The position numbers were made by a program, and so were the translations under genes. A stretch of DNA of 64,000 nucleotides from a virus. The notes beneath the pieces are model-generated. The model was not told the origin of the DNA, ran no database searches, and worked only from the letters and a program-made list of their open reading frames with translations. Where the stretch lies: positions 1 to 64,000 of IMG/VR virus record IMGVR_UViG_3300037583_000003; one strand, given 5' to 3'. This document shows positions 1 through 64,000 of this stretch, in pieces. The number at the start of each line of letters is the position of its first letter. Positions within the stretch are counted from its first letter, which is position 1.

Positions 1-1307
1 CCCTGATTAAACTTAGGTTGAACTCCAGTAACAAATCTAGTTACCTTATCCCTAGCTGGTCTGATACCTTTATCCTTACTTCCAGGTTTCCTACCAAAAC
101 TAAACCAAGTACCCCTAGTTAGCATCATTTCCTCAAGTACTGGTATGAACCCTCCTTGTTGACCTGATGTCTCTATACCTACAGCTATGGGATTCCACTC
201 TTTAACATAGTCAAACAAGTCCTCTAGATTTCTCTGCATGTCTTGTCTCTTACACTGACCATCTGTGAGTAACCAATCACCATTATTGGATACAGCAAAT
301 ACCCCTATAGTAGAGAAGTCAGCACTCTTTTTAGTACTGTTTGCAAAGTCAGTTACTATATATATGTTGTATAGATGTCTGTTCTTCTTAAGTGCAGTTG
401 GATCAAACCAGTTAATCTCTTCCTTACTAACTAATAGCGTGGTTAGATCTGTTACATTCAGCATGAACTCAGTATAGAAGCTTTGAGTCTTACCAGCTGA
501 CTTGTACTGTCTGAATAGCTTAGACGCATACTTGTAGTCAAACCTATCTGGCCATACACTGTCAAAATCTTCCTCACTACAAGGGAAGTTACTACATAGA
601 GGTATTCTAACTAGGAAGTACTCACCACTGTTCTTTAGCTTATGAAGCAAGTCATCCTCACATAGTGGAGTACCTACATAGATTACTTTATGTCTAGGTA
701 CTAGTGCAGGTAGTGCTGAGTTGAACCAGTTAGTGTCTACTGTGTTTCGTACTGTAGCTGAAGTCATTACCTCGTTACTTAGTACGTCATCTGCCAGTAT
801 TGCAGAAGGCCTATGTCCACTTTTACTCCTTATCCCCCTCCAGTTAACGTTCATACCCCTACCAGCTACTATCATCTCAACACCGTCTGCATTTACAAAC
901 TCTATCTCGTTATCTATCTGCTTAGGTATAGTAATTAACTTACTAAGGAATACACTATTTTTAACCTTAGAGTCCAAGTTCTTGAAGAACGCTTTTACGT
1001 TACCATCTTGGTTAGCTCCTAGGAATACCATAAACGGCACTTTACCGAATCCTGGCCAGTACCCGAGAGCAGCTATGTAGATAACAGCGTACTCTAGTAC
1101 GGTAGACTTACCCATACCCCTTAGACACTCTATTAGCACATACTGGTCTTCTTCCCTACCTGAGAACAGAGCATCGGCTATCCTGTAATGTGCTTCTGGT
1201 GAGGTGTTCTCTTCATTACCTGTAGCCCTTATAAAGGCAATAAACTTTATAGCCTCTTTAGTAGGTATGTACCGTTTAGCTATATCTAGTTCACCTCTTG
1301 TAGTCAT
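1..1307 (-). CDS. terL: Terminase large subunit (C-terminus cut by window edge)
   Basis: Packaging motor ATPase and nuclease that translocates DNA into the prohead. Reading the complement from the ATG at 1307, the protein begins MTTRGELDIAKRY and has a Walker-A-like RGMGKST near residue 60, then ILADD as a Walker B candidate, and later IYIVTDFANS and GIETSG, which fit the RNase-H-like nuclease domain of T7/N4-type terminases. About 435 codons are present and the reading frame is open to the window edge, so the C-terminus is missing. Its ATG overlaps the stop of the upstream gene (ATGA), implying translational coupling with the putative small subunit. The fold is clear from the motifs; the exact subfamily is inferred. 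Confidence 0.88.
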   Translation of the reverse strand, partial: MTTRGELDIAKRYIPTKEAIKFIAFIRATGNEENTSPEAHYRIADALFSGREEDQYVLIECLRGMGKSTVLEYAVIYIAALGYWPGFGKVPFMVFLGANQDGNVKAFFKNLDSKVKNSVFLSKLITIPKQIDNEIEFVNADGVEMIVAGRGMNVNWRGIRSKSGHRPSAILADDVLSNEVMTSATVRNTVDTNWFNSALPALVPRHKVIYVGTPLCEDDLLHKLKNSGEYFLVRIPLCSNFPCSEEDFDSVWPDRFDYKYASKLFRQYKSAGKTQSFYTEFMLNVTDLTTLLVSKEEINWFDPTALKKNRHLYNIYIVTDFANSTKKSADFSTIGVFAVSNNGDWLLTDGQCKRQDMQRNLEDLFDYVKEWNPIAVGIETSGQQGGFIPVLEEMMLTRGTWFSFGRKPGSKDKGIRPARDKVTRFVTGVQPKFNQ

Positions 1308-2041
1308 CCTATAACCTCACCTTCTATAGCGTCTTCAACAACTTTCATAGCACCTAACTCCTTAAGTCCAGTTGAGCCTCTTTCTAACTCTTTCACGGAG
1401 AGGGCAGCAAACTTAGCTAACTGCTCCTGCATCTGATTGACTGCGCTACTTTCAACCACACCTACCTCTAGCTCTATCTTCTGTACCTCAACACCTTTAG
1501 TAGCTATTAACAACTCCTTAGCAGCGTTTATCTTATCCCGATCTAGTTTAGCAGACATTGTTAAGTCTGATAGTACACCTATAGCTTTATACCTAGCACC
1601 GAGGTACATAATATCTATTGGTGCTCTTGCCATAATCAGTATATCTGTTACTAATGGGGATGCTCTATACACTGTAGCTGCACTGGCTAATGTACGGTAA
1701 CCAGCCTCAGTAGACTTAGCATCCCTATGAGCAATTACAGAGTCCCTATACCTGAATACCCTTTTATACGCCTCTATAGCTATATCACCGTTAGTAGACA
1801 GATACGCACAGAACTTTAACGCGTTGAGGTACTTCTCAACACTACAACCACCTCTCTGTTTACGCATAACAGACTCAAGTGAGACTGCACTGGACAATAG
1901 ACTGACACCTTGGAATTCTGGATCTTCCAGAGAATCATTTAGTGCCATAACAGCTCCAGGCGTAACTACTACATCCTTAGATGCAAATGCTTCCTTTATA
2001 GCATCCTGTGTTACAAAACTGGTATCTGCTGGTTTACGCAT
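1304..2041 (-). CDS. Putative terminase small subunit
   Basis: Alpha-helix-rich protein of about 245 residues directly upstream of and coupled to the large terminase (ATGA overlap), the usual place of the DNA-recognition subunit. No catalytic motif is visible. The C-terminal half (AKELLIATKGVEVQKIELEVG, then a glutamine-rich helix) resembles the oligomerising part of small terminases, but the assignment rests mainly on position. I chose the ATG at 2041; an in-frame GTG at 2053 would add four residues, and neither has a convincing Shine-Dalgarno sequence. It overlaps the end of the upstream 51-residue gene by a few bases. Confidence 0.55.
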   Translation of the reverse strand: MRKPADTSFVTQDAIKEAFASKDVVVTPGAVMALNDSLEDPEFQGVSLLSSAVSLESVMRKQRGGCSVEKYLNALKFCAYLSTNGDIAIEAYKRVFRYRDSVIAHRDAKSTEAGYRTLASAATVYRASPLVTDILIMARAPIDIMYLGARYKAIGVLSDLTMSAKLDRDKINAAKELLIATKGVEVQKIELEVGVVESSAVNQMQEQLAKFAALSVKELERGSTGLKELGAMKVVEDAIEGEVIG

Positions 2042-2189
2042 GTCTATTCCCACAACGATTTTTAAGTAGCACTAGGTACTTATCGTAGTTAATCGCTTCC
2101 TTTGCTGTATGTAACTTAGTACCAACAGTACTTGATTTCTGCTTACGCTTATCAATACCACTTACGTAACTACCCACTCTTACTTCCAT
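2034..2189 (-). CDS. Hypothetical small basic protein (51 aa)
   Basis: An ATG at 2189 opens a 51-codon frame (MEVRVGSYVSGIDKRKQKS...) filling the space between two neighbouring minus-strand genes and overlapping both by a few bases, as is typical of translationally coupled phage genes. The protein is lysine- and arginine-rich with no motif I recognise. Function unknown; the main support is the tight operon fit. Confidence 0.5.
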   Translation of the reverse strand: MEVRVGSYVSGIDKRKQKSSTVGTKLHTAKEAINYDKYLVLLKNRCGNRHA

Positions 2190-2349
2190 CTGCTAACTCC
2201 TTAATTAATTTACTTCTACGAGTCCTTAACCCTCTAAGGTACTTCATACTACACATCCAGTAAGGTTGATCCATATCTATTTCTATAGCAGCTATTTGCT
2301 CTTCTACGGATAGGTCACTTACATCACTTACCTCTAGTCTTGTCTTCAT
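2170..2349 (-). CDS. Hypothetical protein (59 aa)
   Basis: Small acidic-then-basic protein starting MKTRLEVSDVSDLSVEEQ. I chose the ATG at 2349 because it lies inside the 3' end of the upstream T5orf172-like gene, giving a short coupling overlap; an upstream ATG at 2364 is also possible. The C-terminus (KYLRGLRTRRSKLIKEL) is a basic helix that could bind nucleic acid. No family recognised. Confidence 0.5.
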   Translation of the reverse strand: MKTRLEVSDVSDLSVEEQIAAIEIDMDQPYWMCSMKYLRGLRTRRSKLIKELADGSKSG

Positions 2350-2644
2350 TAACCAACCTATCATACTTAGTTACTACGTCATCTAGGTCTACATCAAAGA
2401 ACTCAGTAGACCCTCCAAACTTAAACTCAGTCTTGTAACTAAACCCTTTAAGCTCCTTGTGCAATGTAGCTTCTAATCTGTATACGTTATCTACTTTCCT
2501 ATACCGCTTGACATAACATTGAGGGAATATTCTATACTTCTTCCATATACCCACTAGTATCTCAGTAACCCTGTCCTCTACTTTAGATCTACAGGTCACA
2601 CCAACCTTGACAAGGGACTTACCTTCTAGGTTTACTTCCAACAC
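2324..2644 (-). CDS. T5orf172/MUG113-like GIY-YIG superfamily protein
   Basis: Has the pattern of the T5orf172 (MUG113) branch of GIY-YIG nucleases: LVKVGVT near the N-terminus, a central YRLEATLHKEL (glutamate plus histidine of the VExxLH motif) and a late G-TEFF-DV motif. These proteins are phage nucleases or DNA-binding factors of poorly known role. The first start codon in this frame is a GTG at 2644, but the same open frame upstream encodes GILYVL, which would be the expected first strand (the GIY part) of the domain, with no normal start codon before it. Either an unusual start codon, a frameshift from the upstream gene, or a trimmed domain is involved. Confidence 0.6.
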   Translation of the reverse strand: MLEVNLEGKSLVKVGVTCRSKVEDRVTEILVGIWKKYRIFPQCYVKRYRKVDNVYRLEATLHKELKGFSYKTEFKFGGSTEFFDVDLDDVVTKYDRLVNEDKTRGK

Positions 2645-2684
2645 ATAAAGTATCCCGCTTTTAACGAGACCTATTGTAGCTATT

Positions 2685-3116
2685 TTAGACTGGATTAGTT
2701 AACTCCTTAATCCTAGCGTTAAGTACCTTATAGTAACCAACCATGTGTGTGTACTGCCAATTAAGCAACTCCCAAGATCGGTTACTTAAGTGCACTGGCT
2801 TACCATTAGTTAGGTAATTTTTTAGTTCGAGTTCTAAAACCCCTAGGTCGCTAAGTTCTGCATTTAATTTTTGTACAACAAGGTCAACTGTACTGGTAAC
2901 TTCAGAGTAACCATTGTCAAACTGCTCCTTTGGTGACCATGAAATGTAACCTTCATGCCTTGAGTCGTTAGGCTTACCGCCATCTACGTACTCTACTAGG
3001 TAACCTTCATCATCACCATTTTCATCCTCTGGCAACTCCCATCCCCTGTACTCATTGTAGTCAAGCCTATTCATAGGGTTTGCTTTTACTTCTTTGTGAC
3101 ATTTGAATATCTTCAT
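2685..3116 (-). CDS. Hypothetical protein (143 aa)
   Basis: Soluble acidic protein (MKIFKCHKEVKAN...), with an N-terminal half rich in aspartate, glutamate and tyrosine (ENGDDEGYLVEYVDGG) and a helical C-terminal half (VDLVVQKLNAELSDLGVLELEL) that could form a short coiled coil. The ATG at 3116 follows GGAAGTAACAGTAT on the complement, a plausible ribosome binding site. It lies in a run of minus-strand genes between the T5orf172-like gene and a 38-residue acidic protein. No family recognised. Confidence 0.65.
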   Translation of the reverse strand: MKIFKCHKEVKANPMNRLDYNEYRGWELPEDENGDDEGYLVEYVDGGKPNDSRHEGYISWSPKEQFDNGYSEVTSTVDLVVQKLNAELSDLGVLELELKNYLTNGKPVHLSNRSWELLNWQYTHMVGYYKVLNARIKELTNPV

Positions 3117-3137
3117 ATACTGTTACTTCCTCATTAT

Positions 3138-3254
3138 TTAATCTTCAATACCGTCATCTAGTAGTTCAGCTACTTCTGCTATATCGTCTGTACCATACAG
3201 CTCTTCAAGCTCTTCTACTGTCCGACCACCATCATTTTTGTTTATTACTTTCAT
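3138..3254 (-). CDS. Hypothetical very small acidic protein (38 aa)
   Basis: A 38-codon frame with ATG at 3254 (MKVINKNDGGRTVEELEELYG...) that is strongly acidic in its second half. The complement of the 5' side has GGTGG a few bases before the ATG. It is separated by about 20 bases from the next gene in the same direction. Highly acidic tiny phage proteins are often host-inhibitor or DNA-mimic candidates, but nothing here proves that. Confidence 0.4.
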   Translation of the reverse strand: MKVINKNDGGRTVEELEELYGTDDIAEVAELLDDGIED

Positions 3255-3306
3255 GTATACCACCAGCTTATTGAGTCTAGTATATTACATGACCTTACCA
3301 ACCAAT

Positions 3307-3564
3307 TCAACCTGACCCTAGTAGTTTAGCTACACTTGACACCCTGTTACTAGATACTCCGTCTACTGTGACCTTACATCCTTCAGCTAACTGCTCTACC
3401 ATTAGCGGTTGCCTAATAGCTATGTAAACGCAGTAACCCACTAGCCTCGGACTGCATCCCCATGAGTCAGCTGCTGATTGCTTACTAACTCCCAGCTTAC
3501 ACATATCACCATAAGCATTTACAGCTCTCTGTGAGGTAGTTAGTCCGTCTCTACTGGTTTGCAT
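3307..3564 (-). CDS. HTH-only member of the phage ParB-like family (85 aa)
   Basis: Matches the C-terminal helix-turn-helix half of the ParB-like proteins at 5783-6496 and 9064-9828: LTTSQRAVNAYGDM, GVSKQSAADSWGCSPRLVG, then a hydrophobic stretch and CKVTVDG. The ParB N-terminal nuclease-like domain is absent. The start overlaps the end of the companion gene at 3551-3886 by 14 bases, so the two are probably co-translated. Likely a DNA-binding protein; target and role unknown. Homology to the larger proteins is read by eye from the shared motif order. Confidence 0.6.
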   Translation of the reverse strand: MQTSRDGLTTSQRAVNAYGDMCKLGVSKQSAADSWGCSPRLVGYCVYIAIRQPLMVEQLAEGCKVTVDGVSSNRVSSVAKLLGSG

Positions 3565-3886
3565 TCTTTACAGCCCTAACTACAACTCGTACATCATCCA
3601 TTTCAATAACCTTACTATTAGGATTCATAGCCATTGTAGTTGAACCATTAGCTTGTAACTCTTTAGCAACCACTGGGCTATGCTTCCATAAGTACCTAGC
3701 ATTCCTTAGTAGGTTATAACCTAAGCTAGACACCTCTAACGTCTCCTTATTAGTGAGACCAGCTTCTTTCTGGTACATTATCGCATCTAATGCCATCTGT
3801 GATTCGGTTCTCGGTTGGGAACAGCTACCGTATAAGTTTACGAAGAACTCAACAACTACTTTAAATAATATTTTAAGTTTCAACAT
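3551..3886 (-). CDS. HTH-only member of the phage ParB-like family (111 aa)
   Basis: After a hydrophobic N-terminus (MLKLKILFKVVVEFFVNLYG) the sequence ESQMALDAIMYQKEAGLTNKE...LGYNLLRNARYLWKHSP follows the same helix order as the HTH part of the ParB-like family, but more diverged. The hydrophobic leader could be a membrane or partner-binding helix. A good ribosome binding site (AGGAGATTTAG on the complement) precedes the ATG at 3886. It is divergent from the RusA gene at 3963, with only about 75 bases between them for both promoters. Confidence 0.55.
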   Translation of the reverse strand: MLKLKILFKVVVEFFVNLYGSCSQPRTESQMALDAIMYQKEAGLTNKETLEVSSLGYNLLRNARYLWKHSPVVAKELQANGSTTMAMNPNSKVIEMDDVRVVVRAVKNANQ

Positions 3887-3962
3887 CTAAATCTCCTATT
3901 GTTAATTAGTGGGCATTATTGCATAATACTGACACCTAATCAACTACCAAGGAAACCTTTTT

Positions 3963-4535
3963 ATGGGTTACATAACAGAACACAAACGTTTAGCTAAACC
4001 GAAGAACGCTAACACCTTCTATAGGAAGTTTATATCAGAGGACATACTAGATCTACTAGAGAAGTCCTCATCAGTAGAAGCTGACGATGGGTCATTTACC
4101 TTTAACCTACCTCTTGATATAGTACCAGCTAGCCGTCCAAGACTAGGTAGAGGGATTGCCTATACAGCTGAACCTTACAACAGTTTTAAGAAAGTACTAT
4201 CAGAGTTCTTTGCTTCAACACTAGGTGATTACCTATTAACCTCATTCCATGACGTACCACTTAGGCTGGAGCTAGTAGTTGGATACAAGATACCCAAGTC
4301 CTATAGCAAGAAGAAGAGAGCTGACCTACTAGGACAATACAAGATAACTACACCAGATTGCGATAACGTAGTTAAGTGTGTAGAAGATGCACTAGAGCAA
4401 TCGGGTATAATAGGTAATGACTCAACTATAGCTATAGTCACAGTAACTAAGCTATGGGCTGAGGATTACTCATCTACTATTAAAGTAAACAAACTACAAC
4501 GCTTACCTACCACTGGAGACACTTATGACCATTAA
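3963..4535 (+). CDS. rusA: RusA-like Holliday junction resolvase
   Basis: Structure-specific endonuclease of the RusA family that would cut four-way junctions and branched replication intermediates before packaging. The family pattern is visible: an N-terminal strand (FNLPLDIVPASRPRLGRG), a central lysine-rich region (YKIPKSYSKKKRADLLG), then TPDCDNVVKCVEDAL followed by IIGNDSTIAIV, matching the catalytic D-N-K-D...D arrangement. At 190 residues it is longer than E. coli RusA (about 120) because of an N-terminal extension. It is on the plus strand inside an otherwise minus-strand block and overlaps the next gene by 11 bases. Confidence 0.85.
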   Translation: MGYITEHKRLAKPKNANTFYRKFISEDILDLLEKSSSVEADDGSFTFNLPLDIVPASRPRLGRGIAYTAEPYNSFKKVLSEFFASTLGDYLLTSFHDVPLRLELVVGYKIPKSYSKKKRADLLGQYKITTPDCDNVVKCVEDALEQSGIIGNDSTIAIVTVTKLWAEDYSSTIKVNKLQRLPTTGDTYDH

Positions 4536-5127
4536 CAGGATCAACTACAGGACAGTCACTAAAAAAGATCTACCTTTCAGTTCTATACTCAAGTTTATAA
4601 ACGATAACTATGTGGTAGCTAGATCTGAGTGGCATAGTACCTGTATGCAACTACGTCTAGGCTCTAACGGTGGATTAGAACTCCTATCCGCTTCTGGTCA
4701 CTACTTGAAGAACTACGCCATACCAAGTGCTGATTGTTTAGCTACTGACTGGTTAGTACTATCAGGTGGTCCAAAAAACCCTCCTAGGGTTAGTATAGCA
4801 GTTAGGTCAAACGAATACCTACCACCTAACAAGTATGGAGGTCATCAAGATCAGATGGCTCAGTACCTAGCTATTATCACTAAAGCTAAGTCTAAAGGTA
4901 TAGAACCTCACATACTTGCAAAGAGAGCCGGTCTTAATGTACCTCTTATGAAGAGACTAGTAAAACTAATCGCACAGTGCCCTGAGATCGTTATGTTCCT
5001 TGAACTAGGTCTTAGTGTAACTATAGAGAGAGCATCAGACCTGGTTAGAACTACTACCAGATCTATCCCTCAACTATGTGCTGTAAACGCTAATAACAAC
5101 GCTTACTACAAGGCTGGTAAGGGTTAG
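4525..5127 (+). CDS. Protein with ParB-family-like C-terminal HTH region
   Basis: 200 residues. The N-terminal half (residues 1-105) matches nothing I recognise. The C-terminal half (QDQMAQYLAIITKAKSKGIEPHILAKRAGLNVPLMKRLVKLIAQCPEI) has the same helix spacing as the HTH region of the ParB-like paralogues on the other strand. It overlaps rusA by 11 bases and ends tail-to-tail with the minus-strand ParB-like gene at 5124, overlapping it by 4 bases. Probably DNA-binding; role unknown. Confidence 0.6.
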   Translation: MTINRINYRTVTKKDLPFSSILKFINDNYVVARSEWHSTCMQLRLGSNGGLELLSASGHYLKNYAIPSADCLATDWLVLSGGPKNPPRVSIAVRSNEYLPPNKYGGHQDQMAQYLAIITKAKSKGIEPHILAKRAGLNVPLMKRLVKLIAQCPEIVMFLELGLSVTIERASDLVRTTTRSIPQLCAVNANNNAYYKAGKG

Positions 5128-5690
5128 CTACTCTTCCTATCGCGAGCAGTTACTGAGTTCACGTTGAGTTCATTGTTACTCTTAGCTATACGAAGTAACG
5201 TACCTATCCTATGAGTAGTAACTGTAATACCCTTAGTTACATCTTGGATAGTTACTTCCTTGCCATTGAACAGCATGTCCTCTACCTCTGGTACTATAGC
5301 TAACAACTCCTCTAGTGCTCTTAGGGAGTTTAGCTTAACACCAAACTCTTTACACACGGCTGGTCTGGATAACCTTGAGTTGTTATGCTTAATATACGCC
5401 ATAACTAGTTGTTGCTCTGGTAACACATCCCTTCTTACATTAAGTGCCTCTACAACCATAGCTACATCTTCTAGTGGTGTACTGCTTGGTTGTACCTCTA
5501 TTTTTAACTCTAGACCTAGCTCTATGCAAGCTCTTTGCCTAGCTCGACCATCTACTATCTCACCTCTCCATACCCTAACTGGTAGTTGCTGACCTACTGC
5601 GTCTATACTCCTTACAAGAGCTTCGTATTCTGACGTTGTTAGTTTAGGTTGGTTATTAGCTAACTGGTGTACTTTGTATGTTACTGTCAT
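5124..5690 (-). CDS. ParB-like domain protein, paralogue 1
   Basis: The N-terminal ParB/Srx-like region shows YEALVRSIDAVGQQLPVRVW, GEIVDGRARQRACIELG and ALNVRRDVLPEQQLVMA; the G-x-I-V-D-G-x-x-R motif is the nucleotide-binding core of ParB family N-domains. The C-terminal half is an HTH (SRPAVCKEFGVKLNSLRALEELL). At 188 residues it lacks the dimerisation domain of chromosomal ParB. No ParA ATPase is present in the window, so ordinary plasmid partition is unlikely. One of three full-length paralogues; regulation of transcription or genome-end binding are both possible. Confidence 0.75.
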   Translation of the reverse strand: MTVTYKVHQLANNQPKLTTSEYEALVRSIDAVGQQLPVRVWRGEIVDGRARQRACIELGLELKIEVQPSSTPLEDVAMVVEALNVRRDVLPEQQLVMAYIKHNNSRLSRPAVCKEFGVKLNSLRALEELLAIVPEVEDMLFNGKEVTIQDVTKGITVTTHRIGTLLRIAKSNNELNVNSVTARDRKSS

Positions 5691-5782
5691 TTTGTTGTTC
5701 CTATCTATTGCTGGTTACTGTGGTGTTAGTTTGTAAACAAGCTATGTCATACGTCTACTTGTTTACGATTGGTTGTCATTTA

Positions 5783-6496
5783 CTAGGAGAATATACCTTC
5801 TAGCTCTATACTAGTCCTATAGTTGTACAGTTCTACTAGTTTCACGTACAACTCTGGACTTCCTGTAGAGCCAGCTATGAGCTTAATGAACTCAGCCCTT
5901 AGCGTCACATCATCTATACACTTACTGTAGTCTATCGTGCTTGTGTCCTTCTTTAGCTTCCTGTTACTTACAGCTATCTTCAACAACTTATTTACCATAC
6001 TAGTAGCTACAACAACTCCAGTACGGTAGTCCATTATAGTAGCGTTCTTACCTGCATGAAGTGCTTCAAACATACCAGGCTCTAGTTTCATTAGTGCTTT
6101 GAAGCTAGTTAGTAGTCTAGGAGTACATCCCCAGTCCTTAGCTACAACTGCATTACTATAACCGTGACCTAAACCATGCTTATACGCCACAGCAACCACC
6201 TGAGTAGTCTTAAGGTTACGTCTAGTGTTGTAACTCTTAACTTCAGCTTTAGCCTGTTCTAACGAAAGCTCACTACCATCTGGATTCTTTAGGTTAGTTA
6301 CCTTAAGTTCTCTACCTAGTTCAATACATGACTTCTGTCTACACCTGCCATCTATAATCTCACCTTTCCACAGTAGAGCTGATTGCTTCTGTCCATTCTT
6401 CTCTATGTCCCTAGTCAAGGCTTCTTGCTCTGCTGGTCCAGCTAGAGGTACTAGGTTAGCTAGGTCGTTTATTGCGTATATCTTAGTTTTACTCAT
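5783..6496 (-). CDS. ParB-like domain protein, paralogue 2
   Basis: 237 residues with the ParB motif GEIIDGRCRQKSCIELGREL (about residues 45-65), the NTRRNLKTTQ motif, and an HTH (SNAVVAKDWGCTPRLLTSFKALMKLEP). The C-terminal 60 residues are an extra helical segment not found in paralogue 1. It is the first gene of the minus-strand block reading away from the long non-coding region at 6497-8051, so its promoter and possible autoregulatory site should lie there. The family assignment is firm; the function is not. Confidence 0.78.
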   Translation of the reverse strand: MSKTKIYAINDLANLVPLAGPAEQEALTRDIEKNGQKQSALLWKGEIIDGRCRQKSCIELGRELKVTNLKNPDGSELSLEQAKAEVKSYNTRRNLKTTQVVAVAYKHGLGHGYSNAVVAKDWGCTPRLLTSFKALMKLEPGMFEALHAGKNATIMDYRTGVVVATSMVNKLLKIAVSNRKLKKDTSTIDYSKCIDDVTLRAEFIKLIAGSTGSPELYVKLVELYNYRTSIELEGIFS

Positions 6497-7390
6497 TGTT
6501 CTTCTTCTTGTTGGTTAACTGTTTCGCTTTATTGCTAAACTTGTGACTATCTTACACTAGATTACACTAGAATCAACTACTAATTTCACTTTTATTTGTT
6601 ACATTTTTACCTATACCCTAGCTACTGCCTAGTTTACTAGCATTAAGGTTTTTCACATTACATCGGTGTAAACACTATTCGAGCTAGTCGACTTCCAGTT
6701 CAAATAACCTAAAATCTAGAGTTCAAGAATCAGATTCTACGACTTTACTCTGACATAAACCAAAGCCAAATCTCTATCCAGACCTACAACAAAACCAACC
6801 CCTTCTTTTATCCATATATATACAATGTAAACCACACAATTTACAAGGTTATTATTTTAGCTGCTAGACCTACACCTATAGCTAGTTTGTGTGATCTATT
6901 AAAACCAATATGGGAGACCTCTTCTTTTTTAAAATTCTAGTTTTTTTCCATCGCTTCCACTGGCATCCTGTGGTGTGATGGAGGTTACTTCTTCGTCAGT
7001 CGATGATTGTGTCAGCGAGATTCATTCCGTTCCGCTACGCTACACTCCAATCTCTTACGTGCCAGCAATCTTCTTCCTCCTAGAACCACCTCCAACAAAC
7101 CACAGTCAACCAGCTCGCTAAGTAAAGGGTAGTTGGGGTGATAACTCCACTGCGTTCCGTTATCAATAACCATCCAGCCTTACTAGTCCAACCGTATCAA
7201 CCTGACCAAAGGAAAGTAGATCCTATATCAACAAACGCAAGCAAGGTAACAGAACTTAAGGGTTAGAATTTATTCTACGGATGGGTGGTTGAACAAGGGA
7301 GGTACAAGCGGAGGGGTCTTCCCCGTAGCTTTAACGAACCGCAGTAGACCAGCTAGACGTGTAATAAATTATATAACCGTAGGTCTGTCT

Positions 7391-7415
7391 ATAACTAGAT
7401 TTAAAACCTAGTTAT
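7391..7415. repeat. Inverted repeat ataactag / ctagttat
   Basis: Perfect 8-bp arms separated by a 9-base loop. The right arm runs into tatatatgcgg, and the combination ctagttatatatgcgg recurs with one extra T at 7621-7637. Possibly a regulatory or promoter element of the early region. Confidence 0.45.
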
Positions 7416-7637
7416 ATATGCGGAGTAACTTTAGTTTGTAACTTAGCTATACAACAACTACCCTCTCACTAGCACACCACTAGCCAGTCTAATAACTACT
7501 TAGTCCCTAGTAGTAGACTTAAAGGAGTTAACCCCGTGGTGAGGTTTACAGGAGCTATCGGTCACTACTACTTATGTATATATGTATGACTCTAGTTTGC
7601 AATCTAGCTAGGTTTCGAGTCTAGTTTATATATGCGG
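7408..7637. repeat. Direct repeat pair ctagtt(t)atatatgcgg
   Basis: Copy one is at 7408-7423 and copy two at 7621-7637, about 213 bases apart; they differ by one inserted T. They lie in the gene-free region before the early genes. A shared promoter element is the simplest reading, but no start site can be proven. Confidence 0.45.
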
Positions 7638-8004
7638 TATACAGTGGTACATGAGGTTATACGAGGTTATACGAGATCTAGTGTACATTGTATAGATGAT
7701 TCTACTATAGTGGTCTGTATGGGGGTGTATGGAGTTATTAGGGATATTAGAGTTATTAGTGTTATTGGGGTATAGGGATATAGGGATATAGTGGTAAAAT
7801 TCATGTAGGGAAATTATATAAATTTGTAGCGATGCAATACTACCTTCTGGGACTTACAACCTACAACACACCCCCCCTATCCACTTTATCTAGTCAAGTT
7901 TATCCAGCTACAAAAACCTACCTCGCTAGTTGTATCTCCTACATCCCATCTCTTACTACTGGATCACTTATTGTCCAAACGGTAGGATCAATTAAGATCC
8001 CTAT

Positions 8005-8020
8005 GAACCAACTTTGGTTC
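8005..8020 (+). promoter_or_regulatory. Candidate early hairpin (possible virion RNAP promoter)
   Basis: gaacca-actt-tggttc forms a 6-bp stem with a tight loop about 30 bases before the first early gene. N4 virion RNA polymerase recognises small promoter hairpins of 5-7 bp with 3-base loops upstream of early genes. Stem size and location fit, but the loop is 4 bases and no second copy was found, so this is only a candidate. Confidence 0.3.
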
Positions 8021-8051
8021 GACAACAGTGCATTGCACAAAGGGACATATC

Positions 8052-8426
8052 ATGTCTAAGTTATCTAAGTACGTTAGCGTTACATTCAGAACTCAATCAG
8101 GTACAGGTATTCGTGGTTCAGTATTAAAAGGTTTAGACACTCCGTCTGAACCATTCGTACTATCTTTCAGTGGATTTGGTGAGCCTAACGAGAAAGGATT
8201 CATCTCTGCATTCTTTCGTAGTGACTCTGTACCTGGAGTTATTGTAGCTATGTTGGACACTCACCTTGAGTTACTAATCAAGGAAGGTAACGTAGTCCAG
8301 TTGGGTGATGAGCTACTATTGCAAGTTAACCCACCTAGAGGTTATAGTTTAGAGGAGTTTGACTCTGGTACTAAGCCAACAGTTGAGTTTGTCAAAGAAC
8401 TCAAGTCATCTAAAGGGAGTAAATAG
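8052..8426 (+). CDS. Hypothetical early protein (124 aa)
   Basis: First plus-strand gene after the long non-coding region. I chose the ATG at 8052 (MSKLSKYVSVTFRTQSGTG) because AAAGGGA precedes it at good spacing; an upstream ATG at 8028 lacks a site. The protein is soluble, beta-rich in its first half (TFRTQSGTGIRGSVLKG, FVLSFSGFG) and has a lysine-rich C-terminus. No known family. Position suggests an early host-takeover protein, an inference only. Confidence 0.72.
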   Translation: MSKLSKYVSVTFRTQSGTGIRGSVLKGLDTPSEPFVLSFSGFGEPNEKGFISAFFRSDSVPGVIVAMLDTHLELLIKEGNVVQLGDELLLQVNPPRGYSLEEFDSGTKPTVEFVKELKSSKGSK

Positions 8427-8428
8427 CC

Positions 8429-8809
8429 ATGGCTGTTGTTAAAGAACGTGGTACTTTCGGTAAGGTTTGGGGAGCAATTGGTTCTTCAGCTCAGATCGTT
8501 GAAGCAGTTTCCCAGTCAGCAGTGATGGGAACTATGGGGGTTAGATCTTCAGCTCTAGCGTATGCTGTTAACTCAGCTACCGATACAGCTTCAGAACTTG
8601 GCCTAGTTGGATTAACCACAGAGGAAGCGTTGGCTGTGGTTGAAGTACTAACCATTCAGGTTACCAGTCCGAACAAGCTAAAAAGTGAGGAGTTGTTCAG
8701 TAAAGCAATGGCAAAGCAAGCTGAACTAGCTAAGGTTGAAACCGAGTTAGCTAAAGCTGAATCAGTTAAAGCTAAAGCTGAAGCTGAACTAGCTAAAGGT
8801 GGTGAGTAA
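8429..8809 (+). CDS. Hypothetical early protein with C-terminal charged helix (126 aa)
   Basis: Residues 1-85 are small-residue rich (AQIVEAVSQSAVMGTMGVRSSALAYA...); residues 90-126 are a repetitive charged helix built from AKAE/ELAK units (KAKAEAELAK), likely a coiled coil or extended helix. It follows the preceding gene by two bases, with GGGAG as ribosome binding site. No family recognised. Confidence 0.72.
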   Translation: MAVVKERGTFGKVWGAIGSSAQIVEAVSQSAVMGTMGVRSSALAYAVNSATDTASELGLVGLTTEEALAVVEVLTIQVTSPNKLKSEELFSKAMAKQAELAKVETELAKAESVKAKAEAELAKGGE

Positions 8810-8879
8810 TGAGAACTTACTACTTCATCCGTTACTGTTATGTAACAACCTCAATCAAGCTCAAGTCTTGGTTTAAGTA
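8808..8879 (+). CDS. Possible micro-protein (23 aa)
   Basis: The TAATG overlap at the end of the preceding gene opens a 23-codon frame (MRTYYFIRYCYVTTSIKLKSWFK) that is aromatic and basic and ends just before a terminator. Re-initiation is possible, but such short frames occur by chance. Confidence 0.25.
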
Positions 8880-8892
8880 AACTAATAACTCT

Positions 8893-8920
8893 AGCCCTAG
8901 TGGTTAGGGTTTATTTTTTA
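8893..8920 (+). terminator. Rho-independent terminator
   Basis: Seven-base-pair stem agcccta / tagggtt with loop gtggt (8893-8911), followed by atttttta. It closes the short early operon at 8052-8879 before the convergent minus-strand gene at 9064-9828. Recognition by host RNA polymerase is assumed. Confidence 0.75.
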
Positions 8921-9063
8921 CTCACACTAGGATCTACACTCACACCTACACTCACACTTAAAGACAGTATCTAAGTCTGGCTTCTTCCATCTCCCTCTTC
9001 TCCTTTAATTAGTCTCGCTTTCTCCTAATGGTAGGTTAGGTTAGGTTTACTGAGGGTTACTCC

Positions 9064-9828
9064 TCATCTAGCTTGCTTAATAGCCTTATCCAGTCTAGCT
9101 TTAGTATTACTTAACAGTAGATCTCTAGACTCATCGTTATTTATCTTATCCACTAACAACTCAAAGTAATTAGCTATTGATACTGACTTACCTCTAGTGG
9201 TATCACAGAACAACTCTTCACCTGCTAGGCTACTAAGCTGACCTAGGTAGTCTTTAGCATACACAACTTCAGAAGACTCTTTAGGTACAAACTTAAGGTT
9301 TCTTTCTAGTACTGATAGTATCGTATACACCTTCTTAGACTTAACCATAACTTCTTTCTCCATATCATATACTTCTATAACCTTCTCTTCAAAGAAGTAA
9401 TCTAGGTACTTAGGTTCTAGTTTAACTATCTTATGTAGTCTAGTTAAAGCTCTACCACTGCAACCATAGTCAGCTACCATTGCTGCATTAGACTTACCAC
9501 TAGCTACTTGTTCCTTATAGAAGCTAGCTAATTGAGACTCCACACTTAGATTCCTTCTAGTATTCAGTGCTCTTACCTTATCCTTGACCTCATCTGGAGT
9601 TAGTGACTCAGATAGGTGATCAATACGGTTTTCAGGTATCTCCATATTAAGAGCTACACAAGCCATTTGTCTACATCTGCCATCTACGATCTTACCTTTC
9701 CATAGAACGATAGGTACTTCAAGACCACCTGATCTTTCAATACTTAGCTTTAGTGTTTCTTGTTCTTGTGGAGCTGGCATTCTAACTATGCTTGCAAATG
9801 GATGAATTTCGTATGTTCTGATTGTCAT
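9064..9828 (-). CDS. ParB-like domain protein, paralogue 3
   Basis: 254 residues, the longest of the family. ParB N-domain motifs: EQETLKLSIERSGG, GKIVDGRCRQMACVAL, ALNTRRNLSVESQLASF; HTH: SNAAMVADYGCSGRALTRLHKIVKLEP; then a longer C-terminal helical tail. It is the only minus-strand gene within the early plus-strand block and is flanked by non-coding stretches on both sides, so it is an independent transcription unit. Its separation from the other members across the presumed genome-end region is notable. Likely DNA-binding; exact role unknown. Confidence 0.78.
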   Translation of the reverse strand: MTIRTYEIHPFASIVRMPAPQEQETLKLSIERSGGLEVPIVLWKGKIVDGRCRQMACVALNMEIPENRIDHLSESLTPDEVKDKVRALNTRRNLSVESQLASFYKEQVASGKSNAAMVADYGCSGRALTRLHKIVKLEPKYLDYFFEEKVIEVYDMEKEVMVKSKKVYTILSVLERNLKFVPKESSEVVYAKDYLGQLSSLAGEELFCDTTRGKSVSIANYFELLVDKINNDESRDLLLSNTKARLDKAIKQAR

Positions 9829-9987
9829 TTTGGTGTCCTTAATTAGTTGGGGTTAACATTGCAGCTAATATCAGATAATATTCCTCTATTTAAGCTGTGT
9901 TTAACAGGTGAATATTGTAGCATAATTTTGCCGTATTTTGCCGTAAATTAGAGAATATACCTCACCAGCCCACTTAAATGGTCATTT

Positions 9988-9999
9988 TGCCGCGCGGCA
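9988..9999. promoter_or_regulatory. 12-bp perfect palindrome, possible operator
   Basis: tgccgcgcggca is a perfect two-fold symmetric, GC-rich site in AT-rich surroundings, about 160 bases upstream of the minus-strand ParB-like start. It could be a binding site for that protein or another dimeric regulator. Unproven. Confidence 0.35.
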
Positions 10000-10452
10000 C
10001 AACGAGGTATTTGGAGTGATAAATTTAGACAAAAAAGTACCGAATTTACCACTAAATTTAATCCCCTTAATTAGTTACCTTTATCTTTGGCAAAATTGTG
10101 GAATCATTCTCATTTAGAAAAGGCTATTTGTAACCTTTTTCAAAAAGCTACATGTAACCTTTTTGAGCTACTCTTGGGTACTAATTCAGGATAGGTATAA
10201 AAGTATACATATATAGGTCTCTAAGGAAATAGCCTTTTTGTATTAATACCACAATAAACAGGCAGTTTAAATTCCCAAAATATCCAAAATAAATCGCACT
10301 ATTTTGGTGAATTCATCCAATTTTCCCACTACTAGTAATTTCAACTAGATTCTAACTAGAATCCCATAATTAACCTTTTAACAACTCTATTACTCTAGGA
10401 AAATTAACCTACTCAAAATCCAAACAAAACCTTGACTGCACCAAACAAACAC

Positions 10453-10514
10453 AAAATACCTATAAAATACCTATAAAATACCTATAAAATACCTATAAAA
10501 TACCTATAAATACC
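10453..10514. repeat. Tandem 11-bp repeat aaaatacctat, five perfect copies plus a partial one
   Basis: Five exact units at 10453-10507 followed by a truncated unit, ending about 20 bases before the ATG at 10533. An 11-bp period puts every copy on nearly the same DNA face and creates serial TATAAAAT-like boxes. Likely roles are a multi-copy protein-binding site or promoter array; replication slippage could change copy number. Confidence 0.85.
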
Positions 10515-10532
10515 TTACAAATGGAGTACTAA

Positions 10533-10781
10533 ATGTTACTAATAAAAGCACTTAATCAAATTAAAGACACCTTGAGTGTACTAACAACAGCAATTTGGAT
10601 TGTTCTAGAAGTACTCTTAGTTAAACCCGTAATTAAACCCATAATTAAGTTTCTTATTGAGTTTCTCATGGGTGTTGTAGAAGCTATTAGGGAATATAAA
10701 GGTGAGCTAGTAATACTTTGTGCAATAGCCTTTCTAGTATTCTTAGTTGTGTTTGTATTCTCACTGATACCCTGCTCTTAA
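10533..10781 (+). CDS. Small membrane protein, holin-like candidate (82 aa)
   Basis: Very hydrophobic, with two probable membrane segments: about residues 14-45 (a long amphipathic/hydrophobic run broken by lysine-proline) and 58-79 (ELVILCAIAFLVFLVVFVF). It shares its N-terminal pattern (LNQIKD-L-V...IW..L...VKP) with the next gene, so the two are tandem paralogues. Position just before a SleB-like hydrolase suggests a holin/pinholin role. Its start follows AATGGAGTACTAA. Confidence 0.6.
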   Translation: MLLIKALNQIKDTLSVLTTAIWIVLEVLLVKPVIKPIIKFLIEFLMGVVEAIREYKGELVILCAIAFLVFLVVFVFSLIPCS

Positions 10782-10811
10782 CCTTTAGTCTTTACCTTCT
10801 AGGAAACCCTA

Positions 10812-11048
10812 ATGAAAATATTAAACCAAATTAAAGACATTCTACTAGTCCCTGTACTCATAATATGGTTCATACTTAAAATAACCATAGTAAAACCTAT
10901 AAGTAGACTACCTAAGTACATTGGTGGATGGCATGATCTTATATGGGTAGCAATTATAACGTTAGCTATATTAGTTTTTCTTATAGATACTTATTATGAC
11001 TATAACAAAGAGTCCACCGAACAAGTAACCCAAGAGGTAACAAAATGA
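10812..11048 (+). CDS. Small membrane protein, paralogue of the preceding gene (78 aa)
   Basis: Two probable membrane segments (about residues 10-28 and 43-62, ending FLIDTYYDY) and a polar C-terminal tail (KESTEQVTQEVTK). The N-terminus MKILNQIKDILLVP aligns with the upstream membrane protein. It overlaps the SleB-like gene by four bases, indicating coupled translation. A holin/antiholin pair is the obvious hypothesis. Confidence 0.6.
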   Translation: MKILNQIKDILLVPVLIIWFILKITIVKPISRLPKYIGGWHDLIWVAIITLAILVFLIDTYYDYNKESTEQVTQEVTK

Positions 11049-11734
11049 AGTCTGAACAATTTAGTAAAATACTTAACAACAGTGTACTATTTGTATTATG
11101 TGTAGTAGTAGCACTTGTAGCTTTTATACTGGTATACGCAGCGGTATATAAGATAGTAGAACATTACACAAAACCATCCCTAACAGAGTTCTTCCAAGAG
11201 ATAGTAGAAGATGAAGAGCCAGTACTCTTAGACCTAGCCTTAGAACGAATACAGATACACAACAAAGCACTATTACTAGCTAACAGTACCACCTATGATA
11301 AGCTAGTTGAACTCGTATACCATGAGTGTAGATCTACCACTTGCAGTCCATACGAACAAACCTTGATATTAGAGGTTGCCTACAATAGAACCTCAAGAGG
11401 TCATTTAGGTGCTGATTCAGTAGTTTCAACTATCAATAAACCTTACCAATTTAGTTACCTTAATAATGTACCTAACAACTCTATGTCACCTCAGCCAACC
11501 ACCCTAGGAGACTACAAGTCATTAGTAGCTATACAGTCATTAGTAGCTAGTGTTATGTCCTCCTATAACTACAACAACGAAGGAGTAAACAAGTATGAGT
11601 TAACCAGTACTGGTGCAATTATGTACTACAACCCTGATAAAGTAACTACACCACCTAACTGGGTAGATCCTAAGTGCCTAATAGATACTGGAAATACCTT
11701 ACATAAATTCTACACATGCTACAAACTCAAGTAA
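11045..11734 (+). CDS. SleB-like cell wall hydrolase with membrane anchor (endolysin candidate)
   Basis: Residues 14-40 form one membrane segment or signal anchor (VLFVLCVVVALVAFILVYA). The C-terminal 140 residues follow the Hydrolase_2 (SleB) pattern: LVYHECRSTTCSPYEQTLILEVAYNR, then VVSTINKPYQFSYL, and near the end YYNPDKVTTPPNW; the glutamate of YHE is the likely catalytic residue. These enzymes cut the glycan strand of peptidoglycan. An anchor in front of the hydrolase resembles a signal-anchor-release endolysin, which fits N4-like phages. It overlaps the second membrane gene by four bases. Confidence 0.8.
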   Translation: MKSEQFSKILNNSVLFVLCVVVALVAFILVYAAVYKIVEHYTKPSLTEFFQEIVEDEEPVLLDLALERIQIHNKALLLANSTTYDKLVELVYHECRSTTCSPYEQTLILEVAYNRTSRGHLGADSVVSTINKPYQFSYLNNVPNNSMSPQPTTLGDYKSLVAIQSLVASVMSSYNYNNEGVNKYELTSTGAIMYYNPDKVTTPPNWVDPKCLIDTGNTLHKFYTCYKLK

Positions 11735-11741
11735 CCAAGGA

Positions 11742-12251
11742 ATGACAATGAAACAAGTATTAAAACTGACGAAAGAAGAACTACAGACCTTACTGGGTGG
11801 CACACCAGTAGACTCTAACAGTGTAACCGTAGAGTTGCAGAAACCTAAATGGAGTGTAAAGAGTAGTACCGTATTCGTTTTCGATAGATACGGGGTACAC
11901 AGGATAGGAACACCTACTAAGGGTATGTATGACGTTAGGGCAATAGACTGTAGAGAGACTTACGATGAAGCCTTACTCCTAAAGAAACAAGTTGATGATT
12001 ACCAGACGTTACTGAACTTCGTCTACCACAACGACATAGACGAGCAAGGTAATAGATGGGTAGCAGATTGGGATAACGAGTTACAGAAGAAGTACTATGT
12101 ACTCTTTAACTCAAGTAGGGCAGAAAACCGCACTTGGTCTAATAATTACCAGTATACGGCAGGAAAACTAACAACCTACATGTCTAAAGAGTGTGCAGAC
12201 AAGTTAGCTACCGTACTTAACTCTAGAGAACTTAAACTAACCCTCAGCTAG
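11742..12251 (+). CDS. Phage protein of the W-PDW family, distant paralogue of 24371-26368
   Basis: 169 residues. N-terminal KLTKEELQTLLGG, middle WVADWDNELQKKYYVLFN and a C-terminal KECADKLATVLNS correspond in order to the four tandem proteins at 24371-26368 (WKPDW...KY.V.F and EEAISTLLEKLN). Families of this type occur in many phages and carry no known activity. It begins eight bases after the SleB-like gene and is probably part of that operon. Confidence 0.7.
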   Translation: MTMKQVLKLTKEELQTLLGGTPVDSNSVTVELQKPKWSVKSSTVFVFDRYGVHRIGTPTKGMYDVRAIDCRETYDEALLLKKQVDDYQTLLNFVYHNDIDEQGNRWVADWDNELQKKYYVLFNSSRAENRTWSNNYQYTAGKLTTYMSKECADKLATVLNSRELKLTLS

Positions 12252-12471
12252 TCAGCCTATAGCAAAGTAGTTCCTCAAACAATCACAAAAGCAAGGTCAG
12301 GACTGAAGTTTAGAATTCTAAGGGTGGTTATGTGTACTTCTGTAGGAGATTGTTATTAGCTGAGGGACTTGTCCCGATGGTAATCAACAGTTGACGAAGA
12401 ATACGCATATCTATCCGTGAATTATACAACTTTAGGAACTGTTAATTAAACTCACAACAATAGGCTTTAAA

Positions 12472-12699
12472 ATGAAACTATTAAGTAAAGTTAAAACTAT
12501 ACTCCATAACTTCTCTGACAACATGATAGCAGCTCAAGAATTAGTTAGAGACGCTAGTATCTTAGAAGCAGCAGAGCAAGCAGCTATAGCTAAAAAGTTA
12601 GAATACACTTCAACATTAAATGAACTGACTACGGAAGAACTAGAGTTTGTAGCAAACCATCTTAAACAGTATGACAAAAAAGGAGAACAAAATGGTTAA
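12472..12699 (+). CDS. Hypothetical helical protein (75 aa)
   Basis: Short, alanine- and glutamate-rich, predicted almost entirely helical (SILEAAEQAAIAKKLEYTSTLNELTTEELEFV). It starts a new four-gene group after 220 non-coding bases that hold a small hairpin (ggga-cttg-tccc near 12365). The next gene starts inside its last codons. No family recognised. Confidence 0.65.
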   Translation: MKLLSKVKTILHNFSDNMIAAQELVRDASILEAAEQAAIAKKLEYTSTLNELTTEELEFVANHLKQYDKKGEQNG

Positions 12700-13018
12700 A
12701 CTACACATACTAGCTGACGGTAGCTGGATGTTAGGAGAATACGATTCACTTTCAGTAGCTACAAAACTAGACACTGTAGCATCCACAGCTGTAACAACTG
12801 AGTTAACCCAGAAGCTGGAGCACTTAGCCGATGCACACAGACCTAAGCACGTCAGCTACAACAGTAGCGGTGAGTGGTACTACAGCTCTTATAGAGAAGC
12901 AGAGCAACTAGGTTTTAGTGTAGTACTACTTCCACGAACTTTTACACCTGAGCAAACTAGATTACACATAGCTGGATTACTAGCTGAACAAAGTAACAAA
13001 GAGGAAGATCCAAAATGA
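12692..13018 (+). CDS. Hypothetical protein (108 aa)
   Basis: I chose the ATG at 12692 (MVKLHILADGSWMLGEYDS) because AAGGAG lies just upstream; an earlier in-frame ATG at 12671 lies inside the preceding gene without a site. Contains a central histidine-rich segment (EHLADAHRPKHVSYN). Overlaps the preceding gene by eight bases and the next by four. Function unknown. Confidence 0.65.
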   Translation: MVKLHILADGSWMLGEYDSLSVATKLDTVASTAVTTELTQKLEHLADAHRPKHVSYNSSGEWYYSSYREAEQLGFSVVLLPRTFTPEQTRLHIAGLLAEQSNKEEDPK

Positions 13019-13263
13019 TTGAACTAGCAGTATTAATCGCAATAGTAGTAGCACTTGTAAAGTTTAGAAGAGCTATATCTGAGCTATGTTCTGTAGCTGA
13101 GACTAAGACTCAATCTATAGCTGAAGAAGTTACAACATCAGCTGTACTAGAAAGGATCGAGCTTAATAAAGAGTTTGAGAAGTCCAAAGGTGAGAACGAA
13201 ATAATCACCCACGAAGAACTAATGGCCAAACTGGAGAATAGAACTCCACGTAGATCCAACTAA
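13015..13263 (+). CDS. Small membrane-anchored protein (82 aa)
   Basis: One N-terminal membrane segment (residues 3-17, ELAVLIAIVVALVKF) followed by a charged, helical tail (residues 20-82). This N-in/anchor plus helical tail layout is seen in inner-membrane spanin-type proteins, but no partner outer-membrane lipoprotein lies beside it. It starts inside the stop of the preceding gene (ATGA). Confidence 0.6.
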   Translation: MIELAVLIAIVVALVKFRRAISELCSVAETKTQSIAEEVTTSAVLERIELNKEFEKSKGENEIITHEELMAKLENRTPRRSN

Positions 13264-13300
13264 CCTTAATCAACAACAACTAATTTAAAGAGAGAACAAA

Positions 13301-13948
13301 ATGACTACACTATCTATTATGGAACAACTAACTATCGCTCAAAACAACGCTAAGAAAGTAAGAGAGGATGCTTTAGCAACAGTCAAAGCTAAGGCACAAC
13401 TAAGAACGCTGTCTGTAGAGAGCATTGAGAAGCAAGTGGAGATTGAGCTGCACGAGGATACTAGTAACGCACTAGAAGCGATGTTAACTGTATGCAAAGA
13501 AGTAGTGGAGAATAACCCATTACCTAACAAAGAGGGTGGTGGCAATAGGGAGTTTAGGGTTGGCCACTTCTACGGCCTAGGTTCTCACTTGCAAGTACTA
13601 CTAGGTATGCTTAACGGTATCCAGTACTCTGCTGCTATACATAAAGAGAAGATGCTTACCGAGTTAGGCCTAACGTCTTCATTAGTAGAAAACACTCTAC
13701 TTATGGCTGGAACACTAGATTACTTTAGTGAGACAGTTGGAGAAATCAGTATTGGTTACCCACTAGATGTTAACGGCTTAGAAGCATACCTCACTATGAT
13801 CGAGTCTACATTAGACATCAACCTTAACCTTAACCAACTAAACAGCACAGTGGTAGCTTCACGGGAGTCTAAAGCAACTGCTACAGCTAAACGACTAGAA
13901 CTAGAGTTCATCAATACAGACTCTAATGCAAGATTCGTAATTACCTAG
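13301..13948 (+). CDS. Hypothetical protein preceding RNAPII genes (215 aa)
   Basis: Mostly helical, with an N-terminal likely coiled coil (residues 5-70) and a glycine-rich loop (NKEGGGNREFRVGHFYGLG). It sits immediately before the two RNA polymerase subunit genes, where N4 carries small early proteins. No family recognised; a role in early transcription is only a positional guess. Start follows AGAGAGAACAAA. Confidence 0.65.
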   Translation: MTTLSIMEQLTIAQNNAKKVREDALATVKAKAQLRTLSVESIEKQVEIELHEDTSNALEAMLTVCKEVVENNPLPNKEGGGNREFRVGHFYGLGSHLQVLLGMLNGIQYSAAIHKEKMLTELGLTSSLVENTLLMAGTLDYFSETVGEISIGYPLDVNGLEAYLTMIESTLDINLNLNQLNSTVVASRESKATATAKRLELEFINTDSNARFVIT

Positions 13949-13991
13949 TCAGTAACAAACTAAGTTCTCAGTACACCTTAGTATAAATAAA

Positions 13992-14780
13992 GTGTACTCC
14001 AAACAACTACAGGTACAGGCTATGTTAGATACAAGAAGTAACCTACTAGAAGGTAACTTAGAATTACCTATGCAGCAAGAACTACTAAAGCTACTAGGGG
14101 AAAGTACTTTAGAACCACTAGAACGTATGTGGAATGCTCTATGGTCTAACTACCTCAAAGGCAAAAAAACTATCAACTTAACATACTGGATCGAGGAGTT
14201 CCCATGTACCGCAAGGTTCAATGGGGCACTACGGTCACTGACTAACAAAGGATGGATAGTTACACAAGCATTACCAGCTAGGAACTGGTCAGACGCTATA
14301 CTGTGTGGGTCTAAGTTACTAGAGTTTGTTTCAGTACAGGAACTAGTTACCATTAGAGCTACTAAGAAATTCAACAAATATCTACCTATATTCGATAAAG
14401 CCATTGAGCCTAATCTAGCTAAGGTTAACGGCAAAGTAGTTAAAAATGGTTTAGTAAGAGAAGGCTTCGTTAAGTCAAGTAACACTCAGTATTACTTTGA
14501 TACAGCGTACCTCTCTAAGTACGAGGAAGCAATAGTAGCTAATGTAACTAAAGGTATGTCTAAGTGTAGAAAAGAGTACCCTAACATGACCTCAGATGAG
14601 GCTAGCTACGATGCAGTAGCAGAGGGAGTAGTTAAACACATCGTTGGTAGTCCTGAGATATACACATTAGGTAAAAGCTACCTCGACTCAAGAGGCAGAG
14701 CAATACACGAAGGACTGTCCAAGGTGTGTAACCCAATAGGGTTTAAGGACTTTCGAGCACTACTAACAATACCAATCTAA
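13992..14780 (+). CDS. N4 RNAPII-like RNA polymerase, small subunit
   Basis: About 262 residues, close to N4 gp15, the N-terminal part of the heterodimeric T7-like middle RNA polymerase. The C-terminal piece YLDSRGRAIHEGLSKVCNP corresponds to the DxxGR motif of T7-family polymerases, and the start of the palm domain is cut off here and continues in the next gene. The listed start is a GTG; an ATG at 14022 (MLDTRSNLLEGN) preceded by ACAGG is an alternative. The two genes are 11 bases apart in the same operon, so the subunits should be made together. Confidence 0.82.
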   Translation: MYSKQLQVQAMLDTRSNLLEGNLELPMQQELLKLLGESTLEPLERMWNALWSNYLKGKKTINLTYWIEEFPCTARFNGALRSLTNKGWIVTQALPARNWSDAILCGSKLLEFVSVQELVTIRATKKFNKYLPIFDKAIEPNLAKVNGKVVKNGLVREGFVKSSNTQYYFDTAYLSKYEEAIVANVTKGMSKCRKEYPNMTSDEASYDAVAEGVVKHIVGSPEIYTLGKSYLDSRGRAIHEGLSKVCNPIGFKDFRALLTIPI

Positions 14781-14791
14781 GAGGAGTTATT

Positions 14792-15877
14792 ATGGAACGT
14801 TTAGCCAAAGATACTGATAAAAGAGAGATATACCTATTCATAGCAGAACTAAATGGGTACAAGTCTGGAACAGAGCAAGGTAAAGTAGATTTCGGTCTAC
14901 AGTGTCATATAGAGCGTAAGCTACATAACCTAGACCTATCATTAGAAGAGGACAGATCAGAACTCAACGAGAATATCTGGTTAGAACGCCTATACGATGA
15001 GTTAGACAACTACGCTATCGCAAAACTGAGTGGCCTACCATTCACTTGGACTGTACCGATCGAGTTAGACATGTCAGCGTCTATACTAGGCATCATTGGT
15101 ACTCTTCTAGGTGATGAACGACTCTTAACTATGACTAACATGCACGGTACGGAGTTAGTTGATCCTTGGTACATTGAGGGAGTTCCGAAGAGTCTAGTCA
15201 AAGCATCCGCTATGCAACAAATCTATGGTTCATCAAGATCTACCAAAGACATATGGGATACAGAGTGTAAAAATAGCTCACTAAGTTATACGTCTGAGAT
15301 GTTAGCTACTTTCAATAGGGAAATGACTAGCGGGGCATTAGGCCTAGCTATACAGTTTAAGAACTTTATCCTAGGTAACGTAGTAACTAAGGAGTCTATG
15401 GATGTTACTATCGCTGAGGAAACTTTCACAGTTAAGTGTAACAGGTTTAAAAACGTAGGTGATTACACAACTACCTATGATATATTTGATACCACTTCTG
15501 CTCGTATAAGACGTATCCACCATACTAAAACAAGAAAGGAAGCTGACCTTAACTCATTCACTAGATTTTGGGTAACTTGCCTTATACACAATCTAGACTC
15601 ACAAGTTATGAATAACGTAATAGGCAAGACAGTAGACAAGTATGACTTTGCAATAGACATCCATGATGCTGTAGTAACAACACCTTCAGCAGCAGTAGAT
15701 GTAAAAACCTGGTTTGCTGAAGAGATAGATAGCATCTATGAGAACAGAAAGTCCATACTAGCTAACTTCTTTAACTCTATAGGTATAACCAGTAGAGCTA
15801 AGGCAGACTGGGATAGATTGCAATCAAACATAGTCCCAGTTAGTAATTTCAAGTGTAGACTTACTGTACTAAAATAG
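14792..15877 (+). CDS. N4 RNAPII-like RNA polymerase, large catalytic subunit
   Basis: 361 residues corresponding to N4 gp16, completing a single-subunit-type polymerase. Visible landmarks: LELDMSAS-like ELDMSASILG as motif A region, VPKSLVKASAMQQIYGSS as motif B (K and YG), and DFAIDIHDAVVTTP as motif C with the catalytic HD. In N4 this enzyme transcribes middle genes with accessory phage proteins. Ribosome binding site AGAGGAG. Start and stop fit N4-like lengths. Confidence 0.85.
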   Translation: MERLAKDTDKREIYLFIAELNGYKSGTEQGKVDFGLQCHIERKLHNLDLSLEEDRSELNENIWLERLYDELDNYAIAKLSGLPFTWTVPIELDMSASILGIIGTLLGDERLLTMTNMHGTELVDPWYIEGVPKSLVKASAMQQIYGSSRSTKDIWDTECKNSSLSYTSEMLATFNREMTSGALGLAIQFKNFILGNVVTKESMDVTIAEETFTVKCNRFKNVGDYTTTYDIFDTTSARIRRIHHTKTRKEADLNSFTRFWVTCLIHNLDSQVMNNVIGKTVDKYDFAIDIHDAVVTTPSAAVDVKTWFAEEIDSIYENRKSILANFFNSIGITSRAKADWDRLQSNIVPVSNFKCRLTVLK

Positions 15878-15892
15878 AGGAAGTACAAACAA

Positions 15893-16291
15893 ATGTTCAT
15901 ACATGAAATCAAAACCAACAAGCAGTTAGTAAGTGAAGCAGCCAGTGTACTAGCAACAACAGGTACATATAAGCACATAGACTTAAAAACTGAGACCACC
16001 AGAAGAGGAAACAAAATTAAAGTAGACATGGCGAATACCTACGCTAACTCTATGAGTACAATATCAACTGGATTAACGAGGTACGAGTTACTCGTAAAAG
16101 GCGAAGAGCACCTACGTACACTAGTAGACGAACGTGTCTCTGAGGTGTACTCAAGTAATAAACAGCTAATCAAGTTTGCTATTACGCTTATCCAAGCAAA
16201 CTTTAGCCATGAACAGTTACACCGATACGATGTAGATTACCAACTCAACAAATACGATGAGCAAATAGGAGACTATAATGACAAGAACTAA
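15893..16291 (+). CDS. Hypothetical protein downstream of RNAPII (132 aa)
   Basis: Soluble, charged protein (MFIHEIKTNKQLVSEAASV...) with no motif I recognise. It sits 15 bases after RNAPII and overlaps the next small gene by 14 bases, so it is part of the RNAPII operon. In N4, a promoter-recruitment factor (gp2) helps RNAPII; nothing here identifies this protein as that factor. Confidence 0.65.
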   Translation: MFIHEIKTNKQLVSEAASVLATTGTYKHIDLKTETTRRGNKIKVDMANTYANSMSTISTGLTRYELLVKGEEHLRTLVDERVSEVYSSNKQLIKFAITLIQANFSHEQLHRYDVDYQLNKYDEQIGDYNDKN

Positions 16292-16451
16292 ACACAATAC
16301 AACTAGAGTGTCAGTAACATCAGACCTAGAAAATAGTAGGCTAACAACTCAAGAAGAAGAACACATTAGCCAAGAAGAGGAACACATCAATCAACTATTC
16401 CCAGAGATGGTTAGATTCGCGATGGAGGTAGCACAAGAGAGGTACTACTAA
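16278..16451 (+). CDS. Hypothetical acidic small protein (57 aa)
   Basis: ATG at 16278 preceded by ATAGGAGACTATA. The middle has a repeated EEEHISQEEEHINQ unit, giving a strongly acidic helix. It is the last gene of the RNAPII operon and is followed directly by a strong terminator. No known family. Confidence 0.6.
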   Translation: MTRTKHNTTRVSVTSDLENSRLTTQEEEHISQEEEHINQLFPEMVRFAMEVAQERYY

Positions 16452-16463
16452 GGTCTTAACAGT

Positions 16464-16500
16464 CAATCAGAAGCTAACGCTTTTGGTTGCTTATTTTTTA
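16464..16500 (+). terminator. Rho-independent terminator after the RNAPII operon
   Basis: An 11-bp stem (caatcagaagc with gcttttggttg, including GU pairs) and a taac loop at 16464-16489, followed by cttatttttta. A similar ttattttttatt-gaagaaag stretch recurs 40 bases later. Confidence 0.78.
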
Positions 16501-16581
16501 CCTTTTGTTAGAAGAAAGAACAGAAACTGTTTATTTTTTATTAGAAGAAAGGACAGGATTAATTAACTAAAGGAAATTAAA

Positions 16582-17508
16582 ATGACAGGTAACAAGTTCA
16601 AGTTAGTAAAACCAAGTACCCGCACCTTTAAAGGTAGAAAGTTGTTCCAGATAGAGGCTTTAAAGGATTTTGCCAATGTATGTACAGGAGACCTAGGTGG
16701 TTACGTACAACATGAGTCCAACCTATCCCAGCGAGGTAGCTGCTGGATTTACAATGACGGTATAGCAATGGACACCAGCAGAGTCACCAATAGCGCGAGT
16801 ATCCACGGTCAAGCTGTTGTAAAAGACAGCGCACTGTTATCTGAGTTCTGTACAGTACAAGGTAATGCGGTTATCTCTGGGCGTGGGGACATAGCTGGAC
16901 ACGCAGACATATCTGAAAACGGAACAGTTTCGGGTGATGGTGCTGTGAGAGGTTTCGGGCGAGTAGAGGGTCACGGTTCAATATACTACTTAGGTAGAGT
17001 AGAAGGAAATGGGTGCGTTACGGATCATGCCACAGTAGGTGGTAGAACTATTATATCAGGCAGCTCTTCTGTTAGAGGTTCTGCTGAAGCAATGGGTTTC
17101 GGAGAGGTTACAGACAACGTAATTATCGACGGTGACGCATCGCTATATGGTACTTACAACCTTCAAGACAACGTAAGAATAACTGGTACTACGGTGTTTC
17201 CAGACACTGACAACTGTATTAACATTAAAGGTAATGTCGTTGTAGACAGTATTGGTATACCTGTAGGAATGACAATCACTAAAACACCTCTGAGAATCTT
17301 TGGGATGGGTGAGTACGACATAGTAGTATTCGATAACCACCTACAAGTTGGTTGTATAGCTAAAACCTTCGCCGAGTGGGAGGACACGTGTACCAAAGAC
17401 TCTAAGCGTTACACAAGTGAAGATCACGAGTATCATAACAGCTACAGTGCTGTGATAGGTAGTATAGTCCAGAAGCATTTATCTAGTATTGTACAAACTA
17501 CAAACTAA
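16582..17508 (+). CDS. Left-handed beta-helix (hexapeptide-repeat-like) protein
   Basis: 308 residues. After a 35-residue leader (FKGRKLFQIEALKDFANV) comes GDLGGYVQHESNLS, a hallmark opening of phage beta-helix proteins, then about 20 imperfect turns such as ASIHGQAVVKDSALL, NAVISGRGDIAGHAD and GRVEGNGCVTDHATVGG. The C-terminal 80 residues form a separate globular end. Related proteins resemble trimeric acyltransferases without the catalytic loop, and their role in phages is unknown. It is followed within 600 bases by two more glycine-repeat proteins. Confidence 0.8.
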   Translation: MTGNKFKLVKPSTRTFKGRKLFQIEALKDFANVCTGDLGGYVQHESNLSQRGSCWIYNDGIAMDTSRVTNSASIHGQAVVKDSALLSEFCTVQGNAVISGRGDIAGHADISENGTVSGDGAVRGFGRVEGHGSIYYLGRVEGNGCVTDHATVGGRTIISGSSSVRGSAEAMGFGEVTDNVIIDGDASLYGTYNLQDNVRITGTTVFPDTDNCINIKGNVVVDSIGIPVGMTITKTPLRIFGMGEYDIVVFDNHLQVGCIAKTFAEWEDTCTKDSKRYTSEDHEYHNSYSAVIGSIVQKHLSSIVQTTN

Positions 17509-17540
17509 TTAATGATATTAACACAATCAAAGGAACTACC

Positions 17541-17816
17541 ATGAACCCAATCTTAGTAACCCAACACATCCTAGCTATATTTACAGGAACAGCAGCAGTA
17601 TTCATCTTAGACGGTAACCTGACTAGCCTACTAGTACTAGTCGTATGCACCTCTTACCTATACCTAGAGACAGCAATACTAGTTGTTGGAGCTAGAGCTT
17701 TAGGTAACGATTACAGCGAGTACTTAGCTAACCTAATAGTAAAAGCAATTATGACAACTATATACCTAACACTAGGCTACCTTGTCTACTACACGTACTT
17801 CTCAATAGTAGTGTGA
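17541..17816 (+). CDS. Membrane protein with two to three membrane segments (91 aa)
   Basis: Hydrophobic segments at about residues 5-25, 28-50 and 67-88 (TTIYLTLGYLVYYTYF). No charged catalytic motif. Starts after AAAGGAACTACC. A possible superinfection-exclusion or lysis-modulating protein, but this is only suggested by its size and topology. Confidence 0.6.
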   Translation: MNPILVTQHILAIFTGTAAVFILDGNLTSLLVLVVCTSYLYLETAILVVGARALGNDYSEYLANLIVKAIMTTIYLTLGYLVYYTYFSIVV

Positions 17817-17883
17817 GTTAGGTTTTAACAACGAGCAGTGTGGTTTTACTTTTACTGGCTAAACCCAAGAAGGGGAACATAAT

Positions 17884-18066
17884 ATGAGAATAGTAGCAAC
17901 AACACTTAATGCAGTAACTGAGGAAGAACTTAGATTACTAATCGAAGAATCACCAGATGAAGAACTTACTGTTACTTGTGGTGGAGATGTTTACAACTGG
18001 AACTGTGATGCTACAAGTTACGGTAACGGTGATGCAACTGTGGCAGGTCGTTTATTGCAAAGTTAA
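17884..18066 (+). CDS. Truncated paralogue of the octapeptide-repeat protein (60 aa)
   Basis: The N-terminal cap TVTCGGDVYNWNCDAT closely matches TVKCGKDVYSWNCDAF of the next gene, followed by only about one and a half GNGDA repeat units before the stop. It looks like a duplicate that lost, or never expanded, its repeat array. Ribosome binding site AAGGGG. Confidence 0.62.
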   Translation: MRIVATTLNAVTEEELRLLIEESPDEELTVTCGGDVYNWNCDATSYGNGDATVAGRLLQS

Positions 18067-18081
18067 AAAGTGAGAAATAAA

Positions 18082-18561
18082 ATGGATACGCAGACAAACA
18101 GTATAAAGATCGGTGTTGTTACAAAGTCAGTGTTAGAGATGATGCTAGCAGGGTCAACCACGGAAGCTGTCACGGTTAAGTGCGGTAAAGATGTTTATAG
18201 CTGGAACTGTGATGCTTTTGTTGAAGGCGACGGTAATGCTTATGTTTACGGTAACGGCAATGCAATTGTTAAAGGTAATGGTAACGCAACTGTCGTGGGT
18301 AACGGTGATGCTTACGTCCTAGGTAACGGTAATGCAACTGTAGATGGCGATGGTAATGCTCATGTCGTAGGCAACGGCAACGCAACTGTCAGTGGCAACG
18401 GTGATGCAGTTGTTGATGGAAATGGTAATGCAACTGTAGATGGTAACGGTAGTACAGCTGTCTGGGGTGATGGTAATGCACTTGTTAAAGGTAATGGCAC
18501 ATCTCTAGTATGGGGTGATGGTACATCCGTAGTGTGGGGTGATCACGATATACCGTTTTAG
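18082..18561 (+). CDS. Octapeptide-repeat beta-solenoid protein
   Basis: After a 50-residue cap ending DVYSWNCDA, the protein is about 12 tandem 8-residue units of the type x-V-x-G-N-G-N-A (variants GDGNA, GNGDA), ending in tryptophan-containing units (VWGDGTS) and DHDIPF. The DNA is a 24-base minisatellite. Such regular glycine/asparagine turns predict a flat, stacked beta-solenoid. I chose the ATG at 18082; an in-frame GTG at 18070 is possible. Function unknown. Confidence 0.75.
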   Translation: MDTQTNSIKIGVVTKSVLEMMLAGSTTEAVTVKCGKDVYSWNCDAFVEGDGNAYVYGNGNAIVKGNGNATVVGNGDAYVLGNGNATVDGDGNAHVVGNGNATVSGNGDAVVDGNGNATVDGNGSTAVWGDGNALVKGNGTSLVWGDGTSVVWGDHDIPF

Positions 18562-18691
18562 GTGTGGCTTCATGTGGCTCACCTGTACCCCACCAAACAA
18601 TGATTAGAATAGGTTTTTGCAAGGAAGTAGCCAGTGTAAAACCACCTCATTTTTTTGGGGTGGAGTGTTATTAAATTAGAGGAAATTGAGT

Positions 18692-18829
18692 ATGAACACA
18701 GTGACTAAAGAAAAACTCACAGCAGACTACTGTGACATAACTAACTCTTGGAACACCAGTAACATTAACCACTATGACACGAGTGTAGTAACCTACAGCT
18801 ACGGTACTGGATTTGAGGTAGTCCAATGA
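18692..18829 (+). CDS. Hypothetical small protein (45 aa)
   Basis: ATG at 18692 preceded by AGAGGAAATTGAGT. The frame (MNTVTKEKLTADYCDITNSWNTSNINHYD...) ends in an ATGA overlap with the next gene, supporting real translation. The N-S-W-N-T-S-N-I-N-H segment echoes the asparagine/serine-rich turns nearby but no family is recognised. Confidence 0.5.
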   Translation: MNTVTKEKLTADYCDITNSWNTSNINHYDTSVVTYSYGTGFEVVQ

Positions 18830-19242
18830 AAAGTCTCGAACAAATGACACCTAGGGAACTACATGAGGAAGTCCTCAGTTTAGACTTTAATAAGCTAACA
18901 GAATCTAGTAACCTTGACTTTATACTAAGGTACTCCAGACTTGCAGTAAAGCTACAAGCGTTTACATCTTTCAAGCTGTTAGAAGTAATTACCAAAGGAA
19001 ACTTAAACAATAAGTTAGTAGAAGAAAAGATCCTAGAAGGGATAATGAGTAACCACTGTGAGAACAGTCGGAGACCTTCACCAGAGGGTTTTGACACTAG
19101 ATACATAAACCAGGAGTACAGTTGGGACTTTGACAAACCTGACTATGGTTACACTCCAATACACATACCAAATTCAGCTGATCCAGATGACGTGGATAGT
19201 TACGTTGCACTTGTGACGATATATGAAGTAAACGACAACTAG
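18826..19242 (+). CDS. Hypothetical protein (138 aa)
   Basis: Helical first two-thirds (MKSLEQMTPRELHEEVLSLDFNKL...) and an aspartate/tyrosine-rich C-terminus (YSWDFDKPDYGYTP...DPDDVDSYV). It is translationally coupled to the 45-residue gene upstream. No recognised family. Confidence 0.65.
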   Translation: MKSLEQMTPRELHEEVLSLDFNKLTESSNLDFILRYSRLAVKLQAFTSFKLLEVITKGNLNNKLVEEKILEGIMSNHCENSRRPSPEGFDTRYINQEYSWDFDKPDYGYTPIHIPNSADPDDVDSYVALVTIYEVNDN

Positions 19243-19257
19243 ACCTAGGGACATAAA

Positions 19258-19509
19258 ATGAAAACAATAGTTGTACTATTTAGTAATACATATGAACCTA
19301 CAGAGTTCATAACAACAAAATCAACAGACCTAGACACTATCCTATTATTAGGTAAAGACTCTCCACTATTCGAACTATATAGAATGAAGAGTAGTGCAAA
19401 GCTACCATCCGAGACTACCCTAAGAAGAGACGCAGCTAGTTGTGGTATGAGCTTTATGGAGCTTAAGTACCAACAACTCAGACTACGATCTACTAAAATC
19501 CCCTATTAA
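19258..19509 (+). CDS. Hypothetical protein (83 aa)
   Basis: MKTIVVLFSNTYEPTEFITTKS... with a basic C-terminus (QLRLRSTKIPY). Fifteen bases after the preceding gene. No motif recognised. Confidence 0.6.
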   Translation: MKTIVVLFSNTYEPTEFITTKSTDLDTILLLGKDSPLFELYRMKSSAKLPSETTLRRDAASCGMSFMELKYQQLRLRSTKIPY

Positions 19510-19529
19510 ACTAAACAAGGAATACTACT

Positions 19530-20309
19530 ATGAGTACCAAATCGACAGTCGGTGATAAAAGCCTAGAAACACTAAAAGTACTAATCTCTCAAATATCACG
19601 TAGTCGCTTAAACAACGCTATTACAGAAAAAAACTACACAGAGCTTATGAAGAATTGTCTAAAAGTAGTTACTAGTATTTCAGGTAAGAAAGAAGCTATT
19701 GCAAACTTATCGGTAGATGGTCAGTCATGGCAATCAATTGTGAACAGTCTACTGCTTTCTTGCACCTCACCGTCAGAACCAGAACCAGTAAACTTCAAAG
19801 ACTGGCTAGCCTCAGAAGGAGTAGACACAGAGTACTTTTGGGAACAGTGTAAACGTAAGAATAACAAGTTCTCCTACAATCCTAGTAGAAAGGGTCTGGC
19901 AGGTTACAAAAGTAGGCACTGGTTAACACAATCTTTTTCATGGTATCATTCAATAAAAGGTGAGTCCTACTGGAAAGGTATTGATGATAAATGGCAAGAG
20001 CTATTAGAAACTGACCCAAAAACTACATTTGGATTCTCTACCAAACCGGTTAAAGAGTATGACGAAGACGGAGTACAGTACTTAGACGTAGACTCTAGCT
20101 ACTTACCAGACGTAGATGAAAGCATTGAATACCAAGCTACAGACGAAACTGGTAACGTATACTTATACCCTACTAAACCTACTACTAGTACTTCCGTGTG
20201 GTTGTGTAACAAAAGGGGTTTAACTTACTACTCCCACTTAGACACTAAGAAACACAAGAACCCTAACAAGTGGAAAAAGTCACTTAGACGTTTACGAATC
20301 AAGGAGTAG
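19530..20309 (+). CDS. Hypothetical protein with C-terminal KRKY-like module (259 aa)
   Basis: Residues 1-90 helical, middle tryptophan-rich (LASEGVDTEYFWEQCKRKN, HWLTQSFSWYHSIKG), and a C-terminal 35-residue region VWLCNKRGLTYYSHLD...WKKSLRRLRIKE whose G-x-T-x-YY ... W-x-KSLR-+ pattern recalls the small KRKY proteins at 47522-48892. Homology to them is by eye only. Function unknown. Confidence 0.62.
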   Translation: MSTKSTVGDKSLETLKVLISQISRSRLNNAITEKNYTELMKNCLKVVTSISGKKEAIANLSVDGQSWQSIVNSLLLSCTSPSEPEPVNFKDWLASEGVDTEYFWEQCKRKNNKFSYNPSRKGLAGYKSRHWLTQSFSWYHSIKGESYWKGIDDKWQELLETDPKTTFGFSTKPVKEYDEDGVQYLDVDSSYLPDVDESIEYQATDETGNVYLYPTKPTTSTSVWLCNKRGLTYYSHLDTKKHKNPNKWKKSLRRLRIKE

Positions 20310-20312
20310 TTT

Positions 20313-20891
20313 ATGTCAACAAGTAAAGAATCAAAAGTACGCAATAACGAAGGAATTACAAATGATCTAACAACAAAGATGGTGCTAGAGTTAATGGAGT
20401 ACCTAGAAGGAAAGAACACACCACCTCCACTTTTCGACTTCTTATCCGTACCTAAAGAAGAGTTATCAAAGCTTAGCTCATACAACTTCTCGTATACACC
20501 TGTACCAACAAATAAGAAGGTAGTTACGTTAGCTACATGGTTAAATCATGTGTACATGTACGGTGAAACAAAAAACCTACATCTAACAACTCTTGCATCC
20601 TTATGTGATCTACGCCTTAGATTAAATCTTCCAAATTCACACTGTTTTAGAAACCTTATTGACAGTGCGCCACTAGGTCTTTTACCCTTTATCGGAGAAA
20701 TAGAATACATTTCTTGGAATATACTCGGGGAGTGGGAAAGATCGGATCGCAGTACAACTGATATGGCATCAGCTGTAGGTGTATTTAAAGTACCTAGTGG
20801 TACAGGGATTCCAGCCATACGTTATGTAGTGGCTGCTCTACGGAGTCGTTACATTGGACAACTTAGCCCACAATTAAGTACAAATAACTAA
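20313..20891 (+). CDS. Hypothetical protein (192 aa)
   Basis: Soluble, mixed alpha/beta. It begins three bases after the previous stop, and AAGGAGTAGTTT ahead of the ATG is a strong ribosome binding site. Contains YISWNILGEWERSDRSTTDMAS and a C-terminal RYVVAALRSRYIGQ helix. No recognised family or motif. Confidence 0.62.
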   Translation: MSTSKESKVRNNEGITNDLTTKMVLELMEYLEGKNTPPPLFDFLSVPKEELSKLSSYNFSYTPVPTNKKVVTLATWLNHVYMYGETKNLHLTTLASLCDLRLRLNLPNSHCFRNLIDSAPLGLLPFIGEIEYISWNILGEWERSDRSTTDMASAVGVFKVPSGTGIPAIRYVVAALRSRYIGQLSPQLSTNN

Positions 20892-20909
20892 ACCAAAGAG
20901 GATACGAAA

Positions 20910-21122
20910 ATGGACAAACAACCTATCAATGTACTTCTACAAGACATCCCCTACCTGATTGGATTTACATCAGTTTTCCTTTTAATTCTTGCTGTAATTG
21001 CCGGTTGGATTATGAACATCATAAGCTTATTCGGTATGGAAACAGTAACAACTATTGAGGGTATCCTACGTATAGTAGGTATCTTCATCGCCCCTCTAGG
21101 TTCAATCATGGGGTATTTATAA
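20910..21122 (+). CDS. Small membrane protein (70 aa)
   Basis: Two membrane segments, about residues 12-38 (LIGFTSVFLLILAVIAGWIMN) and 50-68. Encoded nine bases before the membrane-anchored HNH gene, so the two may work together. Ribosome binding site AGAGGA. Confidence 0.6.
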   Translation: MDKQPINVLLQDIPYLIGFTSVFLLILAVIAGWIMNIISLFGMETVTTIEGILRIVGIFIAPLGSIMGYL

Positions 21123-21131
21123 GGAGTTATA

Positions 21132-21695
21132 ATGAACCTTAACCTAGGTACAATAGCAGCAGTACTTTTTATGGTGGTATCGTTCATCTACCTACCACTA
21201 GTGGGAGCTATAGCGTTTTTCGTAGCTGTAGGTATACTGATAGCAAACGTTGAGTCAAACCATACAGAGGAGACTCCAGACACTCCAGTCAAACCTAAAC
21301 CACGTAACCTAAAACTACAATCCCTACTTACCAGACCTACTACCACTACCCCAGTAAAAGAAACTACCCAACCTAGGAGTAGTAAAACCTTTAGGGTTAA
21401 ACAAACAGCTAGGGAGCTTAATGAACTATCTCCAGACCACGTTGCAGAGTACATGGAGTCTGAAGAGTGGAAACTTCTAAGAAGCAAGGTAATAACCAGA
21501 GATAACTTTGTATGCCAGATATGTTCATCACCATATAGTTTAGTAGTTCACCATATTACCTACATCAGATTTACAAAAGAACTACTACCTGATCTAACGA
21601 CACTATGTAGATCTTGCCATCAGGACTTACACAATAACCTGGGCACTTCCAGACTAATAAGTTACCCAATCAATAGGAGTCAATACTATGAGTGA
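21132..21695 (+). CDS. Membrane-anchored HNH endonuclease-like protein
   Basis: Two N-terminal membrane segments (about residues 6-22 and 24-42), a proline/threonine-rich linker (residues 45-95), then an HNH domain: NFVCQICSSPYSLVVHHIT ... LTTLCRSCHQDLH, with two CxxC pairs for structural zinc and the HH catalytic centre. HNH domains usually act in homing, packaging or DNA repair; fusion to a membrane anchor is unusual and would place the nuclease at the membrane where incoming DNA enters. No intron or homing features surround it. Confidence 0.75.
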   Translation: MNLNLGTIAAVLFMVVSFIYLPLVGAIAFFVAVGILIANVESNHTEETPDTPVKPKPRNLKLQSLLTRPTTTTPVKETTQPRSSKTFRVKQTARELNELSPDHVAEYMESEEWKLLRSKVITRDNFVCQICSSPYSLVVHHITYIRFTKELLPDLTTLCRSCHQDLHNNLGTSRLISYPINRSQYYE

Positions 21696-21804
21696 CAACA
21701 ATGAATACCCTACAAACCTAACGTTAATCGAAAAACTACTACTACTCTTAGCTATAGTCCTAGCAGTTGCAAGCGTAGTTACTGGCTGTTCACTAATACA
21801 ATAG
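21688..21804 (+). CDS. Possible small lipoprotein (38 aa)
   Basis: ATG at 21688 preceded by AATAGGAGTCAATACT, overlapping the HNH gene by eight bases. After a short polar start there is a hydrophobic run (LLLLLAIVLAVASVV) ending in TGCSLIQ, where VTGC looks like a lipobox. The mature peptide would be only four residues, so this may be a lipid-anchored micro-protein or a plain membrane peptide. Confidence 0.45.
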   Translation: MSDNNEYPTNLTLIEKLLLLLAIVLAVASVVTGCSLIQ

Positions 21805-21819
21805 CTAAGGACATCTACC

Positions 21820-23217
21820 ATGAATTTAGTACCTACACTACCAACGGAATACCAACATTCTCTAGACTTACTGAGCCATCCAATCTTTGCTACAGACAGC
21901 TACAAACTCTCACACTTCTTACAGTACAACCCTAGTGGTGAGTCTATCTATTCTCACTACATTAACCGTACAGAAGATGAGGAGGTATACTTCACTGGCT
22001 TAGACTACATTATCAAGACATACCTAAGTGAGAAGTTTACAACTGACATGTTCTTTTTACTTAACACATGGTGCAACTTCCAGGGAATACCTTGCAATCA
22101 CTCAGGTTTTCTAAAGCTGCTTTATGACTACGACGGTTACCTGCCAGTAACAATCACAGCTGTACCAGAAAACAATTACTACCCTAGCAAGCTACCTTTA
22201 TTCACCGTAACTAACAACGGTGGAGCTGACATGCTATGGTGTGTAGGTATCGTAGAAACCCTACTTATGAAGGTATGGTATCCCTCAGCAGTGGCCACTA
22301 AAGCAGGTAGAGTACACACAAAATTAAGTCACTACTTTCGAAAGAGTTCTCAATGTCCTGAAGCTAACATTAAATACTCTTACCACAACTTTGGTGCAAG
22401 AGGTTCATGTACAGAAGAACAATCACTACTAGGAGGTATGGCTCATCTACACGTATTCTCTGGTACAGACAACTTCAAGTCTGTAATTGCCTACGACCTA
22501 TACTACAAAAGTAAAGAGTTCCCATCCCTATCCATTCCAGCTACTGAACACTCTACAACTTGTTCTGTAGGTAAAGAAAACGAATTCCAATTCGTACTAG
22601 ACCATGTAAACACTTGCATCAGTCTCGACTACCACCTAATGGCAGCTGTTGTAGATACATACGACACAGAAAAACTAGTTAACCTAATTACAGCACCAGA
22701 TTCACCTATCAGAGCAGCCTTAGAAGAGTCTAGATCTAAACTAGTACTAAGACCAGACTCAGGTGATCCAGTAACAGAAGTCACTAACGTATTCCGCATT
22801 CTCAAAAACAACGGTTGTCTACACGTAAACAGTAAGGGTTACTGGACTAGTGATCATTTCTCAGTATTATGGGGAGACGGAGCTACATTAGAAGTAATAG
22901 ATGCCCTAGCTAATAACTGGGTTTACAACCTTCAAGCCTCTATGGATATCCTAGCTTTCGGATCAGGTGGAGACCTAATACAATCTGTATCAAGAGACAC
23001 ACATAAGACAGCAATCAAGGCTTCAGCTATTCTAGTAAACAACAAGTGGGAGGGTATCAGCAAAGAACCAATTGCAGAACCATTTAAAAAGTCTCTAAAG
23101 GGTAGAGTAGTCACCTGCAAGGTTAACAACAAACTAGTAGTTATGGACATGGACTCACCAGAGTACGACCAATCCACTAACATTATGAAAGTAGTGTACA
23201 ACTACGATAAGGATTAG
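21820..23217 (+). CDS. nadV: Nicotinamide phosphoribosyltransferase (NAMPT)
   Basis: Makes NMN from nicotinamide and PRPP, the rate-limiting NAD salvage step. Family landmarks are intact over 465 residues: DSYKLSHFLQYNPSGE near the start, FSGTDN, the EHSTTCSVGKENE loop (equivalent to human NAMPT H247 region) and VLRPDSGDPV (equivalent to R311/D313, which bind the phosphoribosyl group). The next gene provides NMN adenylyltransferase, completing NAD synthesis. The pair corresponds to the phage NAD-reconstitution pathway called NARP2 and to the NatV/NadV genes of Vibrio phage KVP40. Four bases separate it from the next gene. Confidence 0.95.
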   Translation: MNLVPTLPTEYQHSLDLLSHPIFATDSYKLSHFLQYNPSGESIYSHYINRTEDEEVYFTGLDYIIKTYLSEKFTTDMFFLLNTWCNFQGIPCNHSGFLKLLYDYDGYLPVTITAVPENNYYPSKLPLFTVTNNGGADMLWCVGIVETLLMKVWYPSAVATKAGRVHTKLSHYFRKSSQCPEANIKYSYHNFGARGSCTEEQSLLGGMAHLHVFSGTDNFKSVIAYDLYYKSKEFPSLSIPATEHSTTCSVGKENEFQFVLDHVNTCISLDYHLMAAVVDTYDTEKLVNLITAPDSPIRAALEESRSKLVLRPDSGDPVTEVTNVFRILKNNGCLHVNSKGYWTSDHFSVLWGDGATLEVIDALANNWVYNLQASMDILAFGSGGDLIQSVSRDTHKTAIKASAILVNNKWEGISKEPIAEPFKKSLKGRVVTCKVNNKLVVMDMDSPEYDQSTNIMKVVYNYDKD

Positions 23218-23220
23218 ATC

Positions 23221-24420
23221 ATGTCAAGAAACGTGGTATTTATAGGACGTATGTCAATTCCTCACAAAGGACACATTGACACTATCATTGACGGCTTACA
23301 CCTACTAAGTGAAGGGGGAACTCTACACATAGTACTAGGGAGCAGCTTAGCCTACCGTACACACAAAGACCCATTTGGTTCAGTTCTAAGAAAGATTATG
23401 ATCCGTAGTTCACTAATGGCCGTGGGTATCAACACAACGTACCAAAAGTTATCACCTGATACCTACTTAGTACCTATAAACAATACAAACCTAACACTTA
23501 AGTTCCACCACGTACCAGATCAACACTCCTACGACAGATGGGTATCTAGTATTGAAGATCTTATCAGCCTAGAAGATACAATAATTATTGGTCATGACAA
23601 GGACGGGAAAGGTGATCACCTAACTAAGTTCACCTCATGGGAATTCCATGATACAGGACTAAAACGACCTAGAGCACACGAGGTTTACAATTCCTCTGAC
23701 TCAAGAGCTTCTATGTACCGCAGCAAGCTAGCTAGAGCAGATACACTACCTAGGTTACCAGAGCTGTCTTCCCCTTACCTACCCCAATCAGTAGTGGAGA
23801 ACCTAAACCACTTCTACACAACAGATGAGTGTCAAAGACTAGCAGAGGAGTGGCAACTACTAAAAAACTACCACTCCATCTGGGGTACAGGACCATTCCA
23901 GACTGCTGACATCATCTTGAAGTGTGGACCAGACATAGTGTTCATAGAACGCAGTACACACCCAGGCAAGGGATCTTTAGCACTTCCAGGTGGCTTCATA
24001 GAGGAATCAGACAAAGACTCCCTAGATGCAGGCTTACGAGAGCTTATAGAGGAAACAGAGTGTTCACTTCCAATTGAAACTTTAAGACTATACGCAACTA
24101 GATCTAAACACTTTACTCAAGAAGGTAGATCAGAACGTAACATCCAAACTACAGCTCACTTAATAGAGTTGCCAGACGACAAGTATTGCTTCGTAACAGA
24201 AGAATACCCAGAAGGTACTACTAGCCTAGATAGCGTAACTCTAAGTAGAACTAGTGAGGCAACTACAATCAGTCTAGTCCACGAGAGTCTACTAGAACAA
24301 TACTGCTGCCGTTTCTTTAGTGACCATAAAGAAATAGTACAAACACTGCTTAAAAAGCAAAGGAGTACCTATGAACAATACAATCGAGCTAACAAAACAA
24401 CAAATGAAAGACTTCACTAA
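23221..24420 (+). CDS. Bifunctional NMN adenylyltransferase and Nudix hydrolase (NadM-type)
   Basis: N-terminal domain (about residues 1-175): FIGRMSIPHKGHIDT carries the nucleotidyltransferase HxGH motif and converts NMN plus ATP into NAD. C-terminal Nudix domain (about 215-390): GGFIEESDKDSLDAGLRE followed by LIEETE is the Nudix box, expected to hydrolyse ADP-ribose or related nucleotides. Fusions of this kind occur in cyanobacteria and in large phages. With NAMPT it lets the phage rebuild NAD from nicotinamide, while the Nudix domain may remove ADP-ribose made by NAD-depleting defences. The 3' end overlaps the first of four tandem paralogues by 50 bases. Confidence 0.92.
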   Translation: MSRNVVFIGRMSIPHKGHIDTIIDGLHLLSEGGTLHIVLGSSLAYRTHKDPFGSVLRKIMIRSSLMAVGINTTYQKLSPDTYLVPINNTNLTLKFHHVPDQHSYDRWVSSIEDLISLEDTIIIGHDKDGKGDHLTKFTSWEFHDTGLKRPRAHEVYNSSDSRASMYRSKLARADTLPRLPELSSPYLPQSVVENLNHFYTTDECQRLAEEWQLLKNYHSIWGTGPFQTADIILKCGPDIVFIERSTHPGKGSLALPGGFIEESDKDSLDAGLRELIEETECSLPIETLRLYATRSKHFTQEGRSERNIQTTAHLIELPDDKYCFVTEEYPEGTTSLDSVTLSRTSEATTISLVHESLLEQYCCRFFSDHKEIVQTLLKKQRSTYEQYNRANKTTNERLH

Positions 24421-24835
24421 CGGTAAGTCTATCACTTTAGTACCTCCAACTAAGAAACCTTGGTGTCCTTTAACAGATGGCTATTGGACTTTTAACCACA
24501 GTGTCACACTTAACAAAAACCTAAGACGAAAAACATGGGAGGATTCAACAAAACTAGAAAAAATCATCCTTGAAAATTCAAGGCTGAGCCAGTACCAGTA
24601 CATCCACGACCGTGATGAAAACGACGTTTTATGGAAACCAGACTGGGATAACATCAGACTCCCAAAATGTCATATCTTTTTTGCCCATGACTTACAAAAG
24701 TACGAAGCACGACAAAACAACTTCATGGAAACCTCAACTACCGTCTATTTCTCAGAAGAAGCAGCTGCTACTTTACTAGAGAAACTCAACAAAGGCGAGA
24801 TCGACTTCTACACCGGTAAAGGATGTCCAGTATGA
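24371..24835 (+). CDS. Tandem paralogue 1 of the W-PDW family (154 aa)
   Basis: First of four adjacent homologous genes. Shared layout: an N-terminal strand-helix (IELTKQQMKDFTNGKSITL), a W-x-P-x-x-G-Y/W stretch, LSQYQYIHDRDENDVLWKPDWDN and a C-terminal EEAAATLLEKLNKG...TGKGCPV. No catalytic residues are obvious. Start ATG at 24371, preceded by AAAGGAGTACCT inside the NMNAT-Nudix gene. Members sit between NAD biosynthesis genes but their role is unknown. Confidence 0.7.
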   Translation: MNNTIELTKQQMKDFTNGKSITLVPPTKKPWCPLTDGYWTFNHSVTLNKNLRRKTWEDSTKLEKIILENSRLSQYQYIHDRDENDVLWKPDWDNIRLPKCHIFFAHDLQKYEARQNNFMETSTTVYFSEEAAATLLEKLNKGEIDFYTGKGCPV

Positions 24836-25338
24836 GTAATACAATTACGCTAACAACAGAACAAATGAAAGAATTCGAGCTAGGTAACAGTATCACCTTG
24901 ACTCCACCTAAGCCTACAAAAGCTAATTGGGATCCTATTGAGAATGAAGGTTACTTCTACGATCTAGTGGCAGAACAAACTAATTTCTCACCACGAAGAG
25001 TAACCCAAAAACAACTTATTCCTTTTGTGAGAAGAACTTACCATGAAGCTCTTGAGCTAGGTCGAGACATGCAAGAGTACTCACGTCTCAAACAGTACCA
25101 GTACCTCAACGATCTGCTGAGTGACGGTACAGTGTGGACACCAGATTGGAGTAATGACGACCAAGACAAGTACTACTTAGCGTTTAGTCCTACGGACCAA
25201 AAGTACCTCAGATACAACAGTTACACTGTAAAAACCGCAAGCACCGTGTTCTTCTCAAAACAAGCAATAGATACTCTAATAGTAAAACTTAACAACGGCA
25301 CTATTAACTTCAGATCAGGTAAAGGATGTATAGCATGA
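24832..25338 (+). CDS. Tandem paralogue 2 of the W-PDW family (168 aa)
   Basis: Same layout as its neighbours (ITLTTEQMKEFELGNSITL ... QYQYLNDLLSDGTVWTPDWSN ... KYYLAFSP ... GKGCIA). I chose the ATG at 24832 because it forms an ATGA overlap with the preceding stop; a start nine bases earlier would lie inside that gene. Coupled translation of all four copies suggests they are made in similar amounts and could form hetero-oligomers. Confidence 0.7.
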   Translation: MSNTITLTTEQMKEFELGNSITLTPPKPTKANWDPIENEGYFYDLVAEQTNFSPRRVTQKQLIPFVRRTYHEALELGRDMQEYSRLKQYQYLNDLLSDGTVWTPDWSNDDQDKYYLAFSPTDQKYLRYNSYTVKTASTVFFSKQAIDTLIVKLNNGTINFRSGKGCIA

Positions 25339-25850
25339 GTAGTATAAGTATAAAACTTACGGCAACACAGGTGAAAGCTTTAAAGAAACAACTAGAGGAA
25401 TTAGAGGGGAGTGGGGAGATTACCTTACCTACTAAAACTTGGAATCCAGTTACAGACGATGGCTACTACTACGACCTAAAAGAGGAAAAAAGTTTCTTTA
25501 CCATCGGAGAAACAATTACTTCAAGGTTTGTACCTATTATGAGAGAAACTTCTATAGAGGCTGGTGTCCTGAGCAAGGACACCTTAGAATTTTTAAGAAT
25601 GAAGCAGTACCAAAGTTTAAACGACCTTTTAGGAGACGGTACTACTTGGAAACCAGATTGGAATGACTTAGATCAATTAAAATGTTGTGTAGTATACGAT
25701 GTTAGATACAGTGAGTATGTAATCATTCGGAATCAAGCTTTACAACACAAATGTACTCCATATTTTTCAGAGGAAGCAATCACTACCTTACTAGCTAAGT
25801 TAAATAGCGGGACAGTATGTTTCAAGACAGGTAAGGGGTGCGTAGCATGA
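25335..25850 (+). CDS. Tandem paralogue 3 of the W-PDW family (171 aa)
   Basis: N-terminus ISIKLTATQVKALKKQL, core MKQYQSLNDLLGDGTTWKPDWND and the conserved end FKTGKGCVA. ATGA overlap with the preceding gene at 25335. It is more diverged in the middle (FFTIGETITSRFVPIMRE) than copies 1 and 4 are from each other. Confidence 0.68.
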   Translation: MSSISIKLTATQVKALKKQLEELEGSGEITLPTKTWNPVTDDGYYYDLKEEKSFFTIGETITSRFVPIMRETSIEAGVLSKDTLEFLRMKQYQSLNDLLGDGTTWKPDWNDLDQLKCCVVYDVRYSEYVIIRNQALQHKCTPYFSEEAITTLLAKLNSGTVCFKTGKGCVA

Positions 25851-26368
25851 ACAGTATGAGTAATACAGTCACAATTACAGCAACAGTAACAGTTAAACAA
25901 ATGGAAGGCTTTGCCAACGGTAAACACATAGTTTTATCCCCTACTACAGAAGGTACTTGGAATCCCTTTAGTAGTACAGGTTACTTCCATTCTCCTAGAG
26001 CTAATGGTGTAGTATTTTCCGCCAAAAACAGTATACACCCTAAACTTGTACTACTTAAGAGACAGCAAACCAATGAGGCAGAAGAACTAAACCAATGTTT
26101 ACAGGAGTACTTACGACTTAAGCAATACCAGTACATGTATGATCGTGATGAGAACGGTGTTGTATGGAAACCAGATTGGGATAACACCAGCCTCCTAAAG
26201 TACTCCGTCTTTTTTGACCACGAATTTCAAAAATACGAAAAACTACAAAACAACTCCATGGAAACCTTAACTACCGCCTATTTCTCAGAAGAAGCAATTA
26301 GTACTTTACTAGAGAAACTCAACAACAGTGAACTATGTCTAGTTACTGGTAAAGGATTCTCACAGTGA
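25847..26368 (+). CDS. Tandem paralogue 4 of the W-PDW family (173 aa)
   Basis: Core LKQYQYMYDRDENGVVWKPDW and STLLEKLNNSEL are very close to copy 1 (YDRDENDVLWKPDW-like), suggesting a recent duplication or gene conversion between the outer copies. Start chosen at 25847 for its ATGA overlap. The NAD kinase gene begins inside its stop codon, so the array and NAD kinase form one translational unit. Confidence 0.68.
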   Translation: MNSMSNTVTITATVTVKQMEGFANGKHIVLSPTTEGTWNPFSSTGYFHSPRANGVVFSAKNSIHPKLVLLKRQQTNEAEELNQCLQEYLRLKQYQYMYDRDENGVVWKPDWDNTSLLKYSVFFDHEFQKYEKLQNNSMETLTTAYFSEEAISTLLEKLNNSELCLVTGKGFSQ

Positions 26369-27102
26369 AGTACCACGTAGTACCTCCATCTGAGCCTAGT
26401 GACTCATCCCTATTTATAACAGACATCATCAGTCCTAACTCTGTACCTCTATCAGAAGCAGAAGTAGTAGTTTGTGTAGGTGGAGATGGTACACTCTTAA
26501 GAACAGCACAACAACCTAGCTATAGAGAACTACCTATCTATGGTATCAATGGTGGAACAGTGGGTTTCTTAATGAACCACTTACACACCAAAGACTTACC
26601 ATATCTAGAAAGCATATTAGATTTAGCTACTACTATACAAACCAATATGATGACCGTGTCAATTGACTACGGTAAACCTTATCAAGTATTCAACGAAGTT
26701 ATGGTAGGTGGTGATATGTCTACTTGGGCAAACTTCTCTATAAACAACAAAGAAGACTTAGTAGGTGACCTTAAAGGTGGAGGTATCATCGTATCTACAG
26801 CCCAAGGGTCTACAGGTATAAACAAAAACAATGGTGGAGCTGTACTACCCATAACATCTAACCTATGGTCTTTGACTGGTGACAAGACTGATCGTAAGAT
26901 TAACCACGTAACTACACCAACAACTTTAGACATAACAGTAACATCAAGGTCACCTATATCAGTATGGGTTGATGGTAAACTAGTATCAGATGCAAGCTAC
27001 AACTTCCCTCTAGTCGTAAGCGTAGAACCTTCAGACGAGAAGGTAACACTCCTATTCAGTGATGACAGAGGATTCCTATTAAAACGGAGGGATGGCAAGT
27101 AA
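26365..27102 (+). CDS. nadK: NAD kinase
   Basis: Phosphorylates NAD to NADP. The invariant VCVGGDGTLLRTA motif is near residue 36, followed by YGINGGTVGFLMN and STAQGSTGINKNNGGA (equivalent to the STPTGSTAY motif). About 245 residues, somewhat shorter than bacterial NadK (about 290). It uses a GTG start overlapping the previous stop (GTGA). Together with NAMPT and NMNAT, it lets the phage rebuild both NAD and NADP, the latter needed for its own DHFR/ThyA nucleotide pathway. Confidence 0.9.
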   Translation: MKYHVVPPSEPSDSSLFITDIISPNSVPLSEAEVVVCVGGDGTLLRTAQQPSYRELPIYGINGGTVGFLMNHLHTKDLPYLESILDLATTIQTNMMTVSIDYGKPYQVFNEVMVGGDMSTWANFSINNKEDLVGDLKGGGIIVSTAQGSTGINKNNGGAVLPITSNLWSLTGDKTDRKINHVTTPTTLDITVTSRSPISVWVDGKLVSDASYNFPLVVSVEPSDEKVTLLFSDDRGFLLKRRDGK

Positions 27103-27121
27103 ACTAACCAAGGAGACCGTA

Positions 27122-28216
27122 ATGGCACAACTATTTTGGAACAAAGAAAACCGTACGCTAGTAGACTGCCCTCTAACAACAGCTTACACCTACGCTAACA
27201 TAGCTCACCTGCACCAAGTAAGAAAGTACACAGGTGAGCCGTACATTACTCATCCAGTAGCAGTAGCAACTATCCTTGAAGACTACAAGAAGACCTGTAA
27301 GGTAGACATTAACATGCAGGTAGCTGCACTACTACACGACACTATAGAAGACACTTGTGTCACACTTGACGATATAGTAGAGCTATTTGGTATTGACGTA
27401 GCTTACCTAGTAGATGGGCTAACAGACCCATCATCACAAATCCCTGAACTTGAGCAAAAGAACAGAGTCACTAGGAAATTAGCTGATGGAATCCATACTT
27501 CTAATGGTGATGACAGAATCAAACTAATCAAGTCAGCAGACAGACTACACAACCTAGGCTCTATCATACAACACGGTAAGCCTGACTATGTGCGTACATA
27601 CATAGAAGAAACAAGGAAGCTAGTAGCTTATATTGGGGATAATCCTATAACACGAGCTATTAAACTCAAGATAGATAGATACAATGGTAAAAGTAGATTC
27701 CACTACCATCTAACCCTACAAGATGTAACAGTAGAAGAATTACAAAAAGCAGCTAAGCTTATAGGTGGTAAGGCTACACCAATAGACCTTCAGAAGGGTA
27801 CTAAAACCCAATCCGATAAGATGATCACTAAATACCACAGGTGTTATAAAGAGTGCTACTGGGAACGTAAGGCAGTCACATTAGAACTGGAGGGTGCTGG
27901 TTACAAAGTAATTAGAGTAAAAATCGAGGAAGTAGTTGACCAACTAAACATACACAACCTAGAGGATAATCCTGGGGCATACCTAGAACTACACATAAAG
28001 GTAGACAGTAGCTACCGTAAAGAACACGAAGGGTTTAGGCATTCAACCAATAGACTAGACAGTAACACTAAGATGTTAAATGCAAGAATCCACAATGAAC
28101 AGGAGTTTACTGCTATCACATCAGAGTTGCAAAACATCAAAAGCCCATTAAGTACTCAGTACGAGGTTGTACACTTAGATACAAACTACAAACTAGACTA
28201 CTGGTGGGCTGAATAA
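27122..28216 (+). CDS. SpoT/MESH1-like HD hydrolase
   Basis: The N-terminal 190 residues are a (p)ppGpp hydrolase-type HD domain: GEPYITHPVAV, ALLHDTIEDTCV (HDxxED) and IKSADRLHNLGS, all metal/ligand motifs of SpoT and MESH1. No RelA synthetase domain follows; the C-terminal 180 residues are unknown. It could remove the host stringent-response alarmone during infection. Animal MESH1 also dephosphorylates NADPH, and the gene directly follows NAD kinase, so an NADPH role is possible. I chose the ATG at 27122, which has AAGGAG seven bases upstream, over the ATG at 27092. Confidence 0.88.
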   Translation: MAQLFWNKENRTLVDCPLTTAYTYANIAHLHQVRKYTGEPYITHPVAVATILEDYKKTCKVDINMQVAALLHDTIEDTCVTLDDIVELFGIDVAYLVDGLTDPSSQIPELEQKNRVTRKLADGIHTSNGDDRIKLIKSADRLHNLGSIIQHGKPDYVRTYIEETRKLVAYIGDNPITRAIKLKIDRYNGKSRFHYHLTLQDVTVEELQKAAKLIGGKATPIDLQKGTKTQSDKMITKYHRCYKECYWERKAVTLELEGAGYKVIRVKIEEVVDQLNIHNLEDNPGAYLELHIKVDSSYRKEHEGFRHSTNRLDSNTKMLNARIHNEQEFTAITSELQNIKSPLSTQYEVVHLDTNYKLDYWWAE

Positions 28217-28228
28217 CACAACAAATTA

Positions 28229-28303
28229 GTGCCTTTAATGTAACGGATAACATACTAGCCTCCTAAGCTTGTTATAGAGGTTCGAGTCCTCTAAGGCACA
28301 CCA
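28229..28303 (+). tRNA. tRNA-Arg (CCT)
   Basis: Acceptor stem gtgcctt / aaggcac, four-pair D stem, anticodon loop ctcctaa (anticodon CCT, reads AGG), T arm agagg-ttcgagt-cctct, discriminator A and an encoded CCA. The anticodon stem has one T-T mismatch. AGA/AGG arginine codons are common in this genome, so the gene probably supplements the host. Confidence 0.88.
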
Positions 28304-28308
28304 CACAC

Positions 28309-28385
28309 GCGCCAGTAACTCAACTGGTCAGAGTATCCGTCTCATAAACGGGAAGTTACTGGTTCAAGTCCAGTCTGGCGCACCA
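28309..28385 (+). tRNA. tRNA-Met (CAT)
   Basis: Acceptor gcgccag / ctggcgc, D arm actc...gagt, anticodon loop ctcataa, T arm actgg-ttcaagt-ccagt and encoded CCA. CAT could also be an Ile tRNA whose C34 is modified to read ATA; the sequence alone cannot decide. Confidence 0.92.
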
Positions 28386-28418
28386 TACAATAAGATTTAC
28401 CTAACAAGGAGACTTAAC

Positions 28419-28595
28419 ATGACAGTGTTTAATACACTACTACTCATGCTTATCTCTCTTGGAAGACTAGAAGACTTAGTAACGGCTTTATCAGGCTTAG
28501 TGGTAGTTCAACCACTGACTAAGAAATTTAGTCTCATACGAAAAGGTCTAATAGTTTCGTACAGGAGAGACAGGCGAATAACGAGGTTCAGTTAG
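28419..28595 (+). CDS. Hypothetical small protein (58 aa)
   Basis: ATG at 28419 with AAGGAG at ideal spacing, right after the tRNA genes. Hydrophobic N-terminal half (TLLLMLISLGRLEDLVTALSG) and a strongly basic C-terminus (SYRRDRRITRFS). The 3' end lies in a 14-bp hairpin (28582-28616), so translation and RNA folding interact. No family. Confidence 0.5.
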   Translation: MTVFNTLLLMLISLGRLEDLVTALSGLVVVQPLTKKFSLIRKGLIVSYRRDRRITRFS

Positions 28596-28616
28596 GATGT
28601 CACCTAGCTAACCTCG
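28582..28616 (+). other. Long RNA hairpin after the tRNA genes
   Basis: cgaggtt-c-agttagg / cctagct-aacctcg gives 14 base pairs with one bulged C and a six-base loop, overlapping the end of the small gene. It is followed by a second hairpin tgactaa-ctgcgc-ttagtca (near 28640-28660). No U-tract follows, so processing or mRNA protection is more likely than termination. Confidence 0.55.
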
Positions 28617-28714
28617 CCCAAAAACCCATGAACACAGGGTGACTAACTGCGCTTAGTCATCCCCATTCGCAAGTACATTCCACAATAGTGTATTTACGAA
28701 TTAAGAGGTATACC

Positions 28715-29455
28715 ATGTTTTTTACAAACAAGAATATAAGCAACTCTATAGCTTTACAAAAGAACTACTTCACGCTAGTAGACAAAGTACTATACATAAT
28801 AGATAAGAGATACAAAAGTGCAGCATCTAGAGCACTAGTAATGCAGATAAACCAAGAGCTAATCCTACTATCTGACCTATTCTACCACTCAACAGAAGAG
28901 CTATCAGACAGTGAGCTAGACTCCCTACTAAAGAAGCTATGGCGCAGAGGCAAGGTAGGTATAGCAGAAAAGTACAAGAATATCACAACTATACCTCAAC
29001 CTATAGACCAAAGAAGATTAGTTCTCCCAGCTACTGTCAGAACTAACCCAAGTATAGCTAGGGTATCTGAAGCAGTATTTAACTTAAAAAGTGGTATTAA
29101 TGAACACCAACCTACGTCTATGAACATAGAACGTAATACGCTAACCAACAACTACAACCGATTTGAGTTATCCTGTTTAAGACTAATGGCAGAAGTATCC
29201 AAAAGTAAAGACCGCATAATTACTGAGGATATGGTAGAAGCTTTAGCTTACTCAGAGCACACAAAGTACATGCACCTATACGTACCATTTTGGAATCCAA
29301 TCGAGGATACGTTAGGTGTACTAAGTGCAGTAGCGAGTACTGACCACGTTTGTTTTATAGAAGCGTACTATGTGCAAACAACACTACCTTATAGGTCTTA
29401 TATGCATACTTTCATACCAGACGTAACCAATAGAAATAACAGATCTATGTCTTAA
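28715..29455 (+). CDS. Hypothetical protein (246 aa)
   Basis: I chose the ATG at 28715 (MFFTNKNISNSIALQ), which has AAGAGG upstream; an ATG at 28688 lies earlier without a site. Helical first half (VDKVLYIIDKRYKSAASRALVMQINQ) and a WNPIEDTLGVLSAVAS segment near the C-terminus. It leads a run of genes with the coiled-coil protein at 29475 and the 30482 gene. No recognised family. Confidence 0.65.
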   Translation: MFFTNKNISNSIALQKNYFTLVDKVLYIIDKRYKSAASRALVMQINQELILLSDLFYHSTEELSDSELDSLLKKLWRRGKVGIAEKYKNITTIPQPIDQRRLVLPATVRTNPSIARVSEAVFNLKSGINEHQPTSMNIERNTLTNNYNRFELSCLRLMAEVSKSKDRIITEDMVEALAYSEHTKYMHLYVPFWNPIEDTLGVLSAVASTDHVCFIEAYYVQTTLPYRSYMHTFIPDVTNRNNRSMS

Positions 29456-29474
29456 CTCCATACAAGGAATCAAC

Positions 29475-30485
29475 ATGACACTACCTACTGCTAGTCAAAC
29501 AGAGTCACCTACCACAGACAGCAAACTAATATCCCTAACCACAGCACAAGAAAACTACAGTAACATCATCTCAGAACTAAACGAAGTATCATCAGGTATC
29601 TCAGAATCAGTACTATTCTCCGAGACAGAATTTAGCCAAGCTAAGGCTGATCTACAAGACTTCGTAATCAAGTCACAACAGCTAGCTAACCGTAGCACTA
29701 TAAAAGAAAGAGCTATGAGAGGACTAGCTAAAGTACCTCTAATCGGCCAACATGCAGAAGAATCTCTTAGAAGTATCCAAAGAGACAAGATGAACGATAC
29801 CTCTATCTCAGAGATTGTAGATCAGTTATACAGTGGCATCGAAGCTAGAGGTGTATCTCTAACAAACACTATTAACCAATGGTACAACCTAGTAGACAAG
29901 TCTACCTCATTAGTAGCCAACCTAAGTACACTAGACGCTCAACTAGACACAGTACTAGCTACTGAGCTAACTGGCAAGGAACGATTCAACCTAACTAGTG
30001 TGTCTTCCGAAACTAAGATGACCCTAGCAAGTAACCTAGGAACTATCCAGGAACTGCAAGTACTTACAACTGTAGGTGAAGGTATTCTGAAACGTATCAA
30101 ACAAACAATGCCAGCTAGCAGAGCAGTACTCCTCAACAGACTAGTTATGGACGCTGGTGTGTCTCAGATTAACAACATCCATGATGAGATCCAAGACATC
30201 GTAGCAATTTCAGATGACATCAACAAAGTAATGCAACAAAACAGTCATACTGCTGTAATGAAAATGATCTCATCCCAAGTAACTTCAGAAAAGGAAATCA
30301 AGAGTCTAACTCAAGGTTACGACAACAGAGTAAAACTGCATGAGGACGTTAACAGAGAAGTAGTGAAAATGATTGATAACATGCAAACTACACACACAGC
30401 TATATCTGAATCTATGGCTAAAACCTCCAAGGCTCTAGCGGCTAATGCCTTAATAGACCTATCATCAAGAGAGACAGTACAATGA
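29475..30485 (+). CDS. Long helical/coiled-coil protein, possibly TelA-like (336 aa)
   Basis: Nearly all helix, with KVPLIGQHAEESLRSIQRDKM and TIQELQVLTTVGEGILKRIKQTMPASRAVLL, whose order recalls TelA-type toxic-anion-resistance proteins of bacteria and large phages; this is a weak match. It overlaps the next gene by four bases. A structural or membrane-remodelling role is possible. Confidence 0.55.
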   Translation: MTLPTASQTESPTTDSKLISLTTAQENYSNIISELNEVSSGISESVLFSETEFSQAKADLQDFVIKSQQLANRSTIKERAMRGLAKVPLIGQHAEESLRSIQRDKMNDTSISEIVDQLYSGIEARGVSLTNTINQWYNLVDKSTSLVANLSTLDAQLDTVLATELTGKERFNLTSVSSETKMTLASNLGTIQELQVLTTVGEGILKRIKQTMPASRAVLLNRLVMDAGVSQINNIHDEIQDIVAISDDINKVMQQNSHTAVMKMISSQVTSEKEIKSLTQGYDNRVKLHEDVNREVVKMIDNMQTTHTAISESMAKTSKALAANALIDLSSRETVQ

Positions 30486-30949
30486 TCCAATCCACATTCA
30501 CCGTAGAGACCACCAGTAATGTAGTCACCTTCGCGTTAGGAAACGTAGCTTTTATCTCTTTATCCGAAAGCCTAGGTAACATTCGAGTTACCCTAAACAA
30601 GGAAGGTAACGACTCCGTAGTATTAATAAGTCTAATCCGAGATACAAAAAAGGTATTCAACGAATTCCAGACTGCACTATCCAAGTACAAATCTAAGTCA
30701 CTAGAATCTGTACCTTCTAGGTTAGCAAAATCAGCTACTGAAATAGTAGAAACTCTTTCTTATATGAAAGAGAGTATGGCAGAAAACGCACGTATGGTAG
30801 ATTCTATGGAGTGGAAAATACCTATGTTAGTAGAGAAAGGTATTGAAGAAAAACTAGCTCTAGTAGATCCACACCTCGATAAAATCCTACGAAAGCTAGA
30901 TAACATTAACAAAGGCTTTACTGCACCTATTGTCATCAAAGGTTTATAA
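30482..30949 (+). CDS. Hypothetical protein (155 aa)
   Basis: Beta-rich N-terminus (STFTVETTSNVVTFALGNVAFISL) followed by helices with likely coiled-coil character (residues 70-145). ATGA overlap with the preceding coiled-coil protein implies a joint function. No recognised family. Confidence 0.6.
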   Translation: MIQSTFTVETTSNVVTFALGNVAFISLSESLGNIRVTLNKEGNDSVVLISLIRDTKKVFNEFQTALSKYKSKSLESVPSRLAKSATEIVETLSYMKESMAENARMVDSMEWKIPMLVEKGIEEKLALVDPHLDKILRKLDNINKGFTAPIVIKGL

Positions 30950-30975
30950 CCCTAACCTAAACAAGGAACTAACTA

Positions 30976-31377
30976 ATGGGCTTTAAAATAACAGAAGAAC
31001 ACTACACAACAAAGCTACTGCAAGCAAACCCAAACAACATCTACGTCTTTGGTGACAACCTATGTGGCTATGGTTTAGGGGGTCAAGCTTGTATCAGACT
31101 TGAACCTAACGCTTTCGGTTTACCAACTAAGGTGTACCCAAGCACTACAGTAACCTCATACTTCAATGAGGAGGACAAACACCAGATTAAGCCACATCTA
31201 GCTGCCAAATTTAAGTACCTAGAGGAGCTAGCTACTACACACACAGTAGTATTCCCTTCTGCTGGCTTGGGTACTGGGCTATCACAACTAGACGTCAGAG
31301 CACCTAGCATCCTCGAATTCATTGACGACTGGGTATTCTCAGTTACAGGAGAACACTATGAACAATACAGAAATTAA
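30976..31377 (+). CDS. Macro-domain-like protein
   Basis: The pattern NIYVFGDNLCGYGLGGQACIR, then LPTKVYPS and VVFPSAGLGTGLSQLDVRAP resembles small phage macro-like proteins that bind ADP-ribose or nucleotides; the N-x-x-G-x-G-GG region would hold the phosphate. It might remove or sense ADP-ribose produced by NAD-consuming defences, which fits the NAD module 3-9 kb upstream, but binding is unproven. 133 residues, close to a minimal macro domain. Confidence 0.6.
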   Translation: MGFKITEEHYTTKLLQANPNNIYVFGDNLCGYGLGGQACIRLEPNAFGLPTKVYPSTTVTSYFNEEDKHQIKPHLAAKFKYLEELATTHTVVFPSAGLGTGLSQLDVRAPSILEFIDDWVFSVTGEHYEQYRN

Positions 31378-31813
31378 ACCACTACCAACTACCAAAAGGG
31401 AACTACTCACTGCTCTCCTTGAAGATAGGAAATTCCTAACACTTGGTGGACACACTCTCTACTACGATGACTCAGCTCCTTGTTACCCTTTCAAGCAATC
31501 ACTAAACCCTACTAAAAATCCCTCATCCTATGCCTCACTAGGTAGCTGGACTCCAAAAGACCTACTAGACTTAAAGGAAGTACTGCCCCCCAAGTGGTAT
31601 GAAAATATCCCATCAGATGGAGTACTCTGTGAGGTTTGGGATGAGGATACGGACACTAAAGTAACCACACTAATACATAAGTACTCATCAAAACAGACCT
31701 ACCCGTTCCAGACTAGCAATTACTCCTACTACCTTAATGCAACACCTCTGTCAAAAGAACGTATGGACGTACTAACAAACAACACACTAGAGGCACTACT
31801 ATGCGACAGTTAG
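31358..31813 (+). CDS. Hypothetical protein (151 aa)
   Basis: I chose the ATG at 31358 (MNNTEIKPLPTTKRELL), preceded by ACAGGAGAAC; an earlier in-frame start at 31322 lies within the macro-like gene. Contains SDGVLCEVWDEDTD, a motif common in uncharacterised phage proteins. Overlaps the preceding gene by 20 bases and the RNA ligase gene by 13. Confidence 0.65.
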   Translation: MNNTEIKPLPTTKRELLTALLEDRKFLTLGGHTLYYDDSAPCYPFKQSLNPTKNPSSYASLGSWTPKDLLDLKEVLPPKWYENIPSDGVLCEVWDEDTDTKVTTLIHKYSSKQTYPFQTSNYSYYLNATPLSKERMDVLTNNTLEALLCDS

Positions 31814-32772
31814 CAACTACACAACAAATCGAAGAAGTAAGACCTATTGAGGGAGCAGACTTAATTGCTGCTTACAAGATAAAAGGTTGGTGGGTTGTAG
31901 CACGTTTAGGTGAATTCGAGGTAGGTGACTACTGTACTTACATCGAGATTGACTCATGGATTCCAACAGAAGTAGCACCATTCCTATCCAAAGGTAACGA
32001 ACCTAGAGAGTACAACAAGATTAGAGGTGAGAGACTTAAAACTATCAAGTTAAAAGGTCAAATCTCACAAGGTCTAACCTTACCTACAACCTTAAGAGTT
32101 GTTGGAGAAGACGTCACAGACTCTCTAGGTATTACCTTATGGGAAGCAACTATCCCTGCTCAACTAGCTGGTTTACAGAAAGGTAACTTCCCTTCATTCA
32201 TCCCAAAAACTACACAAAGTAGAATCCAAAACCTACATAGACTACCAGAGGGTAAACTATTCGAAGTTACAGAAAAACTACATGGGACTTCTTGCACTAT
32301 ATACAGTACAGACGGTGAGTGGGGAATATGTTCCAAAGACACGGAATTCAAACTCGACGGTAATGATAAAAACACCTTCGTTAACACATTACAGAAGCTA
32401 CTACATAAGTTACCTCTAGATGGTCCAGATTTAGCTATACAAGGAGAGATCATAGGTTACGGTATCAATGGTAACCAGTACAAGATTGATGGCTCTAGGT
32501 TCCTAGTATTTGACATCTACAACATCACAACAGCTACCTACATGTTACCAGAAGAGAGACTACGTTATTGTCACAAGAACCAACTTACACATGTACCTAT
32601 AATTCACAAGGAACTATCCTTAGAGGGTGAAACAGTAGAATCACTACTCTTAACTGCTGACACGACTAGTACGCTACATACATGCAAGGCTGAAGGACTA
32701 GTCTTCAAGTCTACAACAGACGACACCTCGTTTAAGGTGATTTCCAATAAATGGCTACTAAAGGAGAAATAA
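31801..32772 (+). CDS. RNA ligase of the DRB0094 (Rnl5) type
   Basis: The nucleotidyltransferase KxxG motif is EKLHGTS, making K159 the likely AMP-attachment lysine; EGLVFKS and FKVISNKWLLK fit motifs IV and V. The N-terminal 115 residues (GADLIAAYKIKGWWVVARLGEFEVGDYCTYIEID) form the OB-like domain typical of Deinococcus RNA ligase DRB0094, which seals 3'-OH/5'-phosphate nicks in RNA. Just upstream of tRNA-like sequences and tRNA genes, it may repair tRNA cut by host anticodon nucleases. About 323 residues. Confidence 0.88.
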   Translation: MRQLATTQQIEEVRPIEGADLIAAYKIKGWWVVARLGEFEVGDYCTYIEIDSWIPTEVAPFLSKGNEPREYNKIRGERLKTIKLKGQISQGLTLPTTLRVVGEDVTDSLGITLWEATIPAQLAGLQKGNFPSFIPKTTQSRIQNLHRLPEGKLFEVTEKLHGTSCTIYSTDGEWGICSKDTEFKLDGNDKNTFVNTLQKLLHKLPLDGPDLAIQGEIIGYGINGNQYKIDGSRFLVFDIYNITTATYMLPEERLRYCHKNQLTHVPIIHKELSLEGETVESLLLTADTTSTLHTCKAEGLVFKSTTDDTSFKVISNKWLLKEK

Positions 32773-33199
32773 CTAACATCTAGTATTTACAAATACAAAT
32801 TAATACAATCAACAAGTAGGGGTACGCTACTATAAAACGTACCAACTTATGGAAGTACTGGTGTTTGTGAATGTGGGTTCGATTCCTACGCTGTAGCGTG
32901 TAGTACCTTAACTGGTATTGGGCGGTGCAGTCTTGTAGGCAAGTTAGAGACTCAATACTGAAGGTTCGATTCCTTCCACTTCCTAGAGTAATCTACCATT
33001 AACTAGCTATAACTAGTTAATGGATTATACCAGTACTTCCAGGTTTATAGGCCTGTAAACTACGTCTCAGCATGAGTTGAGAGAATCCAGCCTAGCATGA
33101 CTGGTACGACTTAACAGTTGTATAGTATAAAGGTTTTGGATTACTCTACCTAGAGAGCTTATCACCTGAGTACTCCAGATAGAGTAATTAACTAATCAC
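32773..33199. ncRNA. Structured non-coding region with T-arm-like motifs (unresolved)
   Basis: Over 400 bases with no gene in an otherwise packed genome. Two perfect T-arm-like hairpins occur: gtggg-ttcgatt-cctac (32873-32889) and gaagg-ttcgatt-ccttc (about 32960-32976). Other perfect pairings: ggaagtactgg (32851-32861) with ccagtacttcc (33030-33040), acgctac (32824) with gtagcgt (32893), taccagt (33028) with actggta (about 33101), attactct (about 33141) with agagtaat (33181), and an 11-bp hairpin at 32996-33023. I could not build a normal cloverleaf from any of it. Degenerate tRNA genes or a different RNA are both possible. Confidence 0.5.
32996..33023 (+). terminator. Perfect 11-bp hairpin, terminator-like without U-tract
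   Basis: ccattaactag / ctagttaatgg with loop ctataa. The perfect symmetry stands out, but it is followed by attataccag rather than a U-run, so it may be an RNA-processing or binding structure instead of a terminator. Confidence 0.4.
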
Positions 33200-33275
33200 G
33201 GCTTCGTAGTTTAAAGGGTAAAACATTCCTCCCCTAAAGGAAAGCTTTCGGTTCGATACCAGAATGAGGCCACCA
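33200..33275 (+). tRNA. tRNA, probably Arg (CCT), atypical
   Basis: An eight-pair acceptor is possible (ggcttcgt / atgaggcc), D arm gttt...aaac, anticodon stem ttcct / aggaa with loop cccctaa, T arm ttcgg-ttcgata-ccaga with one mismatch, then A and CCA. The anticodon position reads CCT, but base 33 is C instead of the near-universal U. A functional variant, a decaying duplicate of the Arg gene at 28229, or a shifted anticodon (CCC) are all possible. Confidence 0.62.
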
Positions 33276-33294
33276 AACAACTAAAGGTAACACA

Positions 33295-33777
33295 ATGAAA
33301 ATCCTAACTAGTCCATTACAAATGTTTCTAGCTACACTAAACCCATTCGTAACTACTTGTGAAACTACAGAGTTCCAGTTCGTAACCCACCCAGACTTCT
33401 ACCTAGATGGCGTTAACAAGTTCTCTGTAGATCGTACAGAGTTTGAAAACATGAGATTGTTCTCTAGTACGCCTAGTACTGTAGCACTACCTATTACGGT
33501 GGAATACCCGAACACTAGAGTGGTCTTAACTCTAGAGTACGACCAAACAGACTTACTCGGTTTACGTAAAATCTCAGCAGGGAGAGCTAGTCCCAACAAT
33601 CTAAGCTCCAGATTTCGCTACTTAAACGTACTAAGCCTAGTCATAGCCAAAGTAAACTCTCAAACAGAAGATGCAGTAGGTCTACATAGATTTGTAGATG
33701 AACTGCTTAAACCCTACCCTATTAACTGTACAAACCTAGTTATGGTATCAGTTAGTAGCCAAGAGACACAACCATAG
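33295..33777 (+). CDS. Hypothetical protein (160 aa)
   Basis: Mixed alpha/beta protein (MKILTSPLQMFLATLNPFVTTCETTEFQ...) with beta strands TRVVLTLEYDQTDLLGLRKIS and a C-terminal helix. It starts just after the atypical tRNA, with AAAGGTAACACA upstream. No recognised family. Confidence 0.6.
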   Translation: MKILTSPLQMFLATLNPFVTTCETTEFQFVTHPDFYLDGVNKFSVDRTEFENMRLFSSTPSTVALPITVEYPNTRVVLTLEYDQTDLLGLRKISAGRASPNNLSSRFRYLNVLSLVIAKVNSQTEDAVGLHRFVDELLKPYPINCTNLVMVSVSSQETQP

Positions 33778-33887
33778 TGATAGGATTAACAAAAAACGCC
33801 AGTATCGCTATAACCACTTGGGCAGGACACGACCCAGCAGTTACTGTACTACTACTAGTTTACCTAATACACAAAGCACTATTCTAA
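33777..33887 (+). CDS. Possible small membrane peptide (36 aa)
   Basis: A GTG overlapping the preceding TAG opens a 36-codon frame with a hydrophobic centre (AVTVLLLVYLIHKALF). Fits the space before the rIIA-like gene; evidence is only position and hydrophobicity. Confidence 0.35.
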   Translation: MIGLTKNASIAITTWAGHDPAVTVLLLVYLIHKALF

Positions 33888-33909
33888 CCAAACAATTAAA
33901 GGACTACCA

Positions 33910-36138
33910 ATGCAACTTTCCACTGGACAAGAAGCAGTAAACAACACTGGACTAGCTTCTAACGAACTAACCATGCAACATTCAGCTAGTGCATTTGAGA
34001 TTGTATTCAGTTCTCTCTACGAACGTAAGGAAGAGGCTGTACTAAGAGAACTAGCTTGTAACGCACTTGATGCACATATCGTAGCTGGTATCCCTAATGT
34101 ACCTATCCACATCAAGTTACCTACAACACTAAACCCCAACTTAGTAGTTACAGACCAAGGTGATGGTATGTCTCTATCTACCGTAAACAAAGTGTACTTC
34201 GCTATGTTTGCATCAACTAAACGAGACAACAATAACGAGATTGGTGGTTACGGTATCGGATCTAAATCTCCATACGCTATCACCGAATCATTCACAGTAA
34301 AAACGATCCACAAGGGTCTACGAACAGACATCATCATGTCATTAGACAAAGGTATCCCTAAGTCTCTAATTGTAGCTTCTGAAGTACCTACAGACGAACC
34401 TAATGGGACTACAGTAACCGTCCCAGTATCTTGTAGCTATAAACAAAGTAAACTAACACTTGTAGCCGAGAAATTATTCACCTACTGGGATACACTACCT
34501 GAGTGCAGTGAAGTAACTTTAAATAGTAAAACAAAAACTAAGCTATTCTCAACAAACCACTTCACGTACACATCACTTGGGTTTAGAACAATAGGAAGTA
34601 TATTTGGGTACATACTAGTTGGTCCTGTAAAATACGCAGTACCTGACGAAATAATGAATTCACTAAAGTTTCCAAAGACAATGAACTCATCAAGGCTTAG
34701 AGACTTACTAGGTAACGCTGTAAGGGTACTACTAACATCCGAGATTGGTAAAGTAAAAATAGCTCCATCAAGAGAGAGGATTGACGTAACCACGGAAAAC
34801 AAAGACTACATTCAAAGTCTAGTGGACGAGGTTACAAGCTCTTTAGAGGAAGATTTCCGTGTCAGCTCGTTAGACGTTCACGAGATCATATACAAGCACG
34901 TTAAGGATGTACCACCGTCAGAAAACGGCTTAAGCTACAATCAGATAGCTGCCTTACAGACAGAATTACATAGTAAACACCTAGAAAGTACCTTACACCG
35001 CTTGTGTGTAGAAACACCTGAAGCCTTATCAAAAACAAAAAGAGATTACTTAATTGCTTTCTCTGATGCTACGTACTACGCTAGTTGTTATCAAAATAAC
35101 AAAATCCCAGAAGTATTCGTGCTTAGTTTAAATGCTGGTTACATGCACAGACTAAATAGCTTAGGAAGTCTTAAACGATTCACGAATGACCAAAGCAGCA
35201 TCATTAGGAGGTACACTAGATTAAAACTTAACGCAGAGGATAAAGTCACTATACTTGTTGAAGCAGAAAGCCTAACCAACCAGCAAAAAAGCTTAATAAC
35301 CTACAACAGGAGACTTGCTTACACAAGTGGTGATTCATCTACGTTCTTGGAACTGTACTCCTGCGAAGATATAGACCTATACAAACAATTAGCCAAGGAC
35401 TACTTGCCTTACGAGGTAGAGTTCTTAACCTTCAAGGAGCTGAGTAAAACATTAGTAGCTAAACCTAAAGTAAGCAGATCAACTAGTGGTACAAACAAAC
35501 CTAGAGGTACTCCCTCAATAGAGTCATGGAGTACTCACGAAGGTTGTGCAAATAAAAACCTAACACCAGAAGATGTATACTCTGATACTGAAGGTGTAAG
35601 GACTATCTTCATAGTGGAAGTTAAACCATCAGATGTGCACCACATTGTGAGAAATATATCAGACTTGGTAAGTAAGATACCTACTAGAATTGTCTATATA
35701 ACAGCAACAGAAAAACACACAGCTAGGTACAAAAACCACAACCTCAAGAACTTCACTACTTGTAGTAGTACATCATTGTCTACAAAGAAACTCCAATGGG
35801 TGATTGGAAAAAACTATAAGTTACTAAAAGCACTAGCTACAACTTGGAAGCAATCATGGGCTTTTGATAAAGCAAACCTAAGTACTAGCTACGCTAAGGT
35901 AGAAGAAGCTTACGGCTTAGGGGAGGTATCTTGGGAATTCCGCAGTACCTTTAACAGACGCCCAGACACCTACCTAATACATGAAATTTTTGGGGACGGT
36001 AACTACAAACAAATAGAAATAGCTCATGCTATAGTATCATCTAATAAACAAGCAGTAGCAATTGCTAACCTATACTCCAAAACTACAGTATCCAAGGTAT
36101 TAAATAAACTACTAAACCACGCAAAAGAAGAGGAATAA
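33910..36138 (+). CDS. rIIA: rIIA-like GHKL ATPase
   Basis: 742 residues, close to T4 rIIA (725). N-terminal GHKL ATPase motifs: VLRELACNALDAHIV (N-box), VVTDQGDGMS (G1 DxGxG), EIGGYGIGSKSPYAI (G2), then NGTTVTVPV. It is directly followed by the rIIB-like gene, as in T4. In T4 the rII proteins act with the host membrane to resist lambda RexAB abortive infection; N4-like phages carry homologous pairs of unclear role. The C-terminal half is helical and contains a serine/threonine-rich linker near residue 520. Confidence 0.88.
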   Translation: MQLSTGQEAVNNTGLASNELTMQHSASAFEIVFSSLYERKEEAVLRELACNALDAHIVAGIPNVPIHIKLPTTLNPNLVVTDQGDGMSLSTVNKVYFAMFASTKRDNNNEIGGYGIGSKSPYAITESFTVKTIHKGLRTDIIMSLDKGIPKSLIVASEVPTDEPNGTTVTVPVSCSYKQSKLTLVAEKLFTYWDTLPECSEVTLNSKTKTKLFSTNHFTYTSLGFRTIGSIFGYILVGPVKYAVPDEIMNSLKFPKTMNSSRLRDLLGNAVRVLLTSEIGKVKIAPSRERIDVTTENKDYIQSLVDEVTSSLEEDFRVSSLDVHEIIYKHVKDVPPSENGLSYNQIAALQTELHSKHLESTLHRLCVETPEALSKTKRDYLIAFSDATYYASCYQNNKIPEVFVLSLNAGYMHRLNSLGSLKRFTNDQSSIIRRYTRLKLNAEDKVTILVEAESLTNQQKSLITYNRRLAYTSGDSSTFLELYSCEDIDLYKQLAKDYLPYEVEFLTFKELSKTLVAKPKVSRSTSGTNKPRGTPSIESWSTHEGCANKNLTPEDVYSDTEGVRTIFIVEVKPSDVHHIVRNISDLVSKIPTRIVYITATEKHTARYKNHNLKNFTTCSSTSLSTKKLQWVIGKNYKLLKALATTWKQSWAFDKANLSTSYAKVEEAYGLGEVSWEFRSTFNRRPDTYLIHEIFGDGNYKQIEIAHAIVSSNKQAVAIANLYSKTTVSKVLNKLLNHAKEEE

Positions 36139-36140
36139 CC

Positions 36141-37091
36141 ATGTATCCACATATCGTCACAAACTCAACATTAACTATTATCCTAGATGGTGTACCTAAC
36201 ACTATTGAGGATAGCCATACAAACTACCTAGAGGCACTAGAGATTGCCCGTATAGAAACCCCATCTAAGGAATTAGACGAACACCTACTAGAACTAGTCA
36301 AACCAATCAAACAATTCACTCGTATCTTTGGCTCTGACGTTACTGGCTTCTACATGGTCAATGACGTCCTACAGTGCAAGGTACAAGGGAAGGTTTTCAC
36401 TTTACCAGAAACACTTTACGCTCAAGTACTAAGTATCTACAGAGAAGGTGGAAACTTACAACCACTCTACAACTTTGTAGTTAAGCTATCTAAAAACCCA
36501 AGACAAGAGGTAGTACGTGAGTTATGGGACTTTATCTACTCCTGTGGTCTAGCTCTAACCAAATCAGGAAACTTTCTAGCTTACAAGAATGTTAATACCA
36601 ACTTTAAGGACATCTACACTAACACTATGGACAATTCTCCAGGATCTACCCTCAAGATGGATAGATCAGAAGTAGAACACAACCCTGATGTAACTTGTGC
36701 TAGAGGCTTACACTTTGCTGCTTGGGGTTACTTGAAACACTATGCACATGGAGGAAGAACAGTAATCTTGTCTATCTCCCCTAAAAATGTAGTATCTATT
36801 CCTACAGACTATAACAACATGAAAGGTAGAGCTTACAAATACAAGGTACTCCGTGAAGTAGAACAGCCAGAGGAGTTAAAAGCAAAGTCTGTATGGTCTG
36901 ATTACCACACTAGGCTTGACGAATGGCAAGACAACATGGATGTTAAACCAGACTTCAATGGTTTAGTAGAGGTAGAATTTGTCAATGGCTATAGTATTAA
37001 GAGTGAAATAACCCCTCTTACTTGGGGTATTTGCCCAGATACCGAATGGGACGTTGCTAGGTTCAAACTCTTAGAACTCTACAACGAATGA
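36141..37091 (+). CDS. rIIB: rIIB-like protein
   Basis: 316 residues matching the rIIB fold: GSDVTGFYMVNDVLQC, LWDFIYSCGLALTKSGNFLAYKNV and CARGLHFAAWGYLKHYAHGGRTVI...ISPKNVVSIPTDY are characteristic blocks. Two bases after rIIA, consistent with co-expression and a physical rIIA-rIIB pair. Overlaps the phosphoesterase gene by four bases. Confidence 0.85.
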   Translation: MYPHIVTNSTLTIILDGVPNTIEDSHTNYLEALEIARIETPSKELDEHLLELVKPIKQFTRIFGSDVTGFYMVNDVLQCKVQGKVFTLPETLYAQVLSIYREGGNLQPLYNFVVKLSKNPRQEVVRELWDFIYSCGLALTKSGNFLAYKNVNTNFKDIYTNTMDNSPGSTLKMDRSEVEHNPDVTCARGLHFAAWGYLKHYAHGGRTVILSISPKNVVSIPTDYNNMKGRAYKYKVLREVEQPEELKAKSVWSDYHTRLDEWQDNMDVKPDFNGLVEVEFVNGYSIKSEITPLTWGICPDTEWDVARFKLLELYNE

Positions 37092-37900
37092 TAGTCCAAC
37101 CACTATCAGATCTACACTTAGATAGCTACTTCCCCTCGTTGACACCAACAGACGAGGAGTTAGCTTACTTCTGTAACCAAAAGCTTACCTCAACAGGCAA
37201 CATCGACGTATTCACAATAGCTGGTGACTTAAGCCATTCTGACACTCTAACAGGTATATTCCTCAACTACCTAGTAAGGCAATACAACGCTCATGTAGTT
37301 TTCACCTACGGTAACCATGATCTATACCTAATAGGTGAACACAAAGACCTAGCTGATTCTTGGGAACGTATCATCAATCTACAGGTTATGTTCCACAAGT
37401 CACCTAAGATACATTTCCTAAATGGAGACTACGTAGATATTGATGGAATTAGATTCGGTGGACTATGCAACTGGTATGACGGTGGTTCTAGAAAGTACCA
37501 TCCACTACTAGACTACTTCTGGAGACAAGAAATCAATGACTTCAGGTACATAAAGCTAGGTACTAGAGGAGACGTTAGCATTCAAGGTATTCGTACAGCT
37601 ATGTCGCCCAAAGACCAACTAATGTCCTTACGCAACGCTAACTGTGACTACCTACTAGCTCACGTCTGTCCTATACAAGACACAGATCTAGTAACTGAGG
37701 AATACAGAAGATCACTCACTAACGGATTCTTCTTCTCAGACGACCTAAACCTATTAGGCAACCCTAAGTTACGCTACCTACAGTTTGGACATACTCACAG
37801 TAGGGTATCAAAGCAATACGACAACTTCATAGCCTTTAATGCAGCCATCGGTTACAAGGGAGAGTGTCGTTTTCAACCACCCCAAACAATAACCCTTTAA
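37088..37900 (+). CDS. Calcineurin-like metallophosphoesterase
   Basis: Signature motifs in order: SDLHLDS (DxH), FTIAGDLSH (GDxxH), FTYGNHDLY (GNHD), LLAHVCP and LQFGHTHSR (GHxH), giving the two-metal centre. 270 residues. The substrate is not predictable; phage members include nucleotide phosphatases and 2',3'-cyclic phosphodiesterases. It stands between rIIB and nucleotide-synthesis genes. Confidence 0.85.
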   Translation: MIVQPLSDLHLDSYFPSLTPTDEELAYFCNQKLTSTGNIDVFTIAGDLSHSDTLTGIFLNYLVRQYNAHVVFTYGNHDLYLIGEHKDLADSWERIINLQVMFHKSPKIHFLNGDYVDIDGIRFGGLCNWYDGGSRKYHPLLDYFWRQEINDFRYIKLGTRGDVSIQGIRTAMSPKDQLMSLRNANCDYLLAHVCPIQDTDLVTEEYRRSLTNGFFFSDDLNLLGNPKLRYLQFGHTHSRVSKQYDNFIAFNAAIGYKGECRFQPPQTITL

Positions 37901-37910
37901 GGAGCATACT

Positions 37911-38429
37911 ATGGCAACTATTATAGCAGCAATGACATTAGATGGAGGTATAGGCTACAAAGGCAACCTACTAGTAGATGACCCTATTGACATGTACCAA
38001 TTCAGGCTACAAACCACTAATCAAGTAGTCATAATGGGACGTAACACCTATGAGTCGTTACCCAATGGATTTCTGCCTAACAGAGTAAACTTAATCGTAA
38101 CATCCTGCAAGGAGCTACATAAGAAGTACCCTGATCAAACCTTTACCTCCCTAACTAAAGCCCTATACTACGCTGGAACTATACCTGAAAAGGAAACTTT
38201 CATCATAGGTGGGGGGCAACTATACAAAGAAGCAATCACATTACCTCACGCACACAAACTCATCCTAACTGAACACTACACATACCCAGACAATAGTGAT
38301 ACATTCTTTCCGCCTATACCTAAGAACTTTAAACTAACCAAATCTATACCTTACTACCTAGCAGACGAAGACAATGGTTGTGGCATACACGCTAAGATAA
38401 ACTTCTATACCCGTAGGTACAACGTATGA
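37911..38429 (+). CDS. folA: Dihydrofolate reductase
   Basis: Regenerates tetrahydrofolate used up by thymidylate synthase. 172 residues with MATIIAAMTLDGGIGYKGNLL, IMGRNTYESLP, NLIVTS, FIIGGGQLYKEAI and TEHYTYPDNSDTFFP, all typical DHFR blocks. NADPH-dependent, so it links to the NAD kinase. The thymidylate synthase gene lies 1.9 kb downstream in the same direction, with five small genes between. Confidence 0.9.
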   Translation: MATIIAAMTLDGGIGYKGNLLVDDPIDMYQFRLQTTNQVVIMGRNTYESLPNGFLPNRVNLIVTSCKELHKKYPDQTFTSLTKALYYAGTIPEKETFIIGGGQLYKEAITLPHAHKLILTEHYTYPDNSDTFFPPIPKNFKLTKSIPYYLADEDNGCGIHAKINFYTRRYNV

Positions 38430-38665
38430 CAGCTCATAACCATCTAACCCCTAGAACTCCTAGTAAACCATTCTTCGATGTAGGTAACTACGCTGTACTT
38501 TGGTACAACAAGGAGTTCAAGCACGTAGCTACAGAACTTAGTGAACTTAACCGTATTGACCTAATAGCTCAATCTAACGAGGTACTTAAGCGTTACTCTA
38601 CAAGACATAGCTTTGTTATCGTCTTAGTATGCCACAGCTCTCTAACCTCACCTTGGTGTCCCTGA
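38426..38665 (+). CDS. Hypothetical protein (79 aa)
   Basis: Overlaps the DHFR stop by four bases (ATGA). Sequence NYAVLWYNKEFKHVATELSELNRIDLIAQS suggests a small alpha/beta fold. No recognised family. Confidence 0.6.
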   Translation: MTAHNHLTPRTPSKPFFDVGNYAVLWYNKEFKHVATELSELNRIDLIAQSNEVLKRYSTRHSFVIVLVCHSSLTSPWCP

Positions 38666-38666
38666 T

Positions 38667-38912
38667 ATGCCTAAGCAAATTGGAACATTCCGTACAGAGA
38701 TAACTGGGATACCTTGCCAAGTTAAGGTACTACACCACTTCCGTCAGCTACCTTGGACTGGACTAACTCCAGCACCTAGTGACCTAGACTACACTGGTTT
38801 CGTAGAGTTCGACTACTACATACTAGATCGCCTAGGCTACAGAGCTGACTGGCTAAAGTCTAAGATCAACCCAGCAATCGAACGGAGACTACTAGAGGAG
38901 TACGAATCATGA
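38667..38912 (+). CDS. Hypothetical protein (81 aa)
   Basis: Small beta-rich protein (GTFRTEITGIPCQVKVLHHF) followed by a helical end (LKSKINPAIERRLLEEYES). Found one base after the previous stop and overlapping the next start by four bases. Similar small proteins are common in phages; function unknown. Confidence 0.6.
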   Translation: MPKQIGTFRTEITGIPCQVKVLHHFRQLPWTGLTPAPSDLDYTGFVEFDYYILDRLGYRADWLKSKINPAIERRLLEEYES

Positions 38913-39400
38913 GTACAAATAAAGAATCTACTGCTGAACTAGCCTCAGAGTACATTATCGTAGACTACGTATCCTGTGCAGAACCTGATGGTTGTCCTAG
39001 ATCTAGCTACCTACACTTCGCCACACTAGAGGAATGTGAAGAATGGGTAGGCAGTAAGAAAGGTACTATGAACTCTAATGACTTTCAGATAATGAAAGTA
39101 CACCATCTAGAAAGTAGCACACCCTCTAGGAAACTAGTGACTTACGATCCAGTAGTAATCCTCGACGTAGAGAGTAACTTAATTGGGTTTTCTATATTCA
39201 CTAGGTTTGAAAACCAACAGGTACACTACTTAGATGACAATGTAAAAGGTGCTAGTACCACTAAGTACTGGCAGTACCTAGACCACTGGGAGCTACAGCA
39301 TACGGAGTTACTAAAGTCTACTAAGCCTAATAGGCATTGGGTACGACACGTAAGTGACACATTCAAAGGAGGAGACTTTAATAAAATAGCTAGTTTATAG
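38909..39400 (+). CDS. Hypothetical protein, paralogue pair member A (163 aa)
   Basis: Homologous to the next gene: SEYIIVDYVSCAEPDGCPRS, LEECEEWVGSKKG, FQIMKVHHLESSTPSRKL, YDPVVILD and a C-terminal tryptophan block (YWQYLDHWELQ). Tandem duplication of an unknown family. No catalytic motif seen. Confidence 0.65.
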   Translation: MSTNKESTAELASEYIIVDYVSCAEPDGCPRSSYLHFATLEECEEWVGSKKGTMNSNDFQIMKVHHLESSTPSRKLVTYDPVVILDVESNLIGFSIFTRFENQQVHYLDDNVKGASTTKYWQYLDHWELQHTELLKSTKPNRHWVRHVSDTFKGGDFNKIASL

Positions 39401-39450
39401 TTACTAAGTCAGCCACACTTCCCCAAAGCCAAATCAAAAAGGAGCTATCT

Positions 39451-39951
39451 ATGGATCTTATAGAAGACAAATCAGAAACTACTGAGTATCAAATACACGA
39501 TTACACAGGGGTAGACTTTGATGGTTGCCAAGAAACCATAGTATCTTGCACTACTAAAGAGGAGTGTGAAGCTTGGATCAGAAGAAACAACGGTAGAGTT
39601 GGCGCACTAGACTACGACATTATCAAGCTAACTTGTATGTCAAGTAGTATTGAATGCAGGAAACTTGAAAGGTTTGATCCTGTAGTAGTACTGTTTTCTG
39701 ATACTGATCTTGTTAAGTTCACTACTGCAATCGTAGTCGAGGGTGACTATCTATATTACGAGCATAATCCTGTTAACACCTGCTCTAGGTGTAGACTTAG
39801 GACTCGTACAAAAAACTGGGAGTTTATGGACGTATGGGAAGAAAACAACGTAGACAGACTACTTGACACAGCTGGAGACAGGGAGTTCATAAAAGCAGTG
39901 TCTAAAAGACGTAAAGTTATGAGTGGTAAACTATGCTCCGAACTAGTATAA
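39451..39951 (+). CDS. Hypothetical protein, paralogue pair member B (166 aa)
   Basis: Same blocks as member A (EYQIHDYTGVDFDGCQET, KEECEAWIRRNNG, YDIIKLTCMSSSIECRKL, FDPVVVLF, NWEFMDVWEEN), but with extra cysteines (NTCSRCRLRTRTKN) that could form a small metal site lacking in A. Ribosome binding site AAGGAG. Confidence 0.65.
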   Translation: MDLIEDKSETTEYQIHDYTGVDFDGCQETIVSCTTKEECEAWIRRNNGRVGALDYDIIKLTCMSSSIECRKLERFDPVVVLFSDTDLVKFTTAIVVEGDYLYYEHNPVNTCSRCRLRTRTKNWEFMDVWEENNVDRLLDTAGDREFIKAVSKRRKVMSGKLCSELV

Positions 39952-40307
39952 CTAACAAAGTACTAACTCACGATAACTACAGCGACTGGGAAAACGTATG
40001 TCCTCATAAAAGTAGGTGGGTAGTTTCCTACTACAACAAGAACAACCCATACTGGACTTACCCTCAAGCACTAGTACTCGCCAAAAGTTTACACCTAAAC
40101 TATACATTAGCTGAGTCTTGTTACAACGAGCTAGAGGAACTTAAACAATTCAACAACCCTGTCAAAGGATACTACCCCATAAGAGTAGTAGACTTTCTAG
40201 GTAACGAATACACAACCATAGCTGCTAGTCTTAACAACAACAGTAGAGCAGTCTACCTAAACCCCTTCACGATGGACATACCACCGTCACTAGGAGAACT
40301 AATTTGA
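39933..40307 (+). CDS. Hypothetical protein (124 aa)
   Basis: Starts 19 bases inside the end of member B ([19 protein letters not shown]) and overlaps the thymidylate synthase start. Aromatic-rich ([19 protein letters not shown]). No family recognised; an immediately upstream position suggests coupled expression with thyA. Confidence 0.55.
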
Positions 40308-41137
40308 AACAATACCATGAACTACTAACAAACATCAAACTACACGGTACACCTAAAAGTGACCGTACTGGGACTGGAACTACTTCTCTATTTGGGACTC
40401 AGATGAGGTTTGACTTATCTCTAGGATTCCCTCTAGTTACTACAAAGAAACTCCACTTCCCCTCCATCTTACACGAACTACTGTGGTTTCTTCGAGGAGA
40501 CACTAACATCTCCTACTTGAAGGAAAACAAAGTACGTATCTGGAACGAGTGGGCTACAGAGAATGGTGACATAGGTCCACTATACGGTAAGCAATGGACT
40601 TGTTGGGCTAACCCAGATGGATCTACAATCAACCAAATCCAGCAAGCAGTTGACCTAATCAAATCTAATCCTAACAGTAGACGAATTATAGTAACAGCTT
40701 GGAATCCATCAGATCTACCAGACGAATCTATAAGCCCACAGGAGAACGTACACAACGGCAAGATGGCTTTAGCTACCTGTCACTCATTCTTCCAGTTCTA
40801 CGTATCCAACAATCAACTATCCTTACAACTGTACCAACGTAGTGGTGATGCATTTCTAGGTATCGCTTACAACCTAGCCTCATACTCCATACTTCTACAT
40901 ATGATGGCACAACAAACTAACCTAGAGGTAGGTTGCTTCATACACACCATAGGTGATGCACACATCTACAATAACCACCAAGAACAGGTTGACCTACAAC
41001 TATCTAGAACCCCAACAAAACTACCAACGTTAACAATCAATCGCAAACCTAATAGTATCTTCGACTACAAGTTTGAAGACTTCACATTACACGATTACAA
41101 CCCTCATCCTCATATAGCAGGTAAGGTAGCAATCTAA
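40304..41137 (+). CDS. thyA: Thymidylate synthase (ThyA)
   Basis: Methylates dUMP to dTMP with methylene-tetrahydrofolate. 277 residues; [52 protein letters not shown] (catalytic cysteine), [21 protein letters not shown] and [10 protein letters not shown] are all present. The start is TTG, which may tune expression. Works with DHFR and RNR in this genome to make dTTP. The active-site motif reads TCH rather than the common PCH. Confidence 0.93.
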
Positions 41138-41152
41138 CTACAGGAACAACTC

Positions 41153-43429
41153 ATGCTAGAAATACTAAGAGATGAGCTAACAACCCTAGGTGCATTTAAC
41201 TCACCCTCAAACAGGATAGTAGCTAGCTTAACAGACACAATAGCCGAAACTAACATCCCTGAGAAGGTTAAGATAACTATTGCACTATCCCACCTAACAA
41301 ACTTTGCTGGGCAATTCAGACGTAACCTAGAGTTATGGGATGGAACTCCAGTACCTATTAACAGTATCTCTTTCATATTCCTAGGTTCTGGTGGAGGTAA
41401 AGACTTATGTAACGGAGCTATCAAGAAGTGTTTCTCAGATGCATACAAACACATCAACGAAGTATTAGAAGAAGAGACTAAAGCAGAAGCAATCTCCCTA
41501 GCTACTAAAGCAGGAGAGGATTCACCTAACCTTCCACAAGTCTACAACGACTACTTAACACCAATCCCTCCACTACGTACTAGCATCACTACAGGACCTG
41601 GACTAGTTCAACTAGCTAATGACGTAAGTAAACTCCCTCTAGGCAGTACATTCGTATACTCTGGTGAGTTTGCAGACGAACTAGCCCACAATGCTAATAC
41701 AACAGAGAACATCAAGATACTATCAGAAGTCTACGATCTAGGTAACAAGGAAGCTACATACAACAAAGGTATAGAATCCAGAGCAGGTGAGATCAACGGA
41801 GCTTCTATGTCAGCACTCTTCGTTAGCTCACCTGACCAACTACTCTATGACGAGAATACAAGAAAACGTTTTATGGTTGCATTCTCCTCAAAGCTAGCTA
41901 GACGTTCTTGGTTAGCCTTCCACCCAGAAGATGTACCAGCAGAGTCTTTCTCCTCCAGCAAGAAACTTATAGCTCATGTCTTTGAGACAGAGAAACGTTC
42001 ACAAGTAGCTAGAGACAAAACTAAACTCTTAGTGGAGGACATTACTAACTTCGGTCTAGAGACTAACAACACACTCATAACTTTATCTGATGACATATTT
42101 GGTACATTCACCATATACAAAAGATACAACTACGAGCTAGTATCCAAACTACCTAACAAAGAATCTATCTACGCCCTAATCAGAACCCATCTCCAGTGGA
42201 AAGCCCTAAAACTAGCTGGAGCACTTGCATTCATGGATAGATCAGACGTTGTAGAACTAGAACACTACGTAGAAGCTATTAGATTCTGTGAGCTACTAGA
42301 CAGAGACATGGAGGCGTTTGAGACTGTACTAAACAAGTCACCTCACGAACAATTTGCAGACTACGCTAAAACAACTGTAGTACTTCACGATGACTCATCA
42401 CTGCCTTACTCAGTAATCACAGCACATGAGTTAAAAAAGAGAGGATTCCTGACAGGGGTAACAAAAACAAAACTACAAGAACTAGTTAGTTTAGCTACAG
42501 GTTATAACTTAGATGGAGTATACACGTTACATAATAACGAGACCTCTATCAGATATGAGCCTATAGTAAAAACTGATGAACTAGTAGTCTCATTCAAACC
42601 TATAGACAACTCCAGACTAAACAAAGCAATCCTGGATAACGAGCCTACCGAAGTAGTATCCAAGATCAAGCAATCAATAGCTTCAACTACGTCTACAGGT
42701 TTAGTTACAGAAGAGAGTACTTTCTCAGAACTTATTTACCTACTTCAAGGTGACTACGCCTACTCCCCCTTTAAGTTCACTAACGGTACTAGAGGTAAGG
42801 ATAACGTAGTAGGTGGAACTAAGTGGTTAGTACTTGACGTAGACAAGTCTTCCTTATCTTACGAAGAAGTTCACTTCATGTTATCTGACATTAACCACCA
42901 CGTAGCACTGTCTAGTGATCCTGCTAACGAATACAAATTCAGAGTCCTAATAGAACTAGATGCTACCGTAGAGCTACCTAATGTAGACTGGAAGATTTTC
43001 TACTCCCTAATAGCTAACGATCTAGCTATAGTAGTAGATCCATTACCCCAGTCACAGATATTCTTCAGTTACGCTGGTAGACCAACCTTATCAGTTACAG
43101 ATGCTACCCCATTAGCCGTTAGACCTTACCTAATAACCACTAGCGAAACTCTAGTAACTAAAGCTAAACCAACTGCTAGTCTATCCACTAAACAACAGTC
43201 AGCTCTCCTACAAGACAGCTTAGAGACATTCCACTACGCTTTTAACGCAGAGAACGGTAGTGGCTCTAGAAACCTAATAAGAGCAGCTTACCACTCCCAG
43301 CACTTAGGAGCTTCACTAGACGAGACACTCACATTACTGCAAGACGTAAGTAACTACTGGACTGTCCCTATGGAGGAATCTAGACTGGACAAAATACTAT
43401 CACAAGTTAGGAGATTCTATGACAACTGA
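41153..43429 (+). CDS. N4-type DNA primase (AEP-like domain at C-terminus)
   Basis: 758 residues, similar in length and position to N4 gp42. The N-terminal region has a loop FLGSGGGKDLCNGAIKKCF resembling a P-loop. The C-terminal part contains WLVLDVDKSSLSYEEVH (DxD catalytic pair of archaeo-eukaryotic primases), then VALSSDPANEYKFRVLIEL and DPLPQSQIFFSYAGRP, fitting AEP motifs II and III. It would make RNA primers for lagging-strand synthesis. Followed by Cas4-like and Sak4-like genes as in N4. Confidence 0.8.
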   Translation: MLEILRDELTTLGAFNSPSNRIVASLTDTIAETNIPEKVKITIALSHLTNFAGQFRRNLELWDGTPVPINSISFIFLGSGGGKDLCNGAIKKCFSDAYKHINEVLEEETKAEAISLATKAGEDSPNLPQVYNDYLTPIPPLRTSITTGPGLVQLANDVSKLPLGSTFVYSGEFADELAHNANTTENIKILSEVYDLGNKEATYNKGIESRAGEINGASMSALFVSSPDQLLYDENTRKRFMVAFSSKLARRSWLAFHPEDVPAESFSSSKKLIAHVFETEKRSQVARDKTKLLVEDITNFGLETNNTLITLSDDIFGTFTIYKRYNYELVSKLPNKESIYALIRTHLQWKALKLAGALAFMDRSDVVELEHYVEAIRFCELLDRDMEAFETVLNKSPHEQFADYAKTTVVLHDDSSLPYSVITAHELKKRGFLTGVTKTKLQELVSLATGYNLDGVYTLHNNETSIRYEPIVKTDELVVSFKPIDNSRLNKAILDNEPTEVVSKIKQSIASTTSTGLVTEESTFSELIYLLQGDYAYSPFKFTNGTRGKDNVVGGTKWLVLDVDKSSLSYEEVHFMLSDINHHVALSSDPANEYKFRVLIELDATVELPNVDWKIFYSLIANDLAIVVDPLPQSQIFFSYAGRPTLSVTDATPLAVRPYLITTSETLVTKAKPTASLSTKQQSALLQDSLETFHYAFNAENGSGSRNLIRAAYHSQHLGASLDETLTLLQDVSNYWTVPMEESRLDKILSQVRRFYDN

Positions 43430-43639
43430 TTCACAAATAACCATCTACACTGGAAACAACCCTACTTTCAGGTTCACTGTCTTTCCTCTGACCCTAGTAA
43501 CGTATTCACCATTAGTGATACAGGTGATTTTATCTCACAAGATCCATCACAAGACCTAGAACTACTAAACTCTGGTTTTAGTGAAGTAGTAGACAGAACT
43601 ATAGCTCTAGGTTTAGGCACATATAAAGGAAAACAATGA
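43419..43639 (+). pseudogene. Small gene split over two frames (possible frameshift)
   Basis: An ATG at 43419 opens MTTDSQITIYTGNNPTFRF in frame with a good position (inside the primase end), but this frame runs into a basic tail and stop after about 48 codons. The -1 frame from about 43482 carries a more protein-like continuation, SDPSNVFTISDTGDFISQDP ... and ends at 43639, overlapping the next start. A -1 shift near gtctttcctctg would give a single product of about 73 residues. Mutation or programmed frameshift; not decidable here. Confidence 0.4.
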
Positions 43640-44463
43640 AAGAACATGACTATTTTGGCTACAACAGCGGCAAGGGTATTATCCCTGAAGAAGACTTCCG
43701 AATCTCACCATCACAGGTATCTAGGTACTTCAGCGAAACAACTAACTGGTTTCGTGAATTCCTACTAGGTGAGGAGGGTTTCGTAGGTAACACAGCAAGC
43801 AACCTAGGTAACTGTGTACATGCAGGAGCAGAGATGTACGTTAGAGAAGGTGTTGTCCACCACAACCTAATTACAGACTTCATCACTAACCTACCAGAGG
43901 ACATAGACAAGCAACGTATCTTGACTAACTACCCTATCATGTTAGATACGCTGATCTCAGAATACCTACGTTACAACGTACCATCACAAACTGAGTTATT
44001 CCTAACCCACAAGCTAGTTGAAGGTGTATGGGTTGCTGGATCTGTAGATGCTATCAGAGGGTCTAGAATCGTAGACTACAAGACTACATCAGCACTAACA
44101 GCACCAACTAAGATCTCCAGACCCTACTGGTTTCAACAGTGTCTATACGTATGGCTAGCAAGGAAGAATGGTTATTCAATCGACTCCTTTAGTCTAGTCT
44201 TCATAACAGCACCACAAGTGGGTAGGATATCAGAGAAAACTGGTAAGCCACTAAAGGACTACCCTTCTAAGGTAACAGTGTTAACTCACCTAGTTACAGA
44301 CCTAGACATGGAGATCATAGATAACACAGTAAAACTCATAGCTGGATCTGTCAATGTATGGAAATCTAACCCTGAGCTACACTACATTTTAGCTCAAGAC
44401 TACCGTCTAAAACTTCCAGACAAACCAGTAAAATTCATAAGGAGAGCTAAATGCAAGGACTAA
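43636..44463 (+). CDS. Cas4/RecB-like PD-(D/E)XK nuclease
   Basis: 275 residues matching N4 gp43. Motifs: NLGNCVHAGAEMYVREG (helix with histidine), WVAGSVDAIRGSRIVDYKTTSA (the D...D-Y-K catalytic core) and YWFQQCLYVWLARKNGYSID (QxxxY). Cas4-like exonucleases resect DNA ends and in N4 the gene is needed for replication. No cysteine cluster for an iron-sulphur site is evident. Confidence 0.85.
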   Translation: MKEHDYFGYNSGKGIIPEEDFRISPSQVSRYFSETTNWFREFLLGEEGFVGNTASNLGNCVHAGAEMYVREGVVHHNLITDFITNLPEDIDKQRILTNYPIMLDTLISEYLRYNVPSQTELFLTHKLVEGVWVAGSVDAIRGSRIVDYKTTSALTAPTKISRPYWFQQCLYVWLARKNGYSIDSFSLVFITAPQVGRISEKTGKPLKDYPSKVTVLTHLVTDLDMEIIDNTVKLIAGSVNVWKSNPELHYILAQDYRLKLPDKPVKFIRRAKCKD

Positions 44464-44621
44464 CACACCACCCTAAAGGTTCAATGTGTATGGTTTGCTC
44501 AAACAACAAACTTGATGATTGTAAGCACCTAGATTTCCATAAGATGCCAGTCATAGAAAAGTATGACGACATAAAGGTAGTTAGGTGTACTAACTTCAAA
44601 CAAGAAAAACCACACAGGTAA
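44451..44621 (+). CDS. Small putative zinc-binding protein (56 aa)
   Basis: ATG at 44451 with AAGGAGAGCTAA upstream, overlapping the Cas4-like gene. Residues include CMVCSNN, DDCKHLDFHK and RCTN: four or more cysteines and two histidines spaced like a small zinc ribbon. Could bind nucleic acid or a protein partner of the replication machinery. Function unknown. Confidence 0.55.
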   Translation: MQGLTHHPKGSMCMVCSNNKLDDCKHLDFHKMPVIEKYDDIKVVRCTNFKQEKPHR

Positions 44622-44651
44622 ATTAACACAACCAACCAAAAGGAGTACTAT

Positions 44652-45317
44652 ATGGCAGTAAAACTGTTAATCTCAGGATTATCCAATACTGGTAAAACAA
44701 CCCTAACTAAGGACTTACAGAATGCCCTAGTTATTAACCACGATGGTAAGGACTACAGCCTTCCTATCCCACACGCTACTATCAAGGAATTCTCACTAGC
44801 ATCTGATATGGTTACATTCATTACAGACAAGATAGAAGCTTACAACAACAAGTTCGGGGATTACCCTGAAACAATTGTAATTGACTCAGCTAGTAGGGTC
44901 TTCAACAGCCTCTATGATGCATGTATTGGAAAATACTCAGGTTTTGACGTCTACACTACCCTAGACAAAGAAATAAAGGAGTTTATTAACTTCCTTGAGT
45001 TGTCTTTATTAGAATCAGACATCAACCTAGTTATCATTAGTCACGCAATATTTGACGATAAAACCAACAGGTTCATCCAAGTAGGTAAAGGTAACTTCAG
45101 TAAGACAGGTGGATTCACATCTATTGTAGACGAAGCTATATTCATTGATGTAAATGGTACTAAACGTACAATCTACTATCGTGAACCTAAGTACTCAGCT
45201 AGAACATTCATTGACGAATTACCTGATAAATGCAAGGCATCAGAATTCAACTTACAAAACCATTTAGACTTATTAACCAAAAGTAGCAATTCAGCTGCGG
45301 AATACGAACTTCAATAA
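44652..45317 (+). CDS. Sak4-like RecA-fold ATPase (N4 gp44-like)
   Basis: Walker A SGLSNTGKTTLTKDL near the N-terminus, Walker B-like ETIVIDSASRVF and VIISHA, as in phage Sak4/RecA-like single-strand annealing or recombination ATPases. 221 residues. Directly followed by a putative SSB, its usual partner. Ribosome binding site AAGGAG. Confidence 0.8.
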   Translation: MAVKLLISGLSNTGKTTLTKDLQNALVINHDGKDYSLPIPHATIKEFSLASDMVTFITDKIEAYNNKFGDYPETIVIDSASRVFNSLYDACIGKYSGFDVYTTLDKEIKEFINFLELSLLESDINLVIISHAIFDDKTNRFIQVGKGNFSKTGGFTSIVDEAIFIDVNGTKRTIYYREPKYSARTFIDELPDKCKASEFNLQNHLDLLTKSSNSAAEYELQ

Positions 45318-45330
45318 CAGGAATAACAAC

Positions 45331-46020
45331 ATGCAAACTAAAATCTCAACATCAGCAGACACAATCGAAGAAACAACAGGTGCTAACTTTATTGGTAGTT
45401 CTGGGGTATACCCAATCCATATTAACTTCGCCAACTTAACTCCTAGTAACACCAACGGTAGTAAAGCAGAGCAAGTAAACTTCAATATCGACTACAACGG
45501 AAACTCACAAGTACTGTACGGTCCATACGTACAGAAAAAAGATGGTAACGTTAACGAAATCGGATACGGTTTACTAGTAAAACTAGGCGTTATCGCTGGG
45601 ATGGTAGATGGTGATGACTTCCAATTCTCAGAAGAAACTCACCCTGTAGGGAAGGATAACAAACAAACAGACTTCACCGTTATCGACCAATTGTCAGACT
45701 TTTCTGTGTACGTACACGTCCAAGAAGAATACTCACGATACGAAGGCAAAATCAGACAAAACTTAGTCATTAAGGCTTTCTTTGATGAAAATGGAGCTTC
45801 AGCTGAAGAGTTAGTAAATGACGCAGAAATCGGAGCAAGGTTTGCACTTGTAGAAGAGAAGTATGCCAACAACATCACCTACAAAGATGACTTGACAGAA
45901 GATGACATCAAGAAGTGGATTGCAGGTGGTCGTGGTAAGAACTCAGCCACAGACACAGCTACAGCTACAGCCACAGCTAAAAAACCAGCACGAGCTAGCT
46001 TCAAGAGAAACACTAACTAG
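45331..46020 (+). CDS. Putative single-stranded DNA-binding protein (N4 gp45-like)
   Basis: 229 residues with YPIHINFANLTPSNT and a strand-rich middle (GYGLLVKLGVIAG, QLSDFSVYVHVQEE, YEGKIRQNLVIKAFF) and a low-complexity alanine/threonine-rich tail ending in basic residues. The assignment rests mainly on position after the Sak4-like ATPase, as in N4. The acidic tip typical of bacterial SSB is missing, although the N4 protein also differs from it. Confidence 0.58.
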   Translation: MQTKISTSADTIEETTGANFIGSSGVYPIHINFANLTPSNTNGSKAEQVNFNIDYNGNSQVLYGPYVQKKDGNVNEIGYGLLVKLGVIAGMVDGDDFQFSEETHPVGKDNKQTDFTVIDQLSDFSVYVHVQEEYSRYEGKIRQNLVIKAFFDENGASAEELVNDAEIGARFALVEEKYANNITYKDDLTEDDIKKWIAGGRGKNSATDTATATATAKKPARASFKRNTN

Positions 46021-46030
46021 CAGTTAAACT

Positions 46031-46054
46031 AAGTCTACTTTAGCGAGTAGGCTT
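46031..46054 (+). terminator. Possible terminator hairpin after the SSB gene
   Basis: aagtctac / gtaggctt pairs over eight bases (one GU) around loop tttagcga, followed by acctttaac. Weak U-tract, so moderate doubt. Confidence 0.35.
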
Positions 46055-46088
46055 ACCTTTAACAACTACATCAGGAACTAGTTTTAAC

Positions 46089-47522
46089 ATGAGCACAACT
46101 TCAGAACAACAAGCACCAATAGATTATCTACTAAAGCATGAAGGTCTAGTAATGGTTAACGCTATAGCTGGATCAGGAAAAACCCACCTACTAGTAGAAG
46201 CATCTAAGCAACTCCCTGTACAGAAAGCGTTATACCTAGCATACACCAAGTCAATAGCTACGGAGGCATCACGAAAGTTCCCCTCAGCTACAGTAGAGTG
46301 TAGAACTACACACTCTCTAGCTTACCAAAGAACTGTGAACCTACTAGGCTTAAAGCTAGGCTACTTCAACTACAAGGCTATCAAAGACCGTATCACATAC
46401 GAAGACAAACTTACAGTGATAAGCCACGTTGAGAAGTTTTGTCTATCAAAACACCTAGACTTCGACAGCTACACAGAAGAGTACCAAATAGACCCAGGGT
46501 TAGCAGACATAGCAGTCAAACACCTTGACTACATGTACTCTGCTAAAATAGATTGTACTCACTACTTCTACCTGAAGGTATTCCACCAACTACTAGCATC
46601 TGGTCACATTGTATACGATGAACTAGACCTATTAATGTTAGACGAAGCTGGTGACCTAAACGAGGTAACTCTAGAGATCTTCCTACTACTACCCGCTAAA
46701 CGTAAGATAGCTGTAGGTGACAAACATCAAAACATCTTTAGCTTCAACCACACAGTTAACGCTTTCAAACTACTAGAAGGTCAAGGAAAGGAGTTTAGCT
46801 TAACCAAATCTTGGAGAGTATCTTCACACATAGCTAACGACATCCAACGATTCTGTAGTACCTACATGGATTCCAACATGGAGTTCTCTGGTATCACCTA
46901 TAGCAACCTTAATTTAATAGAGTCTAAAGGTTACATAACCAGAACTAACTCTGCCCTCATTGGTAAGATGATCGAGCTAAACGCTAGCAACACACCTTAT
47001 GCCCTAGTAAGACCAGCCTCAGCTATATTCAAAACAGCACTAATGGTTTGCTACTTCAAGAAAGGTGGCGAGATCAAGGACAAGGAATACAGTCACCTAC
47101 AAGAAGAACTAAACGATTGGTACAAAACCAACCCAACAGGTTCTTATGGTAAGCTACTGACCTACTTAAAGATACAACACTCCGACGACATAGGGTTAAC
47201 TACTGCATTATCCGTGGTACTAACCCATACCTCCAGTGCTGTAATCGAAGCACACAAAATAGCTAAGTCCCATGAGAAGTCTCACTGCAACTACATCCTA
47301 GCTACCGCTCACTCTGTCAAAGGACTAGAAATGGATGAAGTTTACATAGCAGATGACCTAAACAGCTCAGTAGAAGACCTTCTACCAGAACTCATTGGTA
47401 ACCCAAACTACGTTAAGGATCAAGAGGAGATTGACTCACTTAATCTATACTACGTAGCTTGCTCAAGAGCACGTAAGAACCTAGTTAATGCAATCCACCT
47501 AACAAACTTAAAGGAACTCTAA
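46089..47522 (+). CDS. SF1 (UvrD/Rep-like) DNA helicase
   Basis: 477 residues. Walker A GLVMVNAIAGSGKTHLL, motif Ia region, LLMLDEAGDLNEV (Walker B), AVGDKHQNIFSF (motif III), YILATAHSVKGLEMDEVYI (motif V) and LYYVACSRARKNLV (motif VI). It probably unwinds the replication fork ahead of the split DNA polymerase next door. The next gene starts inside its stop (TAATG). Confidence 0.88.
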   Translation: MSTTSEQQAPIDYLLKHEGLVMVNAIAGSGKTHLLVEASKQLPVQKALYLAYTKSIATEASRKFPSATVECRTTHSLAYQRTVNLLGLKLGYFNYKAIKDRITYEDKLTVISHVEKFCLSKHLDFDSYTEEYQIDPGLADIAVKHLDYMYSAKIDCTHYFYLKVFHQLLASGHIVYDELDLLMLDEAGDLNEVTLEIFLLLPAKRKIAVGDKHQNIFSFNHTVNAFKLLEGQGKEFSLTKSWRVSSHIANDIQRFCSTYMDSNMEFSGITYSNLNLIESKGYITRTNSALIGKMIELNASNTPYALVRPASAIFKTALMVCYFKKGGEIKDKEYSHLQEELNDWYKTNPTGSYGKLLTYLKIQHSDDIGLTTALSVVLTHTSSAVIEAHKIAKSHEKSHCNYILATAHSVKGLEMDEVYIADDLNSSVEDLLPELIGNPNYVKDQEEIDSLNLYYVACSRARKNLVNAIHLTNLKEL

Positions 47523-47749
47523 TGAAAACTTGCAAACGTAAGTACCTAAAACATGAAAAGAGATGGGAGTACAAAGCCACCGACAAGAATGGTTATACTT
47601 TCTACTACACAGAAAAACCAATTACTGTGTATTACAACCTAGGTGTATGGCACTGTGAAAATGGTATCTATTCCCCTATAGGTATTTCTAATAAAGTAGC
47701 TTCAGGTAAAAAAGATTGGGAAAAATCACTCAGAAAAATTAAGGACTAA
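47522..47749 (+). CDS. KRKY family small protein, copy 1 (75 aa)
   Basis: Begins MKTCKRKYLKHEKRWEYKATD and ends KKDWEKSLRKIKD. Two more copies (48411 and 48665) share this start and end. Middle parts vary. Basic, probably nucleic-acid binding; no known domain. This copy sits between the helicase and the exonuclease genes. Confidence 0.65.
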   Translation: MKTCKRKYLKHEKRWEYKATDKNGYTFYYTEKPITVYYNLGVWHCENGIYSPIGISNKVASGKKDWEKSLRKIKD

Positions 47750-47751
47750 CT

Positions 47752-48414
47752 ATGGATCAACTAGTCAAAGTCAGCTACGAGAGTACTTCAGACCTAACTG
47801 TAGCTCGTAGGTGGTTAAAGGAACTAAACTCCTTCTCTACCATAGCTTGTGACTTAGAAACCTCTACAAGGTACTCAGACGAGGACAGAGTTGAGCTACT
47901 AGCTACATCGCTAGACGAGTCCCTACCCAAGCAAGTTAGACGTGCAGCTAAAGCTAAACTGCACTCTTCAGCACTAAGCCATCCAATGCACACAGTACTA
48001 ACTCACTTCCAAGTAGCATGGAACGAAGAAGAAGCAAAAGTATTCATACTCGACAGTGTAGAAATCACAGAACTAATCCTAAACTTCATAGTCACAACTA
48101 AAGTAAAACAGATATGGCATAACTACTCTTTTGATGGTAAGCATATCTATTTCTATACACTAAGACACCCTATAGACTTCGAGGATAGCCAGATACTAGC
48201 TAAAACACTAGCTAACCACGTAGACATACAACATGCTACAACAGGGCTAAAGGAACTAGCTGGTTGTGCTTATGGAGCTTGGAGTGTGTCTGATGAGTTA
48301 TTCCACTTCGATAACCTAAATGACCCTAAGCTACTACTCTACGCTGCAACAGACCCATGTGCAACTATGTGGATATGGAATGTAATGCAACACAACTTAA
48401 AGGAATCACAATGA
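47752..48414 (+). CDS. DNA polymerase 3'-5' exonuclease domain as a separate protein
   Basis: 220 residues equal to the N-terminal proofreading domain of a family-A polymerase: TIACDLETSTRYS (Exo I DxE), WHNYSFDGKHIYF (Exo II NxxxD) and LLYAATDPCATMWIW (Exo III YxxxD). In N4 gp39 this domain is part of one 869-residue polymerase. Here the gene stops after the domain and two KRKY genes separate it from the polymerase gene at 48895. The two parts would have to meet as subunits. Confidence 0.82.
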   Translation: MDQLVKVSYESTSDLTVARRWLKELNSFSTIACDLETSTRYSDEDRVELLATSLDESLPKQVRRAAKAKLHSSALSHPMHTVLTHFQVAWNEEEAKVFILDSVEITELILNFIVTTKVKQIWHNYSFDGKHIYFYTLRHPIDFEDSQILAKTLANHVDIQHATTGLKELAGCAYGAWSVSDELFHFDNLNDPKLLLYAATDPCATMWIWNVMQHNLKESQ

Positions 48415-48662
48415 AAACTTGCAAACGTAAATACCACAAACATGAGTTAGTGTGGAATTACAAGTCTACTGATAAGGATGGTAGCGTTTTCTACTTTAAA
48501 GAAAAACCACATATAGCCACTTGCGCTTCAAGATTTTGGAGTAGTGAGTTTTCTTCCCACTTTCCTTCAGGTTTCATTGACTCCATCCGTGTAGGTTTAT
48601 CCTACAAGGTAGTGTCAGGTAAGAAAGATTGGAAGAAATCATTAAGAAAAATTAAGGACTAG
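48411..48662 (+). CDS. KRKY family small protein, copy 2 (83 aa)
   Basis: Starts with MKTCKRKYHKHELVWNYKSTDK at an ATGA overlap with the exonuclease stop and ends GKKDWKKSLRKIKD, like copies 1 and 3, with a longer middle loop (FWSSEFSSHFPSGFIDSIRVG). One of two copies inserted between the polymerase domains. Confidence 0.65.
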   Translation: MKTCKRKYHKHELVWNYKSTDKDGSVFYFKEKPHIATCASRFWSSEFSSHFPSGFIDSIRVGLSYKVVSGKKDWKKSLRKIKD

Positions 48663-48664
48663 TT

Positions 48665-48892
48665 ATGAAAACTTGCAAACGCAAATATTTAAAACAAGAG
48701 ACTATCTGGAACTACAAAGCTACTGATCCCAACGGTTACATTTTCTACTACGTGAGAGAACCAGTCATTACTGATTACGATCCGGATATATGGGATTGTG
48801 GGTTTGGTAGCTATTCCTCTGCAGGCTTGTCCAAGAAAGTAGCTTCAGGTAAGAAAGACTGGACTGAATCACTCAGGAGAATTGTAGACTAA
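48665..48892 (+). CDS. KRKY family small protein, copy 3 (75 aa)
   Basis: MKTCKRKYLKQETIWNYKATDP ... KKDWTESLRRIVD. Two bases after copy 2 and two bases before the polymerase gene. The three copies are similar enough for recombination between them, which could have created the insertion that splits the polymerase. Confidence 0.65.
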   Translation: MKTCKRKYLKQETIWNYKATDPNGYIFYYVREPVITDYDPDIWDCGFGSYSSAGLSKKVASGKKDWTESLRRIVD

Positions 48893-48894
48893 CT

Positions 48895-49952
48895 ATGAAA
48901 CCTAAATACCTTAACCCTACAACATCAGACCCTCATTCACCTTGGGACTTACTACCTGCTCCTAACCCAAAGGACTCAACCTATCCAGATGACTTCTTCT
49001 ACAAACAAGTAGCTAAGCACCTACTTAAGGACACTGTACGTATGATGGACAATGGTCTACATATAGACATGGACAAGGTTGAGGCACTAGAGGAAACCTT
49101 AATCGAGGTACTAGCTTCAGTATCTACTAGATTAGAAGATAACAAGACCATTCGTAATTTCCTTGTACTTCGTCATGCAGATCTAAAACTAGACTACGTA
49201 GCTGACAGAAAAACTAAACTAAGAGAACCTAGCTACTACACTAAAGAGTTTAAACACAAGGATATGGTACACCGTAGCTACTTTATGAGAGAGTTCCTAT
49301 TAAGAACTAGTATAGACCCTCCAGAAGAACTACTACCTACTGGTATACCTAAGTGGTCAGCTAACGAGGTAAAGAAACTCCAAGGAAAATACCCAATACT
49401 ACAGAAGCTACTACTTGGAACATTACCCCTAACAAACGTTGACGTTATAACAGCTATGTCCAGGTTAGACAAAGATAAGTCTGACATGTACAACGTAAAG
49501 TACCTAGAGCAGATCAAACAGTTACCTGTAGAATTCCCTAAGTTCAATCCAGGTAGCACACTTCAACTACAAAAACTATTTAACTACCTAGGCATTGAGT
49601 CAGAGTCATTCTCCAAGAAGACTGGTTTAGCTAGTTGGGACAGAAAGCAAGTTGAGCGAGTTAACAAACTAACCAACAAACCAGATGTAACTAACTTCAC
49701 TCAAGCCTTCATAGATCACTCATATGCAGCCATAGTTAAGAATAACTTCATAGAGGGATTCTACAACTACAGCATAGACGGTAGATTGTACGGGACTGTA
49801 AAACTCCTAGGAGCTAAGTCAGGTAGACCTACATCAGCTAACCCTAACATGTTGAATTTCCCTTCATCAGGATCTATATTCTCCAAACCTATAAAGGAGT
49901 GTTTCACAGCACCACATGGTTTTGTTATAGGAGCTATAGATTACGCCGCCCT
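48895..49952 (+). CDS. Family-A DNA polymerase, exon 1
   Basis: Polymerase (non-exonuclease) part of an N4 gp39-like replicative polymerase. Residues 1-300 are the thumb and fingers approach; GTVKLLGAKSGRPTSANPNM and GFVIGAIDYAAL form the start of motif A, where intron 1 interrupts a leucine codon. Without splicing, reading continues ten codons further to a stop at 49986. Joined to exon 2 it reads DYAAL-EDRVIANLSGDK, the expected continuation. The full polymerase needs the exonuclease from a separate gene. Confidence 0.82.
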
Positions 49953-50442
49953 TAATATATCGGGGGTCTTACCTAGTAACAGGTGAGTAATAATGGAATT
50001 TAATTGCTGGAACGCTAAGGGGAAACCTAAGCCAATCAGCAGCGAAAGATAGTTAATTTAATAGTCCCGTAATCGTACTTAGACTATACTTTAATCAATA
50101 AAGGAGACTGTATGAAAATGTACAATTACGCTTACATAGAATGTAAGGATTACATGAAAATAGTTATCACAAAGTTAGACGACGACTCTTTCTACAAAGA
50201 GGGTTACTGTGATAACGACGTAAAACCACAAGTAAAAGCTACTGGTGTAAGATACGCAAATACTGGGTACTTATACCTGGCACGAAAAATTAACTGGACG
50301 CGTTCAGAGACTATCTACGCACGTAGAGTAGGCTTCAAGTGAAGTCGAAACAGTTCCTACCCTATCCTACACGGAGGGTAAAGATATAGTCCGATACCAC
50401 AATAAATTGTGGAGTAGTCTAACGAACTACATAACATATAAG
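49953..50442 (+). mobile_element. Group I intron 1 in the DNA polymerase gene
   Basis: Interrupts motif A. Core signatures: aattgctggaac...ggggaaacc, aatcagcagcgaaaga and aaagatatagtccg (S element). The predicted 5' site follows a T of the leucine codon and the 3' site follows a G, restoring CTC and the EDRV reading frame; the exon starts cga pair with the intron guide. It contains a small open frame at 50112-50342. Boundaries are good but not experimentally proven. Confidence 0.8.
50112..50342 (+). CDS. Small open frame inside intron 1 (76 aa)
   Basis: MKMYNYAYIECKDYMKIVITKL... with AAAGGAGACTG upstream, so it looks translated. No homing-endonuclease motif is visible; it may be a remnant or a novel intron-encoded protein. 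Lysine- and tyrosine-rich. Confidence 0.45.
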   Translation: MKMYNYAYIECKDYMKIVITKLDDDSFYKEGYCDNDVKPQVKATGVRYANTGYLYLARKINWTRSETIYARRVGFK

Positions 50443-50699
50443 CGAAGATCGTGTAATAGCTAACCTATCTGGTGACAAAAACAAACTTGGTATATTCACT
50501 CAAGGGCTAGATGGTCATTCACTAGCTGCCTGTTACTATGTACCAGACAGAGTAGCCGTTATTCTAGGTATTACAACCAAAGAACTACTAGATGACATAA
50601 CTAAGGCATCTAGATTACTAAAGAAGCTTGTAGACGACAAAGTACCTGCTGCTGTAAAAATCAGAGGGTTCTTTAAAGCAACAAGCTTCGCATTAGCGT
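50443..50699 (+). CDS. Family-A DNA polymerase, exon 2
   Basis: About 86 codons: EDRVIANLSGDKNKLGIFTQG, LDGHSLAACYYV and IRGFFKATSFALA. The last block is the start of motif B (R-x3-K-x7-YG); intron 2 interrupts it before the expected YG. The exon has no start codon of its own and only makes sense after splicing. Confidence 0.72.
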
Positions 50700-51713
50700 A
50701 GACGTACATGCGCCTTTATGGAGTAATCCATATCGAACAACTATATAAATGCTGGGACTTCCAGTTAAACTAACCTATAACCTATTACAGGCCATGAACA
50801 AGCGGTTAGTTATGGAAAATCAGCAGGTTAAACTTTTATATTTATCTAAGTAAGCAACCTGGTACACTATAACAAACAAAGGAATCTTATATGATAAAGG
50901 TAATAGAAAATTTCCCGAACTACACAATAAGCACAGAGGGTAGTGTAACAATGACAGTATCAAACGTAACTAAGAAGCTCTGGGTTGGTGCTAATGGCTA
51001 CTTGCACGTAGACCTAAGTTCTAATGGTTTTACTAAGAAAGTTTCACTCCATAGACTACTAGCAAAACACTTCTTACCAAATTCTGGTAACAAACGTACT
51101 GTAAACCACATAGATGGTAATAAGTTAAATAACAGCTTGTGTAACTTAGAGTGGTCTACTGACTCAGAAAACCTAAAGCACGCTTACGACACAGGTTTAA
51201 GATCTTGTCAGGCTACTTACACGAATTGCCAACTAGAGGACATACTCACTAACATGTACCTTAAAGGTATAACCTTAGTAGACATTTCTTTCTACGTTGG
51301 TCTAAAGTGTTCAGCACTTAGTGTGTCACTTCGTAAAGCAGCTGCAAGACTTGGTCTAACAGAGGAATACAAAAGTTCCTCTGCCGACAATATAAAGGCT
51401 AGGCATAAACTTGTAGGCGTACTCAACACCAAAACCATCAGGTTACAGATGATAAATGAGCCTACTGGTGACGTGGTAAGAACGTTTAGATCTCTTAAAG
51501 AGGCTAAAGATTTTCTTGGTGTTAGCTCATCAGGTCCTATAAGTAATGTACTTTCAGGTAGGCAGAAAAGAGCTTACAAGTATTTGTGGAAAAAGGTTTA
51601 ACCCCAACGACTATCCCGTAAGGGAGTACACTCAAGTGAGTGGAAACGTATAGTACCCTGAAAAGGGTAATGATATAGTCTACTCTGTTTAGAGATAAGC
51701 AGAAGTTCATAAG
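50700..51713 (+). mobile_element. Group I intron 2 with HNH homing endonuclease
   Basis: Sits in motif B. Core elements match T4 td-like introns: aaatgctgggacttcc, aatcagcaggtt, ccaacgactatccc and aatgatatagtctactct. The 5' boundary is near 50699 (gcgt pairs with gcgc in the guide). The 3' boundary is uncertain within about 30 bases: a G at 51713 keeps the frame but does not restore a clean YG. It encodes an HNH enzyme (50891-51601). Confidence 0.75.
50891..51601 (+). CDS. HNH homing endonuclease (intron-encoded)
   Basis: 236 residues. An N-terminal NUMOD4-like strand (IENFPNYTISTEGSV), HNH core VSLHRLLAKHFLPN ... RTVNHIDGNKLNNSLCNLEWSTDSENLKHA, then a DNA-binding tail (KEAKDFLGVSSSGPISNVLSGRQ, an HTH/NUMOD repeat). 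Such enzymes cut intron-less alleles and promote intron spread. Ribosome binding site AAAGGAATC. Confidence 0.92.
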   Translation: MIKVIENFPNYTISTEGSVTMTVSNVTKKLWVGANGYLHVDLSSNGFTKKVSLHRLLAKHFLPNSGNKRTVNHIDGNKLNNSLCNLEWSTDSENLKHAYDTGLRSCQATYTNCQLEDILTNMYLKGITLVDISFYVGLKCSALSVSLRKAAARLGLTEEYKSSSADNIKARHKLVGVLNTKTIRLQMINEPTGDVVRTFRSLKEAKDFLGVSSSGPISNVLSGRQKRAYKYLWKKV

Positions 51714-52300
51714 CGAACTGGTACTACTTAACGACTAGTATTGAATACAACGATGGCTCATTCCCACCAAACATAGCAGCTACAGCAGGTATACCACTTG
51801 CGGATGCAGAGAGAATTTTCAATGCTTACCACAACGACATGTATCCTGGCATTACTCGCTACAGGGAAGAGTATGTGCTACCAACTGCCATAGAACACGG
51901 CAAACTTCATCTAGCACTAGGATTCTCTATATGGACTGACAACCCCTCTAAAGACATCCGAACACTAGCTAACGCAACCTGTCAGGTATGGTCAATACTT
52001 ACACAGATTGCAATCAACAAAATACACCAACTAATCGACCAAGCTGGTTACCAAGATGACATCAAAGTAACCTCTACCATCTACGACTCTATCTACTTTG
52101 AGATAAGAGATGACCCTAAGATCATACAATGGCTTAACAACCGTATAGTACCAATCTTAGAGAAAGACTTTATGGAAGACCAGGTAGTACCTAACAGTGC
52201 TGACCTAGAGCTAGGTTCTGATTGGGCTACTCTCCACACGTTAACGCACAACGCTAGCATTAGAGAGATTACAGGTGTACTTAATAAACTAGAAAGGTAA
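51714..52300 (+). CDS. Family-A DNA polymerase, exon 3
   Basis: Contains NDGSFPPNIAATAGIPLADAERIFNAYHNDM and the region KVTSTIYDSIYFEIRDD with motif C (YDS replacing HDE), followed by the C-terminus. The 5' limit is approximate because the splice site is not exact. An internal ATG at 51839 could allow translation of only the end, but the catalytic residues would then be incomplete. Confidence 0.75.
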
Positions 52301-52304
52301 AACT

Positions 52305-52544
52305 ATGGCAAGACTTACAACTAAGCAACTAGCAGATGCACTAGTAAACAATGGCTCATTTCCAACCAGAGCAGCAGCTCGTTACGCATTAGACGAAGTA
52401 AATCAAGCAATCATCGAAACTTTAGAGAATGGCTCTGCTGTATCTATTGTAGGCTTCGGTAGATTTGAACCATTCACTCTACACAGTGGAAAAATCAAAG
52501 CTAAGTTTACTGCTTTTAAAGCATTCAAAGACGCTATCAACTAA
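52305..52544 (+). CDS. HU/IHF-like DNA-binding protein
   Basis: 79 residues with the HU core: LTTKQLADALVNNGSFPTRAAA, LENGSAVSIVGFGRFE, FTLHSGKIKAKFTAFKAFKDAIN. The DNA-binding arms are short. Might compact or bend phage DNA during replication or packaging. Five bases after the polymerase stop. Confidence 0.85.
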   Translation: MARLTTKQLADALVNNGSFPTRAAARYALDEVNQAIIETLENGSAVSIVGFGRFEPFTLHSGKIKAKFTAFKAFKDAIN

Positions 52545-52553
52545 GGGTTACCT

Positions 52554-52925
52554 ATGGAAGAACCACAACCACTCCCACAAGATTCAGTAAAAGAAACTCT
52601 AGATCAACGTGGGAAAAGGTATGGGTCATTCGAGAAGCAAGCTGAGTTATCTCAAGCACTATCTCAGACAATGATCCGTCACTATTTCAATAACCACCAA
52701 CAACCAACTACGCCCTTACCACCCTTCATAGTCGAAGCAATCAACAACATCTGCCACAAGCTAGCTCGTATAGCTAATGGTGACCCACTCTACGTAGATT
52801 CATGGAGAGATATTGCAGGTTACTCATCGTTAGTAGCTGAGATCTTAAAGACTACAGAGGGTGCTACAGACGCTAAGGTTACCAACACTAAGTTCACAGA
52901 CGGTAAGTGGACTGATACTACCTAA
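52554..52925 (+). CDS. DUF6378-like phage protein
   Basis: 123 residues with QRGKRYGSFEKQAELSQAL, EAINNICHKLARIANGDP and SWRDIAGYSSLVAEIL, the pattern of a common phage family of unknown function related in shape to MazG-like nucleotide pyrophosphohydrolases. It overlaps no neighbour; the ClpP-like gene begins 17 bases after its stop. Possibly housecleaning of nucleotides. Confidence 0.7.
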   Translation: MEEPQPLPQDSVKETLDQRGKRYGSFEKQAELSQALSQTMIRHYFNNHQQPTTPLPPFIVEAINNICHKLARIANGDPLYVDSWRDIAGYSSLVAEILKTTEGATDAKVTNTKFTDGKWTDTT

Positions 52926-52941
52926 ATACAAGGACTACCTA

Positions 52942-53544
52942 ATGTCAGATCTACAATTTGAGTTACCAAAAGAACCAACACGGGTATGGGACTTGTATGT
53001 ACCTGTAGTTGTGAGAGGTAAGTTCACTACTGGACTTAACTACTGTCCTGATAGGAAGTACGTGAACATCTACATTACAGATACCATCGTAGAACCCCAC
53101 CTGTACAATGAACTCCAGTACACTCTATCTCAGTGTAACGAAGGTGATGATGTAAAAATGCACATAAACACCCCTGGTGGTGACCTAGATACTACAATAG
53201 CCGTTATGGACTCTATGAAAAAGTGTAAGGCTAACATAACTGGTTACATCACTGGTACAGTTGGTTCAGCTGGAACTATGATAGCTATGTGTTGTACCTC
53301 AATAGAAGTATCAGATCACTCTAGTTTTATGGTACACACCTATAGCACGATTATCCAAGGTAAGGGTAATGAGGTCAAAGCACAACAAGACTTCTCTGAC
53401 GTAGCAACTGATCGCCTAATAAGAGATGTATACAAGGACTTTATGACACCAGAAGAACTAACCCTCTTAATCGAAGGTAAGGATTACTGGTTCAATAAAG
53501 AACAACTACTTACTAGGTGGGAGAATAAAACTAATGTCAACTAA
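52942..53544 (+). CDS. ClpP-like serine protease
   Basis: 200 residues. ClpP/crotonase-type fold: VKMHINTPGGDLDTTIAVMDSM, TGTVGSAGTMIAM (nucleophile serine) and SSFMVHTYS (histidine); an acid D follows near YKDFMTPEE. The start at 52942 has AAGGA upstream; the first ATG in the frame at 52861 lies inside the previous gene. No ClpX/A ATPase is visible, so it may work alone or with host ATPases; whether it is used in head maturation or regulation is unknown. Confidence 0.82.
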   Translation: MSDLQFELPKEPTRVWDLYVPVVVRGKFTTGLNYCPDRKYVNIYITDTIVEPHLYNELQYTLSQCNEGDDVKMHINTPGGDLDTTIAVMDSMKKCKANITGYITGTVGSAGTMIAMCCTSIEVSDHSSFMVHTYSTIIQGKGNEVKAQQDFSDVATDRLIRDVYKDFMTPEELTLLIEGKDYWFNKEQLLTRWENKTNVN

Positions 53545-53932
53545 CATAGACAAGTTTATATGCCAACACCAGCTAGATACAGACCAACTAAAGGCAATAG
53601 CTCTAGGCAGGTACTTAGAACTAGAACCTGAAGTGTTATTACTAAGTGAAGAGTTTACTACAAACGGTAACGAGTTCCACTATGGTACTCAAACCTATCT
53701 CGTACTACTTGAACATGAGCTGTTTGAAGTACTAGAGAAAAGGCTAGATAGTTGCATTGATGATATTATGTTACACGACATACCTAAAGGGTTACACGAC
53801 TACTTTGATGAAGAGAAGTGGAAGTCAACCGCTAAACTAAAAGGAGCTGGTCATTTTATAGCCAACTACGATGGTGAGGAACATAAGTACTACTCTGGCT
53901 ATCAAGAGTTTCTAATATACAGAATTAACTAA
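53534..53932 (+). CDS. Hypothetical protein (132 aa)
   Basis: Overlaps the ClpP-like gene by 11 bases. Contains FICQHQLDTDQLKAIALGRYLEL and YFDEEKWKSTAKLKGAG. No family recognised. Confidence 0.55.
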   Translation: MSTNIDKFICQHQLDTDQLKAIALGRYLELEPEVLLLSEEFTTNGNEFHYGTQTYLVLLEHELFEVLEKRLDSCIDDIMLHDIPKGLHDYFDEEKWKSTAKLKGAGHFIANYDGEEHKYYSGYQEFLIYRIN

Positions 53933-53949
53933 CAATAAAGGATTTACAA

Positions 53950-54174
53950 ATGGAAAATAATAAAGAACTACCAGAAATGGATGACCTATTCGGAGCACTT
54001 AAAGGAATGATGGGTAAATCAGAAGAAACAGCAAGTTCAAAGGAACGTGGAGAACTTATCGACTCTATTACACACAAAGTCTTAACATCACTAGAAGACT
54101 TACCTGTATCAGATCTAGCCTCTCACTACGTGCTAGTTAAGGTACTCGCACAACTCAACAAAGGAGTCCGTTAG
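53950..54174 (+). CDS. Hypothetical protein (74 aa)
   Basis: Short, helical and acidic (PEMDDLFGALKGMMGKSEETASSKERGEL). Its last base is shared with the GTG of the following gene. No known family. Confidence 0.55.
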   Translation: MENNKELPEMDDLFGALKGMMGKSEETASSKERGELIDSITHKVLTSLEDLPVSDLASHYVLVKVLAQLNKGVR

Positions 54175-54617
54175 TGCAAAACCCAATCAAACAGATTCAC
54201 AAGTTCAATCTTGATGCTGGACTCATCACTAAAGGTTACGATGACTTCTTAGAATCTAGCTTCCAAATTGAGGAAGCATTAGAGGATTTTAACCTAGCTG
54301 AACTAGCTCACGCAGTTGGTTCAGAGTCTACATCAGCTAAGGACGTATCAAGAGCTATCTTAGACCTAGCTCCTGGTGAGTTAACTGATGTACAGCGTCT
54401 AGACAAGGCTTGTGATGCATTAATCTTCTCAGTAGGCTCTATGGCAAAGTTAGGACTAAACCCTAACCAAATCACTAAAGCTGTTAACCTAGTTATGCAG
54501 GCTAATAACCAAAAACTAGTAAACAAAAAATTTGACTCTCTAGGTAAACTAATCAAAGATCCGTCTTTCATTGGTCCTGAAGCCAAACTACAACTAATCT
54601 TAGACGAGAGAACTTGA
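54174..54617 (+). CDS. Hypothetical protein (147 aa)
   Basis: GTG start in a TAGTG overlap with the preceding gene. Helical (FQIEEALEDFNLAELAHAVGSE, DVQRLDKACDALIFSVGSMAKL). No recognised family; sits before nrdA with two small genes. Confidence 0.55.
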   Translation: MQNPIKQIHKFNLDAGLITKGYDDFLESSFQIEEALEDFNLAELAHAVGSESTSAKDVSRAILDLAPGELTDVQRLDKACDALIFSVGSMAKLGLNPNQITKAVNLVMQANNQKLVNKKFDSLGKLIKDPSFIGPEAKLQLILDERT

Positions 54618-54618
54618 C

Positions 54619-54864
54619 ATGGATCTAATCCCATTCATCATAGTGGGGTTGGCTGTTGCATTCAACTTCTGGATAATCAAGGTTAAGTTTGAGCGTAAGA
54701 GATACTTAGATGCACTACTAGATCTATTTGTCCTTACCTTTATATCATTTCTATTTGCAGGATCATTTGGTGGTCTAATAGTAGCTACTGTAGCATCAGC
54801 TATCATAAGTGTACTACTCTACATTTTCCCACCAAAACTACCTAAACTTAGTGACTACATCTAG
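54619..54864 (+). CDS. Small membrane protein (81 aa)
   Basis: Two or three membrane segments (IPFIIVGLAVAFNFWII and TFISFLFAGSFGGLIVATVASAIISVLLYIF in two parts). One base after the previous stop. Possibly anchors replication or nucleotide synthesis proteins at the membrane; unproven. Confidence 0.6.
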   Translation: MDLIPFIIVGLAVAFNFWIIKVKFERKRYLDALLDLFVLTFISFLFAGSFGGLIVATVASAIISVLLYIFPPKLPKLSDYI

Positions 54865-54941
54865 GTAATCTTACCCTTGATAATACAATTACAAACCTAT
54901 ACAGTAGTTGACCCTAAAAAACTTAACTACTAGAGGAACAC

Positions 54942-57626
54942 ATGACTAAACACATCCAAGTAACCAAACGAGATGGTAATACAGAACCACTAGACCTAGA
55001 CAAAATCCACAGAGTTATATCTTGGGCTGTAAAAGGACTAGAGGGAGTATCTGTATCAACAATAGAGCTACAGTCACGTATCCAGTTCTACGATGGCATA
55101 ACGACTTCAGATATCCACGAAACAATCATAAAGTCTGCTGCTGATCTCATATCTACGGAATCACCAGATTACCAGTACGTAGCTGCTAGGTTAGCTATGT
55201 ACCACTTACGTAAACGAGCATTTGGCAGTTTTACTCCTCCATCATTAGAATTACACATAAACACCTTAGTAAAGTCTAACCACTACGACAAGCACATACT
55301 TGAGGACTACTCTAGTGCAGAGCTATCAGAGTTAGAGGACTCTATTAACCATGCACGTGACTTCACCTTCAGTTACGCTGGAGTTAAACAACTTGAGGGC
55401 AAGTACCTCCTACAGAACAGGGTAACAGGTCAAATATATGAGTCTCCACAGTTCATCTACATGCTAGTTTCCCTGTGCTTATTCGCTAGCTACCCTAGAG
55501 AAACTAGACTACAGTATGTAAAGGATTTCTATGAAGCAACATCTACATTCAAACTATCTTTACCTACACCAATACTAGGTGGAGTCAGAACACCATCTAG
55601 GCAGTTCAGCTCTTGTGTACTCTTAGACACTGATGACTCACTTGACTCTATCAACTCGGTATCATCAGCCATAGTTAACTATATCTCCCAACGTGCAGGT
55701 ATAGGCGTAAACGTAGGACGTATTCGTGCTTTAGGTAGTGAGATACGTGGAGGTGAAGCTAAACATACAGGATTAATTCCCTTCATCAAACTATTTCAAG
55801 CCTCAGTAAAATCTTGCTCTCAAGGTGCTATTAGAGGTGGAGCTGCTACCTTATTCTATCCGCTATGGCACTTAGAGGTTGAGTCACTTCTAGTACTTAA
55901 GAACAACCGTGGTGTAGAAGAGAACCGAGTTAGACACCTAGACTACGGTGTACAAATCAACAAGCTTATGTACCAACGTATGATTGAGGGTGGGACTATT
56001 ACCCTATTTAGTCCATCTGATGTACCTAACCTATATGACTCCTTCTTCTCAGACCAAGACGAGTTCGAGAGACTATACAAGATCTACGAATCTGATCCTA
56101 GTATCCGTAAAAAGTCTATACCAGCAATTGATCTATTTGTGCAACTAGCACAGGAACGAGCACAGACTGGACGTATCTACATACAGAACGTAGACCATTG
56201 CAACACCCATAGCCCATTTGACCCAAATGTAGCACCTATCAGACAATCAAATTTATGTGTTGCTCCAGAAACCCAAGTACTAACTACTAACGGTTACATA
56301 CCTATAGCTGAGTTAGATGGTACAAAAGTACAAGTATGGAATGGTATAGAATGGTCTAGTGTACACGTACATAAGACAGGAACTAACCAAAAGTTACTTA
56401 AAGTTACTACCTCTAGTGGGCAGACTTTAGAGTGTACTGAGTACCATAAGTGGTACATATATGACGAGTACTCTGGCTTACTGAAAGTTAAGCGAACGGT
56501 TAACCTAGAAGCTGGTGATAAACTAATCAAGGCTAGTCTACCATCAGGGGAGCTAGTACCTGAAGAGTTCAATAAAGTCATCAGTGTCACAGACGAAGGT
56601 AGAACAGATGACACCTATTGTTTTACTGAGCCTAAACGAGGTATGGGTATGTTTAACGGCATACTAACTGGTAACTGTTTAGAAATAGCTTTACCAACTA
56701 CTCCACTGGGTCGAACTGAATACGAAGGTGAGATTGCTTTATGTACACTATCTGCTTTCAACCTAGGAGCTATAGATTCTCTAGATGAACTAGAACACCT
56801 ATCTAACCTAATCGTTAGAGCTTTAGATAACCTATTAGACTACCAGAACTACCCTGTATCAGCTGCTGTAAAGTCTGGACAAGGACGTAGACCTCTTGGT
56901 GTTGGTGTAACTAACCTAGCCTATTACCTAGCTAAGAACGGTGTTTACTACTCTAACGGTTCAGCTAACAACCTAGTCCATAGAACCTTTGAGGCAGTAC
57001 AGTTCTACCTTTTAAGGGCATCTAACAAACTAGCTCGTGAAACAGAACCTTGTGAGTACTTTCATGAGACTACTTATGCTACTGGTGTGCTACCTATCGA
57101 CACTTACAAGTCTGATGTAGACACCGTATGTAATCAACCACTTCTACTAGACTGGGAGAGTTTACGCTCTGACATAACGGAGCATGGTTTACGTAACAGT
57201 ACACTAAGTTCACTAATGCCCTGTGAAAGTAGTTCGATCTTGTCTAACTCCACTAACGGTATAGAACCTCCTAGAGGCTACGTATCTGTGAAGTCTAGTA
57301 AGGATGGTGTCCTAAAACAAGTAGTCCCAGAATACCTCAAACTAAAGCAAAACTATGAGCTTCTATGGGACATACCAAACAACACTGGATACCTAGAGTT
57401 AGTAGCTATTATGCAAAAGTTTGTAGATCAAGCTATCTCAGCTAACACTAACTATGACCCTACTAAGTTTATAGACTCTAAAGTACCAATTAAGCAAGTA
57501 CTTCAAGACATCCTATACAGCTACAAGCTAGGTCTTAAGACACTCTACTACCACAATACTAGAGATGGTGCTTCAGACCAAGCAGAAGTAGATGACGGAT
57601 GTGCTAGTGGTGCATGTAAACTTTAA
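54942..57626 (+). CDS. nrdA: Ribonucleotide reductase class Ia alpha subunit, with intein
   Basis: Makes deoxyribonucleotides from ribonucleotides. The first 85 residues form an ATP cone (VTKRDGNTEPLDLDKIHRV), followed by long blocks nearly identical to E. coli NrdA: RAGIGVNVGRIRALGSEIRGG, PLWHLEVESLLVLKNNRGVE, NVDHCNTHSPFDPN. An in-frame 140-residue intein (56256-56675) interrupts the protein before CLEIALPT, whose cysteine is the thiyl-radical C439. Extein length is about 754 residues, the usual size. C-terminal DDGCASGACKL provides the redox cysteines. Partner NrdB follows. Confidence 0.95.
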   Translation: MTKHIQVTKRDGNTEPLDLDKIHRVISWAVKGLEGVSVSTIELQSRIQFYDGITTSDIHETIIKSAADLISTESPDYQYVAARLAMYHLRKRAFGSFTPPSLELHINTLVKSNHYDKHILEDYSSAELSELEDSINHARDFTFSYAGVKQLEGKYLLQNRVTGQIYESPQFIYMLVSLCLFASYPRETRLQYVKDFYEATSTFKLSLPTPILGGVRTPSRQFSSCVLLDTDDSLDSINSVSSAIVNYISQRAGIGVNVGRIRALGSEIRGGEAKHTGLIPFIKLFQASVKSCSQGAIRGGAATLFYPLWHLEVESLLVLKNNRGVEENRVRHLDYGVQINKLMYQRMIEGGTITLFSPSDVPNLYDSFFSDQDEFERLYKIYESDPSIRKKSIPAIDLFVQLAQERAQTGRIYIQNVDHCNTHSPFDPNVAPIRQSNLCVAPETQVLTTNGYIPIAELDGTKVQVWNGIEWSSVHVHKTGTNQKLLKVTTSSGQTLECTEYHKWYIYDEYSGLLKVKRTVNLEAGDKLIKASLPSGELVPEEFNKVISVTDEGRTDDTYCFTEPKRGMGMFNGILTGNCLEIALPTTPLGRTEYEGEIALCTLSAFNLGAIDSLDELEHLSNLIVRALDNLLDYQNYPVSAAVKSGQGRRPLGVGVTNLAYYLAKNGVYYSNGSANNLVHRTFEAVQFYLLRASNKLARETEPCEYFHETTYATGVLPIDTYKSDVDTVCNQPLLLDWESLRSDITEHGLRNSTLSSLMPCESSSILSNSTNGIEPPRGYVSVKSSKDGVLKQVVPEYLKLKQNYELLWDIPNNTGYLELVAIMQKFVDQAISANTNYDPTKFIDSKVPIKQVLQDILYSYKLGLKTLYYHNTRDGASDQAEVDDGCASGACKL
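56256..56675 (+). mobile_element. Mini-intein in NrdA (140 residues, no homing endonuclease)
   Basis: Begins CVAPETQVLTTNGYIPI (block A), carries GQTLECTEYHKWYI (block B, T-x-x-H) and ends GMGMFNGILTGN (blocks F/G) before extein cysteine. The usual penultimate histidine is replaced by glycine. No LAGLIDADG or HNH insert, so it cannot move on its own. Confidence 0.92.
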
Positions 57627-57663
57627 CTAACCCGTGGGCTAATAACCCACACAGGAGTAACAA

Positions 57664-58785
57664 GTGACAAACACTTACTCAACTTTTAACAGTACTAAGA
57701 ACAACCAACTACTAGAGCCAATGTTCTTTGGTCAGAATGTGAACATAGCTAGGTATGATCAACAAAAGTACCCTGTATTTGAGTCTCTTACTGAGAAACA
57801 ACTATCGTTCTTCTGGAGACCAGAGGAGATTGACCTATCTAATGATAGAGCTGAATTCGCTAACCTACCAGAGAATGAGAAGCATATCTTCCTTAGTAAC
57901 CTTAAGTACCAGATACTACTAGATTCTGTTCAAGGTAGATCACCTAATGTAGCATTCCTACCTATTGTATCTATCCCTGAACTAGAGTCTTGGATCGAAA
58001 CTTGGTCATTCTCTGAGGGTATACACTCTAGATCATACACTCACATCATTCGTAACATCGTAGCTGATCCATCTATCATCTTCGACTCAATACTAGATAA
58101 TGACGAGATCATCAAAAGAGCTGAGAGTGTCACTAAGTACTACGACAAACTCATAGCTCTAACAAACCATATGTATGCTAACCACATAGACATTAGCCTA
58201 GATGCTCCATTCCGTAAGGAGATCAAGACTGCACTATATCTAACAATGGTATCAGTTAATGTACTAGAGGCTATTAGATTCTACGTATCATTCGCTTGTA
58301 GTTTTGCCTTTGCTGAACGAGGTGTTATGGAAGGTAATGCTAAAGTAATCAAGCTTATAGCTAAGGATGAAGCAATCCACCTATCAGGTACTCAGCACAT
58401 ACTCAGCATCATGTCTGAAGGTACTGATGATCCTGAGATGGCTGAGATTGCCTTAGAACAGCGTGAAGCTACTTACTTTATATTTATGGATGCAGCTGTA
58501 CAAGAGAAGCAATGGGCTGACTACCTCTTTAAGGATGGCTCTATGATAGGACTTAACAGTGTCATACTGAAGAACTACATAGAGTACATCACTAACGTCA
58601 GACTGAAGGCACTTAAACTAGACCCAATATTCCCTAAGACAGTTAATCCCTTACCTTGGATGAACCATTGGTTAGTTAGTGACAACGTACAGGTTGCACC
58701 ACAAGAGTCTGAAATCACCTCCTATCTAACTGGTCAAATCGACTCTAGTGTCAACGTTAGTGATTTCAGTGATATGTCTATCTAA
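57664..58785 (+). CDS. nrdB: Ribonucleotide reductase class Ia beta subunit
   Basis: 373 residues, very like E. coli Nrd[54 protein letters not shown] (radical tyrosine in KYQ) and [19 protein letters not shown] (metal ligands). Starts at a GTG with AGGAGTAACAA upstream, 37 bases after nrdA. Its 3' end overlaps the convergent virion polymerase C-terminal gene by eight bases. Confidence 0.95.
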
Positions 58786-61700
58786 TAGGATAAGTTAATG
58801 CCTCCAATCCAGATGGAGTTATAGCCCTAACTAAGGTCTCGAATGGGTTGTACACCATACCTCCTAGGTTCTTAGTTATCATTGACTGGTCTGTTACATC
58901 CTCTACGTCACCTACAATATACTCTTGGCCAAGTATAGCTATCAGTAGTTTAGCTGGATGACCCTTAGCTAGTTCGGCTATAGCTTTCTGTATCCTTGTA
59001 AAGTACTTAGTGAACATAATGAACCCCATCTGGTTAAACCACTCTACCAACCTACTATTAGGCTTGTTATAGTTAATAAATGCATCCCTAACAGTTTTTA
59101 AAGCCTTGTCCTTACTTATACCTTTCCTAAGCATTAAGTGGTACTGGGCATACCTAGCTACAAAATCCGAGTACTGTGTAGCTGTACTCATCATCTTAAA
59201 TACACTCGTCTTCTCATTCAAATACAACAAGTTAACACCATCCCTAACAATAGTAGGTGCTCCTTTCAGCCTATCATCTAAGATGTCTGTAAACATACTA
59301 GAGTTGTCACCTTCCCCAATATCAAGTTCTTCCACTATAGAAGTGTAGAACCCCCCGTCTATCAAATCCTTAACTGGACTACTCTTAATATCCCCTTCTA
59401 ACGCACTCAATCTCCTAATCTCAACACTACTAGCTAACCCAGCTTTTTCCTTTCCCTTTAACCTTATAACTTCTTTCTGGCTACTAATAAAGTCATTCAA
59501 GTCCCTAACCCCTTGCAACTGCAACTTAGCTATCTCTACTGGTGAATGTCCAGTCATTACTGAATACATCAGGTTTGACACTACATTACCTACAAGAACA
59601 GTTGGTGTTCTTAATATCACATCTACCTTAGCTACTTTAACTATCTCTTTCCACACTTTCTCAGCTACTCTTAGACCATAGTTCATACCTTCAGGCAATA
59701 TCTTACCTCCAGGCACATCACTTAATCCTAACTCTCGGTAACCCATAATACTATGTAACATATCTCGTCTCAGTGTGATCCCGTCTTTAAACTCTAACTT
59801 TATCTCAGTAGGTACTAATCCCCACAACTCATTCAACTCTTTATCATTAGATTTACCATCAAGTGTCACATACTCCATAGAGTTAAGTTTACCCATCATG
59901 TGTTTCTTACTCTTATTCTTATCTGCGTCCTCTTTAACATACTTCAGTAACTCTTTATTGAACGTACTAGACTCCATCTTGTCATAGGTACTCGCGTACA
60001 TACTTCCTATAACATTAGACACTCTCCTATCCATCTTCAGTATCTTCACTTTGTTCTTCTTACTCATATTATAACTATACCCAACAATCCTACCACTATT
60101 GTTCAGCTTAGGTGACAGCAGCTTATCATCAGCAGTTGCTACATAAGTACCTGCTTCCATTTCCCTTACAATCTCTTCTGCCCTAACATTTATAGCCCTA
60201 ATCAACTTATCAGCTTTAACTCGTTCCACTACATTGTCACCATCTAGTCCTACCTTACCAGTAACCGATGTACCTCTTGTATTCTTACCAGTAGTTCTCA
60301 GTGCCACCCTATGGAATGTCTGTGTTACCTGTAAACTAGACACATAGTAACCTAGCTCACCTTCTGAGGCATCCAAACTGTATCTAGGTACTTTGTGTGA
60401 CAACTTGTAACCTAGACGCTTCATACGCTTCTCATCAGCTATTGGTGCTGTAGTTCCCTCTATATTCTGATCTAGTACTGGCTTACTGTAACCCTTAATA
60501 ATCCTCCTCTTATCCGCATGTGTAGTGAATAACTCTTTCTCAGACATCTCTTTATGTGCAACTTGATAAGCTACTACCTGTTCTACTCCTGACTTCTCAT
60601 TCTCCATCAAGTCTAGGAATATGTCCTTATCTGTTTTACTACTCACTTGCAACCCTCTTAGAGTAGCTAACGTATCCACTATATCCACTAACTCCTTAGT
60701 ATTATCAGGATACCTAACCCCTTCAACACTTACTCTATCTACTATATTCTTAGCATTGGTCATCTGAACTATTCCACCATCACCATCCACCATGTACCTA
60801 GCTAAACCATCTATTTGTGCTATGTAGTAGTTATACGATCTCTTATCCGTTTCACCCTTAAGCTTATCCTCTAAATTCTTAATCTCTTGCTTCAACCTGT
60901 TAGGATACTTTATTAGATCAACCACATCATAGTCATAGGCTATAGTACCTAGATCAATATCTACAACTATAGACGTTAAACTATTCTCTTCATCTACGTC
61001 TAACTTCCTTGTAAACCCAGACTTTATCATCTGTATCTTATCTAACCTAGTTAGTGCTCTATGCTGATCTATTTGGTTACTGTAGTACCCTAGTTGCTCT
61101 ATCATATCCTGATAGTCGTCACTCTCTGACATATCCCTTATAGTAGACCATAGTGTACCTTCAGGCTTCAATGACTTAACTCCAGTAGTACTAGATAGAA
61201 ACTGTATTGTTCTTTTAGCCTCCTGACTAACTAACGACTTAGCTATGGTTGCCACTATGTGGTAACCTTGTTTCACTACACCACCTCCCACAAGTTTACT
61301 AGTATCTTGTCGCTTACCCGCTTTATCCTTCATCTTATCTATTCTAGTCGCTAGGTTATCTTCAGCTTTATTGAACTGACCTATAAGCTTACCTAGTATA
61401 CCCTCTCTTTTACGTACTACTTGCTTCTTGTTAGTCTCTGCTAACCTAGCTACTAACCACGCCATCTCTTGGTAGTCACTACCAGTAGGTATCTTCCTAT
61501 TCCATACCACTAACCTATCAAACAACTCCCTCACATACCCTATAAGCTTAGTTACCAGATTAGTCTCATCAGTAGTCACCCTATTAGTCCTACGATCAGC
61601 CAAGGCTTTCATAGTAGCTTTATTAGTCCTTGCAAACGCTATGAACTCATGTAGTCCTACAGCAGTATCTGCGAAGTAGTCCAAGTCAGCTTGAGCTTGC

Positions 61701-62686
61701 ACCAAGTCAGGCTTATCCATGTACTTTGATAGCTCCTCTGGTGTCATACTAAGGAAACTATTCTTTATAGCTACTATTCTCCTTCTTACGCTTGCTATGG
61801 CTGGGTCTCTACTGTTAAGTGCATACGCTGTTACTACATGGTACAACTCATGTGTATAAGCTTCTAGTGCTGACCTATTAGTATCTCTCGGTCCTAAACC
61901 AACATACACATCTGCTTTGTTACCGTCAAACTTAACCATACCACCATTCCTGGTTGTCCTACCTAGATGTACAGTTACATCAGGCATTAAGCTAACTAGA
62001 GGTGCTACTATACCTGATAGGTTATCTAGCAGTGTAGCCTTATGCCACTCACCAGTATCTGTTGGATCTAACTTATCTACTTCCTCAGCTAACTCCATGA
62101 TCTTATCAGGGTTACTTATCAAGTCTCTAGCTACTACCTCGTACTCCTCGTAACCCCTATTCAGAAAGTCCTTATCAGACCCTAGGTTATCTAACTCTTC
62201 ACTCGTTACTTGGAAGTCTACACCATCTAGCTGTATAAACGCTTTACCTCTTAACTTTCTAGTGACAGTCCTACCTGTAGTACTACGGGTAAACCTAACA
62301 CTGTAACCATCATCCACTTTAACTATGTCCTCAACTACTACACTAACCCCGTCAACAGTAGGACTATTAGCATTTATCATATCTTTAGTTGCTGCAACTA
62401 CACTCCCTAACTTACTCTCAGGAGACCTACCCTCATCTACACCCCCTTCATCCACTTTAGTTTCTTTAACTTCCTTAGCTTTAACTATGGGTTTAACGTC
62501 TACCATACCTTCTTTAGGTGGTTGCAGTTGTCTTAGATTATATGCAAACTTATCTACGGTATCCTTTACTTCCTTAGTGGTAGTTCCCTTCTTACCCTTA
62601 ACTAACGCACCTAGCTTACCTTTTACAACAGGAGAACTTAAGAACCCCTCCATTTCTTTTTTGAACACATCTACATTACAGCTCAT
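58778..62686 (-). CDS. C-terminal half of a split virion RNA polymerase, with metallopeptidase-like motif
   Basis: 1302 residues directly downstream of, and ATGA-coupled to, the virion RNA polymerase catalytic gene. The length is close to the roughly 1400-residue C-terminal domain of N4 vRNAP (3500 residues), and the end ([20 protein letters not shown]) looks like that domain. Around residue 279 it has [14 protein letters not shown], an HExxH zinc motif, with a later [10 protein letters not shown] (E347) as possible third ligand, suggesting a zincin peptidase. The ATG at 62686 has GGAG seven bases before it; an earlier TTG at 62692 is less likely. It is probably injected with the polymerase. 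Confidence 0.72.
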
Positions 62687-64000
62687 AAACAATCTCCTGC
62701 CTTATCCAATTTCTTTTTCAGTACACTAGAGTCAAATAACTTCCTTATAGCTATACCGTCTTCTTTACTACCAAGCTTAACCAAGCTTTCTACCAGTGCA
62801 TTATACTCTTTCTTTACAGCTTTCCTATTACGATCTCTTATAACGTCAGGAGTAACCTCGTAGGCAGACCCTATCGGACCTACAAACTGACCAGCCCTAG
62901 CGGTAGTACTAAATAGCTCCTTACGTCTTGCTCTAACGTCATCAACAAATACCTCAAGTTTACCTACAGCTTCTTGCAGTTTCTCACTACCACTTAGTTC
63001 ATAAGCTTTCGTTCCCATGTCTAGTAGTGCTTCTGCTGGTGTGTACTGTCTAACATCCTCATACCAATTCTTATTCAGTATGTTTATCTCTCCCATCTGA
63101 CCTATACCTAGTACTGCTGCATCATGTACAGACAGGAATCCCTTATCACTATCCACCAACGACTGTCCCATAGTATTACCGTCACTGGTCTGTACAGGTA
63201 GAACTAACGCAGATGCTCCAGGAGATCTAAACCCTCTAGCTAATAGTGATGTAGTTAGGAACTCTCTATCACCAGTTAGCTCTATCTTAGAGGTTTCTGT
63301 GTGTACATCTTTATCTAACGCTCTCTGGTACAGAAACAGTTTATCCTTAGCTGACGTACTAGATGCTGTATCTATTGCAGGAGCTAACCCACTCTCTATT
63401 AACTTCTTAACTATACCATTCTTATCAGAACTTGTTACTTTCAATCCAATCTTGTCTACCTCCTTATCATACTCCTTCTTGAACACAGCAAATACTTGCT
63501 CTGACAACTCAGACATAGCCTTGTTCATTATCAGGTAGTCTCCAAATACCTCATCAAGTGTCTCTATAAACTCTACCTTATACTTAGCTTCTAGGTAGTT
63601 AGTTAGAACTGCATCAAGCTCACTCAAGCTATCCAAGGACTTCTCAGTTAACTCAGCTCTAGCTTCTACTATCCAGTTAGTGTCCTCCTGCTGTGTGCTA
63701 CCACCACCAGCTACCTCTCTTAGTTGCTTGTCAGTTACAACGTAATTACCATCTCTACCTACTTCAAGCAATCCAGCAACCATAACTTCCTTCTCTCCAG
63801 ATATTACATCATCTACAATCTTGAACAATCCAGCACCATAGTTGAATATCATTACAGGAGTCTTCATTATATTACGTAAACCCTTAGATACTGTGAGATC
63901 CGAGGTTAGTCCTAATCTATCCCAAGCTACATCTATCGGTGACACATCAACCTCTATTGATTTTTCAGGGTCATTAGGATTTACTGTAGACTTCATACCA
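62683..64000 (-). CDS. Virion RNA polymerase, C-terminal part of the catalytic domain (5' end cut by window edge)
   Basis: Over 437 residues from the visible ATG at 63996, but the frame stays open to the edge, so the N-terminal part (including motif A) lies outside. RNIMKTPVMIFNYGAG is a perfect R-x3-K-x7-YG motif B, and GFLSVHDAAVLGIG is motif C (HD) 247 residues after the lysine, close to the N4 spacing (about 281). In N4 the enzyme is injected with the DNA to transcribe early genes. The gene ends just after motif C, where N4 mini-vRNAP would end. Confidence 0.85.
   Translation of the reverse strand, partial: GMKSTVNPNDPEKSIEVDVSPIDVAWDRLGLTSDLTVSKGLRNIMKTPVMIFNYGAGLFKIVDDVISGEKEVMVAGLLEVGRDGNYVVTDKQLREVAGGGSTQQEDTNWIVEARAELTEKSLDSLSELDAVLTNYLEAKYKVEFIETLDEVFGDYLIMNKAMSELSEQVFAVFKKEYDKEVDKIGLKVTSSDKNGIVKKLIESGLAPAIDTASSTSAKDKLFLYQRALDKDVHTETSKIELTGDREFLTTSLLARGFRSPGASALVLPVQTSDGNTMGQSLVDSDKGFLSVHDAAVLGIGQMGEINILNKNWYEDVRQYTPAEALLDMGTKAYELSGSEKLQEAVGKLEVFVDDVRARRKELFSTTARAGQFVGPIGSAYEVTPDVIRDRNRKAVKKEYNALVESLVKLGSKEDGIAIRKLFDSSVLKKKLDKAGDCL

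Follow-up and report, generated by a model that had tools for sequence, protein, structure and literature searches.

Three full-length ParB/KorB-type paralogues, together with two short relatives and one weaker but credible member that carry only the helix-turn-helix (HTH) region of the family, were found within 6.5 kb of an N4-like phage genome. We concluded that these proteins most likely do not form a DNA-partition system but regulate genes, acting at the promoter regions of their own genes. The evidence comprises the relatedness of the six proteins, their predicted fold, their location in related phages, and repeated words in the DNA upstream of the family genes.

The phage genome

The window, a stretch of 64,000 bases, corresponds to bases 1–64000 of a 93,182-bp virus record. 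The record is an N4-like (Schitoviridae) phage of ~93 kb that encodes a virion RNA polymerase (vRNAP; phrog_2206 match, E = 7e-156), RNAP1, RNAP2, and a block of terminase (E = 1e-55) and gp69. We assigned gp69, RNAP1 and RNAP2 by similarity to, and gene order with, Alteromonas phage AD45-P1, in which the early RNA polymerase and replication genes follow the same order. Late genes run leftward from the record end down to ~58.8 kb and then, across the record start, from 6.5 kb to position 1; early genes run rightward from ~10.5 kb. A search of the 93,182-bp record for end repeats found none, and the genome ends therefore stay presumed and unplaced. No DNA similarity to phage records was found.

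Several other features of the genome were recorded. The giant vRNAP is encoded by two minus-strand genes that extend from 58778–64000 of the window on to 70011 of the record. They specify proteins of 2442 aa and of 1304 aa, the latter with the polymerase domain, lie in different frames, and meet in an ATGA overlap with GGAG ahead of the second start; the AD45-P1 vRNAP gene is likewise split (PMC10654107). The DNA polymerase gene (48895–52300, plus strand) is broken by a group I intron (49943–50413, Rfam), and an HNH/NUMOD-like endonuclease gene lies at 50891–51601 within the same gene region. The 11-bp unit AAAATACCTAT is repeated in tandem at 10453–10518, immediately ahead of the earliest rightward gene, at 10533.

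Six related proteins

A preliminary description, made from the sequence alone, had proposed that six ParB/HTH proteins in this region are related. All six ORFs were confirmed. A search of the full 93,182-bp record, with the protein of 5783–6496 as query, returned 9064–9828 (E = 4e-32), 5124–5690 (E = 5e-30) and 3307–3564 (E = 3e-4), with no further matches. We then scored a family profile built from 16 full-length members against the 194 ORFs of the phage and 5,820 shuffled decoys. Exactly the six ORFs ranked on top, all ahead of every decoy (best decoy 8.3 bits), with 4525–5127 as the weakest link.

The three full members are paralogues, with 34–38% identity among them, and all are encoded on the minus strand. 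Of the three, the 237-aa protein of 5783–6496 most closely resembles the gene that most relatives carry as a single copy (~35–43% identity). The 188-aa protein of 5124–5690, encoded 92 bp downstream, has a shorter C-terminus, is 38% identical to it, and matches PHROG ParB-like families. On the early-gene side, the 254-aa protein of 9064–9828 is 34% identical to that of 5783–6496; it gave a tblastn match to AD45-P1 gp028 and is the nearest window member for the contigs L030 and L031. In a tree without AD45 and contig L025 the three paralogues formed one group (support 84/91); when AD45 and L025 were included, this grouping was not recovered as resolved. Branches were long throughout both trees. 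Duplication within this lineage is a possible origin of the three copies.

The short members match profile positions 87–174 only, which cover the HTH and the strand-helix stretch after it; the short proteins begin at the point corresponding to the ParB-N/HTH transition of the full members. Two are encoded on the minus strand: 3307–3564 (85 aa; 39.9 bits, E = 3.5e-12, positions 87–170) and 3551–3886 (111 aa; 18.9 bits, E = 9e-6, positions 91–174). The latter has a hydrophobic N-terminal extension and overlaps the start of the former; both are intact frames in which no nuclease domain was found. A profile of the three full paralogues alone detected 3307–3564 (E = 1e-5), and one extended with relatives detected 3551–3886 (E = 3e-5 before inclusion), where 4525–5127 was marginal.

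The plus-strand ORF 4525–5127 is the least certain of the six. Its protein probably joins a Tad2-like/DUF2829 domain (residues ~18–78) to the family HTH (residues ~108–195; 12.2 bits, E = 1e-3). The match to PF11195 scored 15.9 bits, short of the curated cut-off of 25, with E = 0.0018, and was the only one in the genome. The Tad2-like part ends in LATDW, and the Tad2-like protein of AD45-P1 has LAEDW at that place. In a structure model the C-terminal half was well predicted (pLDDT 87–95) and the N-terminal half poorly, for which reason a fold search gave nothing; no tblastn match and no PDB sequence match was found. The combination of a Tad2-like domain with a ParB-family HTH may possibly link to counter-defence or signal sensing.

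Fold and active-site residues

The AlphaFold2 model of 5783–6496 (pLDDT 82) gave 16 Foldseek matches in the PDB at E ≤ 1e-3, and all were ParB, Noc or KorB proteins (Spo0J included). TM-scores of these matches were low (~0.3), which we attribute to a different domain arrangement, so the fold call rests on the Foldseek E-values and probabilities. The family profile was collinear with Spo0J through ParB-N and HTH, at a level not significant by sequence (E = 0.12). The model thus predicts a ParB-N fold followed by a ParB-type HTH, placing the family in the ParB/KorB superfamily. Pfam ParB_N (PF02195) did not match the record, and NCBIfam TIGR00180 reached one member at E = 0.015, below its curated cut-off, which is a matter of library sensitivity and not a structural feature.

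Six residues were invariant in ten members: G50, R51, R53, N90, R92 and R93, comprising a GRxR stretch and the N of NxRR. Among these, G50 and R53 form the GxxR phosphate motif and N90 is the box III asparagine, while arginine replaces the glutamate of GERR. By our own placement in the alignment, R53 and N90 would correspond to KorB R117 and N146, both of which are required for CTP hydrolysis (PMC11790492); KorB hydrolyses CTP despite having GARR in place of GERR (PMC11790492). According to a survey, phage proteins of the ParB fold are capable of binding CTP or ATP, the choice of nucleotide is not reliably predictable from sequence, and an R-to-A change in GxxR serves as a binding-dead control (PMC12704722).

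The claim that a ParA ATPase is missing was borne out: Pfam AAA_31 and CbiA had no match in the 93,182-bp record, which is possibly incomplete, and both matched in 14/14 control genomes.

Relatives and gene location

The family is encoded by 14 uncultured viral contigs (given L-numbers here) and by AD45-P1, and we compared these carriers. In AD45-P1, L010–L013, L016, L026–L028, L030 and L031, the family gene lies on the same strand as, and ahead of, GIY-YIG, gp69 and terminase. It also precedes gp69 and terminase in L029, at a larger distance; in L015 a terminase-like gene is on the opposite strand, and the GIY-YIG/gp69/terminase order was not seen in the DNA examined of L014 and L032. Among seven records searched whole, several of which are fragments, 6/7 held one match and the L014 phage three, made up of a pair of full members and one GIY-YIG–HTH fusion. 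The last of these (L014, 10741–11529), with the GIY-YIG domain first and the ParB-family HTH after it, lies directly downstream of a full family gene. One copy per phage is the usual state; two phages combine multiple members with a fused HTH. Searches of viral_contigs with single window proteins found no close relatives, and tblastn against isolates returned AD45 phages and weak ParB matches only. We checked for HTH-only proteins unrelated to the ParB-like ones and for a set scattered among relatives, and found neither.

Upstream DNA and candidate operators

The genes had been described as lying on either side of a long non-coding region. They do flank it, but two plus-strand ORFs (8028–8426 and 8429–8809) also lie between the gene groups, so that what separates the groups is two genes as well as 1.5 kb of non-coding DNA. 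The non-coding stretch, upstream of 5783–6496 (6497–8027), had no Rfam match, and its sole ORF of at least 60 aa is a 75-aa ORF at the right edge.

A candidate operator lies upstream of 9064–9828. A half-site cluster of ATTTTGCC/TTTTGCCG (at 9925, 9935 and 9984), together with the palindrome TGCCGCGCGGCA at 9988, occupies 9925–10005; the palindrome is part of the TTTTGCC half-site cluster and contains one ATTTTGCC. Four copies of ATTTTGCC occur in the 300 bp upstream of the gene, the fourth inverted at 10089 (shuffle p = 0.002), and the 3 copies of TTTTGCCG in 93 kb are all at 9925–10005. A second candidate site at 10113–10164 (repeat pair D8) consists of two inverted-repeat-like copies (AAAAAGGTTAC...AGC/GCCTTTT); these hold both of the 2 copies of AAAAAGGTTAC in 93 kb. 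Upstream of the other two full members the repeated-word test was not significant, and the candidates there are suggestive. In the promoter region of 5783–6496, TCTAGTGTAA occurs twice in tandem on the minus strand (6552–6571), its just two, adjacent copies in 93 kb, a repeat count that is not significant alone. Upstream of 5124–5690, the inverted repeat GTAAACAAG-N16-CTTGTTTAC (5733–5766) accounts for two of the three copies present across 93 kb; the 9-mer gave p = 0.023, and words of 6–8 were not significant.

Relatives showed repeated words of their own upstream of the family gene (L013, L015, L016, L027, AD45-P1 and L031), several beside a sigma70-like promoter. In L013, TTGCGCAATAAGTGCGCAA stands immediately before TATAAT, and a similar element is present in L010 and L012, the best-scoring word of L010 differing from this TTGCGCA element. 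The smallest p over word lengths 6–8 was ≤ 0.025 in 7/14 upstream regions versus 2/28 intergenic controls (Fisher p = 0.003); L031 is a near copy of L030, and the pair was counted once by L030, whose own region does not pass the threshold. Of 180 tiled windows, 6 reached p ≤ 0.017, two of them family-gene upstream regions. These statistics are support and not proof, because regions and word lengths were picked after looking. It could be another factor that recognises the repeated words; two intergenic controls show such words too. In AD45-P1 another small gene leads the operon, so the repeats may serve that protein. Candidate words differed between paralogues and between phages.

L010, L013 and AD45-P1 (L007) have in common an element GGAGTAATGCC...TTACAAAATTTTAAAA that precedes the family gene at the late/early boundary; it was not found at the corresponding place in the window. 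Most of the repeats that recurred across the full region were explained as chance pairs or as coding sequence of paralogues.

Proposed mechanism and alternatives

We consider it probable that the full members act at the late/early boundary as autoregulated transcription regulators of the KorB kind, possibly gated by NTP and with private operators, and that they have been multiplied in this phage. The basis is the paralogy, the fold, the GxxR and N residues, the failure to find ParA, the conserved location and the upstream repeated words. An orphan ParB/KorB-type regulator would have been kept near the boundary between leftward late genes (gp69, terminase) and rightward early genes. As in plasmid KorB, a dimer may load at short operator repeats of its own promoter, where the N-terminal nucleotide-binding domain would gate closure of a clamp, and the regulator would keep its own operon, and perhaps early promoters close by, repressed. 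Here, three full copies would act with diverged operators. Without forming a clamp, the two HTH-only copies and the Tad2-like-HTH protein would attach to related sites or to the full proteins; the short members probably compete, and they may thereby tune or relieve repression. The regulatory set that the preliminary description had suggested for an expanded family with shortened members is supported by the paralogy, the ParB/KorB fold, the lack of ParA, and the operator-like repeats upstream of 9064–9828 and of several relatives' gene. A more elaborate scheme struck us as quite unlikely: a network derived from one duplicated ParB/KorB-type gene, in which three NTP-gated clamps have private operators, the HTH-only proteins are antirepressors, and the Tad2-like-HTH protein makes phage transcription respond to a nucleotide immune signal.

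Other explanations were weighed against the regulator model. The HTH may be a modular part swapped between phage proteins, the short members being targeting domains or decaying remnants with no regulatory role. The family HTH indeed occurs behind GIY-YIG in L014 and behind the Tad2-like domain of 4525–5127, and the genome elsewhere carries a group I intron and an HNH gene; however, 3307–3564 and 3551–3886 are intact and nuclease-free, and full members are fixed at one position across relatives, making this account unlikely, if the least so of the alternatives. We found it slightly harder to credit that the proteins bind near the physical genome ends and aid terminase, circularisation or the start of replication. 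The family gene adjoins gp69 and terminase in most relatives, and N4-like genomes carry terminal repeats on the terminase side (PMC4837373); in phiAxp-3, whose ends are mapped, the repeat lies beyond five plus-strand genes past that side (PMC4837373). Yet our record has no end repeats by which to place the ends, the candidate sites vary between phages and sit at promoters, and the boundary element of L010, L013 and AD45 was not found in this phage.

That the proteins work with a ParA of the host to maintain the genome in a partition-like way during pseudolysogeny appeared improbable. It would fit the ParB fold and the pseudolysogenic state mentioned for N4-like viruses (PMC10654107), but no ParA was found in the record, site words differ between paralogues, and the gene set is that of a lytic phage. 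That the proteins inhibit the ParB of the host, or other nucleoid proteins of it, seemed the most improbable of all, since the shared fold is the only point in its favor and identity to any bacterial ParB is low.

Comparison with known systems

Phages commonly encode ParB-fold proteins but no ParA, in most cases with no assigned function. The orphan phage ParB-CTPase-fold proteins surveyed in PMC12704722 likewise lack ParA and have the GxxR motif; in the passages of that survey consulted we found no mention of several paralogues and HTH-only members at one locus. AD45-P1 M610_gp028 (NC_021532), annotated as 'ParB N-terminal domain-containing protein', is a recognisable relative (~25% identical) at the same place before GIY-YIG/gp69/terminase. 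It is a single copy, and no HTH-only members were found in AD45-P1, whose Tad2-like protein is a single-domain protein of 90 aa, whereas 4525–5127 joins such a part to a ParB-family HTH. The preliminary description knew of no phage system of this composition. For the full members this did not stand, given the single, mostly syntenic gene in relatives and the AD45-P1 annotation; the set of three full and three partial members was not found described.

The ParB-N and HTH fold is also common to the phage family and KorB of plasmid RK2 (PMC11790492; PDB 8QA8, 8QA9), a transcription regulator whose phosphate motif, as in the phage family, lacks the usual glutamate, with conserved R and N. RK2 KorB acts with KorA and many 16-bp OB sites (PMC11790492), whereas in the phage no KorA was identified, the operators are candidates only, and truncated paralogues are present. 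A lytic N4-like lineage with the family gene beside the terminase block and phage-specific candidate operators provides a testable candidate for a KorB-like switch, and the expansion with HTH-only and Tad2-HTH members illustrates a way in which a regulator of this kind may be divided and put to new use. Because the family gene is single and mostly syntenic in relatives, the full members form one branch of the orphan ParB proteins, which are a known kind; what is new and unusual is their expansion, with truncated members, into a mixed set in one phage.
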